DNA of 64,000 nt from Hemibagrus wyckioides. Taxonomy: Eukaryota > Chordata > Actinopteri > Siluriformes > Bagridae. Below the pieces are notes generated by a model, which worked only from the letters and a program-made list of their open reading frames with translations, was not told the DNA's origin and searched no databases. The position numbers were made by a program, and so were the translations under genes. Positions within the stretch are counted from its first letter, which is position 1; each line of letters begins with the position of its first letter. The stretch is taken from positions 8,764,001 to 8,828,000 of the forward strand of contig NC_080727.1 in the NCBI RefSeq assembly GCF_019097595.1, in the 5' to 3' direction. Positions 1-64,000 of the stretch are shown in pieces.

Positions 1-198
1 GTGTGTGTGTGTGATGACTGCAGTTAATTATGTTTGTTGCATGTGTTGGTTGTCAGCACACTGACTTAATTGTACTGTATGGTGTAAATCTTTAAATCAC
101 GGACTGCTTACATAACACAATTTAGTGAATAATTTAGTTCTGAATGTATTTTGTGAAAACTGAAGTTTTGTGATATATTCCATGATAGTACGTCAAAA

Positions 199-249
<51 letters not shown>

Positions 250-440
250 AATAATAATAATAATAAATAGAACATATTTTGTAATACAAGAAAGATTTAC
301 CAGAAAGGATAATGAGCATAAATAATAGAGTGTTTTGTCCTGTCCTAGTTATGTAACACTGTAGAGATGTTAAACATTTCCTTGTCCTTCACGTCAATAA
401 ATAAATTAGATTTAGTTACTTAGTTTTTAGAGCTTTTTTG
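1..440. repeat. Left copy of a local duplication (matches 20.6-21.2 kb)
   Basis: The window opens in a (GT)n run. The next 150 or so bases (second-base changes apart) match 20640-20870: both carry the stretch TGATGACT-CAGTTAATTATGTTT, then GCATGTGTTGGTTG and the CAGCACACTGACTTAATTGTA segment, in the same order. A second shared patch (TAAACATTTCCTTGT at about 371 and 21163) extends the match. I read this as an old direct duplication rather than a known transposon, because neither copy shows transposon ends. Confidence 0.6.
204..266. repeat. (ATT)n / (AAT)n microsatellite
   Basis: A run of ATT units turns directly into AAT units, so the tract can fold on itself. Simple sequence only. Confidence 0.95.
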
Positions 441-535
441 TTATATTATACATTATATTGTATTTTTGGGGCAATTCATCTAAATGCAATATACCACAGG
501 AAAAAAAAATAGAAGCTTGTTTTTACTAAATGACT

Positions 536-536
<1 letters not shown>

Positions 537-619
<83 letters not shown>

Positions 620-620
620 A
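537..620. repeat. (GAAA)n microsatellite
   Basis: About 20 near-perfect GAAA units. The minus-strand reading frame over it is just Phe-Leu-Ser repeats and is not a gene. Confidence 0.97.
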
Positions 621-1671
621 ATGAAATACTGAAATCTCTTATTTGGTACATGATCCTTTGTGAAGGCCTTTTTACTTTGAGATGTCTCTAGAACTTGACT
701 GGATTTCACTTGTGGCAACTTGAATTTGCACATACTTGTGTTTATATAATCACAGTGTGTATATGATCACAGTGCAGGTCATGAAGTGCAAGAAACTGTA
801 TGTCGATCTCCGTGATTAAACTGTGTTGAGACATGGATCTCTCCAAGTCTAAAAAGCCATATAGAAGATGCTAAAAATAAAAGCTTTTCAACAGCAACAG
901 TATTTTTGAGTAATTTTAGTTTTTGATTTAAATTTGAATAATTCTAAACAGTAAGTTTATTGTTTATAACAGAACTGATATTTTTACATTCCTGCTCCAG
1001 TGTTCCATGGTTCTCCTGAAATAAAAGATAAAAGAATGGTTATATTGCTTAGTATATAAATAAAACTGAACTCTGAATTGGCCAACTGGAAAAACCTTTC
1101 AGTTTAAGAACTACTTACTTGAAATCTCACTGGAATGGAAAACTAGTGCTCTTATGATTAAGAAATTGTTTTAAATAATATTTTCACTATGGAACAATGG
1201 AACAGTTTAGGGTGATTTTTTTGGTTACATTCATTTTGTTCATTTTCACTTTAGGTATTTGTTCCCTGTAACACTCCTAATCTCTAATTCTAACGATTTT
1301 TGCTTAGTCTACGTTCTACCCGGATTTTTATGCATACCATGAACATATGTGACGCTAACTGATGATGTAAATGATGGAATTTAAGCCACAGTTCCAAAAA
1401 ACACTAGATCTAATTACTGTAGTTTGGGAACCAAATTGCCTGAGAACTATAATCCCAGTTTATTTCCTTGTTACTGAACACTAAAATATATTCCTGTAAT
1501 GTAAAGAAACATTTTAGATTGACGTGGATTATTTATTGTGAATCTGATGGTTGTCAAATGAAACGTGGTGGACAACTGACACACCCTTCTTTGTTATTTG
1601 ACACAGCAGATTCCAGAAAGAGATAAAAAAAAAGGGTGAAGTTAACATGTCTGAGTGTTTCCATGTCAGTT
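621..1671. other. No gene seen
   Basis: AT-rich, stop-rich sequence on both strands. I see no exon with splice sites and no element ends. Confidence 0.6.
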
Positions 1672-2125
1672 AGTTTTATTCATTCATTCATTCATTCATT
1701 CATTGTGTCCGGAGCCGGGTCGGGGGGGCAGCAGTCTAAGCAGGGCTGCCCAGACTTTCCTCTCCCTAGACACTTCCTCCAACACTTCCCGGGGAATTCC
1801 AAGGTGTTCCCAGGTCAGCCGAGAGACATAGTCCCTCCATAGTCCTGGGTCTTCCCCGGGGTCTCTTCCCGGTGGTGCATGCCCGGAACACCTCCCCAGG
1901 GAGACGTCCAGGAGGCATCCAAAACAGATGCCCGAGCCACCTCAACTGGCCCCTTTCGATGTGGAGGAGTAGCCGCTCTGCTCTGAGCTCCTCCTGGGTC
2001 ACAGGGGACAGAGCTCCTTGCCCTATCTCTAAGGGAACGCCCCGCCACCCTATGAAGGAAACTCATTTCGGCCGCTTGTATCCAGGATCTTGTCCATTCG
2101 TTCATGACCCAAAGCTCACCCTCAT
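1672..2125 (-). pseudogene. RTE/Rex3-type LINE, 3' end fragment
   Basis: On the minus strand the C-terminal tail of an RTE-clade reverse transcriptase is readable in two frames: WVMNEWTRSWIQAAEMSFL near the start, then LRWLGHLFWMPPGRLPGEVF and GKRPRGRPRT after a frameshift. These are typical of the post-RT region of fish RTE/Rex3 elements. The element ends (plus-strand left side) in a (CATT)n run at about 1678-1702, which is the short tandem repeat tail this clade often carries. It is 5' truncated, as most LINE copies are. The same family forms the larger copy at 9.8-13 kb. Confidence 0.85.
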
Positions 2126-2189
2126 TGCTCTTTTAAAATTGGCAAAAAACTGTACTCAAAGCAAGTAATTGAGGAATTCTTCATTATCT

Positions 2190-2330
2190 TCTTCTTCTTA
2201 TTATTATTATTATTTTTATTTACTTCTTACTATTATTATTTTTTATATTTTATGTAGTATTATTTATTTATTTATTTATTTATTTAAATTAATCAAATAA
2301 TTAATTAATTTCAATTCAATAATTATTTTT
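2190..2330. repeat. AT-rich simple repeats (ATT, TTTA)
   Basis: Degenerate ATT units followed by TTTA units and TTAATT steps. Simple sequence. Confidence 0.85.
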
Positions 2331-3930
2331 TACTTCTCATTTCTGCAAACAAACCTGCAGTTCCAAAGGTGAAACCAAACCTTACCCTTACATAATTACT
2401 ATAAATGCATTCTTACAATCATGTGAAGGCCTTAATTTATTCCCATGTCAAGTGGAGACTGCTGTCCATATGTCGACATTAAAAACTGCACGTTCATCTC
2501 CTTCTAGTTTAGTTTAGTTGTAGTTAACATGTGCTATATTACTAATAGTGCTCAAATTTAACATAGATTAAACTTCCAATATCATGATCTTACATGAACA
2601 TGAAACATTACATTCATGATTGAGATGCAGGGAAGTAATTAGTGTTCTTTTTTCTCACTGAATCCTAAACCATTTTTCTAATGAACATGAAGGAATCATG
2701 TTGTGTTTGTCAAATTGTTTTGTTTTTATAAATTTTACTAGGATTGCAACACGTTACCACTATCTTGGCAACCTTCAGTCCTGGCATTCATGTCAATATA
2801 ATTTGTAGATGTACCACATATCTAACATGGTTGCGGACTAAGAACACCCAAACATTACAATTGTATGTCCTAATGTTGGTGGCCATTTTAACAGGATAAT
2901 GTGCACTGTGCACCACAATATTTGTTCAGGAGTGGTCTGTGGAACAGACCGCTCTATTTCCATGTTTGCAGTTCAATCATGGTACTAGATATAACAGCAC
3001 CTTCAGAGGGCTTGTGGAGTCCATGCCTCAGCGGGTCAGAGCTGTTTTAGTGGCACAAGGGAAGATAACCCATATTAGGCAAGTACTCTTAATGTTAACA
3101 TAAAAACTGGTTGAGCTGTAGTTCTTTTCAGAAACACTGACGTTAAATTGAAGCTACATTACCTCAGCTACATCTTTCTCTACAATGGTATTTTAATACC
3201 TAAGACATTTATTTTGTTTGTACCAGCTCATGATCTTATCTAATGAATTATTTCCCAATATATAAACAAACTAGTTGCCAATGTAAAGCACCACATCTCT
3301 GACAGCATTGCAGGGAAACTGAAACTCGAAGACCATTCCTTGAAATGTAGTCAGGCTTGTTTTTGTAGAGACCTGAAGTCAAGTTTGGGAAACATTCAAA
3401 CCTTAAATTAAGATTATGTAAGATGCCAGAGAATTTATAGATTTAAAAATAAATCAATAAAAATCACCACCCACGTTTATATAAAGCAAGAAATTTCAAT
3501 AAATCATGCAATAAATCATTTTCTCAATCAAGGAGAAAGGAATGTCAAAACATTATTATCTTCTGATCTTATCTTTCTAGTTTTACTGTGGTATTTGTTC
3601 ACGTTTATTGTCATGTTCTTCACGTTCATCTGCTTGTGCCAATAACTGGGAGAGCAATGAAAGAAAATCACAGATATTCGATCCACCTTTAATGAGTTTA
3701 TTTATTTTATATTTTGTTTTATCACAAACTGGTTTGAGAAAAGAGTATATATAGTTTACTTTTTATACTACTATAGTAGCATGCAAGTGTCTGAAGTTAC
3801 AAGATGAGAGGCAAAAAAACAAAAACAGAACTTGAAATGCTTTTGGAGTTAACAGATTACAACCCAGTTAAGCAGATTTTGGAGCAACATGATAAACAGT
3901 GTTCTCCACCACCATCATTAAAATACACCG
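2331..3930. other. No gene seen
   Basis: No long open frame and no convincing exon. A short stretch near 2880-3070 (GGCCATTTTAACAGGATAATG and following) resembles the middle of a Tc1 transposase gene but is too short and decayed to call. Confidence 0.5.
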
Positions 3931-4345
3931 ACCAGACATAACATTATGACCACCTTGGCCCCCTGACTGGTCTGAGGCTATGCAGCCCCATACACAACAA
4001 ACTGAGATGCACTGTGTATTCTGACACCTTCCTATCAGAACCAATTTCAGCGTCTCCCCCAATTTGAGCAACAGTAGCTCTTCTGTTGGATCAGACCACA
4101 CAGGCCTGCCTTTCTGTGCTTCAATGTGCCTTGGCCGCCCAGGACCCTGTCACCAGTTCACCATTGTTCCTTCCTTGGACCAATTTTGATAGATACTGAT
4201 CACTGCAGACCGGGAACACCCCAGAAGAACTGCAGTTTTGGAGATACTCTGATCCAGTTGTCTGGCCATCACCCCAAATAAACTCCCTTAAATCTTTACG
4301 CTTACCCATTTTTCCTGCTTCTAACACATCAGCTATTAGCAAACA
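3931..4345 (-). mobile_element. Tc1-like transposon, internally deleted relic
   Basis: The left part, ACATAACATTATGACCACC, is the inverted-repeat region of a common fish Tc1 family. The minus strand then encodes the N-terminal DNA-binding part of the transposase ([10 protein letters not shown] at the start of a helix-turn-helix, later [17 protein letters not shown]). The catalytic core is missing, so this is an internal deletion copy. Further copies of the same family lie at 21.3-21.9 and 23.1-24.0 kb. Confidence 0.75.
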
Positions 4346-4639
4346 ATTATTTGCAGCAGAGGAATCGCACATCATTTAGCGATGTGTCATCTCCCACACC
4401 TTTTGGTTCCTCTACCACTGATATTATTTGCTGCTGTATCATCCCAGGTGGTTCCTTGGTAAGTTTCCACATGCAGCTGAAAACTTTCACATGCAAATGT
4501 AAACTTTTTAATATTTAATATAATAATAGAGTTACACCACTGAATATCACACATGCACATTGTTTACAGTGTTTGCTTGTTAAATTCTATAACTTTTAAG
4601 GCTGCAAAAACCATACAAAGAGTTTAAGTGGTGATTTGT

Positions 4640-4945
4640 AAAAATATTTGTGCTGCTGTCAAAATGTGGTTCAGTCCACATAACCTGTATCACCACCATA
4701 AAGTGCTTTAAGACACTGGTACAGACATACATCAGGAGCATTGTACCAGCCACCCTTTGATTAACACAAACCATGCCAACAGAGGATGCCATCTCCAATG
4801 GTATACACACCACCATTACCCATCTTCAGAAAATGTATGTCAGATTGCTGTTCCATTGAACAAAGTGCAGCATTCAATGTAACAATCCAAAGTAAACTTC
4901 TCTCAATGCTCTGTGACCTAGACCAGCCTGCCTCTCTAATCAACA
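4640..4945 (+). pseudogene. LINE reverse transcriptase fragment (Rex1/CR1/L2-like)
   Basis: In shifting frames the plus strand reads KCFKTLVQTYIRSIVPATL, then FRKCMSDCCSIEQSAAFN and LLSMLCDLDQPASLIN. In non-LTR retrotransposons the order is a KxxExLV..Y segment, then a R.LF.D.S.AFNT segment holding a catalytic aspartate, then KL..LG.....L.NWI. Here the catalytic Asp region reads IEQSAAFN, so the residue is lost, and several stops interrupt the frame. It is a dead fragment. Confidence 0.7.
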
Positions 4946-5189
4946 GCAAAGAAACATGGTGGAGAGAGTGTCAAGATTCCTGGGTTGTGTCTGGATAAGT
5001 CATTTGACAAAGCAGAGTGCACCAGCAGACCATAAAAGGCCATTTATGTCACATTGCTTCAGCTTCTTTGTCTTCAGGAAGTGCTCTCTGTATGTTTATA
5101 TTATATGTTTGTCCCGTCTGTCTAGATTAGGAAAAAAGAAGACATATAGAAAAGATTAACTCAGATCATGGGTCTCACAGGTTGAGTTG

Positions 5190-5740
5190 GGGCAATAGAA
5201 CAAGAGACAGGTCTTGGATTTCCCCACCTTGGCTCTGGAAGCTAGCTTTGCAATTTCTCCCAACCCAAACGAGGAAATATCATTGTCTTCATGGAACTCT
5301 TAGGAGCTTGATGTGGATTATGATGAGTGGTGTGCCACTAAATTGAAACCCTGTTGGGCCACATCAGCCCTTATAGGGAAGGCCTACATGGCCACAGATC
5401 AAGTCAGTGCGGTGCTGTACACAATGGCATATTGCAGGTGTTCCAGGCTGACCTGCTAAAGGATCTTATCTGTGGTGAGGGGCTCACCAATGAGGTCCAT
5501 ACTCTGCTAAGCCATAGCCCTTCATGCCACAAAGCAGATGGCTCATGCCATAGGTCATTCCATGGCTGTATTGGTTGCCACGGATGTGATAGAGATAAAA
5601 GAAAAGGACAAAACCATTCTTTTAGACTCAATGATTTCTCCTAAGGGCCTGTTCTTTCATCACTTCAGCAAGGAGCTAGGACTAACAACCAGTAGTCACT
5701 GACCCCAGCCTTGCCTGCTGAGGCAGGAAAAGAAGCCTAG
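5190..5740 (+). pseudogene. DIRS-type retrotransposon gag fragment
   Basis: The plus strand reads IGKAYMATDQVSAVLYTMAY, then in another frame LQVFQADLLKDL, then ALHATKQMAHAIGHSMAVLV and IKEKDKTILLLDSMISPKGL. This matches, in order, the conserved part of the gag-like protein of fish DIRS elements (KAY.AAG...SALH.M..LQ.YQA..LK.L, then the LALRATK.TA.A.G..M segment, then the LLDAPIS..GLFG segment). The frame changes at least twice. No tyrosine recombinase or RT piece of the element remains in the window. Confidence 0.7.
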
Positions 5741-6539
5741 CTTTTCAGCCTGAGCCCCCCATGTAATATCTGGGTGGCCGACCAGTGCTTAGGGGCAGGC
5801 CTGCCAGGCAAGAGAGGACCTGGGGTTGGTCATCTCAGCCCTGTGGACCAGAAATAATTCCTAATGCCTGTATGGCACTAGCCTCTCTGGGGCTGGATGC
5901 CATGGGATATCACCCTTTATGTTGAGGTATATGTTGCACTCATTGCTGCTCACATGCCTGTTTTCTGGTCTCATGCTTTCTGTGAATGAGCCAATAAAGT
6001 CAGCTTCAGAGGAGTTTGAAGAATGGTAAGAGTTCTATCAGTTGCCCCCTCCTGCCTAGCTTCTGCTTCTGCCCTGCATCTCAGGGTGCAATATGTTCCC
6101 AAAAAGCCGTATTATGGCTGGTTATCTGGTCTTTCTGCAGGCCTTCTGCCACAAGTGGAGCATGAGAGACTGCACCTGCGGTGCCCAGTTTGGGTTCTTA
6201 GCACTTAGTTACCATTGCTCTTCCCTTTTTGTCTGTTTTGGTGGCTGCAAAAAAAGCAATTCAGTTTCTCTGCAGTGACTTCTGCTGTGTAGTGGTGATC
6301 TCCTAGGCCAATGAGGCACTTTGCTTCGAGGAATCAAGACTTACTCCACTAGGTGTATTGCCTTGTCCAGCAATCTGTCTAGGGGCGTTCCCCTCCAGGA
6401 TATTTGTGCTGGTCCTCTTTGCACACCCATTTCAGGTTCTATAACCTGGACTCTCACAGGGCTGGTGCTCTGTTCCCAGCTCGTTCATGTCCTTTCATGA
6501 CCTCCAGAACTGATATCTCCCAACAGGTGGTGGTGTTGG
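5741..6539. other. No gene seen; possible tail of the DIRS relic
   Basis: GC-richer than its surroundings and perhaps a continuation of the DIRS element downstream of gag, but no further domain could be read. Open frames at 6023-6278 are short and have no recognisable content. Confidence 0.4.
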
Positions 6540-6628
6540 TATTTCTATTTAAATTTATTTCCTTTGTGTAATTTGAAGCAGTCTCTAGCAAAAGAATTTC
6601 ATTTGGGATTAATAAAGTTCTAATCTTA
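6540..6628 (+). mobile_element. LINE 3' tail (L2/Rex1-like)
   Basis: AGAATTTCATTTGGGATTAA followed by TAAAGTTCTAATC is the terminal motif of many fish CR1/L2-group LINEs. The same motif closes the LINE 3' end at about 41.63-41.67 kb in this window. Confidence 0.6.
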
Positions 6629-6659
6629 ATATTCTTATATCATCTTAAACTGATGTAGT

Positions 6660-7030
6660 ATTCACTTGTTGGTCTTCTCAGACAAGATGGAATGTGGTCT
6701 GGCAGCCGCAGTGGTAGTATCATTGGACACATTTTAAACTTGTTGGTCTTTCCAGATATACAGTATCAATCATCAGGATGGAATGTAGTCTGGCAGCCAC
6801 AGTGGAAGTACAATTGGAAAGGTTTCACTTGTTGGTCTTCTCTGACAACATAGTGACAGGCTTATCAATCATCAGGATGGAAAGTGCTCTGGCAGTGGTA
6901 GACACCTTTCTGACACGTTCCAACCACCTTCTAAAAAGCTTATCTGGTGAATTCAGCCACAGTGTTAGTACTTTGGACAAGTTTTCACTTATTGGTCTTT
7001 TTAGACAAGATAGTAACAGTCAGACATACA
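6660..7030 (+). repeat. Degenerate tandem repeat, 3-4 units
   Basis: CACTTGTTGGTCTTCTC (or close variants) recurs at about 6664, 6737, 6828 and 6986. Each is followed by a variable spacer and by a TGGAATGT-GTCTGGCAGCC-CAGTGG segment (two good copies and one partial). Unit length varies from about 75 to 160 bases. It is not a known satellite to me. Confidence 0.6.
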
Positions 7031-7059
7031 GACTGTTACTGTGTTGCCTGTTAGACAGT

Positions 7060-7446
7060 CATCATTCTTTAATTGCTGCCATCAACAGCTGCTACTGTAT
7101 GTTTACAAGAAGCCTCTTATTGCTTACATCTGCTTATTTGCAAAATGGTCAATTACAGACTGCACAGAGGTCTTCGCTATTTTATGTCCTGTAGTGTATT
7201 GTATTGTCTGTGGGCATTGTCTTTTGTCTCGCCCTGTCTGCACATAGTGTGTAGTACATAAAGTTGCACATTATGCACTTTGTGTGGTTAGGACAACTTA
7301 CTTTTCAGTCCATAGCTCTGTGTTGTTTCGTGTAGCCCTGTGTTGTTTCATGTAACACCATGGTCCTGGAGAAACATTGCTTCATTTCACTATGTACTAT
7401 GTCAGCTTTATATGGTTGAAATGACAATAAAAGCTTTTTGACTGAA
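7060..7446 (+). mobile_element. Rex1-like LINE 3' untranslated region
   Basis: The stretch with TGTTGTTTCATGTAACACCA, GGTCCTGGAGAAAC, then TGGTTGAAATGACAATAAAA and GCTTTTTGACTGAACTTGAC is a very common fish LINE 3' end, with its own AATAAA-like signal. The coding part is absent, so this is a 5'-truncated insertion. Confidence 0.75.
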
Positions 7447-9059
7447 CTTGACAAAAGCTTGTCTAATGAGAGCATCCATGAGATCAACTCATCTACTAAA
7501 AATTATTATGACACTGCACAGAATTCAGCAACTAGTGTCCTGCTTGTGAACCTCAAGAAGGTAGACAAACCCTTTGTTTCCAGTGGCAAACACTGCAGTT
7601 CATCAGCACCATGGACCACACCTCTTTGGGCCTCATAAACAAATTACAGTACCTTTCAGACAGGAACAAAGAGCTACTAACTTCCACAATCCAACAATAT
7701 CTTGATTTGGGATCAATCGCTTGTGCTAGGGTACATCAAGACCTATCCGTATGAGCAAGTGCATTTTATATGTGTAATTTATTTGTGTTTTTGGCCAGAT
7801 AACTCTGAAATGATTTTATTACTGCCCAAAGTCATGAAACCCAAATTTTTAAAATCAGTTTACTGACACTGCAGTGTTCTATGAAAGCCAACTATCAGTG
7901 TGTGTCAGATGGTGGCTAACACTAACTAACTGTTCACTTGTTGTGGAGAACCATGGTCCATGGTGGACATAACACCTGATGAGGAGTATCTCCTCCTCAG
8001 GGGCATGTACAATGTCTGCACTTCAGTATGTGAACATTCTCCAGATACTCTAAACTTATCATGAGGTCTCTCAGTTTAGCTGTCTTTTCTGAAAACCTTT
8101 TTAGGGCATTTCTCAAATTAACTTATTAGAATAATGATGTATAATAGTGGTGCTTTGACAATCATAACTACATCTTTTGTTATATCATTGATAGGAACTT
8201 TATAATAAAGAAAGTTGAAGAGGCCAGATGCTACAGAATGAAATGTATTCTCAGCTTAAAAAATACAGAATAAATAGGGATTCAAAACACATACATTCCA
8301 GTGTCTGTACTGCGGCATAGTCCGAACATGCTATGTCCGAATAAGCCATGGGAATCCCAGTATGATGGGTTGGCAGGGGAGGAGATGACATAGAAGGCCA
8401 GACGCTCATGATGAAATAACCGGAATATTGTGAGACAACAGAATACTTACATTAAGACTAAATCTTGCAGCATAGAAACCCAGTGGACACATTTCTTTAA
8501 GACTCCATGTGCCCCAGCTTTGCCCATTATTCACAAATAACAGTGACTGATAGGGTCTGTGAGCTGAGCTCTTTTCCTCTTTACATGACATCCATATAAC
8601 ATCAGAAAAACACTAAGTGTACAACAAACTAGCCAAAGCATTGTTGCTGCCTTGGTTGATTATTACTTTCTCCCTCTTCTAATTCTCTACTTGCAGTTTA
8701 CAGATGTTCCAATGCAGACTTTGGTGATATAATATTTTGATTATTGATTTTTCTAGTTGAGCTGTTTCAAACCTTGATTGAAGACAAAGTTCAGAAACAA
8801 AAAGACTGATCCTAAACCTTAATCCCTAAAGAGATATCTAGTGTTAAACCAATTCTATAACAAATAAACTCTCCATTATTTGAAATAGTTTACTTTAATT
8901 ATTTTGCATTTCCACATCTTCTGCCAGGTTTTTTGCTGTTTGTTGTTTAGACCTAATTAGCCTAGTCAATCGCTAGAGCCTAGTTACTCACATGGAATAA
9001 ATGTACTGAGTAAAACATCAACTACCCACAACTAAAAGAAATAGCTGGTTTCACTGAAA
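7447..9059. other. No gene seen
   Basis: No open frame with recognisable content and no clear element ends. A short frame at 7438-7638 has no family I recognise. Confidence 0.5.
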
Positions 9060-9390
9060 TAACATCTCATATTGTCGCAGATTGTTATGTAGGAAATTTT
9101 AAATAACAAATAAAATTGATATAAACTAAATAAGTAGAAACAAACATTGAAATAAAGTAAAGAATTAGAAACAATGAACAACAAAAGCTATGAGCCTATA
9201 AGACTGACTGAAAAAGAGTGATTTTGAGGAAGTACACCCAGCTAACCCAGATGGCAAAAAATGGAAGTTCATTTAAGTCAGTGCACAGTCAGTGGAAAAA
9301 AGGCTAAAACCAGTAAGGAAGCAATGGGGTCATTTTTTGGTCTAAAGGAAAATAAAGGCCAAGAGGGCACACATAAGTAATAGGAATAGG
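9060..9390 (+). mobile_element. Endogenous retrovirus 1: leader and gag start
   Basis: Untranslated leader followed by an initiation region whose first codons read MGSFFG, a glycine-second start typical of myristoylated retroviral Gag. A frame stop follows within 20 codons. The same leader plus gag start recurs at 15.7-16.04 kb. The downstream parts of the provirus appear after the RTE insertion (13.06-15.4 kb). No LTR could be bounded on the left. Confidence 0.55.
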
Positions 9391-9837
9391 AATAACTCTC
9401 ATTTTGAATGTACTTTGTTCTCTGCATGTATTCTATGATTTCTAGGATATGAGATTTATAGCTTAAGGTTTATGGCACCATAGAATATAACTGCTGGGAT
9501 TAGAGGAATAAGAACACATGAACATTTAGAGACAAAAAGTGGGGTTGAAAAATGGCAGTCAGAAGAATTAATCACAGCTAAATTGTAGAGGAGACAACTT
9601 ACATGATTTTCAATTTCCCTTTCCTGAGGTCAATTGGACTGAGATACTGAGAAGACTCTGATGAACTAGAAACCTTAGTTCAATATTGTGAAGACTAGTA
9701 GAAGATCCAAGAACTACTAAGCTACCATTCCCTTATTTCAATTCATAAAAGACCCAGACAAGGGGGACAACGAACCCCTAGGGCAGATGGTGCAAAAAGT
9801 AAAGGACAAAGGATGAGAAAATGAAGCATTTCGAAAA
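9391..9837. other. Decayed retroviral interior, nothing readable
   Basis: Lies between the gag start and the RTE insertion, so it is presumably decayed gag, but no domain is readable. Confidence 0.4.
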
Positions 9838-12800
9838 TCATCATCATCTGTAGCCGGGTCACGGGGGCAGCAGTCTAAGCAGGAATGCCCAGACTTCCCT
9901 CTCCCTAGCCAATTCCTCCAACTCTTCCGGGGGATTTCCAAGGCGTTCCCAGGTCAGCCGAGAGACATAGTCCCTCCAGCGTGTCCTGGGTCTTTCCCAG
10001 CCACTTCGCACTCGGCTGCGAACTGCCCCAGCACACGCTGTAAGTCCTGGCTCAAAGGAGCCAACATGACAACATCATCTGCAAAAAGCAGAGATGAAAT
10101 CCTATGGTCCCCAAACCGGACTTGCTCCACCACCTGGCTGCGCCTAGAAATTCTGTCCATAAAAATAATGAACAGAACCGGTGACAAAGGACAGCCCTGG
10201 TGGAGTCCAGTGTGCACTGGGAACAGATCTGACTTACAGCCGGCAATGCGAACCAAGCTCCTGCTCCAGTCATACAGAGACCAAAAAGCCCTTAACAGAG
10301 GGCCATGGACCCCATACTCCCAGAACACCTCCCACAGAATGCCACTAGGGACACAGTCTAATGCCTTCTCCAAGTCCACAAAACACATGTGGACTGGTTG
10401 GGCAAACTCCCATGAACCCTCAAGCACCTTGTGAAGGGTATAGAGCTGGTCCAGTGTTCCACAACTAGGATGAAAACCGCATTGTTCATCCTGAATCCGA
10501 GGTTCGACTAAAGGTCTCCAGTACCCTGGAATAGACTTTCCCTGGGAGGCTAAGGAGTGTGATCCCCCTGTAGTTGGAACACACCCTCCGATCCCCCTTC
10601 TTAAAGAGAGGGACCCCGGTCACCCAGTCCAGAGGCATTGTCCCTGACTGCCACACTATGTTGCAGAGACGTGTCAGCCAAGACAGCCCCACAACATCCA
10701 GAGACTTAAGGTACTCGGGGCGAATCTCATCCACTCCCGGCGGCTTGCCACCAAGGAGCTGCTGGACTACCTCAGTGACTTCAGCTTGGGTAATGGATGA
10801 ATCTACCTCTGAGTCCTCAGCCTCTGCTTCCTCTACAGAAGGCGTGTCAGTGGGATTGCGGAGATCCTCTAAGTATTCCTTCCACCTTCCGACAATATCC
10901 CCAGTCAAGGTCAGCAACTCTCCACCCGCACTGTAAACAGTGTTGGCAGAGAGCTGCCTTCTGAGGCGTCAGACGGTCTGCCAGAATTTCCCTAAGGCCA
11001 ACCGATAGTCCTTCTCCATGGCCTCACCGAACTCCTCCCAGACCCGAGTTTTTGCTTCCACAACCACCCGGGCTGCAGCTCGTTTGGCCTGCTGGTACTC
11101 ATCAGCTACCTCTGGGGTCCCACGAGCCAACCAGGCTTGATAGGACTCCTTCTTCAGCTTGACTGCATCCCTTACTTCCAGTGTCCACCACTGGGTTTGG
11201 GGATTGCCGCCACGACAGGCACCAGAGACCTTGAGGCCACAGCTCCTAATAGCTGCGTCAACAATGGAGAAGGAGAACATGGTCCACTCAGACTCAATGT
11301 CCCCAACCTCCCTCGGAATCTTGTCGAAAACTCTTCCGGAGGTGGGAGTTGAAGACCTCCCTAACAGAGGGTTCAGCCAGACGTTCCCAACAGACCCCCA
11401 CAATACGGTTGGGTCTGCCAAGTCTGTCCGGCATCCTCCTCCACAAGCAGATCCAACTCACCACCAGGTGGTGATCAGTTGACAGCTCAGCCCCTCTCTT
11501 CACCCGAGTGTCCAAGACATATGTCCAAAGGTCACACGACCACAAAGTTGATCATCGACCTCCGGCCTAAGGTGTCCTGGTACCACGTGTACTGATGGGC
11601 ACCCTTATGCTTGAACATGGTGTTCTTTATGGACACTCTGTGGCTAGCACAGAAGTCCAATAACAGAACACCACTCGAGTTCAGATTGGGGGGGCCATTC
11701 CTCCAATTCCTTCCATAACTATGGAGTCCCCAGTCGGGGTGCCTTCTAGCACCCCTCATAGTGTCTCCAAGAAGGTTGGGTACTCCACACTGCTGTTCGG
11801 CCCATAAGCTGAAACAACAGTGAGACCCCTATCCCCTACCCGAAGGCGCAGGGAAACCACCCTCTCGTTTACTGGGGAAAACTCCAACACATGGCGGCTG
11901 AGCTGGGGGGCTATAAGCAAGCCCACCCCAGCCTGCCGCCTCTCACCATGAGGCACTCCATGTCGGTAGTGTGTAACACGGTTCGAGCACTTTTATAAGT
12001 TGCTGAAAGCCCACATCACCGATCACAGAAAATGGCTGCAATTCTTTAGCAATTATTATATTATAATTATTTTTTGTGTCTCTTGGAACCAGTTGGGTAT
12101 GAATGCTGAAGGAATCAGCTAGGGACTGTTACTTTTTGGATGCCTGTGTTACCTGCTCTGCCATCCTGCTTCCAGACAGTGATATCATGGGGTGATGGAG
12201 CTGCAGATGTGCAGTCATACTGGAAGTATTTCCATGTCAGTAGGTAACTCATGTGTAACAGTGCTTGCACACAGTCATTTTGTTTTGTTTAGCATTTTTT
12301 AATCAGCATCATAGTCAACAACAAATCCGAAATGTTCCCACACCAAAGATTTGAAAGATAGCGCTGCTTCCTCGTATTTCTGTCTCATTTCACCGCTCAC
12401 CATGGTTAGACTGTGAAATCTGACACCAGCATCGCAAGCATGGTTACTGCCCCTAACTTTAGCGCTCACTGATTGGATATTTACTCGCAGGGAGGCATGT
12501 CTGTCTCAGCCCGTAGACATACAGTGCAGGCAAACAAACAGGCAGTTCACAGAGTAATAAAACGCATAGTTATTATTATTAAGGAAACAACTAAAAAACC
12601 ACAGTTAACATACGCGTATTGAACCGTGGAGGCCGTACCGAACGGTTCAATATTATATTGAGTATTGTGGCATCCCTAAGGAGTTGGGTTCCAGAGCCCC
12701 GGCTGTGCGTGGAGGCGAGCCCAACTATCTCTAGCCGGTACCACTCAGGTACTCAACCACTCCAGGTTGGGGCCCCGGTAACGCCACTCCGGGCAACATA

Positions 12801-13050
12801 ATGGTCCTTGTTTTCTTCTTTTTCATGAGGGGATTTGAACCGCTCTTTGACCCATCACCTAGGACCCGTTTGCTTTGGGAGACCCTACCAGGAGCACTTG
12901 GCCCCCGACAACATGGCCCCTAGGCTCATTCGGGTACTCAATCCCCTCCACCACAATAAGGTGGCGGTTCAGGGAGGGGCATTTAAAAAATGTTAAGTAG
13001 TAAGTGTTCAGAGCAGTGGAGAGTCCCCTCAAACAAACTCGGATTGACAT
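9838..13050 (-). pseudogene. RTE/Rex3-type LINE, nearly full span, broken
   Basis: Read on the minus strand from 13050 to 9838. The 5' part has LNRHLIVVEGIEYPNEPRG, the usual 5' region of the family. The endonuclease follows after an interruption (ERRQAGVGLLIAPQLSRHVL, TDHHLVVSWICLWRR). The linker holds VWEEFGEAMEKDYRLALGKF. The reverse transcriptase has KLLGG-type GKPPGVDEIRPEYL, CFVDLEKALDCVPSGILWEV, HQGCPLSPVLFIIF and the catalytic box FADDV. After the RT an internal deletion at about 9990 joins straight to the last C-terminal stretch and an ATC-repeat tail at 9838. Frameshifts at about 10480, 10940, 11300, 11540 and 11760 kill it. It sits inside endogenous retrovirus 1, so it inserted later than the virus. 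Confidence 0.88.
11962..12678. mobile_element. hAT-like non-autonomous relic inside the RTE LINE
   Basis: The RTE sequence breaks off at about 11962 and resumes at 12679. The interruption ends in GTATTGTGGCATCCCTA, whose reverse complement TAGGGATGCCACAATAC resembles hAT termini, preceded by an inverted AACCGT...ACGGTT palindromic zone at about 12620-12650. The left terminus is decayed, so no target duplication can be shown. No transposase is readable. Confidence 0.5.
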
Positions 13051-13059
13051 AATGAAGGA

Positions 13060-13806
13060 AAGAAAGTAACAACTACTTGAATGAAATAGGACTACCCACT
13101 AACACACCAGCAGCACCAGAAGCAAGTAAAATGAAATGGGGAATACCCTATCAACAGCTCACTAAAGGAATTCTGCAGTCAGGAGAGAGTCAGTCCAGTA
13201 CCAAACAGTACTTGTACAGACAAATAAATGAATGGTCACCAAGGAACATCCAGAACCTACCAGTGTCAAAGAGACTCAAGTGTAGAAATCTTATGATGTG
13301 ATAAATCAAAGGTAGAAATCTTATGATGTGTAACAGCCCATTCTGCCATGAGCAACTATGCCCCAATATGGCCCAAGGTTGGCCCATGAGAGGCCAGGGA
13401 CAAGGTAAAGACCAGAAAAAAGCAGAAATGCTGGCAACTGGAGGTGAAGATGGCCAAGAGGAGCCAGAGGGAAAGTACATGCAGTATGTCAAAACACTAC
13501 ATCCAAGAAAAGAACCAACTACTATAAATGGTGTGTGATTAGTCCTGTTTAAGATTGACACTGGTCCTACATTCTCATCTATAGGCCAGAAAGACTCCAG
13601 AATCCCCCTCTCACACAATTAAAAACAAACAAACAAGCAAACAAACAAAAACACTGGCTTCATAGGGACAATACAGATATTGAAGTTTTCGGAGGCTCAG
13701 ACACTAATGACTGAGGATGCACAATAATATATATATTATTATTATATATTATTATTATTATTATTAATATATATATATATTATTATCCAGCATTGTGAGG
13801 ACATTT

Positions 13807-13890
<84 letters not shown>

Positions 13891-15420
13891 CAGTCAATTC
13901 ATAGGGAGCAGTGTAGAGCAGATTTGTTAAATGTCCTCACAATGCTGAGAGAAAATGGTCGTAAAATCAGTATAGGAAAATCACAATGTAATACCTCAGA
14001 CAGTAGAACAAATGCTTTCCTTTGGGCATGGTAGGCTATGACTTTATCGAGTGGAAACACCCCACAGTAAAAGTGCTACATTTGCATTAAAAATCGCTCC
14101 TTTATGTGCCTTAATATACAGATAGGGGATCTAAAAGGAAAAGAAAATGCATCCCTCCCAGGACCCCAGAGATGCACGCATTGATTAAAATGTTAAAAAA
14201 TGATGTTTTCTTTGTGCCAGCTCTGGCTGATGCTGACAACAGTAAACAAACTCAGTCTCAGAGAAAGGCCCAGGTACGCAAACTCATTACCTATCTTAGT
14301 ATTTCCCCGATAACATGGGAAAGGAAATGCCGTATTATTGTGGGTAAAGCGGAAGCCACCTTTACTTACCAGAAAGCTTCTTCTATCACTATAGGACACC
14401 CAACTATTCTATATATCACCTATGTTCTGCACGTGCTTCTAACAAACCCAGTGTTTGTGACCTGCGCATTCAATTAAGACAAGATATGATGTGATCCTCT
14501 GTGCACCAGATCCAGAACAATCCAAAGTTGTCAGACAGTGAATCCAGCAGACAGAATGATAACCACTTTAGAATGTGAACCACATGGCTGTTAACTTATA
14601 ATCTTTAATGGGAGCAATGGGAAAGAAATGGGAGCAAAGAAAAATAACCTCATGGGGATTTGGCAAGGGCCACAAAGCTGCTTTGTTACTCCCCTGTCTT
14701 TTTTATGTACAGTAATTGTGCATGGTGTTGACCATAGCGCAAGGTGGATGCCATTTCTGGTCATTCCTAATTGACCACATATTAGCAAGCTGCAAGAGAA
14801 CAGATTCTGCAAGTCTCCAAAAGAACACATTCTTCAACCAGGATTGTACATGTTTTTTGTAAATATGACAGGTAGTGGGGAAAGTAAGAGGTATAAAAGG
14901 TACACAGAGACTAAACTGGGTGCAACTGGTTTGCTTTCATGAGTATGCACATGCAGACTAACCGTATCATGCATCTAACTCCACATGATTTGCTTACAGG
15001 TCGACCTATGCCTGTGCCACATTTGAGGGACCCTACAAACAGCCCCCACTCGATCAGCTGAAAAGAAATTGCTAGCTATGAATCACATCTAACCCAAATG
15101 CACATAATTCTGGTCCAACAGTTAAAAGGCACCACAGAGGCAAGGAAGATTGCATGTGACAACAATCTGCAGAAAGTAGGACCCGAAACCATAAACACCC
15201 CCAGAAACACCCAATGGCTCACCAACAACTCCGTCAGAAGGGGTCACGGTGATATTCTAGTAACCTCTCCACCAAGCCTACATGATGAAAAATTACACAA
15301 AGGCAGAAGACATCATATCAGACATCAGAAAGCTCCAAGAGAACCCTCACATACAAAGGATTGTGGTTTGAAGTGTAATGCAGCCTTGTATTTATGTTTA
15401 GGATAATATCTATAATTTTA
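13060..15420 (+). pseudogene. Endogenous retrovirus 1: degraded gag-pro-pol and possible env remnant
   Basis: Read on the plus strand with many stops. An aspartic protease motif (DTGPTFSSIG, at about 13557) marks pro. A reverse-transcriptase-like stretch follows at about 13907-13990 (VLTMLRENGRKIS). The C-terminal part of integrase is recognisable near 14977-15020 (LTPHDLLTGRPMPVP). Past about 15100 only weak frames remain. The order fits a gamma/epsilon-type fish retrovirus, but the class is inferred from few residues. A (TA)n microsatellite has expanded inside it. The copy is old and cannot be functional. Confidence 0.65.
13725..13887. repeat. (TA)n and (ATT)n microsatellite
   Basis: Mixed ATT units then about 37 TA units. 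It lies inside the relic pol region and splits it. The phrase CATTGTGAGGACATTTAACAAAT just left of it and its near reverse complement just right of it (about 13925) form an inverted repeat around the tract. Confidence 0.95.
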
Positions 15421-15699
15421 TGTTAGTCTAATGAATGTTAATGTGTGCTAAAGAGACTAATGAATGCTGATGTATGTTTAGGAAAATTGGTGTCCAGGTG
15501 AGAATTTTTTGCACATCAATTGGTATGACAGGGTTTTTTCACTCACCTCTGAACTCAGTTACTTCTTACTAAATTAAAACGATCATTGTTTTAAGAAGAT
15601 ACTTTGTGGCTATTAGAATTGGGTTTTATAATCTATGATAAAGACTGCTGTTTCCTTGAGGTAAGCAATGCAGGTCTGCCTGTCAATAGGTAAGGTTTG
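15421..15699 (+). other. Possible LTR-derived sequence
   Basis: Between the last pol/env frames and the second leader copy one would expect an LTR. The stretch is non-coding and AT-rich, but I cannot mark its ends because no second copy was found. Confidence 0.3.
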
Positions 15700-16035
15700 T
15701 GACTTTGTTGTCACATAATGCGGAATATGTAGGAAATTTTAAATAACAAAAAATGCTTTAAACTTTCATATTAACTAAATGAAAACTTCAATTTAGTTAA
15801 TATGAATGAAAAACATTCATATTAACTAAAGAAGTGGAATATCATTGAACAACAAAAGCTATGAGCCTTTCAGAGGAAAGTGATTTTGAGGAAGTACAGG
15901 CAGCTACCCCAGATGGATTGCAAAAACAAAAGGAAGTTCATTTAAGTCAGTGCACAGTCAGTGGAAAAAGCCTAAAACCAGTAAAGAATTAATGGGGTCA
16001 TTTTTTGGTCAAAAGAAATAGAGAGAACACACATG
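15700..16035 (+). mobile_element. Second copy of the retroviral leader and gag start
   Basis: From TGTAGGAAATTTTAAATAAC (15731) to about 16035 this matches 9092-9390 with small indels, including AAAGCTATGAGCCT, GTCAGTGCACAGTCAGTGGA and the MGSFFG gag start. Because it contains the start of gag it cannot be only an LTR. Two proviruses in tandem, or a tandem duplication of the 5' end, are the simplest readings. Confidence 0.7.
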
Positions 16036-16349
16036 AGACAAAGTAATAAAAATCATAATAAACATTTATCATGGTAAGATACATGTAAGAAACCATCACT
16101 CCTTTACAAGTAAGGCCTCACAGTGCATTGTTGTAGAGTAGGATATATTATGATATGCACACAATATAGAGTAAACTAATAAACACCATCACTAGAGAAT
16201 AATAATATAGCAGGCCTACTCATAAAGCAGAGACAACAACAACAATACAACATTATAAAAAAAATGGATGAGAATAAAAAATATACATATGTAAATTTAA
16301 ATGAACAAAAATAGAAAAATAAATTGAAAAATAAAATAAATTGTATGCA
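16036..16349. other. No gene seen
   Basis: AT-rich, possibly the 3' untranslated part of the minus-strand LINE that follows. Confidence 0.4.
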
Positions 16350-16382
16350 CAGAATAGAATAGAATAGAATAGAATAGAATAA
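16350..16382. repeat. (AATAG)n microsatellite
   Basis: Six AGAAT/AATAG pentamer units. Confidence 0.9.
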
Positions 16383-16429
16383 GATGTACTGGGATGTAAT
16401 GTGGTAACAAATGAATATAATTACACATA

Positions 16430-16735
16430 TTTTTATTGCACAATGGGGGGAACATTTAACTGTTCATATGGTGGATTGTCAGGCGAAAGAAACTGTTGTT
16501 GTGCCTGGCTGTCCTGGTATTTGGTACTGTGTAGCGCGGCCTGATGGCAAAAGTTCCAAAAGGAGATGGCTTGGATGTGAGGGATCCAGAGTGATTTTCT
16601 AAGCCCTTTTCCTCACTCTGGATATATACAGTTTTTGAAGGGTGGGCAGGGAAGCACCAACAATCCTTTCAGCAGACCGAACAGTTCTCTGTCTATGTCT
16701 ATGTTGTTATGTCTAACAACAACAGTGTAGTTGAT
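16430..16735 (-). pseudogene. Rex1/CR1-like LINE, C-terminal fragment
   Basis: The minus strand reads RTVRSAERIVGASLPTLQKL, then YISRVRKRA, ITLDPSHPSHLLLELLPSGR and QYQIPGQPGTTT. These fit the end of fish Rex1/CR1 reverse transcriptases (RI...A...IG..LP.L..LY..R...RA..I..DPSHP.H.LF.LLPSGRR). An in-frame stop follows VRKRA. The 5' two thirds of the element are missing. Confidence 0.75.
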
Positions 16736-17405
16736 AGTCATATATGTTACTATTTGGGGAGAGATTTAAAAACCTTTTATCTTCACATGGAAATACCAAT
16801 GAATGTAAGAATATGCCAAGGTTCTCCCTCTTCCCTTATTTAATTTAATTTAATTTAATGATGAATTGAATCATTTACATTGTGTACTCTTTTAAATGGT
16901 TTAAATTGCTGATCTAGATTTCTATATCATTACAGGAAAATATATTTGAACATATTCAAGATTAGGAGATTGTTAAGCTCTAGTTTATCAAGAACAATAA
17001 ATATTTCAAATAAAGACAAAAAACTCACAAAAATTGTTAAGCTGATAACATTTTCTATTTCTTTAATTTAAAACTTACTTTCCATTAAAGTACAGGATAA
17101 GCAGGATAACAAATCTGACTAAATCATCAGTGAGTACATTTTTGTGATTAGTTAAAAAATGATATAACTAACTCAGATATTTGCTTTCATGAGAAATAAA
17201 AAGATTGTTCTGTTTAGTTGTTCTTGTTCTTATCTTGTCAATCCATGCTGCAAATAGAAACCAAATATCAAAATGAGGTGAATCGGTCAAAAAGGAGTTC
17301 TCCTGTTTAAGCGTTTTCATTTCCTTTTTCTGCAGCCATCTGAATAGCAACACACTGCCAAAAAAGTTTTTCCATTTGTAATACAGATTTGGTTAGAAAT
17401 GTACC
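16736..17405. other. No gene seen
   Basis: AT-rich; the downstream flank of the VMO1 relic. The minus-strand frame at 17168-17353 has no recognisable content. Confidence 0.5.
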
Positions 17406-17823
17406 TTAGTAGCAGCAAAAGAAGCGGGCATTATTAAGACTGGTGTCATCCCCTATGCACTCTTGTTTGGATACCGCAAATCCCAGTTCCACCACAAAGT
17501 GAGCTCAAGCAACCCCCAGTACCCCAGTTCATACCAGCGCCTTGCAACACCTGGCCTGTGGAGCACTTGAACCTGGAATTTTAAGTTATAAATAAAGCTA
17601 TATATAGCTTAATATTTTGGTAGTTCAGTTAAAAAGAAACATGATCGGAATATTACCAAATAAGTTATAGATCAAATGATTTGTGAATACCAGCTCCTTT
17701 AAAAATTGCTTTTTTGAGATCATATTGGATGGGTGGTTTATTGTGAGTTACCAAAGAGGCACTGTCCAAGACCCCCAGCTATCAAAAACAAGTTAATACC
17801 ACCACAACCACCACCACTACTAC

Positions 17824-17878
<55 letters not shown>

Positions 17879-18682
17879 GAAAAACCTGTAAAACACTAAA
17901 TAAATAATACAAAAACTTTTTAATGATTTAAATTATGACATATGGTTTTCTATTTTGAATCTCTATCTTGTATCTATAAATTAAGTTTTAGTACATATCG
18001 TATGCTTTGTTTTTCCTGTAAATGAAAAATTTAATACATGGGCAAGAACACACAATGTGTGGTTTTTTTTTTTTTACATTCCAACAGCAGATCTGATAGT
18101 TGTGTGTGCTGTTACAATTGCAAATTATTTAATAGTGTTTGTTTGAGTGTATTTAGTGCCTCCTAGTGGCCGTTCTAGTTATTTTTCTCTGTAGTGATGT
18201 CACAGGAAGTAGGCTTATTCAGATTAAAAGACCACATGGCACCACTTTGTTTACTATCTCCAGCTATCTGTAGATGTCCTACCTGTACAGTGGCATCGTC
18301 TTTATATATTGTATTCTTTATTGGTTAATTGATTTATATGTATGTATATGGAGGCTGAGATTTGTTTACTTGTAATGTTTGTAAAAATGTAATGTCTTGG
18401 ATCGCACTATACAGTTATACAAGCTTCACATCTAAGCACAGCAATCTCAGTTGTAATTTGTTTAATGAAGGAAAAGAGCACAAGGTGCATTGTTAATGTA
18501 AGAGTGTTTTATTTCTGTTTCACCCTTTCTGAAGCCAATAAAACTGTGGACTTGCATCTAATGCCTTCAGAGTCATGGTTGAGGAAAGGCTGTCTGGCTG
18601 TCTTAGTGCACTATTTACAGTGTGAACAGAGGACAGCATTTAGGGCTGTTTCATCACTCCAAATCCCCTGATATGGCTGAAC
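17406..18682 (-). pseudogene. vmo1: VMO1-like gene, broken copy
   Basis: Three pieces of a vitelline membrane outer layer protein 1 gene are visible on the minus strand. Exon piece 18619-18682 follows an acceptor (TTTTCAG) and reads VQPYQGIWSDETALNAVLCS, the end of the first beta-prism repeat. Piece 17757-17778 begins like exon 24743-24853 of the other copy (CTGGGGGTCTTGGAC) and then diverges. Last exon 17406-17572 follows the acceptor ATTCCAG and reads CSTGQVLQGAGMNWGTGG... [10 protein letters not shown], then changes frame to end GDDTSLNNARFFCCY. This exon is 11 nt shorter than its counterpart, which explains the shift. The middle exon is largely gone. I call it a pseudogene beside the better copy at 24.4-24.9 kb. 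Confidence 0.8.
17818..17879. repeat. (ATT)n microsatellite
   Basis: About 19 ATT units. Confidence 0.95.
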
Positions 18683-18881
18683 CTGAAAACAAACAACCAA
18701 ACAAAAAAAACATACAGAATAAAAACCTACTTTAGTCATTTGTTGATTTAATTTATTTGGACAGTCATTTAAACTGGGGCTTTTACCCAAACTATTCAAC
18801 TCTGTCTAATGGTTACTGTTACACTCTTTGACCCACTGGAATCATTTAGCTTCTCTTTGCTTTGATTACATGGTTTAATAC

Positions 18882-19895
18882 CAGTGGTGGGCCGTGCATT
18901 TCACACCTAGACTTTCACTGGTGTCCTACCTGAATTAATCCACCTCTATAGCATCATTATAACGCCACGGCAATAGATACTAATCAACCGTTAAATAACA
19001 AAGTAAAAAAGAAATTAGGCTACAGTATTTCACACCTCACAAGGAATACTCAATTTTATTACGGTTACTTTTCTCAAAAAAGACATTCTTCATGAAGTAT
19101 CCAGCAAACTGCAATCTCCGAAGGATGCAGCATCCGAAATGAGACGTGGCGAATATAGAAACAATGTATAACAGTGCATTGTGTCACAGGCTCTTGTGAA
19201 CATGAATAAAATTACATTACATACAGCAAAAAAACAAATTAACACAATTCAGTCTCACAAGTTTCCTTTCACTGCAGCAAAAAAAAAAGAAAAGAAAACC
19301 CAAAAGCATAAATGGTTCTTGAAAAAAAACTAATTTGAAGAATCAAAAGGATTTTCTTGAAAAGTCCTCCTTGAAAATCCATTTGTAAGGATGTCTGCGA
19401 CCAAATCGATTTTTTCCTCCTCTGTCAGCCATTGTGAGTTAAAATATATATATTTTATTTAGTATGTGCGGTTCGCTGCCTCTGACTACTCCAATTATCC
19501 AATCAAGAGACTTGAATTGTTGACGTAATCGTATGCCTGCTAGATGGCCCCAGTGACGCCAATTCGAAATCTGATTGGTTAAGCGAACAGTTTCTATGCC
19601 ACTTATTTTAAGCTACGGACGCCTGCACTATTGATTCTGAAGGCCTTAAGATCGGGCAACACGATGTCAGCCACTAGCTGAAATATGATTGGATAAATAC
19701 TCTTTAAATATACACTACTGGAAGCAGCGCAACCAAGAGAAAAGCTATGAAATGTAGAAAATAGACTATTGGTAATAATTTAATACACATTCATGGAAAA
19801 AGTTATTAAATATATTAAAATGCAAGTCAGTGATTCAGATCACTGCTGTTTAGGCCAGCAGAGAAGGCCTTGCTGGCCCTGACGGTCCGCCACTG
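18882..19895. mobile_element. hAT-type non-autonomous transposon with 8-bp target duplication
   Basis: Termini are CAGTGGTGGGCCGTGCA at the left and, as reverse complement of the right end, CAGTGGCGGACCGTCAGG. The 8-bp direct repeat TTTAATAC flanks it exactly (18874-18881 and 19896-19903), the length made by hAT transposases. The 1014-bp interior has no transposase frame, so it must have been moved by an enzyme from elsewhere. Confidence 0.93.
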
Positions 19896-20451
19896 TTTAA
19901 TACATTTTGACTGTGACTCCACCATTTATTACACTTTTTCTAATATAGATAACTGTAGTTATATCACAAATGAGCTGTACTCACCCTGAGGCTAAAGCCT
20001 GTAGCATATGTCCCGGCCTCTCTGAAATTCCCCACGTTCCCCAGATCTGTCTATTAGACACAGAGATCAAATTGGGAAACGGACTGATAATTCTGATTGT
20101 GTCGTTGACACTTGCACACTCCCTGAAGGAGAGCATGAGCAGAGGCAAAACAAGCACAATACATTCTTTTGGATTTAGCTACAACTACTGTGAAACTGTT
20201 ACCAGTTAATCAGAATGATTCTTGATGCAAAAGTGTTCATGCTGACTCCACCTAGACAATCACTAATTATGACATCATTATAAACTGTAATTAACTGAAT
20301 TAATTAATTCAGTTAGTAATTAATTAAGTAATTAATTAATTAAACTGATTAGTTCAATTTGCATCATTTTTAATACAAAGATTTGATTTCAACTTAAAAT
20401 ATATTTTTTTCAATAATAATGTGATTATGTAAAAATGTACAAAAAAGTAAG

Positions 20452-20575
20452 GGTAGCGTAATGGTGGACCGGGTAGAGGTTCCTCCTCACACGTCCAGGG
20501 TCACTACTGTTGGCTCTAGGTGTATTTATGTGTACATGGTGCCCCGCAATGGATTGGCATAATTTATTTAAACTA
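20452..20575 (+). mobile_element. tRNA-derived SINE relic
   Basis: GTAGCGTAATGGTGGACCGG, then CCTCACACGTCCAGGGTC and GTGCCCCGCAATGGATTGGC follow the order of a common fish tRNA-derived SINE (A-box-like and B-box-like head, then the GCCCTGCGATGGGTTGGC body), with the middle deleted. The longer relic at 59.68-59.89 kb is from the same family on the other strand. Confidence 0.6.
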
Positions 20576-20619
20576 CAACTAAATAAATAAATATGAAATT
20601 AACATTAGTAAAAATTTGT

Positions 20620-21240
20620 TTGTGTGTGTGAGAGAGAGAGAGAGAGTGTGTGTGTATGATGACTCCAGTTAATTATGTTTATTATGTCACAGATGCAGCA
20701 TGTGTTGGTTGCCAGCACACTGACTTAATTGTATTATATGCTGTAAATCTTTAAATCTTTATCTTTAAAGCAGTCTGCGTACATAACATTTGACTTGTAT
20801 TTCTGTTTCAATTCAACAACTGAATTCTGAATAATTTAGTTTTGAAAGATTTTGTCACTAAAATCTACAAACTAAAAACTAAAGATGTGAGATGTAAGAC
20901 ACACAAACACACAAACACATACAGTAATGTGAATGATTCTTGAATTGCATGAATTTGTGTATATTTGTTAGTCAAATTTTAAAAAAATTGTTCTTCTCAA
21001 CAAAAAAACTAAAATGTATTACACAATAATGTGTCGATAAAAAGTATTTATATTCACTAAATTCTTCTTCTTCTTCTTCTTTTTCTTCTTCTTAGTATTA
21101 TTATTATTACACACAAACAAAGAGTCAAACAAAGCAAAAGCAAAAGTAAAGTTTTCTTGGTAAACATTTCCTTGTTCTTTTGATCAATCTGTAAACAGTA
21201 AACAGTGATATATTAGACATAGTTACTTACCTTTTATGTA
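20620..21240. repeat. Right copy of the local duplication (matches 1-440)
   Basis: Carries the (GT)n/(GA)n run, TGATGACTCCAGTTAATTATG, the CAGCACACTGACTTAATTGTA segment and later TAAACATTTCCTTGT, in the same order as 1-440. The bases 20528-20680 also match 21990-22150 (GTGTACATGGTGCCC... AAAAATTTGTTTGTG), so this area was duplicated more than once. Confidence 0.6.
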
Positions 21241-21337
21241 AAAAACAACTTCTTGTGCCAGTGGTTGGCAAATGGATGTGATTCCAAAAATATTTTTGAG
21301 TCTTCAAAACTTAATAAATTTGTCTTGTAGTTTATGA

Positions 21338-21903
21338 TATTTAGAAGCCAAGGTTTCCCAGCAGAACATTGCCCAAAGCATGATACTGCCTCTACCGGCT
21401 TGCCTTCTTCCCGTAGTGCATCCTGGTGCCATGAGTTCCCCAGGTAGGCGATGCGCACGCACCCGGGAATCCATGTGATGTAAAAGAAAATGTGATTCAT
21501 CAGATCAAGCCACCTTCTTCCATTGCTCCGTGGTCCAGTTCTAATGCTCACATGCCCATTGTTGCCGTTTTTGGCAGCGCGCAGGGGTCAGCACTGACTG
21601 GTCTGCGGCTATGCAGCCCCATACGCAACAGACTGCGATGTACTCTGGCACCTTTCTATCAGAACCAGCATTAACTTTTTAGCAATGCTCTGATCCAGTG
21701 GTCTAGCCATCACAATTTGGTCCTCGCTCAAATCCTTACTCATGCCCATTTTTCCTGCTTCTAACACATCAACTTTGAGGACAAAATGTTCACTTGCTGC
21801 CTAATATATCCCACCCACTAACAGGTGCCATGATGAGGAGATCATCAGGGTTATTCACTTCACCTGTCACTGCTCATTATGTTATGGCTGATCAGTGTAT
21901 ATA
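21338..21903 (-). pseudogene. Tc1-like transposon, half copy
   Basis: From the middle of the transposase gene to its right end. On the minus strand one reads CVRIAYLGNSWHQDALREEG near the break and helix-turn-helix fragments further up (antisense of GACCACTGGATCAGAGC). The terminal region reads TATGGCTGATCAGTGTATA at 21884-21902. The left boundary at about 21338 is abrupt (truncation). Same family as 3.9 and 23.1 kb. Confidence 0.8.
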
Positions 21904-21984
21904 GTCCCTCAGATAGTATTAGAACAGCAAGTCCTGATCTTTTGTTTTTGCTATAAAGAATAGGCATTGCTCTAGTTCTGAAAG

Positions 21985-22160
21985 AGTGTGTGTATGTGTA
22001 CATGGTGCCCTGGGATTGACAGGCATAATTTATCTGAACTACAAACAAATAAATAAATATAAAATTACTGTATGTAAAAATTTGTTTGTGCGTGTGTATA
22101 TGTGTATGAACAAGAGAGAGAGAGAGAGAGAGTGTGTATGATGACTCCAGTTATCTAAAG
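21985..22160 (+). repeat. Third copy of the local repeat
   Basis: GTGTACATGGTGCCCTGGGA, CATAATTTAT, ACTACAAACAAATAAATAAA and AAAAATTTGTTTGTG line up with 20528-20640, followed by a (GA)n run and GTGTATGATGACTCCAGTTA as at 20650. Confidence 0.65.
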
Positions 22161-23079
22161 TCAAATGTAATAAAAATATTATGCTAACATGTTCGTTTTC
22201 TCTTGAGGTGAGTGTTTTGTGTAGAAGGAGATTTATATTAAGAATCTCTTTGTCAAACATCGTTGCACTTCTCCCAGGTGCCCAAGCTACTGATTTTTCC
22301 AAACCTGAATTACGGATATTTCAGTTTCAAGGTTTTAAACTCAATTAAATATTACAGAAAATCACAAACAAACTAAAATTTGCATAATTTTAGATTAAAG
22401 ATAAATTCCCAACAAAATTTTATTGTTTTCTTTTGAAATTTTTTTTTAATTTTTGGAATTTCTTGACGAAATCATTTCAATTCCTTTCAATTTCTTTAAT
22501 CATAAGAGACATATATATTGCAGGTCATGATTATATTCATGAAGACAAATCTGTATCCATTGTGTGTACTCATTTTTGTCTGCCAGAGATAAGCACTGAA
22601 AGATTTGGATCCAAACTAGTATAATTATACACAAGCAAATGATCCTTATGTGATGAAGTGCAGGAACAACACCTGCACTTGGAGGTGTGATTTCCCCTGT
22701 GTTATCTATTTAAAACAATGAATAAGAATTGTTCATCATAAACCTGATAGAGTGAGATCATGAGAAAGAAAATAGTCGTAATCGTAGTTTGAGTTGTCCT
22801 CTTCATTATCTCTGTAACACACAAAAACAAATATATGAGTCCCAAGTTCATGTTTTCTGAGGACATTCATGTAAAGGTATTGCAGAATATTAAAAACGTT
22901 CTTTATACACTGCACTGCACTGTACAATACTAATACTCTTATATGGTCCATTAACTGCTAAATTAGCTGTAACAAAGTGGCCAGTGAGTGGATATTGTAA
23001 GTGAGTGACTGCAAATATAAACCTACTGAACTCTATTCTGCACTGCCAGGACACTGAGGTCTCACTAATACGTTACTTG
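22161..23079. other. No gene seen
   Basis: AT-rich. Open frames at 22433-22624 and 22736-22951 have no recognisable content or splice-site support. Confidence 0.5.
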
Positions 23080-23481
23080 TACATGCGTTGATCATCCATA
23101 ACATTATGACCACCTGCCTAATATTGTGTTGGTCCACCCTTTTGCTGCCCAAACAGCCCTGACCCGTTAAGGCATGGACTCCACTTGATCCCTGAAAGTG
23201 TGCTGTGGTATCTGGCACGAAGATGTTAGCAGCAGATCCTTTAAGTCCTGTAAGTTTCAGGACTTAAAGAATACTTACAAGACTTAAAGGATACTTTTAA
23301 TAGATACTGACCACTGCAGAATGGGAACACCCCACAAGAGCTGTAGTTTTGGAGATGCTCTGATCCAGACGTCTAGCCATCACAACTTGGCCCTCAAATC
23401 CTTATGCTTGCCCACTGCTTCTAACACATGGACTTTGAGGACAAAATATTCACTTGCTGCCTAATATATCCCACCCACTAA

Positions 23482-23806
23482 AGCCTAGTTTACACTACAG
23501 GATTTTAAGCCCGACACATCAAAGAGGTGTCCAGATTCAGATATCCGGCATGTTAAATATCTGGGACGGTCGGCCGACTCGACATCACGTGGTGTCAATT
23601 GTAGCTACGACCTCCAGCCAATGAGAGAGCAAGTCAACAGAGTTGAGAGTTGTTGTCAGATCGGGTGGTGTGCTACCCCCTCTTGTGGATCATTTACGAA
23701 GCATCGCGTAGTGTGAACACCACAAGGACAAAAAGACATACAGTGAAGTAGTCTGAACAGCAAAGCGATCTGCCGACGGTTAAAGTCTTGTAGTGTGAAC
23801 TAGCCT
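23482..23806. mobile_element. PIF/Harbinger-type MITE with TAA target duplication
   Basis: Starts AGCCTAGTTTACACTACAGG; the reverse complement of its end is AGGCTAGTTCACACTACAAG, giving terminal inverted repeats of about 28 bp. TAA flanks both sides (23479-23481, 23807-23809). The uninterrupted Tc1 relative at 21.81 kb reads CCCACTAACAGG, which gives the empty site and confirms the 3-bp duplication. The 325-bp interior does not code for a transposase. Related to 35351-35860, in the opposite orientation. Confidence 0.93.
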
Positions 23807-23838
23807 TAACAGGTGCCATGATGAGGAGATCATCAGTG

Positions 23839-23839
<1 letters not shown>

Positions 23840-23919
<80 letters not shown>
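23840..23919. repeat. (TATC)n microsatellite
   Basis: 20 TATC units within the Tc1 copy; the other family member at 21.85 kb lacks them. Confidence 0.97.
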
Positions 23920-24359
23920 ACTTCACCTGTCACTGCTCATAATGTTGTGCCTGATTGGTGTAAATTACTTCTACATATTTTACAGTTAATAATGGTATAA
24001 TGTATATATTTTAGACACTGACTCAAGTTTGTTGCTTGGAAAGAGCTGCATTATATTTATAAATTGTGAGTCATATATTTACTTAATGCCTTTAATCTTT
24101 AACTCTGCTTTGACTGGTTTGATAATGAATGTACATGACATAGCAAAGCATTTCTTCTTTATTTTTTATATGAAGCTACACCATTAATTATGAGTAGTTA
24201 CATTTTTTTAATTATTAAAAAAAAAATTAAATGCCTTTTTTATTCTTAAAAACAATGGCAAAAAATGTACTTTGCATTTAGAAATTCGACTTTTCTAAAA
24301 ACAATTGTAAGGAAAATCATTTTATGTCTCATGGTGCAAACCTTATTAAACGTACCTTA

Positions 24360-24853
24360 CTAACAGCAGTAAAATTTGACGTCATTAAGAGCGGTGTTGT
24401 CTCCTGGACCCTGTGGTGACTCTACTTTGGTTTGGATTCCACAAATCCCTGTTCCAACACATTTTTCACTCCATCCACCCCATTCTCCCCAGGACATGCC
24501 ACTGCCGGTCAACTGTACCCCTCCAGTGCATGAGAACCTGTAAGGTTGTTGTTGTTTTTTATTTAAGAAAGCGCTCTGCATTATACCTTTAAGACCTCTT
24601 AAAAAATGTATAAGCAATAATCACAGTTTATAAACATAGGTCCAGAGGACTATTAACAAATTCTAAACACAGTTATAAGATATTATTTATACAGCCTTCC
24701 GCCTACAGTCTACAGTTACAGAAATTAGGAGATATTAGTCACCTTATGTTGTTAGCAGCAGTATCACATCGTTCTTTACAGGATTCTACTCGTAGCTGAA
24801 ATGCCTGTAGCACTCCATTTGGGCACCAAATGTTGCCCGTCCAAGACCCCCAG
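24360..24853 (-). CDS. vmo1: Vitelline membrane outer layer protein 1 homologue, last two exons
   Basis: VMO1 is a secreted protein of the egg's outer vitelline membrane (found in other secretions too) built of three beta-prism repeats. Exon 24743-24853 (acceptor TTTAAG, donor GTGACT) codes for [13 protein letters not shown]... [16 protein letters not shown], the second repeat. Exon 24360-24537 (acceptor CCTTACAG) codes for [19 protein letters not shown]... GICGIQTKV... [16 protein letters not shown] and a stop, the third repeat. The junction is phase 2 and restores an Arg codon, so the frame runs through. The TAANNIRF and DNTALNDV segments are family hallmarks. The first exon(s), with signal peptide and repeat 1, were not found upstream within the window, so the gene is either incomplete or has a distant or diverged 5' part. 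No disabling change is seen in the two exons. Confidence 0.85.
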
Positions 24854-25839
24854 CTTAAAGGAAAGAAAAAATAATATTTTGTGCTCTTTCAAACCAGCTT
24901 GTTTTGTCATCAAAAAATAATAATATTTTCACCACCAATGCTGTTTGGTAGTTCTTTGTACATTACAGCTTTTAATTCTGTTATTAGCACAAAATAACTT
25001 ATTAGTTAAAATTATCCTTATTAGTTGTCAATAGATCTGAATTCAATTCAACACTGGAGCATGTGATTGTCTAAGCAAGGGGTAATGTTTACTTAGCAGT
25101 TACACCCCTGGGAAATCCTGGTATTGCCCAAATACAACTGTTGGCTCATTGATTAAGGCCTTTAACCTTGAACTGCTGATGATGGCATGATGATGATGTA
25201 AGCTGTGTTGGATAAAGGCATCATCATATGACTTTGTGTTTGCACTGAGATGTAGAGACTGATGAGTAAGAATAACTTGCAGCAGGAGCTGACAAACAAC
25301 CTCCAAATACAAACATAGCAGAAATGAACCATACAGTTATACACTCAGTGAATTACAGAGTAAAGTCACATGTAATGCAATGTGTATACATATTCATATT
25401 AAAGGTACTTACAATAGAAAAGCCAAACGTAATCTTTAACCAGTTAAGCCAGGTATTATCTTGCTATTATATTAAAATTAACATTAATGTGCTGGCTAAT
25501 TGTGCACATTGTGATTAATAATTGCTCAGAGGTTTGTGCTGTCATTGTATCATACTGTTTAACAACTTGTTTTGTTGTATGAAGAACACTTAAAGTGCAA
25601 GCTCTAGAAGCTGCCTTCTAAAAATACTATAAAAATATATGTCCTTTAAGCTCCCACTATGATTTTTCCAGTGCATTGAAACGAGTATACAATGTAAAAT
25701 TATGGATTTTGGTTGCACGTGAAACTTTAACTGCCGGCATCAGATTGGACTGTAGAATAGGGCTGACCCATGGAGCCAAATAGTAACCAAATTCTATGGA
25801 AACTATAGACACAAGGTCTCAAGGACCGTCACTGTACAA
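24854..25839. other. Upstream of the VMO1 exons, no exon recognised
   Basis: I looked on the minus strand for the missing first repeat (a GDDTALN-like motif) and a signal peptide and did not find them. Small frames at 25100-25518 have no support. Confidence 0.4.
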
Positions 25840-25985
25840 AGGGTATACATGATCATGATTACCATTTAGTATCACCCAACCATTAGGGTGATAACACCTA
25901 TAACAATACCAAGCCAATGTGTACGTGACCATGAGTACCATTTAAAGACATCCGGCTAGACGATAGGATCACCCGGCCATTTCGG
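25838..25985 (+). repeat. Two imperfect direct repeats
   Basis: GTATACATGATCATGATTAC followed by CATTTAGTATCACCC (about 25843) recurs as GTGTACGTGACCATGAGTAC followed by CATTTAAAGACATCC (about 25919). The repeat length is near 77 bp and only two units are present. Confidence 0.6.
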
Positions 25986-26269
25986 CCGTTCTTACATTAA
26001 TTTACGTTTAAAGTAAAACTCATTTAAATTACACATGGGAAACACTGTATTTTTCTTCTTTTGCATTGTTTTATTTAGGGAACCCCCTCGGTTAAAAATC
26101 TAGAAAAGAAAAGGAAAGTTAATAGCAGAATAGAAATTAGACTAGAGTTATTGAGCCTATTCTGTACATTTCTGTTTGAGATTCTAAAGGAACTGAATCA
26201 ACTCGATGCACTGTGGTGACAAAGGCTTATTGGAATTGTTGTTTCTAAAGTAACTGAAGCAAAGTGCAG

Positions 26270-27285
26270 TTCTATATGCACTTACACTAAAAGATCAAAC
26301 TATTTACAGACTCAGAACTATTTACAGATCAGCTACATAGAGGGATGAGGGGATGAAAATTCTGGATCTAAACTGCAGACCTGTTAAAGAAGAGAAAAAG
26401 AGAGATTTATATACAGTGTTCATTGAAATATAACAAAATATATTCATACTTACCTGTGGAGAGCTTGAGCAATGTGGAGAAAATGTGGGGAAACATTTAA
26501 TGTCTTGTGAGAGAAACATTACTTGCAATCAACATCCACTTTAATAGGAACACCAGTACACCTGCTCATTTATGCAGTTATCTAATCAAGTAATCGTGTA
26601 GCAGCAGCACAATGCATCCAGTCGTGCAGATACAGATCTGCTGATCTCCTGGTATTTTCACACACTACGATATCTATAGTTTAAAGAGAATGGTTCAAAA
26701 AACAAGCGAAAAAACCCCATCCTTTAGCTTAGGGTCTGCAGGCTGAACACCTTGCTGATGGAAGAGATCAGAGGAGAATGACCAGACTGGTTTAAGCTGA
26801 ATGGAAGTCTAGAAAAACTCAAACTGTGAAAGCATCTGAGAATGCACAACACATCAGACCTTGAAGTGGATGAGCTACAACAGCAGAAGATCACATCAGG
26901 TTCCACTCCTGTCAGCCAACAACAGGAATCTAAGACTATTTAAGGCAAAGTCTTACCCAAAGACTCACTTTCTAGCCCATCTAGTTGGGACTGATGTGGT
27001 CTACTGCTGTTGTAGCTCATCCACCTCAAGGTTCCATATTTTGTGCATACGGAGATGAGTTTCTGCTCACCACGGTTGTAGAGTCATCAGTCAATACTAT
27101 ATCTTTACAAGATCTTTACCAGATTACAAAGTCACAGAAATCACAATTTTCCCTATTCTGATGTTTGATCTAATCATTAACTGAAACTCTTGACCTGTAT
27201 CTGCATGATATTAAGTATTGTGCTGCTGCCACATGATTGGCTGATTAAAGGAAAAGAAAAGAAAGACAACAAGCTACATTAATAA
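26270..27285. repeat. Duplicated block, copy 1 (matches 41.75-42.67 kb)
   Basis: 26283-26535 matches 41754-41965 almost base for base (AAAGATCAAACTATTTACAG, AGCTACATAGAGGGATGAGG, ACTTACCTGTGGAGAGCTTG). After a Tc1 insertion, 27097-27248 matches 41967-42118. It then jumps to GAAAAGAAAGACAACAAGCT, which corresponds to 42636 in the other copy. Copy 1 thus lacks about 510 bases that in copy 2 hold the last two exons of the 42-50 kb gene. On the minus strand both copies keep an apparent small intron (donor CACAGgtaagt, acceptor ttaacagG). An 11-bp indel separates them in the flanking exon-like part. Confidence 0.85.
26536..27096 (+). mobile_element. Tc1-like transposon, deletion derivative
   Basis: Starts CCACTTTAATAGGAACACC, a common fish Tc1 terminus. 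Plus-strand remnants of the transposase read HLRMHNTSDLEVDELQQQKI-like in mixed frames (CATCTGAGAATGCACAACAC, GAGCTACAACAGCAGAAGAT, CACTCCTGTCAGCCAACAAC). The catalytic part is missing. The matching block at 41.96 kb lacks the insertion, which fixes its borders to within a few bases. Confidence 0.85.
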
Positions 27286-27424
27286 AACAAATTCATTAAC
27301 ATTAACAAATTCTATCTGAAAATATATAAAAAATGCATCTAAAATATTTATAAAAAATATATCCTAATAAGGCTTTGGTGCCCGATGATGCCTGAGATGG
27401 GCACAGGCTCTGTGTCTGACGTCA

Positions 27425-28694
<1,270 letters not shown>

Positions 28695-28739
28695 AATGAC
28701 ACAGATAAGTGAACAGCTCCAATCTTACCATGTGATACC

Positions 28740-30130
28740 TCGGCTGTATGTGGAACACTGTATGAAGTGGTCTCTGAAAATGAGAGAATTTCTAGAATAT
28801 AAAAAGGTGGACAAACAATCCATTCTAAAATTAGAACAGATTCAGCACAACCTAGTGGATTCAATAAGTCATGTCCAGTCAAGTGAAATACACCCTTACC
28901 ATCTTTACCGCATTCCTCAATAATAGGTGTTCTGCACACTGGAGAGCTTTCTATGATGCTGCTGTCTGCTAAGACAGAGTACCATTCCTCCAATGTCCTT
29001 TTAAATATTAAACATGATAATAACATGTTTATTAACGCACATAACGCTAAACAGTAAAGGTTAGGTGAACATGACAATTAGCTGAAAAATCTGGCACAAG
29101 AAACATCAGCTCTTTGGGAAGGGGCGCGTGCGTTTTCTGAGCCAGCAAGTCTGGTGCTAGAGAAGAAAAAGATACAAAATCAAAGAAGAAAATAAGATTA
29201 GTACCACCGTAATTGAGAGAAATGTCTGAATTTATAAGCAGAATTGAAATCTAATTATAAATAAATAATATATAATTATAAATAATTTACCATCGACTGG
29301 TGGCAGTTGCTTGCTGTCAGGAGGTGATACAGAGAGGGCAGCACATTTGTTAGTGGAACATGGCCAGAACACTGACAAAATAAGAAAGGCTTTTTGTTCT
29401 GAATTGGAGAGCATTTCATTTCACAATTCAACAGAACTGTGCTCCAGTGCTGAACCTAATGTGTAAAAGCCTTTTCTTGATCCAGCAGACTGTCCCAGTT
29501 CAGCAGCTGAGGATGATGATGGTGATGATGATGGTGGTGGTGTAGCTAGTGATTAACACACAACACATTATTAACATGTACAGCATATTTTTTTAAGACA
29601 TTTGACAAAATGAAAATCCATTTGGATCAAAATCAATTAATGACATGCAGTCAACACAGAAAAAAATACTTACACTGCAACTGCAGCTTGGAGGGGGAGA
29701 TGTTCAGCTTTGCACTCTCTATAATTCGTCATCGTCATCTTCCATTTCTGTTGGCAAAAGACAACAATTAGCAATCTGCATTTTCACTGTACTTGGATTT
29801 CTTAAAATACACCCGTGTTAATTGAAGAATAGCGTACCTGTAAAACAAGCTACATTGTTATTCATACTACCAGACACAATGGCAAACAATTCCTTTATAC
29901 AAGCAAAAAATAAAAAACTGACCCGTTGGCTTGGACATTGCACTTGAGGCAGGCACGGGTGGACGGTCTGACTGTATCTGGCTCCGGAGATATTATTGCA
30001 GTTTGTACATCTGTATCCCTGGGACACAAGTTTCCCCCATTATAAAGGAAGCATAACCATATTCGCCAAAGACTTTTCTTTTGTCAGTGGTGTCACCTCC
30101 TCTCTGACAGACCACAGCAAGGGCGTTTCA
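28740..30130 (-). other. Possible exons of an unidentified gene
   Basis: Several short minus-strand stretches sit between acceptor and donor-like sites. One (about 28897-28998) reads TLEEWYSVLADSSIIESSPV... with donor GTAAGG. Another (about 28743-28825) reads WIVCPPFYILEILSFSETTS.... Others lie at about 29460-29568 (a stretch of ten His codons), 29692-29750 and 29837-29893 (ELFAIVSGSMNNNVACFTG). The phases do not chain into one frame, and I recognise no family. Because 26-27 kb duplicates the 3' end of the 42-50 kb gene, these could be wreckage of a neighbouring gene copy. Treat as weak. Confidence 0.25.
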
Positions 30131-30546
30131 TCTGACAAACTCCTCCTTCTTCGGTACCGACTTGTAGTAGTAGTAAATGCTAGATGTTAGTATGTCTGTT
30201 TTAAAACAAAATCTTACAATAATCACTATAAAAATAGTAGGACTTTGTTTATGCACCCTAACCACACTGGCCCAAGGGATAGGCATTTAACACCTGATCT
30301 CAGACTAGTCCTTCATACCTAGTGGTTTATCACCTAGGAGTGACTGATTGATTAAAGTGTGAAAAGCAGTGGGCCATCAGAACCATCACAGACAAAAAGA
30401 GTTGTGTTTGTTTGTTTTTTTACAGTCATTAAATACATAAAAGCACAAATAACATTATCATTAATAATTATAGCAAACACTCCCAATAGGACAAAACTAA
30501 CGTCATTTAAAAATACTGTAATAGATGTAAACTGATACACACTACA

Positions 30547-30577
<31 letters not shown>

Positions 30578-30582
30578 ATTAT
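30547..30582. repeat. (AAT)n microsatellite
   Basis: About 11 AAT units. Confidence 0.9.
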
Positions 30583-31179
30583 TCGTTGAATTTATTATTA
30601 ACCAGGTAAACAGACAAACAAATCTCGCTTAGCGTCGTGTACATGTTGACGTATTACAATGAACAAACAAGAACAAACACAAAAAAACAAACATTACACA
30701 AGTAAAAACACCACCGTTCATTCATTCACCAGACAATGAAGACGATAAAGCACGATAAAGACGCTAAAGTGTCAAAAACCACAGAGAACATACATAGAAG
30801 ATAAAAAAAAATCATAATCGATATGTTTTAACACCAAAAGCATCACAGAAAACCCAAATTCAAGTCAAGCTCGTGCATAGTTAAGCGTTTACATTAATCA
30901 TTCACGAACAATGTTTGTGATGTTTGCGATGCTAGCGTGTTTGCATTTGGGCATTAACTGTAAAAACAAAACAAAAAAAACCCAAACATACACACGCTAA
31001 TGTAACTGTAGCCCTGGGTAAAAGCTTAATAATGTTCCTAATATTGTAAATGCATTGGGTTTAAATTGAGTTAGCGCATGCGCTGATTTGTTGCTGTGTA
31101 ATATAACCTAGTTTGTTCAGAGTGTATTAGGAGACCATGAGGGCATACAATCTAGTTTTATGGCAGCCTGAGTTGGAAT
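30583..31179. other. No gene seen
   Basis: Upstream of the CpG-rich promoter; A-rich with no readable element. Confidence 0.5.
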
Positions 31180-31290
31180 ATGATTGGTCGTGCTTAAGCG
31201 TAATATCCCTAGTAGCCAATCGGAGCCATCCCTGAGCAGGACCACTGATGGGGCGGAGAATAAAAGAGGGGGGGGGAGGAGGAAATGAGT
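31180..31290 (+). promoter_or_regulatory. Promoter: two CCAAT boxes, GC box, TATA-like box
   Basis: ATTGG at 31183 and CCAAT at 31216 in opposite orientation, GGGGCGG at 31250 and ATAAAAG at 31260-31266. Spacing fits a polymerase II core promoter firing rightward, with a start near 31290. The CCAAT pair could also act leftward. Confidence 0.6.
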
Positions 31291-31747
31291 TTTGTTGAGA
31301 AAAGTGGAGGTGTGTGTATTCGGAGAGAAACTTAGACGAGCGTCACTGCGCGTGAGCCTCGGCAACTCTAAGAATTCTCTCTAAAGGTGTTCGTTTCAGT
31401 AGTAGTAAAGTATTATGTGAACTTCTTTAAGTAAAGAGTGCAGCGTTTATCTACACGTGTTCAACTAGAAGACTGTGTTTAGCTGTGGTGTTAGCAGGCC
31501 ATGCTAATGCTTTAATACTCTACTAAAGTGTTTTGCTACAAGGACTGGGACAGTTTGAGAGCATGTCTGGAAGTAGAGCTGACGGATAGCGCCCCGTTCA
31601 ACCGGGAACGTTCGGGGTTCCTCCGTTTGGCCGACGAGGGACCCGAGGACATCAGACGGTGACTTGAGCTGCCGACGACACGGAGTTTAGCATCGGTTTG
31701 CTAAGGACACGTGAGACTGCCGCTCGGAGACAATAAGCCACTGAGAG
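31291..31747 (+). other. Probable non-coding first exon, CpG-rich
   Basis: CpG-dense transcribed-looking region (ACGAGCGTCACTGCGCGTGA, CGGATAGCGCC, TTGGCCGACGAG) ending at a donor (GAGAG/GTATTT at 31748). Short upstream frames only, no long coding frame. I infer an untranslated leader exon of a gene running rightward. An old retroviral LTR is an alternative, but no second copy exists here. Confidence 0.4.
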
Positions 31748-32456
31748 GTATTTATCCCTACCACCGTTGTGGTGCGACACTTCAGCTGAGACTGAGACCT
31801 GCGGTGAAACAGGCCTAAAACGAGTATAGTATCTATCATTGTCATGTTCTATCATTCTATGGTGTTCTATCATTTTTTTCCCTACTTTACCAAAATTTCC
31901 TACCTGTACATTCAAATGGTCATAACACAGCAAAAAAAAAATGCAATGCACACTTAATGTTACCTTATCAGAATGTAGTTCCTATAGTTTAAACACGGGC
32001 AGCAGTTTCTGATAAAATCTAAGACCAGAGTATATAGGCAACTTAATAAAATTGTCTTTTTCAGCATAATCACTAGTCGTCATTAAAGAAAATTTTAAGC
32101 ACAATAATAACTCCAGAGTCTAAACTGACTTAACTGTACAAAATTTAATTTATAAGTTTTATACACAACAGACAAATGTATTTATACACACACACACACA
32201 CTTTTCCATTATTGTTATTTTTCCACACAAGTTGGGAGGTCTTTTCTGTATTTGGCACATTCAAAATGTGCCCACCTTCCACAGAGGTCACACTGCATCA
32301 GTAATTTATAACAATAAACCTTTTTTAGAAAGGGTACACTTTTACTGAAAAACATTTTGCCCTCAAGTATATGTTTAAGACATTAACATTGTTATTATGA
32401 TATATATAATGAATGAATGTGTGGGAATATGATTTCAATCATGCTTTTTTTTTCAG

Positions 32457-32587
32457 CATTACCTTCCAACATGGAGCACGCCACACAGCAGTCCTCTGCA
32501 TTCCCTATAACAGTGTTTGAAATTGGCTCTATTAAAATGAACAAAAATCCATACAAGGTTCATCCAATTATAGTCCAAAATATTTAA
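32457..32587 (+). CDS. Possible short coding exon
   Basis: Begins after a polypyrimidine tract and CAG (32456), with ATG at 32471. The 38-codon frame starts MEHATQQSSAFPITVFEIGS and ends at TAA. A donor-like AAG/GTTCAT at about 32556 would cut it earlier. It is the nearest acceptor with an ATG downstream of the first-exon candidate, which is the only reason to link them. No family recognised. Confidence 0.2.
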
Positions 32588-35350
32588 ATTTAACCTTGAG
32601 ACTTGGCAATCCATAGTGTGACCCTCAGAGTAAGACTATAATTTGATGTAAAAGATTTACTGATGTAAAAGTCCAGCATAGTTTTTTTTTTGTATTCTCA
32701 CTTTTTGATCAGATATTTCTGTGCAAGAGGAGTGTCTTGTCTAGTACATTTTGATTTATGCTGCTTCTTTTTTTTTACTTCAGTAATTTACTTACCTCGA
32801 TATGTCAGTAGTGCACATGCAATCTCTACTATCCAAGGATATAGCACTTTTGCTTGGCTTCACGTTCATAAAATGTTTCCTTTCCCAGTAGATCTAAAAT
32901 TAAGATGCTCTTTTTGGTTATGCAGACGATCTTTTGGAAAAAAGGGGGACATGATTCAATATTACAAATATTTTGTAAGTACAGATTCAATAAAAAAATA
33001 ATTTGAGGTTATAGTTTACCACAAGCATCCAGTGTGCTCCAAAGTTCACAGGGCACAGCCAAATGTCCTCTAAAGGAAATTTCATCTGTGGGATGATTAT
33101 TTAAATTGCAAGTTATTGACAGCACAGTTATGTACTTAAATACCTTAGAGACATCCAAAAAGGCCAGAAAATAGTGAATGTGATATAGCAGATGTACCGC
33201 TTTCTGTTAAGTAAACACAGCAGTAAGAATTCTGAAAAAATTACAGGAACCTTTTAAAAGTACATTGACAATTTGAACTTGCCTTTTGCTTTTCAATAAG
33301 ATGGTGTAGGTATGAATCAGTAACTTGTGAACAGAAAATGTTAAACAACCTCTTTTGTACTTTAAACCACAGTTTAACCACTTTAATTTTAGTCTCACTT
33401 CATCTGACAGCCACTCTGTCCCTTGCAGTGTGTGAAGAGAATTGTCACAGTTTATATGGTCCCACAACTGCTTCAACCTGCCCATGGTCCTTTGAAGCCC
33501 ACAGCTTTAGCACTAAAGGAACATTTAGGAAAGTCATTATTTTCCAAAAACTGGCCATTAAATATAGTTAACTCAAAAGGTCCAACGGGCATTAGCTATA
33601 GAAGTGTTTTCCAATCCTGATACCTAAAAAGGCCTTAGAACAGACATTTTTGAAGCTGTCAAATATGGCAGGCCAGCATTTCTAGCACCAGAAAAATCAA
33701 AAATGGGGAAACACTGGAATGGAGTAATAAGCAAAACAGTCTGCATCAAGTTGGGTGATAGGCTGCTGTTACACTCCTTTTAATGCACAGCAGTTCTATG
33801 TATAAATCATATAGTATAGACTTGATGCTTTGTGTGTGTTCTCTGCTGGGCCTGAAGTTGTGGGGTGGGGTAGAGCTTAATTTTAGTCTACGAAATGAAA
33901 AGTAAAGTAAACAAGAAAATAAAAAAAACAAATTACTAACAGAAGAACAAATAACTGTTTATTTATTATGTAATTAAATTACTAAATTATAACAATTGTG
34001 CAGCAAATTTATTAGGCTGCTGTCACATTAAGAATCTCACGATCTACATGCCTTAGTGTGGCGGGAATTTCCCACAGTATGAACAGTACACTTAGTCCAG
34101 CACCAAAGTCCTGTTTTAGTAGTGGCTAAATGTTTGTGTATACTCATGTACATCTAACACTGTAGGGTGTTTATTGCTAATTACACCTGCTGTAACATCT
34201 CCAAACCTAACATCTCTCCTAACCTCCCTCTTCTGTACTCCTCCAGCAGTTCTGGGTTTCTGTATAATTTTTCCCTGAACTTTGTCAGAGCTTTGCTAAA
34301 GCTTTTTTTCACACTTGCTGATTGTCTACAATGAAACAAATCATAAAGCAAAATATCAGCATATAGGAATTTGAAATTAGTATTAAATTCATAGGAGAGA
34401 TTTAGTTCTCTTTACTACAACTGGCCTTAAATGGTTGCGGTGTATGAGAGTGGTGTTGCGGAGGATGAGGTGCCTCGGGATGTTTAGAGAGAAGCCATGA
34501 TGGCTTTACAAATTTCTCAATGCATATAATAAGACCTCAAAATACATTTTCATAAATTGTAAATCTAAAAGTTTTCGAAATGTAGAAAACTTCCTGTTTC
34601 GGTAATGATCAAAAAGTCATGTTAACATTCTGACGATAGAATATTTAACATTTTAACTGGAAAGATATATAAAAAGATGATCTTACCTGGTCACCATCTT
34701 GAAGTAACTGTCCCATGTGCTCCATCACTCATAATCAAACTTTATTTACATTCTGTATGTGTTTAAACAGTCCTCAAAGTGTTGGGGAGGATGAGAACAT
34801 CAGGCATGGACCTACTTTTTTTCATTATTATACATGAATATTCAGTGTAAAAAAAAAAAAATTCAAGAATAATCTAGTAGAGCATCCATTTTTTTTTTCC
34901 AAGTTTTTTTGTTAATTTGTTTAAATTAAATCATAACACGCATTCACACAGCTGGAAGCGTTGCGGTAATGAGAATTTCAGCAGAAAAGGCAGTAAAATA
35001 GAAAAAAAATTCATTGATTACACATTGTGCAAGGTAGAGAACAGTTTGTCTTTATTTTGATGCTTTTTTATATTACTAAATTACACTTTTTTTTCTTTCT
35101 TTTTTTTTTTTAAATTTAAAATCATTAGTGCCGCAGTGTTTCAGTGGTTTCATGAGAATCACCCACCAGTAACCTGGCAACAGTGTCATGGAAACGCAAG
35201 GTTCTTTTCTGCCTGTGGGGACCAAAGGTCAGCCTGTCCAGTCCGATCTCACAAAAGTCAGTGCAGCACAATTTGTCAAACCTGATCAAGCACCCATGGA
35301 ATGCATGAGACAAAGTCCAATCCACAAAGACCCCACCCTTAGTTCCCTTA
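32588..35350. other. No gene established
   Basis: A frame at 32690-33001 holds HKMFPFPVDLKLRCSFWL, faintly like the end of a THAP zinc finger, but lacks the C2CH residues. Frames on either strand at 33207-33620 have no content I recognise. Poly(A) and poly(T) runs lie at 34848, 34889 and 35090-35115. Confidence 0.35.
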
Positions 35351-35860
35351 AGGCTTGGTCACACTACAAGACTTTAACCATCAGCAGATCGCTTTGCTGT
35401 TCAGACTACATGACTTCACCATATGTCCCCAAACCACGTTTTGTCACGAAAACACACGACAGGTGGATCTGGAAATGACGCAAGACTTTCGGTTTGTTTT
35501 GAAAATGCACATCGGCAGGAGTCTCACTCTTGTTAATTTATTAAAATTAACTTAAAAAACTTTTCTTCCAGTGACCTCAACCTGTTGACTTGCTCTCTCA
35601 TGGAGGTCGTAGCTGGAGGTCGTAGCTGTAATTGACACCACGTGATGTCGAGTTGGCCGACCATCCCAGATTTAACATGCCAGATATCTGGATTTTGTCT
35701 GCGAGGTGTCAGCAAGCCTCTTTGATGCGTCGTTGAGTAGTTCACACAAAGATTGCACAGCGCTGATCACCCGCTGACTTTCCCACGAACGCAGCCCGAT
35801 CTGTCAGCGAGCTCGTTAATTTGCAAATCGGGCTTAAAATCCTGTAGGGTGAACTAGGCT
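35351..35860. mobile_element. PIF/Harbinger-type MITE with TTA target duplication
   Basis: Left end AGGCTTGGTCACACTACAAG; reverse complement of the right end AGCCTAGTTCACCCTACAGG. TTA lies on both sides (35348-35350, 35861-35863). Internal segments (GACACCACGTGATGTCGAGT, TTGACTTGCTCTCTCATGG) match the 23.5-kb MITE in reverse orientation. It is 510 bp long, so it keeps material the shorter copy lost. Small frames inside are not genes. Confidence 0.92.
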
Positions 35861-35863
35861 TTA

Positions 35864-36330
35864 GTTCTTGTCTATCAGGCTGAAGAGTTGTGCTCATTAG
35901 AATCAGCTGGTGTAGTTAATGAATGGAACAAATGTGGCAGGACTTTAACTATCTGAAGGCAGGGTGTCCAGCTCTGGACAAACACCTAAAACTCAAGAAT
36001 TCTTAAGTGAACTATGAACTTCTGTGCCACATTTCTGTATATGATCTTCAGGAAGCAATCAAGCAGACATGAATTGAACGGGTGACACCAGAGTACTGCA
36101 GGCATCCTTCTGACTCTATGCCCAGCCGGATCCAGAAGGTTTTGAAGAATAATGCACTTCATATTATCAATATTATGAAATAAATTAAATATTATGAACT
36201 TCTAAATACTGACTTGCTGTATAGCAATTTCATTACATAAATTCTCATTTTGATTGTTGTTAAAAAAATAATCATTAAAGCTTTGTATTTCACTTTAGTT
36301 TCAATACTTTTGGCCCCTGTGTGTGTATAT
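35864..36330. mobile_element. Repeat remnants, possible Tc1-like terminus
   Basis: TTTCAATACTTTTGGCCCCT followed by GTGTGTGTATA at about 36298-36328 looks like a Tc1-type terminal repeat. Upstream is unassigned interspersed-repeat-like sequence ending GGTGTCCAGCTCTGGACAAA. No opposite terminus was found. Confidence 0.35.
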
Positions 36331-36499
36331 GCATGTATGTGTGCATGGTTGTTTATCAAAGCAGCATTAGATCACATGCACTTTGTGTCCTAGCACTTTT
36401 CTAACAGTTAAGTTGTAAAAATGCATGAAAAATGTACCTGAATACACTCCCCAAAGGGTTTGAAGTGGCAGAGATTGAAGAAACTGTCAAGGTTTTTGG

Positions 36500-36780
36500 A
36501 CGGCTGTCGGAACCCCGGCGCCCCCTCCGAGTGGACATATCACAGGGTGGAATTTTTGTTTGTATCTATTTCTCTTAGCTTTCCCAATGACCTCCACAAT
36601 CTATAAAACTTAGCCGTAATAAGAGATCTCAGTCAACAGAGGAGAAGAAGCGGGTTTCTTTATTCAGTCATGCAGTCAACAACATGCATATCTGAAGAGA
36701 GCAGCTGGTCTCTCCAACCCCGAAAAAGTCCCGTCTACTTGTACCCCAGGCGCCCTGGGGCGCCTCCTTTTCTTTAATTT
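36500..36780 (-). promoter_or_regulatory. Hairpin and AATAAA block, LTR-like on the minus strand
   Basis: On the minus strand a perfect 7-bp stem (CCCCAGG/CCTGGGG, 36744-36760, 3-nt loop) precedes an AATAAA (plus-strand TTTATT at 36659) by about 80 bases. That is followed by a U5-like stretch with pyrimidine runs. Such an order occurs in the R-U5 part of retroviral LTRs. No partner LTR or primer site is proven. Confidence 0.3.
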
Positions 36781-36980
36781 AAATGTTTCCAGCAATTTCC
36801 CATTATATTCAGTGTATGGCTACTTTAGTCTCTCCTTCCTTAGTTTACATACGTTTCCCAGTTCCCATTATTTTCGCATTTGTCCCGATACCGCCCCTAA
36901 ATTGATACCATCCTCCCCTCGATGATGTCAATTTTCCTCCTCTCCAGTTCCCCTTATTTTTAGGCTAAGTCAACAATTTT

Positions 36981-36988
36981 TATAAAAG
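36981..36988 (+). promoter_or_regulatory. TATA box of the 37-kb spliced gene
   Basis: A canonical TATAAAAG lies 114 bases upstream of the predicted ATG. A short inverted repeat (GGCGC... GCGCC, 36990-37009) overlaps the expected start-site region. Confidence 0.6.
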
Positions 36989-37094
36989 TGGCGCTTACTT
37001 ATAGGCGCCATTTCCTTATTGACTTCATTTGACAGTCACCTCTTAAAGGTGCTTCCTCGGCTCATCCTGACCTCGCGCGTTGCCCTCCATAACA

Positions 37095-37927
37095 ATGTGT
37101 AAGTACCTTGCTCTCTTCCTCTGTCATGATGACTTTTCCCTCTACCTACTTGATCTAAGTTTTATTTACTAATTTTAAAATAAGCTGTGCCATTAAGCTG
37201 CCTCATATCCTTTTCTCTTTTCATCACTGTTGGTTGCTAGTATTCCAATGCTATTGTCTCCTCTACCTGCCCATCACTGTCATGTCACAGTGACCTGGCC
37301 TACTTCCCACACTGTGTTCCTTTTGCCTTAGTACACGCTCTCTTTTGCTGACTACATAGTCACGCAATATGCACTTCACTCATCTCTTCCCATTTCCCAT
37401 TATTTTTCCTAGCTCAGTCAGCCCGCCGCGCTATCTTCCGGAGAAGTCCCAGGGGTGCTCTGCGACGCTATCGCCAGTATCAGCTATCCTGTCTGGCCAT
37501 TGAACTTACTGGTTTCCTGGAGCACCTATCTGAATCCTCTATTCCTGAGTGTCCTTACCTCGCTCACCATATCGTGAGAGATACCGTCTGTCTTGATCAG
37601 AGCACCCAATTTCACCCCACAACCTGTGATCAGTCTACTCAGACCTTCTACTGGCATTGGACACGCACCACCTCTCAAGGCGTCCAGATTGAGGATTTCC
37701 CTGTTGAGATCTCCTCTAATGATTCTTCCTCTGACTCTTCATCTCCTAATTCCCCTGACATTCCCCAACTTTCTCCTGAATTTGTGCCTATGCCTTACAG
37801 TGTTCATGATATTCCTCAGTCTTCTCCTGACTATTCGCCCCCAACTTCTCCTCAGGATCCCGAGATTCCGTCTTCTACAACTGACCCCCCGGTCCCACTG
37901 ATCCCATTGGATAGGCTGGCTGACTGA
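37095..37927 (+). CDS. Compact two-exon gene, 172 codons, unknown function
   Basis: The ATG (37095) is followed by one base and a strong donor (ATGT/GTAAGTACC, intron from 37099). A 314-nt intron ends in a pyrimidine tract and TTTTTCCTAG (37412). Joining ATGT to CTCAGTCAGCC gives an unbroken 172-codon frame to TGA at 37925. The N-terminal third is basic (RRAIFRRSPRGALRRYRQYQ). A short hydrophobic-mixed part follows (LSCLAIELTGFLEHL). The C-terminal half is acidic and rich in Ser and Pro (SSNDSSSDSSSPNSPDIPQL; the motif SPDYSPP). No signal peptide or membrane segment. The basic-then-acidic build would suit a nucleic-acid-binding regulator or a viral accessory protein, but that is inference. 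A TATA box and a poly(A) signal frame it neatly. It matches no transposon protein I know and lies between a MITE and a Gypsy element. Confidence 0.6.
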
Positions 37928-37947
37928 GTTGTAACTCCTAATGTTTC

Positions 37948-37953
37948 AATAAA
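37948..37953 (+). terminator. Poly(A) signal
   Basis: AATAAA 21 bases after the stop codon, followed by a T-rich tract and the GT-rich CCCAGTGTGGTTATT, the usual layout of a cleavage site. Confidence 0.7.
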
Positions 37954-38242
37954 TCTCTCCTCTTTTCTGTTTCTTCAGTCCCAGTGTGGTTATTATGCTA
38001 GCATGCTGCCATTAATAATTCTGCATGATTATTATAAAGACTGAGGCTATATCTGATTATTATAGCTATTATTAATCAAAGTTAACTACTTAATCAATGG
38101 CTAAATAATTCTTGATAGATACACACTACTCCTAGGCAGAATATTGCTAAGTCAGAGCTTTGAGCATTGAGTACATTATTACTTAAGCTACTTTTAAAGC
38201 TTGGTATATAATTCAACGCTGGGTATATTATTTTTGACTCCG

Positions 38243-41077
38243 ACATGGCGAGTCAGAGGAAGGAGGTTTAGCACAAACCTTGACAAAGTTCTGTATGAAT
38301 GCAAGCAGCAAATTGGCTTAAACAGGATGCCTTCAGAAGTAATGCATGCTATTACTAATGAGGCCTGTTATTTCTGCTTTGGAATGTCCGAATTGGATGA
38401 AGTGCCACCACCTCCATTGAAGCTCTTGCTTGAAGCTTCAGTGTCAAATGTCTCCACTGAGTCTATTATTGGAGCTGTGGGTGACCTATTGTCTAAAATA
38501 GAGAGACCATCACCTTAAGGGGAAGCTGGTAGCTCTTGTCGCCATAGTTTTCTCTGGTACAATACCTACTCCTACAGGAGAGGAGGGTTTAGAACCATGG
38601 CTTGAGCAAGCGTGCCTGATGGTAGAGTGTGACTGTTCCCCCATAGAGAAGCGTTGACGAATTATGGAAAGTTTAAGAGGACGGGCTTTAGCTTTAGTAA
38701 TAGTAGTGCAAACAGCAGCTGTTGATGCATCACCCCTCAAGGTCCTAGATGTTATTGAGAGCTCATTTGGAACTGTTGAGTCAGGTGAAGATCTCTACTT
38801 CAGGCTAAGACTAATGCAACAAGAGCCAAGGGAAAAATTGTCAGATTTTCTGAGGTGACTGGAACAGTCTCTTACAAAAGTTGTTAGTAGAGGTGGTATT
38901 CCTGCTAGTTGTGTGGGTTCTGTCCGGGTAGAACAGCTACTTCGGGGGGCCATACATTCAGATCTGATGCTGGTGCAGCTGAAACTGCGGGAGAGGAGGC
39001 AGAATCCTCCAACATTTTTAGAACTGCTAAGTGAGAGCTGCGCAGAAGAGGAATATGCCACTGCAAGGGTTAAGGTTAATATAGCTGTTCAGAAGGTTCG
39101 TACGGATGTGGGCGCAGACAGTTGACCGATGGACTTTCAGAGCCAAAGAGCTGAAGTCAATGTTCACTGCCATGAACACTAAGCCCTTGTAAAGAGAGGC
39201 CAGTGACTGTGTTGGATCAGATAGGTCAGTCTAATGCTCTTATAACTACAGAGAATGCAGAGATAGCAGCCTTGAAGAAACCAGTCAAGAGATTGCAGTG
39301 TAAAGTGGCCAACAGGGTGGATGATAATGTGTGTACAATTGGTAAGGCATGGAGAGCAGAGCCACCCAGACCTGCTCAAAATGGCCCAAAGCCAACCAAA
39401 TTCTTTAGAGAAAACCAGGGCAAAGTAATTCAAAAGCTCATTTGCTCTCAAGAAAGAGGAGATCAATCATCGGGATTAGATGATAAACTTCCTGATACTA
39501 TATGTTCAGTAAAGAGAAGTGAGGTAACCTCGGTGGGAGGTAAGCACATTCCGAAAGGGCTGATTGGTCCATCTTAATGGACACACGTGGTGATCTGTTG
39601 GATAGTGGTTCACAGGTCACAATAATCTTTGAGACCTGGTATCAGAAGTATTTGCCAGATGTCCCAATTCACCCAGTCTCAGGATTAGCCATCTGGGGAC
39701 TAAGTGAGAGTAGCTACCCCTATTGTGGTTATGTGGTAGTAGACATAGAGTTTCCTGAGAGTGTTATGGGTGCCAGAGAATCTGTCCTAGCACTGAGATG
39801 TCCTAGTCCCAGAACTCCAGATCAGACTCCAGTTATTTTAGGCACCAATGCTAACCTTTTTAAGCGACTGGCCAAGCTGTGCCAAGAGACTGCCGGAGTG
39901 GATATTGCTCAGACACTGGGCATCAGAATTGATGGACTAGTACAGAGTAGCGCTACGGTGGTTTGTGAAGGGGATGATGCTGTAGGATGGGTGAAGTTGA
40001 AAGGGCCAGGTTCACTGACACTACCGTCTAGTAGTGGTTGCTGTGTTGTATGTAGTATAGATTTGAGCCAGCCTTTAGACAAAAAGGTGCTGATGCTGGA
40101 AGCTTCCTCCAAGTTTCCCCTACCAGCTGGAGTGCTACTAACGACAATGGTAGTCCCGAGCTATGAGAGTTGAAACATTTTTCTGTGACACACACAGTCT
40201 ATTTGCAGCGTAGTTCTTCCAGTAGGAACAGTGATGGGTCAGTTGTGCATTGCAGAGCCACTAATGCATGCTCTAATGCTAATGATGGAGACAAGAACTG
40301 AGGCAGCATTGACAGTGTTTGATTCTAGCCTCACTGATTTTGGTGACACGCCTATACCTCAGCAATGGAAAGTCAGACTTCGACAACAACTGTCTAAGCG
40401 ACCCAGTGTGTTTTCTCTACATGAGTGGGATGTTGGAATGGCCAAAGGTGTAGAGCATACATCCACAGAGAGAGGTCCAGGCGATTAGCGCCAGCCAATA
40501 TTGAAGATGTTCGAAAACATTTACAAGACTTGTTGGCAGCTGGCATCATTAGGGAGTCTCGTAGTCCTTATGCTTCTCCTGTAATTGTGGTCCGTACGAA
40601 GAATGGCTGCATCAGGATGTGTGGATTACTGCACTTTGATCGGACTATACCTGATCAATATACTACGCCTCGCATTGACAATGCGCTTGACTGTCAGGTA
40701 GCCGGTGGTTCTTTCTATTAGACTTAAGAAGTGGCTATTATCAGATTCCAATGTCTGAAGTAGATAAGGAGAAATCTGCCTTTATCTGCCCATTGGGGTT
40801 TTATCAGTTTGAGAGAATGCTGCAAGGAATTACAGGAGCCCCGGCAACCTTTCAAAGACTGTTGGCGACATGAGCCTTCTCGAGGTGCTAGTTTATTTAG
40901 ATGACTTGATGGTCTTTGGGAAGTCATTGGAGGAGCACCAACAACGACTCCTAGTACTAGACAGGCTTGAGGAAGCAGGTCTAAAGCTGTCTCTAAACAA
41001 ATGTCAATTCTGTCAGTCCCAGGTGAAATACATGGGGCATATCGTCTCTGCAAATGGTATAGCCACAGATATATTAT
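38243..41077 (+). pseudogene. Gypsy-type LTR retrotransposon gag-pol, broken
   Basis: Domains appear in order on the plus strand. Gag starts near 38243 (MASQRKE), then NLDKVLYECKQQIGL and, later, SGEDLYFRLRLMQQEPREKL and FLELLSESCAEEEYATARVK, a capsid type related to vertebrate PNMA/Gypsy Gag. The zinc knuckle seems deleted (about 39400-39440). The protease reads DSGSQVTIIFETWY with catalytic DSG (39607). The RT region begins RSRRLAPANIEDVRKHLQDL, includes ESRSPYASPVIVVRTKNG, and has the catalytic box VYLDDLMVFG at about 40890. The element stops abruptly after YMGHIVSANGIATD, where a LINE 3' end begins; RNase H and integrase are missing. Stops at 38518, 38856, 39122, 40170 and 40720 and several frameshifts break it. 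Confidence 0.9.
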
Positions 41078-41675
41078 ATAAACTAATCAGGAGGGCTGGC
41101 TTTGTACTTGGCATGGAGCTGGAGCCAGTTCACGTTGTTGAGAGAAGAATGCTGTCAAAACTCCATTCAATCCTGGACAACCCTTCTCATCCACTACAGT
41201 GTGTGCTGGTTGATCAAAAGAACACCTTCAGCCAGAGACTGATCACTGCCAAGTGTAGCATTGAGCGCTTTAGGAAATCTTTCATCTCTGTGGCAGTAAA
41301 ACTGAACAATTTGTCCCTTTCAGTGTTGGGACATTTTCATGTGCAATAATTAATAATGGGTGCTATAGTAATTATAGACCTTTCATGCACATTACAATTT
41401 CACCATTTCCTATCATGTACAATACAACTTTACCATTATCACCTGTTAAAATTAGCACCAATTTACAATCCTTGTGTGCAATATTACAGCTCTACACTAT
41501 TTGTACAGTGTTTGTACAATATCTGTATTTATTCTATTTTACAGTTCAAATAACAGTGTATATATTTCTTTCTTCTATCTTCTATCTTTCTCTTATATTT
41601 TGGTTTTTATTAGAGCAACTGTAACATGGCAAAGGAATTTCCCTCTGGGATTAAAAAAGTTCTTTGAATCTTGAA
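41078..41675 (+). mobile_element. 5'-truncated LINE 3' end (L2/Rex1-like)
   Basis: Starts inside the last coding part (LIRRAGFVLGMELEPVHVVE, RRMLSKLHSILDNPSHPLQC, CSIERFRKSFISVAVKLNNL), continues with an AT-rich untranslated region, and ends with GGCAAAGGAATTTCCCTCTG and GGGATTAAAAAAGTTCTTTG. Its start coincides with the break in the Gypsy element, so either it inserted there with a deletion or the two were joined later. Confidence 0.8.
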
Positions 41676-41689
41676 ATGATCAGAATGAG

Positions 41690-42120
41690 GCTTCAATAGA
41701 TAAATGAAATATTTTATTGAATTAAATAGTTAAAAATGAACTCTATACACACTTGCACTAAAAGATCAAACTATTTACAGATCAGCTACATAGAGGGATG
41801 AGGGGATGAAAATTCTGGATCTAAACTGCAGACCTGTTAAAGAAGAGAGATTTATATACAGTGTTCATTGAAATATAACAATATATTCATACTTACCTGT
41901 GGAGAGCTTGAGCAATGTGGAGAAACATTTAATGTCTTGTGAGAGAAACATTACTTTCAATCAACATTCTATATCTTTTACAAGATCTTTACCAGATTAC
42001 AAAGTCACAGAAATCACTATTTTCCATATTGATGTTTGATCTAATCATTAACTGAAACTCTTGACCTGTATCTGCAAGATATTAAGTATTGTGCTGCTGC
42101 CACATGATTGGCTGATTTAA
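41690..42120. repeat. Duplicated block, copy 2 (matches 26.2-27.25 kb)
   Basis: Uninterrupted counterpart of 26270-27248, lacking the Tc1 derivative. It lies directly 3' of the stop codon of the minus-strand gene at 42299, so it may be its 3' untranslated region and downstream flank. Confidence 0.85.
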
Positions 42121-42298
42121 AGGAATGCATAATTGAGCGGGTGTATAGATGTTTTAGTGAGCATATAAAAAATTAAATGTATGTTGTGGCATTTACAACT
42201 ACATTAAAGAAGTGTAATCATCACTAAATTGGGGGGGGGTGTGTGTAGTGAGGGGTGACAGGGAAAGGGGAAGTGTAAATTGAAGGGAAACGCATAGC

Positions 42299-45200
42299 TC
42301 AAAGCTTCTCCAAATTGTCCATCATCGGCTGGACATGCTGCATGAGAAGGCGACAAACTGCATGGGCTAAGGCTGCTGGGTAGTAGAACAGCTCCAGGGG
42401 TTGAGAAAATAGAACTTCACAAAGATCTGTCAGCTGAACCTATTGACAAATAAATCAAACGCACAAATCCAAAAAATTGTCACTGACGTAAAAATACAAT
42501 GCTGAGAATTTATGTATCGTGGCATCAGAAGATACTCTACACTTACGATAAGCTTGTTGAAATGAAGCTGCGTTGCAGGCTCCCACGTTCTGATGAGTGC
42601 CATCAGTCGCTCCAAAAATCCTCCCACAAACTTCTAGAAAAGAAAGACAACAAGCTACATTAATGCCACATCTTATCAGGGTCAACAATATGGGAAAACT
42701 TTCAAGCATCCTTAAAAATCTCCTGATGAGACACTTACTGTCTCAGGTACTAAGCCGCTGGTAAAGCATCGGAAGACGAGCTCATAAAACGCATCCACAA
42801 AGTTGTAATGGTGGAGCTGCACATAGGAGAGAAAATTTTAAAAATAAATTTATATTACTTACGTATTGTAATCCTGATTTCTATGGAATTCAAATGTACA
42901 TTTAAACATGTTATTTTGCAGAGGCATCTGCAAGCTTACATTTTCCTAGGACAGCCCAGCTGCAATGGATCCCTGGTTAGATGGCGTCCTCAGGAATCTG
43001 ATGAGATCCTCGTAGGCCAGCTGCACACGAACTGCCTCCTGTTAAACAACACATCTCTAGAATTCACTTTGGCCATGGTGTTCAATATGGCTAATCAGTT
43101 TAAACCCAAACAAGTAGTAGTATGTAAGCCTAAGCATGTCCAGTTCTCCATTAAAGATACTTATATGATGTAATACATGATCCACATTTCCAGCTGTTGC
43201 ATATCATGTCTTCACCATGTACATTTTATTTTAATATTTATTCTAAGAATGGCCTTAATTCTAAACAGGCTGTGGTTGTTAGAAAACAGAAAAAAAAAAA
43301 GCCTTCATTACCTCATGGTTAATGTAACCATTACAACATTCTGGAGATCTGTAAAAGTATTTTGCACAAAAAAAGTCACCTGCGTGCTAGCTGCTGTCAG
43401 TCGCATCACAATCTTTTTTCCAGCCACAAACAAGAAGTTTTGATTGTGGATGCTGGCCAGCAGAGTCTGAATAGAAGAAAACGCACAATATAAATGAAAG
43501 TGAAGTGGACATTACCTGCGCAATAACAGTGGCTACACAGAGGTTTTACTCACGGCAAATGCCTGGCAGAGCAGGCAGCTTCATGCCGATCTCAGTCACC
43601 CCTCTTTCTCTACGATGGCAGCTAAGAAAAAGGGAAAAGCTTAGTGCATGTTAAACATGAATAACACCATTACAGTTTTAAACTGTGAAGAGGATTGTAC
43701 CTAATAACGGGCACCTCCACCTCCTCAGGGGTCTCCTCACTCTCCTGCAAGCCAAATGAGTAACAAATCATTAAAAGTCACACAGTACATTTTATAGCCT
43801 CCCATTCAGGGGAACAGCAGCATATGTAGATACACATCACTTCTGAAAGGCAGAATTACCTCTGAGTCTGGCTCACTGTGGGGCGACTCGATATATTTCT
43901 TCTCCCAAGTGCAGGTGTCCAGCTGACCATCTGTGGCAATGTGAAGGTATGTGCAGGTCACCTTAAAGGTTTGCTGCTAAATAAACAGAAACAAACAAAT
44001 AAATAAATACATTGACACTGCAGAAAAGTAAAATTCCACAAATTCATGTCAGTGTAATAAATTTACCATGTAACCGTCAAGTGCCACGATGACTGACGCC
44101 TCCACACGGTTACAGGAAACGATTTCCGTAACCCACCCAGATACGCTCTTAAGAGAACAATTTAAAGTGAACACAATTAGTCGTTGCAATTAAAAGTATC
44201 GTGATGCCACAACCAATAATCCCTTACCTGAATGCCAGTGAAGCAGTCCTCGATTCTGATGTCATAAGGGAATCCCTGCTAAAGAAAATCGACTTAAACT
44301 CAAGATCTATTTCACAAAAACGCTCATCTAATAATTATTCATGTTAGTTCTCTTCTTCAGAGTAATTAAATTTCTAATTACCAGGTGATTCAAGTAGTGC
44401 GTCTCAGTGGTGCTGAGCCAGCAGACGCGTCTCTCCGGACCCCTTCTCATCCAGAGGAAGTATCTCCGGATGTCCACTTACTAGAAACAGAGAAACAAAT
44501 CTAAACATTAGAACTTGTACAGAAGGGTGTGTGTGTGTTTGTATCTCAGTTGCAGTGTTGATTAATACCCCAGACTGGGAGCTGGGGAACTCAGAAGAGA
44601 GAAACTGAATATTATGCCAGGCGCTGTCCAGCTCTCCAGCGAGATGTATTCAAAGCCAACAGAAGGGATGGCTCATCAACCTTAATGCACACTAACACAA
44701 TGAGTCGTTTGCACTTAACATGTAACTCCACAATGAATAATCCCTTACCTGAATGTCAGGGAGACGCTCCACAGTGTCAGGAACATGAGAGGATTCCTGC
44801 AAATAATTAGATCAAACTCAAGATCTATTTCAAAAGTGTTCGTATAATAATCAGTGATGTCAATTTTCTCCATCAGAGTAATAAAGACTGTGATTACCTC
44901 CAGATTCAAGCACTGGCTCTCTGTGGTCTCCAAGCACCAGAGCTGACTCTCTGGACCACTGACCATCCCAAGGACATCTTGGTTAACGTCCACTGACTAG
45001 AAACGGAGAAACAAAACTAAACATTAGAACTTGTACAGAAGGGTGTGTGTCTCAACTGAAGCACTGTATAATACCTCAGACTGGGAGCTGAAGGAGACTG
45101 TAGACAGAAGCTGAACATCAGTCAAGGCTCTGTTCAGCTCACCAGCACTGGGAGGCTGTGTAAAAAGCAAAAAGATCACAAGTGCTTTTTATCATAGCAG

Positions 45201-48200
45201 TTTCACACCAACATGTCTAATACTGTCACTTGGAAAATCCAGAGATCATCTTTAGTGAATAAATTACAGGTTTGGTCAGCAGAACGACAGATGAACTGTT
45301 GTGGAGAGGTTTGGTGGGCAGCAGCTGCACTTTCAGCTCAATGAACTTAACACACACATACACACAATTAAAAGCAGCCTACATGATTCAAATGGAGTTA
45401 AAATATGACTATTTTACTGACGCATACCTGGAGGGCAGAGGGAGGATCTGGTGACTCTCTCAGCACATCCACAGACTCTATAATAAATGACTTTTTATGT
45501 GACACAATTTTGATTTTTTTTTACATTTTCTATCGTACATTTAACACCAATAACCGAGTTTATTAGTTAGCAGGTCAAATGAGGAGAAATATTATGTTGT
45601 GTTGAGATCTTAAAATGGATATCCATTGTGGGAAAACAAATTTCCTAGTGTTCTTGCAGAGGAAAGATCACTAACCTATTTGGGAAAGGTCGTAAACATT
45701 CTTTCTCACAACCAAATGGGTTTCAGATCTTGTTGGGTAAACATAGTCTCTAATGGGGTACGGGAAATGTGGGATCTACATTAACACAGCCTGAAGGACA
45801 GCCTACCAAAATCTGTATAAATACCAGAGGTTTCTTGTCTGTTTGGTGGAGATCTTGATGACCACAGAACTGCAACATGCTTCCAAGTCTCCTCGATTGC
45901 TCTTCTACTGGTCTTCGGTTAATTTACAACAGTTGGTGCCGTGACCCGGATAAAAGTTGACACGAGGATCCGATGCCAGAATTCACATCAGTTGGTGCAG
46001 TGAATCTGAGAGAGCTAACTGATCCAGAGCTGAGCCTACACCAGTGATGCTGCTTGTTCCAGACTGATCACCTGAAACTAGTCCAGACTGAACTTCTGCA
46101 ACTCAACTCTCAGATTTGGTTAGTGTCACTCTATGAAACGAACCCTAAAGACCAGTATTTGAGTAATCCAGTTATCCTCTGAAAAGTCAGGGAAGCTTCT
46201 GTACATCCTCTGTTACAGGGAAGGTTAACTACTGTTGTGTGGTAACAAATTGTTTAGCCTCTGTACATCTTCTGTAATGGAAGATTAACTACTGTTGTGT
46301 GGTAACAAATTGTTTAGCCTCTGTACATCTTCTGTAATGGAAGATTAACTACTGTTGGTTTATTTAATTTTTTTTTGTTGTTTTATTAGGGAAGAGTAAT
46401 AAAATGGCAAAAATGGTTAAAAGGAATGCTAGACTTATCCCTACCACTGAGAAAGGTGGATTAGCTACTCCTTTGTGGGAGGATAGTGAATTTAAAACTC
46501 TCTTAGAGGAGCATATGGACTCCATTGTCAAAAAGTCAAACAGCAGGAGGGGACGAAAATATGCCATACATCCAGACAAAGTGTGGTCGATCGAAGAGTG
46601 TAAAAAGGTACTTGCTGCACCCATAAGGAAAATAATGTTAAAGCTATCCTTTAACATTAACATCCATTGTGAGTTTTGTGCGGCTACAGCACAAAGCCAT
46701 ATTCAGAAAATTAGAGAATTGAAGCTGCAAAATAATGAATTGCAGGCATGTGTGTCCTCATTAACTAAGAAATTAAGACAAAAAAATCTTGGCACAAAAT
46801 GATTTAAAGCCTATGCCTGCAGATACTCTTTATCCTGATCTGCAGTCTTTGTTTAACAGTGAGGAGAATGGTGTGTATGGTGATGGTAATGCATGTACAG
46901 GAAAAGTAGCTAGTGGAGTTGAAGTATGTGGAGCATGGAAAAAGGGTCAATGTTGATTCAGTGAAGTTGAAAGTGATCCCTCTGCACCTTCCATAGTTCA
47001 GGTCCAAACAATTATCAAACCAGTAGGACCTGAGATAATTGAGAGATTAGCCCAGAGTTTACCATTAGCACGGGTTAACTTTTCTGAGTTCAGGAGAGCA
47101 TTGTCAAGGAAGATGCGTCTATATGACATGTCTCTGATTGAAATTACTCAACTGATGTCAGATTTTGACCGAGTCTGAGTTTCGCAGTTTTGAAAATCTG
47201 TTGATTCTCATGAGTTCCGAAGTGCTAGTAAAGAGGAACTTCGGGAGGGAGTTCTGACTGTGTTGAAAGAGGTCATTGGTCCAAAAGTAGACTGGTCACG
47301 AGTGAGTAGTTGTGTGCAGAAAAAAGATGAATCTATGAATATACAGAAAGGTTTTGCCAAGCAGCTGCTGCTTACAGCAGTATTGCTGATACCCCTGATA
47401 TAGTGTTAGAGGACAGAGGTCCATTAGTCCGTATATGGTTTTAGCAGGGTACAAGAATGCACTGCCTTTCCTTGACCTCACATGGTCCACTGCACGCATA
47501 AGGACAAACCTGGAAAGACTGGCTACTTGGGAAAAAGATTCAGATGTGAAAGCCAAGGTAAAAATTGCAGAAGCCTCTATAAATAAACCCAGTCCAGAAG
47601 GAAAAAAAGATCTGAGAGTAACAAAAAAGGACAAGTCATTTAAGAGCAAGCCACTGGAACCTAAATGGCAGAGACCATTTCAAGTGTTATTAGTAACGGC
47701 TGCAGCAGTATTGTGTCATGGAAAAAAAACATAGACTCACATTTCCCACTGTAAGGTAGTTCAACTACCTGTAGGGACAGACTAGGACACACGGACCAGA
47801 AAGGAGCCGGAGGAAAGAACTGATGTGCAATAGGCTTCGGGGGTTACCCAAAGGCGAAGATTCCCTAATAGGTTTTCCCTTTTTAGATTATTCCCCACCT
47901 TGACTGGTCCATAGGTGTCAAGGTATATTTGGAGATTAGGGCAAGGAACTACTCTTACAGACACAATCTGCTATACTATCAAAGGCAGCAAAACATCTTA
48001 GATGTAAAAACACTATGTATATAGTTTTTGGGTTTGTGTTCTTAATTATTTTTATTTATTTGTTTGTTTTTTTTGTTTTTGTGTTGGTCTGTTTGTGTTT
48101 TGGACTTTTTCTCGTGTTTCTTCTCCTTTTGTTTTTCATTTTGTATTTGCAGGTATTCATTCCAGAACTCATCACTGCTACACCTGCAAGCGAAGTTCAC

Positions 48201-49838
48201 CGCATACATCTATAGAGGGCCACCATAAACAGAGGAAGAAAACCTTTTAAGGGGAATCTGCAGCCACCGAAGACATCTGACACTTTAGCACACCGAAAGT
48301 TGAAAAATCTGCCACATAGAGATTAAAGTTTGCTTGGACTAATGACTTACATAATGTATACAATTACCCTGCTAATGATCACTATAAGGTTGACTGAGGG
48401 TTTGGAGTCCAAAGCCAATTTGTTTATCTCTTTAATGAATGTCCAGGAATGCATTGTTCTCAGGGAAAGACATATGCATGCCACATGTCCCGAGTGTAGG
48501 GGCAGGTATTCCATGGGTAGCTCACCCAATTTCTGACTGTGACACTTGTGCCTTGTTGCATACTACCATTAGACAGTTCAATAGTAATACATGTCACAAT
48601 ATCACAATTCCACCAGTTGTGCAGTGTTGTATGCCAGGCTCAGATTTCTGCAATCTGACATATGCCATATCCATTATGACTGATCTAATTCTGCCAACAA
48701 CATTTTGGTGGTGTGTTGAATCTTCCTCTGTACTCTCACCCCATTAGGAGAAATTCCATATACAGCATGTGATTTTGTGTATGAAATGGGTATCCCACTT
48801 AAGTCAGCCAAATCACCCCTACCATTGCAAGGTGAATCTAGGGTAGAAACATGTATTAGGCAGACAAATGTGCATGGTTTAAACATTTGGCTGTAAATCA
48901 GTTGTGTGGTACTTCTCTTTACAATGAGCTACCAGCTAATATTAATGGGAGATGTACCTTAGTTTATGCTTTACCGTCTATTAGAGAGACTTTTCCGATA
49001 ACAGTCCCAATCCGAAACAACCATATTAACACCAATCCTCAAGTATTCACTATGAGAATAGTAGCTATACGGTTTTCTAAAATACGCTCCAGAGCTGATA
49101 AATATGAAGTAGACCTCACTGGAGTACACATGCAACAGGGAAAAGTTTGGGAGAAAACAAATGTTTCTTTACAGCAGGACAATACATACCAGTGGGCAAT
49201 ATGTTATAACTGGAATGGTACTATTAAAGAACGGTAAATATTAAATGATATCATACTACTTCAGGTATTCACTGGAAAATTGACTCATTTTAAAGTTTTA
49301 CTCTACTCAATACAATCTTTATCTTGGGATTAGCTACATGCTAAACATATTTGTACCAAAAAGACCGTAGTGTGAGAGCTGGATAATCACTAAGCTTAGC
49401 ATGATTTAGTTATGTTTGTTACTAGTAATAATGTAATTATTACTACTAATAATGTAAGTATTTCAGTGTAAAAATAAAATAAAGTCAAGCTCATCAAATC
49501 GGTGAAGTATTTTGGTGTGTAATTTAAAGCTGTAGGCTAGGTCACTAACTAGCATTAGGCTAATTCTTGACAAAAGAGGATCTCTCTAATGAAGTAGATA
49601 ACATTAGATTGTAACACTGTGTAACCTCAACATGATTTCTTGTAAAATCAGTTGGAGATTAAAGTCACATCCTCCTACCTTGTTGAGGCTGAGGGTGATC
49701 AGGAGGAGTGCTTTCTCTCCACAGGTAGTGGTAAACGCGGTAACCTGCCCCTGCAGACACAACGAGTAGCCCCGTAGCACAGGCGATCTCGCGCACATTC
49801 CAGTTCTTCACTGCCGCTACAAGGCTCCGTAAATCCAT
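42299..49838 (-). CDS. Multi-exon gene with N-terminal membrane anchor; tentatively mitoguardin-like
   Basis: Exons on the minus strand: 49679-49838, 45428-45477, 45075-45155, 44898-44996, 44750-44797, about 44569-44634, 44382-44480, 44228-44278, 44067-44147, 43860-43976, 43701-43744, 43554-43621, 43380-43466, about 42948-43038, 42739-42816, 42547-42633, 42299-42439. Most have AG acceptors and GT donors and join in phase. Exon 1 starts MDLRSLVAAVKNWNV and has a hydrophobic anchor (EIACATGLLVVSAGAGY). The middle is acidic; the end reads LHHYNFVDAFYELVFRCFTS, KFVGGFLERLMALIRTW and YYPAALAHAVCRLLMQHV. The order NFLFVAGKKIV, YEDLIRFLRTP, then NFVDAFYELV recalls the Miga/FAM73 domain of outer-mitochondrial-membrane mitoguardins; this is a guess. 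Oddities: exon 7 opens with TAA if spliced like its twin, exons 12 and 13 do not match in phase, and exon 14 lacks a clear donor. It may be decaying or alternatively spliced. Confidence 0.7.
44228..45155 (-). repeat. Tandem duplication of an exon triplet within the gene
   Basis: Exons at 45075-45155, 44898-44996 and 44750-44797 are repeated as 44569-44634, 44382-44480 and 44228-44278. The introns match as well: TAAACATTAGAACTTGTACA and GAAGGGTGTGTGT occur in both. The second and fifth exons have equal length (99 nt). In the downstream copy the first codon TCA has become TAA and the first exon's acceptor is lost. Confidence 0.85.
45595..45931 (+). mobile_element. Endogenous retrovirus 2: 5' LTR
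   Basis: Begins TGTTGT and ends ACAACA, a perfect 6-bp terminal inverted repeat, directly before the primer binding site. A TATA box (TATAAATA) is at 45816-45823. No matching 3' LTR was found near the end of env, so the provirus is truncated at its 3' side. Confidence 0.8.
45934..45951 (+). promoter_or_regulatory. Primer binding site, tRNA-His type
   Basis: TGGTGCCGTGACCCGGAT begins two bases after the LTR. It differs by one base from the tRNA-His primer binding site used by HERV-H and some fish retroviruses. It fixes both the LTR end and the plus-strand direction. Confidence 0.85.
46199..46357 (+). repeat. 60-bp tandem repeat in the retroviral leader
   Basis: About 2.6 units with an exact 60-bp period. 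Units at 46261-46320 and 46321-46357 are identical over their overlap; the first has a few changes. Key words: CTGTACATCTTCTGTAATGG and TGTGTGGTAACAAATTGTTT. It lies between the primer binding site and gag. Confidence 0.9.
46404..49237 (+). pseudogene. Endogenous retrovirus 2: gag, integrase tail and env remnants
   Basis: The first gag frame (46404-46802, 132 codons) is intact over its length and basic, with a coiled-coil-like end (ELKLQNNELQACVSSLTKKL). A second gag part follows at about 47000-47430 with stops. At 47435-47740 gag-like sequence passes directly into an integrase C-terminal domain (PKWQRPFQVLLVTAAAVLC), so protease, RT, RNase H and the integrase core are deleted. Env remnants occupy about 48320-49237 with scattered Cys and N-x-S/T sites and several frame breaks. 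The whole lies antisense in the first intron of the 42-50 kb gene. It cannot encode a working virus. Confidence 0.75.
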
Positions 49839-50035
49839 CGTGTTTTTTCTCTCGAGACGCTTTCCGTAGAGCTGATAGACGATGTTGATCCGTTGCCAGT
49901 CAGAGTCTCAATGAGTTGTTTTAATTTAAAATCGTCCACTGCAACGCTTCATCACCATGGAGACAGGTAACACAAACAATTTGAAGAACAAGCACGCGCA
50001 CAGGTTCTCCAACCGGGGCTCCCGACCCCACGTGA
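49839..50035 (-). promoter_or_regulatory. 5' flank of the 42-50 kb gene: X-box-like and E-box motifs
   Basis: Upstream of the ATG at 49838 there is TCACCATGGAGAC (49952-49964), close to an RFX X-box, and a CACGTG palindrome (50029-50034). No TATA box. The motifs are seen in the sequence; their use is inference. Confidence 0.35.
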
Positions 50036-50120
50036 GCTTGAGTCTCTGATTTGATTAAGATAATATTTAATAATAATTAATATTTAATTAAATAATAACT
50101 AACCAATAATAAAAATGGTA

Positions 50121-50126
<6 letters not shown>

Positions 50127-50182
<56 letters not shown>
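50127..50182. repeat. (TA)n microsatellite, left of Tc1
   Basis: TA run interrupted by the Tc1 element; it continues at 51440-51484 on the far side. Confidence 0.95.
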
Positions 50183-50191
<9 letters not shown>

Positions 50192-51430
50192 TATATTGCC
50201 AAAAGTATTCGCTCACCTGCCTTGACTCGCATATGAACTTAAGTGACATCCCATTCCTAATCCATAGGGTTCAATATGACGTCGGTCCACCCTTTGAAGC
50301 TATAACAGTTTCGACTCTTCTGAGAAGGCTGTCCACAAGGTTTAGGAGTGTGTTTATGGGAATTTTTGACCATTCTTCCAGAAGCGCGTTTGTGAGGTCA
50401 CACACTGATGTTGGACGAGAAGGCCTGGCTCTCAGTCTCCGCTCTAATTCATCCCAAAGGTGTTCTATCGGGTTGAGGTCAGGACTCTGTGCAGGCCACT
50501 CAAGTTCATCCACACCAGACTCTGTCATCCATGTCTTTATGGACCTTGCTTTGTGCACTGGTGCACAGTCATGTTGGAAGAGGAAGGGGCCAGCTCCAAA
50601 CTGTTCCCACAAAGTTGGGAGCATGGAATTGTCCAAAATGTCTTGGTATGCTGAAGCATTCAGAGTTCCTTTCACTGGAACTAAGGGGCCAAGCCCAGCT
50701 CCTGAAAAACAACCCCACACCATAATCCCCCCTCCACCAAACTTTACACTTGGCACAATGCAGTCAGACAAGTACCGTTCTCCTGGCAACCGCCAAACCC
50801 AGACTCGTCCATCAGATTGCCAGATGGAGAAGCGAGGATTCGTCACTCCAGAGAACGTGTCTCCACTGCTCTAGAGTCCAGTGGCGGCGTGCTTTACACC
50901 ACTGCATCCGACGCTTTGCATTGCACTTGGTGATGTATGGCTTGGATGCAGCTGCTCGGCCATGGAAACCCATTCCATGAAGCTCTCTGCGCACTGTTCT
51001 TGAGCTAATCTGAAGGCCACATGAAGTTTGGAGGTCTATAGCGATTGACTCTGCAGAAAGTTGGCGACCTCTTTGCACTATGCGCCTCAGCATCCGCTGA
51101 CCCCGCTCCGTCAGTTTATGTGGCCTACCACTTCGTGGCTGAGTTACTGTCATTCCCAAACTCTTCCACGTTCTTATAATACAGCTTACAGTTGACTGTG
51201 GAATATTTAGGAGCGAGGAAATTTCACGACTGGATTTGTTGCACAGGTGGCATCCTATCACAGTTCCACGCTGGAATTCACTGAGCTCCTGAGAGCGACC
51301 CATTCTTTCACAAATGTTTGTAAAAACAGTCTGCATGCCTAGGTGCTTTTGTACACCTGTGGTCATGGAAGTGATTGGAACACCTGATTCTGATTATTTG
51401 GATGGGTGAGCGAATACTTTTGGCAATATA

Positions 51431-51439
<9 letters not shown>
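50183..51439 (-). mobile_element. Tc1-like transposon, almost intact
   Basis: Both inverted repeats are present (left CTATATTGCCAAAAGTATTC, right its reverse complement) and the element sits in a TA microsatellite, fitting the TA target of Tc1/mariner. The minus strand holds the whole transposase in two frames. 50812-51366 has the helix-turn-helix DNA-binding region (SREISSLLNIPQSTVSCIIR, TQPRSGRPHKL) and the first catalytic Asp (LWSDES). 50271-50846 has the second Asp (QHDCAPVH) and the Glu of [15 protein letters not shown], with 34 residues between (DD34E). The frames overlap where one extra C after GAATC, near 50840, shifts the reading. Apart from this shift I see no stop. Confidence 0.95.

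Positions 51440-51484
<45 letters not shown>
51440..51484. repeat. (TA)n microsatellite, right of Tc1
   Basis: Continuation of the tract interrupted by the transposon. Confidence 0.95.
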
Positions 51485-51490
<6 letters not shown>

Positions 51491-51828
51491 CTGGACTTCA
51501 CAACATAAAACGCTTTTTTGACGACATTTTTTGCAACATACATGTGCTTTACGCATTATTCACTGTTTATTTCCAGCTGTATCCTTAAGAAAACACACCA
51601 TCGGATATATTGAAGTTATAATAATAATAGTAATAATAATAATGTATTGGTCATCATTCAGTCTGGAATTCAGTCTCCTCTTAAGAAGCTCCTCCATGTC
51701 CTGAAGCCAGCAGGCTGAATTGCTTTTGGTGTATAATCAGCTTTATTCTCCTGAAAATATGACCTAACATGCAACGTATGATCCTGACTAAAATGACGAG
51801 GACGCAGTTCTGTGCAGTGTTGCAGATT

Positions 51829-53189
51829 CAGGGTTGCCAGGTCCAATAAAAAATTCCTGCTCAATATAAACCTAAAATCCAGCCAAAGGGAATGAAAACT
51901 AGCCCAATTTTTTCTTTTGTCCGATATCTGCAGGATTTCAATCAAGACTTAATAAACGTTTACTATTGCTTTAATGCACTTTATATTCATTTCATTTGAT
52001 GATTTTAGCCTGTATGCTTTTTTTGTAGTACAGTATGTGCAGAGTGTAGTATGTAATAATACTGCACATGCTACATATTAACAAATATTTTTGATTCAGA
52101 AATTTGGAAGCACTTTGCATGATAAATTCTTTGTAATCTAATATGTAAGTATAAACAACAAATATGAAACAAGAACATTTGTTCTTAGAAAGGATCTGCC
52201 TGTGTCAAATAATGTTCTGGCATTTGAAAAAGGAGCTGCATTTTTTCTGTGCTTTTCAGTAGCACCGTGTGCTACCAGATCACTGTGGTGAGCTCTAATT
52301 TCACTTTTGCAATATTTGCAGGAGGCTCTTTTTTAACATCATTTGGAACACTACGGATCCCTTCCAATAAACCTTTTTCCGTCTCCCATTCTTTGCGATA
52401 TTTTTTTACCATATTTTCCCCATTTACTTGCCATTACATCCGCGGCCTTCACCACCACTCAACATTCGCGGTTTAATTAACGTATGGCAGGGACCCTGGG
52501 CTCAGCCCCCAATGAGGGTATAATAGTAAAAATTAAATAAATAAATAAAATAAAGGTTTGATTAACAGGGTAGGATGGTAAACTTATTGCAGCATTCCAC
52601 TGTATTGTATAGATGTGTATAACATTTGAGTACTGAACAAGCCAAATACGAGTCTTCCTGATCACACACACACTTGTACTCTGATCTTCGCTCTGGGATG
52701 CCACGGTCTAGGATTGAAGAATGTGCTGAAAGATGGGAAGAGCCGAAGTCTGCCGCCGTTTTCATATGAAATTTAAAGGGGACTGAGGCGATCACCAATT
52801 TGTGTAGAGTTTATGGAGAATCGCAGAATTTTTAGGGGGGCTGAGTAGAAATGTTAGAATGTTAGAAAAATGGCCTAGCAATGCCCATGACGTATGGTCA
52901 TTTCTAGATTGTGATGTGACATTAAACTCCAAACGCACCCTTCCAATCAAGTTTCTTCCGGACTAGCTGACGCTGCAGCGGTCCTTGGCTTGCCAGGTAT
53001 TCTGTATTGGGTTAATCCACATTAGGAAACATTTATCTTTATTATTCACAACAGACAAACGTTTTTGCGCGGCCATGATACATTATAAAAGCATCCCAAA
53101 AAATGCAACCCGTGGCTCCATAATTTTTCCCGCAACTGGATTTTCAAAATAGCCCAATTGTGCGGAAAACCGTGACCCTGGCAACACTG
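51829..53189. mobile_element. hAT-type non-autonomous transposon with 8-bp target duplication
   Basis: Left end CAGGGTTGCCAGGTCC; reverse complement of the right end CAGTGTTGCCAGGGTC. Target duplication TGCAGATT is exact on both sides (51821-51828, 53190-53197). Subterminal pairing is also seen (TAGCCCAATTTTTTC on the left, AATAGCCCAATTGTGCG on the right). The 1361-bp interior has no transposase. An AAATA-repeat-tailed piece near 52440-52560 may be a further nested insertion. Confidence 0.93.
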
Positions 53190-53816
53190 TGCAGATTGGA
53201 CTGAAGATTTCCAGCCCAACTACACTTTAAATCCAGCACATTTCAAACAATACCAGTCCAACATGCATACTGTGATAACTAATCCAATAACAAACAGAAA
53301 ACCCAAAACAAATGAGTTAGTGAAACACACACACACACACTAAAAAACCTGTTAAATCGTGAGAAAAAAATGATTACATATAAATAAGAAAGGAATTAAA
53401 CAAATGAAGAAAATAAACAAATAAATAAAAATCACTGAAGACATATTTTGGGATAGCAAAAGATGTACCTTGTGGGGATCACCAAGTAAATTGTTTTGGT
53501 ACTAGGTTGGGGTCACAGGGTCAAATGACCTAGAACGTATTGAAGGAATAGTAATTTTTTTTTTATTAAAAAATAAATTAATAAATAATTACTGTCACTG
53601 GCATACCGGCCTCAGCCACACTTCCACGCTCCCAATCACCAGACTTCTAATCACTCCACCTGCACCCAATTTCCCCGTAACATAAAAAACATAAAAGTAT
53701 TTTGTATTAACATAAAAGTATAAAAGTATTTTGAGTGCATAATGTTAGCCCTGTTAAGTATATGTGACTTCCTTAAAAACATTTAGAAATTTAGAAGAAA
53801 CTTGTCAAGTACTGTA

Positions 53817-55397
53817 TACAGTTTTATGCAAAAGTTTGGGCACCCCTGAAAATGATCATAATTTCAATTTATAATCTGCTTGGTTTTCAAAGTAGCAACT
53901 TCATTTGGATATAATTTATAGCTTATGGAAACAGCAACATTTCAGATCTGAAATAACATTTATTTAATCAACAGATACAATGCAATGTAAATCATAACAA
54001 AAACAGACAGGTGCAAAAATTTGGGCACCCCAATGAAATAATGACATCAATATTTAGTTGAGCCACCTTTTGCTGAAATAACAGCCTGTAGACGCTTCTT
54101 ATAGCAAGTGATAAGTCCTTGAATTCTGCCTGCAGGTATTTTGGACCATTCTTCTTTGCAAAATTTCTCCAGTTCAGTCAGGTTTGATGGCTGGAGAGCA
54201 TGAACAGCCCTTATCAAATTAATCCATAGATTTCTGATGATGTTCAAGTCTGGGGACTGGGATGGCCATTCTAGAACATTGTATCTGTGTCTGTGCATGA
54301 ATTCCTTGGTGGATTTGGAACAGTGCTTTGGGTCATTGTCCTGCTGAAACAACCAACCCCGGCGTAACTTCTTGACTGATTCTTGAACATTGTTCTTGAG
54401 AATCTGCTGATACTGGGTGGAATCCATGTGACCCTCAACTTTGACAAGGTTTCCAGTACCTGTGCTTGCCACACAGCCCCACAGCATGATGGACCCTCCA
54501 CCATGCAAAGCCCCTCTGGTTGTGACCAAATAACTTGTGGTTTCATCTGTCCAGAGGACATTATTTCCAAAACAATTCTGGCTTGTCCAGATGAGCCTTT
54601 GCATACCTTAAACGACTCTGCTTGTTAGCAGTGCGCAGAAAAGGCTTTTTCCACATCACCCTTCCATTCAGCTGTTCCTTGTGCAAAGTTCACTGGACTG
54701 TAGAACGATGTACAATGACATTGTCAGCAGCAAGATGTTCTTGGAGCTCTTTGGAAGTGGTTTGTGGTTTGACCGAGACCATTCTAACCATTCTTCGACT
54801 TTGCCTTTCAGATATCTTTCTTGGTCTGCCACATCTTTCTTTCACAAGGACTGTTCCTGCGGCCTTCCATTTCCTAACTATATTTCTAACTGTGGAGACG
54901 GAGACTTTAGACCTTTGTGACAACTTTTTGTATCCTTTATCCTTTAAATTTATGTTGATGAATTATCCAAGTTTTTAGGTCATTAGAGAGTTCTTTTGAG
55001 GTTCCCATCTTGCTACCTTTCCATAGAGATGAAGGAAAAGCACAACTACCAATCAGCTGCCTTAAATATCTTTTTTCATGATTGGTTTTACCTGTTTCTT
55101 TTTTTCCTTTCTATTGCAATCAATTAGTATTAAGTATTAAGTGACTACATGTATTCAAATCCACACCAATGAGAGGGTGGCCAGACTTTTGCACAGCCTA
55201 TTTTTCACTTTGAATTTTATTTTACACAACACAGTACTGCTACATTGAGAATTTCTGTCTGAAAAACATCACATTATCCAGCCTTCTCTAAAAAAAATAA
55301 AAATAATAATGGCATATCACTACAATCTTTTTTGTAGAGAAAGAACACATTATTATAAAGCCATAGAGGGGTGCCCAAACCTTTGCATAAAACTGTA
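53817..55397 (-). mobile_element. Tc1-like transposon, complete ends, dead transposase
   Basis: Inverted repeats TACAGTTTTATGCAAAAGTT at the left and its counterpart ACCTTTGCATAAAACTGTA at the right. On the minus strand 54690-54923 encodes the second DNA-binding motif (KVSVSTVRNIVRKWKAAG). 54047-54604 encodes the core with LWTDET (first Asp), a deletion that brings it straight to [19 protein letters not shown] (second Asp) and PDLNIIRNLW, where the third catalytic residue, normally Glu in NPIENLW, is Arg. The frame ends normally in VISAKGGSTKY. Confidence 0.93.
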
Positions 55398-56499
55398 TAT
55401 TATGTATTGAGAGTGAAATTCAGCATGGTCAGGTCGACAGTATACAACAATGACATTGTGTCTCCATTTCAGTTTTCAATCAGAGAACAAGGACTGTAAA
55501 CAGTAGGGTAAGTCTCTTTTTTTTGTTGTTTTTAGTATTCAGTAAAGTAATTCAAGCTATTTGAATCCCTCTTTGTATAGTTAACTATTGATAATATTGA
55601 GTGTCTGATAATATTACAGCTGTATCATTTAGGCACAAACAATTGATCACCTCAAGCCACTGATTAAAGGTAATGTGTATGACTGATGTGTCATGGAAAG
55701 TATACATGATCTCTATGGTGGAGAGGATGACAGCATCCCCGATAACAAAAGCTTGCTGAGGACACCTATATAAGGATAGCTATAAGCATAAGGAAAACTA
55801 TATTTGTGTCACACCAGTGAACTATAACTGTGCTTATTCTAAGCCCATGCACTGCAGTTTCAAAGTCATGAAAATGGATGTATATGATCTGCCACTGCTT
55901 TGTTTTACTAAGACACCCATGGGAAAAAAACTGTGCTTTTGAGAAGATGAGATCCTTCAAAGATGAGAGGATTTGGGAGAATTTGTCACTCAGCCATCAG
56001 ATTTCAGTTTTTGCTATTGCATTTATATTGTGTTTGTAAACATGGAGGGATATTTGTGGTCAGTGTTTTTGTTGCTGTTTCCATTTTTTTGTCAAATTCA
56101 CATTCATGCAGTGCTTTTGGCTGAGAGACATCATAATAGACAGCTTCAAACTGAATTACACAGCACAGAGTAAATACATCTGTGTCAGAATGTTATGATT
56201 GACCTAGAGTAGACCTCTCTCGTCAGCCCATTCCGAACTTGTGCATGTTCATACTATTAATCTCGTTCTGCTTTCACAGAGAAGGTTAATGGTAATTTAC
56301 TGGTAATGTTACAACTTTTCATACTGATAAATTGCCGGAAAGAACGTACCGGTATTTTTTTAAAAGGTCCTGTTCACACATGATCTCTTAACAGTAATTA
56401 ACTGGCAATTTACCAGTAAAGACCATATGTGTGTGAAAGAAGCTAATAATAACAAAACATCAAACACTAAAGATTTTTTTTGTTCACACTTAATCTTTT
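55398..56499. other. No gene seen; short repeat relic at 56285-56450
   Basis: 56285-56450 holds an imperfect inverted repeat (GGTAATTTACTGGTAATG against CTGGCAATTTACCAGTAAAG) with GTTCACACATG inside, like the end of a DNA transposon. The rest is unassigned. Confidence 0.4.
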
Positions 56500-58375
56500 T
56501 TAGAGACAACGAAAAGGAGGGAACCACCTTTAACAAGCTCTGGAGTCAGATGGAGGGCTCGTGTTTCACTTGAAAAACGACTGCATGACATTGCAGAAGA
56601 TTTACTACCAGAACCAGCTCAAGCTTACAAAGCTGATGCATATTCCACCACCAATGACAATGACTCAAGACTCTCTCAGACAGACGTGGATTTAGATTCT
56701 ATTTGCACAGACGATTTTGGAGGATTGACTGAAACACAGTGTGTTTCAGAGCCTGACTCTGAATCAGAATCAGAGGTTGCAGATGAGCCAGTCAGCTTTG
56801 TTGAAAGTTTATCCAACTGGTCTGTACAGTTTGGTGTTTCTTTAGTTGCCTTCTCAGCCCTCCTTAGTTTGTTGAGAGTGTACCACCCAGAACTTCCAAA
56901 GGATGCTCGACCCATCCTTAAAACAAAAACTGAATATAAGATCCAACAAAAATGTGGGGGTCGGTGTCATTATAGAGTAACACCCTAACCCAACTAATTG
57001 AAAAGGTTGCAAATGGTTTTACTTTTAAATTGCAAATAAACATTGATGGATTGCTTTTGTTTAAGGGTTCAACTTTACAGTTATGGCCCATTTTAGGACT
57101 TTCGTTAAATGCCCAAATGAAAGAAATTGCTATCAGGCTTTTCTGTGGTACAAAAAAACCAAATACCCCTTATGAATTTTTGAGAGACTTTACCCACGAG
57201 TTAAAGCAGCTGCAGGAAGGAGTCTATTTGAAAGAAAAAAAGGTTTTCTTTGAACTGGATTCTGTTGTATGTGATACCCCTGCTAGAGCTTTTGTAAAAA
57301 ACACAAAGGCTCACAATGGATATCATGGATGTGACAAGTGTTTCCAGCCAGGTGTTTATGTTAACCACAGAATGACACATCCCCAGAATGATTTTGTGTT
57401 ACGGACTGATTCATCAAGTTGACGAGGACCATCATCATGATGGACCACAAGGATTTTTTTGGTCTAGATGTGGGCATGGTGACTAGATTTCCTATACTTT
57501 GCATGTTTAGGTGTCACATGTAAATTGTTAAATGTTTGGCTGCGAGGCCCTTTGAAATTTCGCTTGTCCTCCAGTTGTGTTGATCGCATTTCTCAAACTC
57601 TGACTCAGATGCGTTCGTACATACCAGTTGAATTTGTAAGAAAGCCAAGATATCTGAGAGAACTAGACCGTTGGAAAACTACTGAACTAAGGCAGTTTCT
57701 GTTGTATACTGGTTCTGTTGCTCTGGCACCGTATTTAGATCATAATTTATATAATAACTTTGTTATTTTATACAGGTATTTGCATCCTTGTCAGTCCTCA
57801 GCTGTGTTCTTTGTTTAACAATTATGCAAACATGCTACTCAAAACATTTGTAAAACATGTTGGGGAGCTTTATGGAAAAGATGCCTTAGTGTATAATGTG
57901 CATGTCTTGGTCCACCTGTCAGTTGATGCCAAACTACATGGTTCTTTAGACACTATCTCAGCTTTTCCATATCAAATTACCTCCGTACCCTGAGGAAGTT
58001 TGTGAGAAAGCCAGAATTTCCTCTTGCGCAGATAATAAGAAGGTTATCAGAGGTTGAAAAAAATTAGTAGTGCTGAGTTGCCCTGTAAAGCTTTAAGAAT
58101 GCAACATAATGTTGGACCTGTTCCTGATGGCCTTCAAGCAACAGCACAGTACAGGGAGCTGAGGACTGAACATTGGTCACTGAAAGTTTCTACAGGAGAT
58201 AATGTTTTTGCTATAGGCAAAGACATTTGTGTTATCCATAACATTGTTCAGTCTGTAAAGGAAATTTACGTTGTGTTTAGAGTTTTTACAGAAATTGTAA
58301 ATTTTTTCAACTTTCCAATGAGCTCGGATTTTCTCAGAGTATTTATTGTGTCTCAGGCAACAGGATAGCTACGTT
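56500..58375 (+). pseudogene. CACTA/EnSpm-like transposase, broken
   Basis: Starts near 56503 (TTKRREPPL...). 56686-56988 is an acidic N-terminal part with LLSLLRVYHPELPKDARPIL. 57030-57422 holds LQINIDGLLLFKGSTLQLWP, ELDSVVCDTPARAFVKNTKA and the zinc-binding-like GYHGCDKC. Later come LLNVWLRGPLKFRLSS, LDRWKTTELRQFLLYTGSVA, LVYNVHVLVHLSVDAKLHGS and, at 58054-58368, PVPDGLQATAQYRELRT. The order matches a widespread animal transposase that I relate to the Transposase_21/CACTA type (D...W.V then D....PA); that assignment is inference. Stops and frameshifts at about 56989, 57423, 57818 and 58050 make it non-functional. Element ends were not found. Confidence 0.75.
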
Positions 58376-58679
58376 TAGGGTAGCTAAATCATCACAGATC
58401 TCTCACAAGTGTGTGCTCCTTCCTCACAATTTGTTGTCATGCTCCTCTTGCATACCCACAGTTATAGTACACAACTCTATTAGTTCCAGGATAGGGGTGG
58501 GGTTGTGGAAGGGGAGGGTTTAGGAACAGAGTAATGGGAGACAAAACAAAAAAAAAGTGACTTGACACAAGAATTGATGAAGGGCTGCTTTATACCACAA
58601 AGGTTTCTGGATACTGGATTTTGAAAATGTGAGTATTCCCAATAAATAATAATAGAACTGCTGCCAAAACTACTTGCTG

Positions 58680-58935
58680 TAGCCTATTTGAGACAACTTT
58701 TTCCAGTGGGATAGTTCACCCAAAAATGAAATGTGCTCAACAGAACATTTAGATCAGCGGTTCTCAATTCCAGTCCTCACTTACCACCGCTCTGCATATT
58801 TGGCATGTCTCTCTTATTTAACATACCTGATTCAGATCATCAGCTCGTTAGAAGAGAGCTCCACGCATAAACTGCGTTCTGATTGACATGATCTCTACAC
58901 AGTGTTCACTGCTTCCTACTCCCTGAGCACGGTAG
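58680..58935. repeat. Two short dispersed-repeat relics
   Basis: GGGATAGTTCACCCAAAAAT at 58709 is a hallmark of a common otophysan DNA repeat. CAGCGGTTCTCAATTCCAGT at 58755, followed by GCATGTCTCTCTTATTTAAC, is the left end of a common fish hAT-like MITE. Both are partial. Confidence 0.55.
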
Positions 58936-59682
58936 TTCTGATGAGGTTTACTTTGTAAATTCTCTTTTGCTTTTACTCTACTTTGGTAAATTTCTAATTA
59001 TGAAATGAATATTATTTAAACACATCATTTGTTTATTGAGAAATAACAAATTATGTCAGTGTAATATAGCAAAATTGAGTCAGATATCTTATTTACATAT
59101 TAATAAAACTAAAAGAAAAACAGCAACTAACACAAGAAAAAAAAGGGGGCACAGGTAATTTGGGGTAAGTGGTAAATGACTGATGGCTTAATAATAAATT
59201 GTATGAAACACTGTTTGAAAGTAACATTTGATTACATGTATATGTTGTTACCTGTGCTTGTGTGTTGTGTAAATTTGAATCGTTTGAGGGAAAAGGCAAG
59301 CTATGCTGGTGATGAAAGGAAAATGGTAAAGGAGTGTTTCAAATGTTGTATATCTTATGGATCATCTTTTGTAACAATTTCTGCAACAATGTCATTTTCA
59401 GATGTTTTTGGTTGTGGAATTTATGGAAACAAAGACTGTCAACATTATATCTGAATCATGGCTTGAAGATGGTGTCACTTGGTATACTACAGTATAGAAG
59501 TGATGAACGCATAAACAGAGCAAAAATGTGAAGAGCCAGGAGCAGACTGGGAAAAATATGATGTTCAAGTCCTTTCAAGAACAGGTAAGAATCTGCTTTA
59601 GAAATAAAATTAAAATTATTTGTGTTATGAAACACACAATCTCTGTGAAATAAAGGTTGTTTTTTTTCCCGATCTATACTCA
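58936..59682. other. No gene seen
   Basis: AT-rich; frames at 59176-59531 have no recognisable content. Confidence 0.5.
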
Positions 59683-59890
59683 GGTCACTGTGCCTATCTC
59701 AGGCGTTATCAGGCATCAGGGCAGGATAAACCCTGGACGGAGTGCCAACCCATCGCAGGGCACACACACACTCATTCACTCACGCAATCACACACTACGG
59801 GCAATTTAGAGTCTCCAATCAGCCTAGAAGCATGTCTTTGGACTGTGGGAGGAAACCAGAGCACCTGGAGGAAACCCACCATTGTTTTCA
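59683..59890 (-). mobile_element. tRNA-derived SINE body
   Basis: On the plus strand one reads GGAGTGCCAACCCATCGCAG, GGCACACACACACTCATTCA, GCATGTCTTTGGACTGTGGG and AGGAAACC. This is the reverse complement of the body of a very common fish tRNA-derived SINE. The tRNA-like head is missing. The frame over it (59620-60174) is not a gene. Confidence 0.8.
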
Positions 59891-60541
59891 CCGAAAATGA
59901 GAATGAACAGCTAATATCTGATGTAACAGGTGGAATAATATTTATGTATCGGGTGCGGGTCGGATGGGCGACAGGCACATGCACGTTGCAGGTTCGATAT
60001 CCAAGACTATTTCAACTCAATCCGGTGTACGATGAAAGTCAGCTGCTCTCAAAGGGTCCTGTGCTTGTGTTCACGCTCTGTCTGAAGACTGTTAAAGGCT
60101 TCCAATTACAGCGTAATTTGCGTGCATGGAAGAGAAAAATTAAGTCAAGGTTTCATATTCTGAGACCACTATGACTATGTACCATACAGACGATACAGAT
60201 TTTGACAGTGAGCCAGAGGGGGCTATAAAGAGGAGATACCACAATCTCTTCCCTTGTCCAGTGCCACCTATTCTTCCACCTACTCCTGACATTTCATCTA
60301 ATGAAGCTTGCCAGACTACTCCTAGACTACTGCTAGACCCAAGGCAGACTGAATCTTCTTGTTTCCCTGGTATATTCTTGTATTTCTGTTGAATCATTTT
60401 GTAAGCTTTGTTTTTTGTTTTGTTTTTTAATGCTGTTATATTAATGTTACAACTAAACAGATATATATTAAGTCAAGTTACTTTTATGGAACTGATGCAG
60501 TTAATGTAACTTTTTATGTGCTCAGTGAATCTGACATTGTA
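59891..60541. other. No gene established
   Basis: A 73-codon plus-strand frame at 60171-60392 (DDTDFDSEPEGAIKRRYHNL) contains a donor-like CCCTG/GTATAT at 60369 and could be an exon of a lost gene or transposon, but nothing supports it further. Confidence 0.3.
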
Positions 60542-60612
60542 AAAACTATAAGCTTTCATTTACATTTGGTCATTAACAGATGCTTTTATCCAAAGCCACT
60601 TACAAATGAGGA
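60542..60612 (+). repeat. Fish dispersed repeat core (V-SINE-like)
   Basis: CATTTACATTTGGTCATTAA, then CAGATGCTTTTATCCAAAGC and CACTTACAAATGAGG: the conserved core of a very widespread fish repeat. Confidence 0.7.
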
Positions 60613-61889
60613 CAATAGGAACAATAAACTAGAAGGATTTATTAGAATAATAGTAAATTTATTATAAATTGTTGTGTTATTCACTTAAAAATGTAATCAT
60701 TTGATTTTGAAATCATTCAAACCACTTTTGTGCGATTTTTATTTTATTTATTTGTTTTTATTTTTTGCATAGCACTGCCAGTGATGTTCTGCCACCATAG
60801 TGTGGTTGTAAATGGCCATAGATTGATTCACAGATTAATAAATAAATAATTTAATAAAGTGTCATTTTTGTAAAATAACTTAGCCCATATACGTTCATTT
60901 GCAGTTTATCCATAGTCTGTCTCATAACACTGCTTCAGTGGAAAAATAACAGCTTTCTTATTGGTGTTTTTTTGCAGATGCCCCATGGGAATCAAACTGT
61001 GTAACTGCCCTATCAACTTGTTTGTTTTAACAGTTCATTGGATAAATTTGTTATTAGTATTTTAATTCCTCTGCTTTTTTCTGTTCAAGACCACATTGTT
61101 TGGAGTGAGGTGACCAACTCCTGTAGTTGCACAGTTAAAAAAAAAAAAAGATTAAATAAATAAATGAAATGACTTATGTTGTTCTTGTACAAAAAGTTTC
61201 ATTTGTTTTTTTATTTACACTTCACACAACAACTTTTTTTTTGGAAACAGTGTTGTAAAAATCAGTGGGGGTTTTTTTTTTCATTAGTATGAAATATACT
61301 GACAATTTACTTTTCTCTGAAACAGTGCTTAAACAATAGACCAAGAACTGCTAGTGTACAACTGACCCAGGTCATTTATTGGATTTATTGGATGTTATTC
61401 CCTATCGTCCTTGTTAGTAAAAGCATAACAAGGCTCAGAACATGGAGAAAATATTGGTAAATAATGTCTGTGACTAACTAGTTAATGAAATTGGATCTCA
61501 CTTGGCTTATTTAGATTTTTGAAATGTGAAGAACTGTTGCATTACAGTCTCCATGTGGTAATAATTAGGGTGGTTCTTACTGTGTAGCACTAATTTAAGC
61601 TTGGTGAATATTATGTAAGCACAGTAAGTAGAAAATTGAGTGTTAAGTAGAAAGTAGGGTCAAATATGCTCTGTCATTTTTTTTTGTATGTTTACAGTGA
61701 AGTAGTGGCTGCTGTTTTAGCGCTAACATTAGATTATCAGAAGGCATTTTATTCAGTGCAGTAGTTGTTTATATGTATAAATCAGTACTTGGTTAGAATT
61801 AGACAAAAAAAATCAGTAGCATAAGACAATAAGATATTTAATCATGTATATTAGAAAACAGAAAATGCTTGAAATTCAAGACAGACAGG
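60613..61889. other. No gene seen
   Basis: AT-rich with several homopolymer runs (61139, 61228, 61270, 61678). No element ends. Confidence 0.5.
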
Positions 61890-62160
61890 AACATAGTGTT
61901 GGCCCAGATCTAGCCCACATCTATTCCAGATCTGGCGCGCTACGGGACCCGATCCAGAACAGAGCTGGACCACATCTGGTCCACATTTGGGCCAAATCAT
62001 CATAAAGTGCTCAGTGCTGGTCCGGATAAGTAAAATCGGATCTGTGCCGGTATTGGCCCGTTTGTGCCAAAAGACACCGGTCCAAGTCAGTTGCGCTGAA
62101 CTTCTGAAGGGTCTGGGTCAGATCTGGACCAGATGATTTTTGCTATCCGGGTCTGCTTAA
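61890..62160. repeat. GC-rich palindromic repeat relic
   Basis: Repeated words built on CCAGATCTGG (GGCCCAGATCTAGCCCACAT, CTGGACCACATCTGGTCCAC, GTCAGATCTGGACCAGATGA) resemble a common fish MITE family made of such near-palindromes. No clear ends or target duplication. Confidence 0.55.
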
Positions 62161-62254
62161 AAAGAGACGTATAAACGTGAACTTTTACATGAAATATTCG
62201 TAAAATCTCCTATTTTTTCTGTGTACACAGATACCACAATCTACTGGATCTCGA

Positions 62255-62411
62255 GTTAAACCAATCACTGATGAAAACAAGCAGGCGTCTCTCCGTTACA
62301 ACCAATCGCATGTTGTGTGGGCGGGACTTCCAGATTTTTCAGGGAGGGTATCCTGTTCCGAATATAAATTCAGCTATTCTTTCAAACGGAAAGTAAATAA
62401 ATAAATAAATA
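62255..62411 (+). promoter_or_regulatory. ddt promoter
   Basis: CCAAT boxes at 62261 and 62302, a GC box (GTGGGCGGGAC, 62317-62327) and a TATA-like ATATAAAT (62362-62369), about 45 bases before the ddt ATG. The short distance implies a short leader or a start site just after the TATA-like element. Confidence 0.65.
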
Positions 62412-62519
62412 ATGCCGTTTATCGATTTGGAGACAAATTTGCCCGCAAGTAAATTTTCTGAAGATTTTCTAAAAAAGCTATGTTCCACCGCAGCGGCTGC
62501 TCTGGGAAAACCAGAGGAT
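62412..62519 (+). CDS. ddt: D-dopachrome tautomerase, exon 1
   Basis: DDT is a small cytosolic/secreted cytokine-like enzyme of the MIF family; the mature N-terminal Pro acts as the catalytic base in tautomerising D-dopachrome. The exon encodes 36 codons beginning MPFIDLETNLPASKF and ending AAAALGKPED, then a donor GTGAGT (62520). The family's Pro2 is present, as are the conserved LETNLP and LGKP segments. Exon 1 of the human gene, as I recall it, also has 36 codons and ends at the same place. The next exon (expected to continue with a VxVTV strand) is not found up to 64000, so the gene leaves the window or its intron is long. The fold-back Tc1 copy at 63.0-63.8 kb lies in this first intron. 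Confidence 0.9.
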
Positions 62520-62995
62520 GTGAGTACTGTGTCCAGCTAAAGCAGCTAGCTAAAGTTGCTCTAAGGTCATAGCACGGAGTCTGGATTAAACCTGACCTCT
62601 TAGTAATGTTTACATTTACAGTTAATTTAGTAATGTTTACATTTACAGTAATGATAACATTTACAGTTAAGATCAATAATCGTCAATCGACTGCTTTATT
62701 TATTGATCATTCAAGTGTGTCATTTTTCCTGAGAACACCACTGTTAATGTGTTTTATGCGATGAACCGAGAACTGCGACCTAGGACATTATGTCTAATGT
62801 CAGCGGTATTGTGTCAGGGATATTGCTCAAACAATAGCAACACAAAAGACTTGATCACATTTTACTGAACTGAAAACCGCTTTATCGGTTAACTTTCCAT
62901 CTCAAACCCCGCCCCCTTGATACCACTGGAATTATAGGATTTAGTCAAGTCAAGACTCGGCAAGTCACGTGGGTTTTTATTGCCGTTCCTCTATA

Positions 62996-63757
62996 TACAC
63001 TATATTGCCAAAAGTTTTGGGACACCCTCCAAATCATTGAATTCCGGGGTTGGGCTTTAGCCCCTTAGTTCCAGTGAAAGGAACTCTTAATGCTTCAGCA
63101 TACCAAGACATTTTGGACAATTTCATGCTCCCAACTTTGTGGGAACAGTTTGGGGATGACCCCTTCCTGTTCCAACATGACTGTGCACCAGTGCACAAAG
63201 CAAGGTCCATAAAGACATGGATGAGAAAGTTTGGTGTGGAGGAACTTCAGTGTCCTGTCCTCACCCTGACAGAACACCTTTGGGATGAATTAGAGCGGAG
63301 ACTGTGAGCCAGGCCTTCTCATCCAACATCAGTGCCTGATCTTACAAATGCGCTTATAGAGGAATGGTCAAAGATTACCATAAACACACTCCTAAACCTT
63401 GTGGAAAGGCTTCTCAGAAGAAGCTGTTATAGCTGTGAAGGGCGGGCCAACTCCATATTACATTCATGTGCCTGTAAAGGCAGACATCCCAGTTTTGGAA
63501 TGGTTCAGAGTCTCTGCTCTAATTCATCCCAAAGGTTCTATCAGGCTGAGGTCAGGACTGTGTAGGCCAGTCAAGTTCCTCCACACAGGAAGGGGTCATC
63601 CCCAGTGTTCCCACACAGTTCAGAGCATGAAATTATCCAAAATGTCTTGGTATACCGAAGCATTAAGAGTTCCTTTCACTGGAACTCAGGGGCCAAGCCC
63701 AACCCCTGAATTCAATGATTTGGAGGGATGTCCCAAAACATTTGGCAGTATAGTGTA
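62996..63757 (+). mobile_element. Fold-back Tc1 derivative in the ddt intron
   Basis: Same family as the 50-kb element (ends CTATATTGCCAAAAGTTTTG and, at the right, AACATTTGGCAGTATAG). The plus strand has a C-terminal transposase piece ([50 protein letters not shown]). After it the sequence returns in inverted orientation: CCAAAATGTCTTGGTATACC and AGAGTTCCTTTCACTGGAAC (63637-63682) are the reverse of 63066-63118. This makes inverted arms of roughly 150 bp. Not autonomous. Confidence 0.88.
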
Positions 63758-64000
63758 GCAGGTATACACTACAACAAAGTTCTCCACGACCATGGTGCAA
63801 CACATAACAGTACAGTACACAAGACTACATAAAGATGGGAGTGGTCTGTTTTGTTGTAAATAGATGACTGCATCGTTCGCACCTGCCTGCTCTGGTAACT
63901 GGAGGGGGTCCACAAAAGAGCTCACCTGACCTCTGAGAAGGCATTAATAATGTTATTAGCAGTAAAAAAAAAAAGTCTCATCAAGTGAAAGTTTCTAATG
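63758..64000. other. No gene seen
   Basis: Right edge of the window, within the presumed first intron of ddt. Confidence 0.5.

What the first reader, a model, noticed from the sequence alone, without database searches (positions are those of the whole stretch)
36981..37953. Self-contained spliced gene of unknown family
Within 975 bases there is a canonical TATA box, an ATG one base before a strong donor, a 314-nt intron with pyrimidine tract and AG, a 172-codon frame opened only by splicing, a stop, an AATAAA and a GT-rich element. All parts are in order and correctly spaced. The product is basic at the N-terminus and acidic, Ser/Pro-rich at the C-terminus, and I recognise no family. In such repeat-rich DNA a coding frame with this much transcriptional architecture is unexpected. 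It could be a viral or LTR-borne accessory gene, or a young host gene.
Basis: partly seen in the sequence, partly recalled or inferred. Interest (0 to 1): 0.75.

Follow-up and report, generated by a model that had tools for sequence, protein, structure and literature searches.

The report
Dispersed spliced gene of catfish

Summary
The anatomy is confirmed base by base: TATAAA 36981, ATG 37095, donor 37099, acceptor ending 37412, 172 codons, TGA 37925, AATAAA 37948. The splice has independent support. A protein search found three NCBI gene models of the catfish Hemibagrus wyckioides, on three contigs. Two of these four relatives differ from the window by more conservative changes than neutral simulation gives; two do not. 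So this is a multi-copy, apparently lineage-restricted gene family. No Pfam, PHROGs, PDB or viral-contig relative was found. The product has a significant arginine cluster (0 of 5000 shuffles) and an acidic Ser/Pro-rich tail. Best reading: a nuclear regulatory gene carried by a virus-like, probably retroviral, element. Its ATG-plus-one-base exon resembles deltaretroviral tax. But no LTR pair, primer site or termini were found, so membership is not shown. 'Self-contained' is doubtful: the strongest local splice acceptor lies after the stop.

The parts
36500..37990 (+). approximate extent of the C/T-rich insert that holds the gene; ends not defined
   Evidence: CpG o/e 0.10 in 35900-36500, 0.68 in 36503-36980, 0.99 in 36981-37098, 0.18 in the intron, 0.52 in exon 2, 0.18 in 37990-38240; pyrimidine fraction 0.65 for 36700-37989 against a maximum of 0.583 in 1204 other windows, either strand. 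Caveat: 35601-35900, outside, also has CpG o/e 0.90-0.96. No TSD-flanked TG..CA or TIR ends above chance
36981..36986 (+). TATA box (TATAAA)
   Evidence: consensus match only
37095..37098 (+). first coding exon part: ATG plus one base (T)
   Evidence: 3 of 3 H. wyckioides models start M-S as this exon predicts
37099..37412 (+). intron, 314 nt, GTAAGT...CCTAG
   Evidence: CpG o/e 0.18
37413..37927 (+). exon 2: rest of codon 2 to residue 172 and TGA stop; Arg-rich N-terminus, core 25-92, Ser/Pro-rich acidic tail
37948..37953 (+). AATAAA polyadenylation-type signal, GT-rich stretch about 30 nt downstream
   Evidence: consensus match only
37977..37978 (+). AG of the strongest splice acceptor of 36700-38050; conflicts with a simple 3' end at AATAAA
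   Evidence: rank 6 of 4162 AG sites in the window

Best explanation
A copy of a dispersed, catfish-lineage spliced gene that spread as cargo of a virus-like mobile element, most likely a complex-retrovirus-type element. It encodes a small nuclear regulatory protein. Shown: the open spliced frame, relatives on three different contigs, an arginine cluster at the N-terminus, a Ser/Pro-rich acidic tail, and conservative change in two of four relatives. Inferred: transcription from the TATA box at 36981; splicing brings an AUG-U exon to exon 2; the Arg-rich segment (about residues 6-22) gives nuclear entry and nucleic-acid binding; the following hydrophobic segment (25-40) gives self-association; the acidic Ser/Pro tail binds partners. 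Together it would regulate its own element's RNA, as Rex/Rev or Tax/Tas do. The window copy is a stranded insert that has lost or never had the rest of the element.
For: Three of three H. wyckioides models found, on contigs of 34.9, 22.2 and 29.6 Mb, share the frame and the M-S start that the splice predicts. Strand-asymmetric stretch of about 1.5 kb, CpG-rich outside its intron, between CpG-poor flanks and beside a broken gypsy element with CpG o/e 0.33. Eight Arg in 17 residues, reached in 0 of 5000 shuffles. Against the window, P0003 changes are more conservative than in all 1000 neutral simulations and P0002 than in 968 of 1000. ATG plus one base before a splice is the HTLV-1 exon-2 arrangement in the primer table of PMC4488940 (passages; that this ATG is tax's is recalled). 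Complex fish retroviruses with small ORFs on sub-genomic mRNAs exist (SnRV; PMC12193657, passages).
Against: No LTR pair, no primer-binding site for 16 recalled tRNA 18-mers at up to 4 mismatches, no termini with target duplication. No gag, pol or env belongs demonstrably to it. No relative in IMG/VR by two pattern scans. Nuclear-export-like patterns are no better than chance (857 of 1000 shuffles have one). P0001 (2 changes) and P0004 do not show conservative change (683 and 198 of 1000 simulations at least as conservative), and the core is not especially spared in P0003 or P0004. High CpG alone does not prove youth: 35601-35900, outside, is as CpG-rich. The fold model is poor (mean pLDDT 42).
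Confidence: 0.42

Rival explanations
1. A young, lineage-specific host gene family of bagrid catfish: a de novo or fast-evolving gene with its own promoter, duplicated to several chromosomes.
For: Own TATA box, intron and AATAAA; the only relatives found are catfish gene models plus one short contig ORF of unnamed source; conservative change in P0002 and P0003.
Against: Copies on three different large contigs; placement in a compositionally distinct insert among old repeats; the window copy carries private changes, including an 8-residue loss that none of 4 relatives has.
Confidence: 0.22
2. Cargo or regulatory gene of a DNA element: a DNA transposon or an integrated DNA virus early region. 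The protein would be an E1A-like or transposon-accessory regulator.
For: Compact promoter-intron-gene-polyA unit; no retroviral parts attached; composition unlike the retroelements in the window.
Against: No terminal inverted repeats with target duplication above chance; no Pfam, PHROGs or PDB similarity; no LxCxE motif; no viral-contig relative in two pattern scans.
Confidence: 0.22
3. A decaying repeat copy with no function now: the frame is inherited from an active element and the catfish models are repeat-derived annotation.
For: Private changes at residues 48 and 94 and loss of an 8-residue and a 1-residue segment; catfish model tails are mutually unrelated, as if run into random flanks; no expression evidence available.
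Against: Frame, splice sites and TATA box are all still intact.
Confidence: 0.14

Closest known systems
Uncharacterised H. wyckioides genes LOC131356269, LOC131341990, LOC131357984
   Same: 98, 87 and 83% identity over aligned columns (BLASTP 94, 79, 74%); same M-S-Q-S start
   Different: each runs on past LDRL/LDSL into an unrelated tail of 53, 39 and 33 residues, where the window copy stops after two more residues; all have an 8-residue segment that the window copy lacks
Deltaretrovirus tax (HTLV-1)
   Same: coding exon of ATG plus one base spliced to the main coding exon (PMC4488940 primer table, passages; assignment of that ATG to tax is recalled)
   Different: no sequence similarity found; here a TATA box lies 114 bp upstream of the ATG and the intron is only 314 nt; no provirus around it
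Rev-like proteins (Rev, Rex, Rec, Rem, Rej)
   Same: N-terminal arginine-rich segment, helix predicted there at low confidence; features of the family as in PMC5568270, passages
   Different: no export signal better than chance, no target RNA known, no sequence match
Accessory genes of fish foamy-like endogenous retroviruses (FLERV acc genes) and snakehead retrovirus ORFs
   Same: unknown-family fish retroviral proteins, 52 to 465 residues (PMC5512871 and PMC12193657, passages)
   Different: no sequences compared; FLERV acc genes are described as open frames within proviruses, none seen here

Membership tests
Gene of a complex retrovirus | lies in a provirus with LTRs, primer site and gag-pol-env | tested here: not met
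   no LTR pair, no PBS in the insert, no termini with TSD; the one near-perfect PBS (His type, 45934) lies 8 kb away at the start of a separate broken ERV
Gene of a complex retrovirus | initiator codon supplied by a separate spliced exon (as tax) | tested here: met
   ATG-T exon, 3 of 3 catfish models agree; analogy, not homology, and no RNA reads seen
Rev-like protein | arginine-rich motif | tested here: met
   8 Arg in 17 residues, 0 of 5000 shuffles; RNA binding not tested
Rev-like protein | nuclear export signal C-terminal to the motif | tested here: inconclusive
   patterns present but 857 of 1000 shuffled proteins also have one
Rev-like protein | binds and exports its element's RNA | not testable with these tools
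   no element RNA known
Known protein family | significant profile or sequence match | tested here: not met
   Pfam best E 0.27 for the window protein and 0.097 among 5 members, PDB best E 1.7, PHROGs none for the window protein, best E 0.032 for P0004
LTR-borne or TIR-borne gene | TG..CA or inverted ends with target duplication | tested here: not met
   one 5-bp candidate against a mean of 0.83 in 30 mononucleotide shuffles; starts 36400-36759 and ends 37940-38249 examined
Host gene family | conserved synteny or single-copy ancestor in related fishes | not testable with these tools
   no fish genome could be read; the genome search 'own' did not complete in 8 of 8 tries

The most novel reading that the evidence does not exclude
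The gene is the surviving regulator of an undescribed complex retrovirus lineage of catfishes. It would have a tax-like ATG-plus-one-base exon but its own promoter beside it, and a protein unrelated to Tax, Rex, Tas or any known regulator; one or more catfish copies may have been kept by the host.
Probability: 0.2. Interest if true: 0.65.

Novelty: new member of a known kind. Interest (0 to 1): 0.4.

Why it matters
It shows that a spliced gene with a 4-nt first coding part, read from raw sequence alone, can be matched by independent gene models and belong to an unnamed multi-copy family. If the carrier is a complex retrovirus it would add a regulator class in ray-finned fish; if it is host-kept it would be a case of a young regulatory gene born from a mobile element.

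Tried and rejected
Chance open frame: rejected by the three catfish models and the M-S start.

Gene belonging to the adjacent Ty3/gypsy element (PNMA match 38859-39125, RVT_1 matches 40691-41349): rejected as unlikely, because that element has CpG o/e 0.33 and broken frames while the insert is CpG-rich outside its intron and its gene intact, and no second copy lies elsewhere in the window.

Gene belonging to the ERV with a His-type primer site at 45934: no evidence; different strand composition, no shared sequence.

Solo LTR or TIR element from about 36500 to 37990: no termini with target duplication above chance. A 14-nt inverted pair (36485/38272) was judged chance by my own estimate of about 0.5 expected, not by a call.

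Fold comparison: not run, as the model was too poor. The 18-mer primer sites, splice matrices, NES patterns and LC8/SIM/CTD-like motif ideas are recalled and come from no call.

Not in print: a search of the open-access library for the three LOC names gave 0 papers. The listings (20 of 24 papers shown; 15 of 62; 12 of 33; 8 of 22) showed no title or abstract start on this family; subscription papers are not covered.

Full report
The window is very probably fish DNA. Frames in it match Pfam HTH_Tnp_Tc3_2 and DDE_3 (Tc1-type transposase), RVT_1 and PNMA, and the closest relatives of the gene are gene models of Hemibagrus wyckioides, a bagrid catfish. No tool named the source species.

Observation. 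The product has 172 residues, net charge +7 in residues 1-20 and a negative charge in each later block of 20. Read without splicing, the frame begins at 37352 and has no in-frame ATG before residue 128 of the product, so most of the protein needs the splice or a non-ATG start.

Independent support for the splice. The first protein search gave 3 proteins at E up to 1 among 68 candidates: P0001, P0002, P0003, all uncharacterised H. wyckioides models on contigs of 34.9, 22.2 and 29.6 Mb. I could not see the DNA of those copies nor whether the models rest on RNA reads; an unspliced ATG in all three is unlikely but not excluded. A profile search (7995 candidates sharing most words were scored) added P0004, a 150-residue ORF on a 1396-base contig of unnamed source, 59% identical over 78% of the query; it matches from about residue 21-25 on, and its N-terminus does not (15 of 16 aligned sites differ). 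A third search with the first 118 residues found nothing new among 4057 candidates; its length limit of about 208 residues excluded P0001 and P0002 and would exclude other long models.

Selection. Only proteins of the relatives were available, so I asked whether amino-acid changes against the window in residues 25-170 are more conservative (BLOSUM62) than random nucleotide change gives (1000 simulations each). Simulations at least as conservative as observed: P0001 683 (only 2 changes, uninformative), P0002 32, P0003 0, P0004 198. The core 25-92 changed less than expected in P0002 (3 against a mean of 7.8, 14 of 1000), but not in P0003 (10 against 11.6, 326 of 1000) or P0004 (22 against 19.5, 865 of 1000). 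So protein-level constraint is supported for two of four relatives. Gaps are whole codons by construction of a protein comparison, and annotated models are chosen for open frames.

State of this copy. It has C at residue 48 where 4 of 4 relatives have S, I at 94 where the 3 catfish models have T (P0004 has S), and lacks an 8-residue and a 1-residue segment that 4 of 4 relatives have. The frame is nevertheless open.

The insert. From about 36500 to 37990 the DNA is CpG-rich outside the intron and strongly pyrimidine-rich on the coding strand: 0.65 in 36700-37989, above the maximum (0.583) of 1204 other windows on either strand. The immediate flanks are CpG-poor; a stretch further left, 35601-35900, is CpG-rich too, so CpG alone is a weak clock. 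I searched for direct repeats, termini with target duplications and primer-binding sites and found none that belong to it. The ends are therefore undefined.

3' end. AATAAA at 37948 with a GT-rich stretch is plausible, but the strongest acceptor of the region ends at 37978 (rank 6 of 4162), and the three catfish models leave the shared sequence at one point (after LDRL/LDSL) into mutually unrelated tails that have no good match in the window (best E 1.2 or worse). This would fit a donor at that point joined to different downstream exons, or model artefacts. I cannot decide; it weakens 'self-contained'.

Product. No family: Pfam best E 0.27, over five members 0.097; PDB best 1.7; PHROGs none for the window protein; IMG/VR none in two pattern scans; phage records none; prokaryote genomes none in one pattern scan. 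AlphaFold2 on five sequences gave mean pLDDT 42, with a helix at about residues 14-38 of the product; this is weak. The arginine cluster is significant (0 of 5000 shuffles); export-signal patterns are not (857 of 1000 shuffles have one). The protein has 7 SP/TP sites, six of them from residue 112 on, one YSPPTSP stretch and eight CK2-type sites. The LC8-like TQT at 77 and a SUMO-interaction-like stretch at 99 are recalled motif ideas, untested.

Mechanism. An arginine-rich N-terminus, a hydrophobic helical stretch and an acidic Ser/Pro-rich tail, translated from a spliced message whose first coding part is ATG plus one base, is the layout of small regulators of complex retroviruses. HTLV-1 exon 2 ends ATGG before the splice (primer table of PMC4488940, passages; that this ATG is tax's is recalled). 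Rev-like proteins combine an Arg-rich motif with helices, and Rex is described as highly disordered (PMC5568270, passages). This is likeness of working, not membership: the provirus features were tested and not met here. A host gene family and a DNA-element gene remain open at about one in five each.

Verdict. It is one copy of an apparently undescribed multi-copy family. The carrier is undetermined.

Noticed in passing
37930-37990: Strongest local splice acceptor (ends 37978) overlaps the supposed polyadenylation region; possible further exon downstream.
   Followed up: partly
36855-36874, 36941-36960, 37387-37406: A 20-nt motif like TTCCCAGTTCCCATTATTTT occurs twice upstream of the promoter and once at the end of the intron just before the acceptor.
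   Followed up: no
45934-49237: Apparent broken ERV: His-type primer site (1 mismatch to a recalled 18-mer) and a weak MLV-integrase C-terminus match at 47399-47734 below the curated cut-off, the only telling Pfam match in 3 of its frames scanned; 60-bp tandem repeat at 46194-46357.
   Followed up: partly
38241-41349: Broken Ty3/gypsy-like element with PNMA (38859-39125) and RVT_1 (40691-41349) matches; the start at 38241 is my reading.
   Followed up: partly
50271-51393, 54047-54607: Tc1/mariner-type transposase remnants on the minus strand.
   Followed up: no
9954-10619: Reverse transcriptase (RVT_1) on the minus strand, probably of a LINE.
   Followed up: no
44170-45146: Direct repeat of about 470 bases at 71% identity, start-to-start about 506-524.
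   Followed up: no
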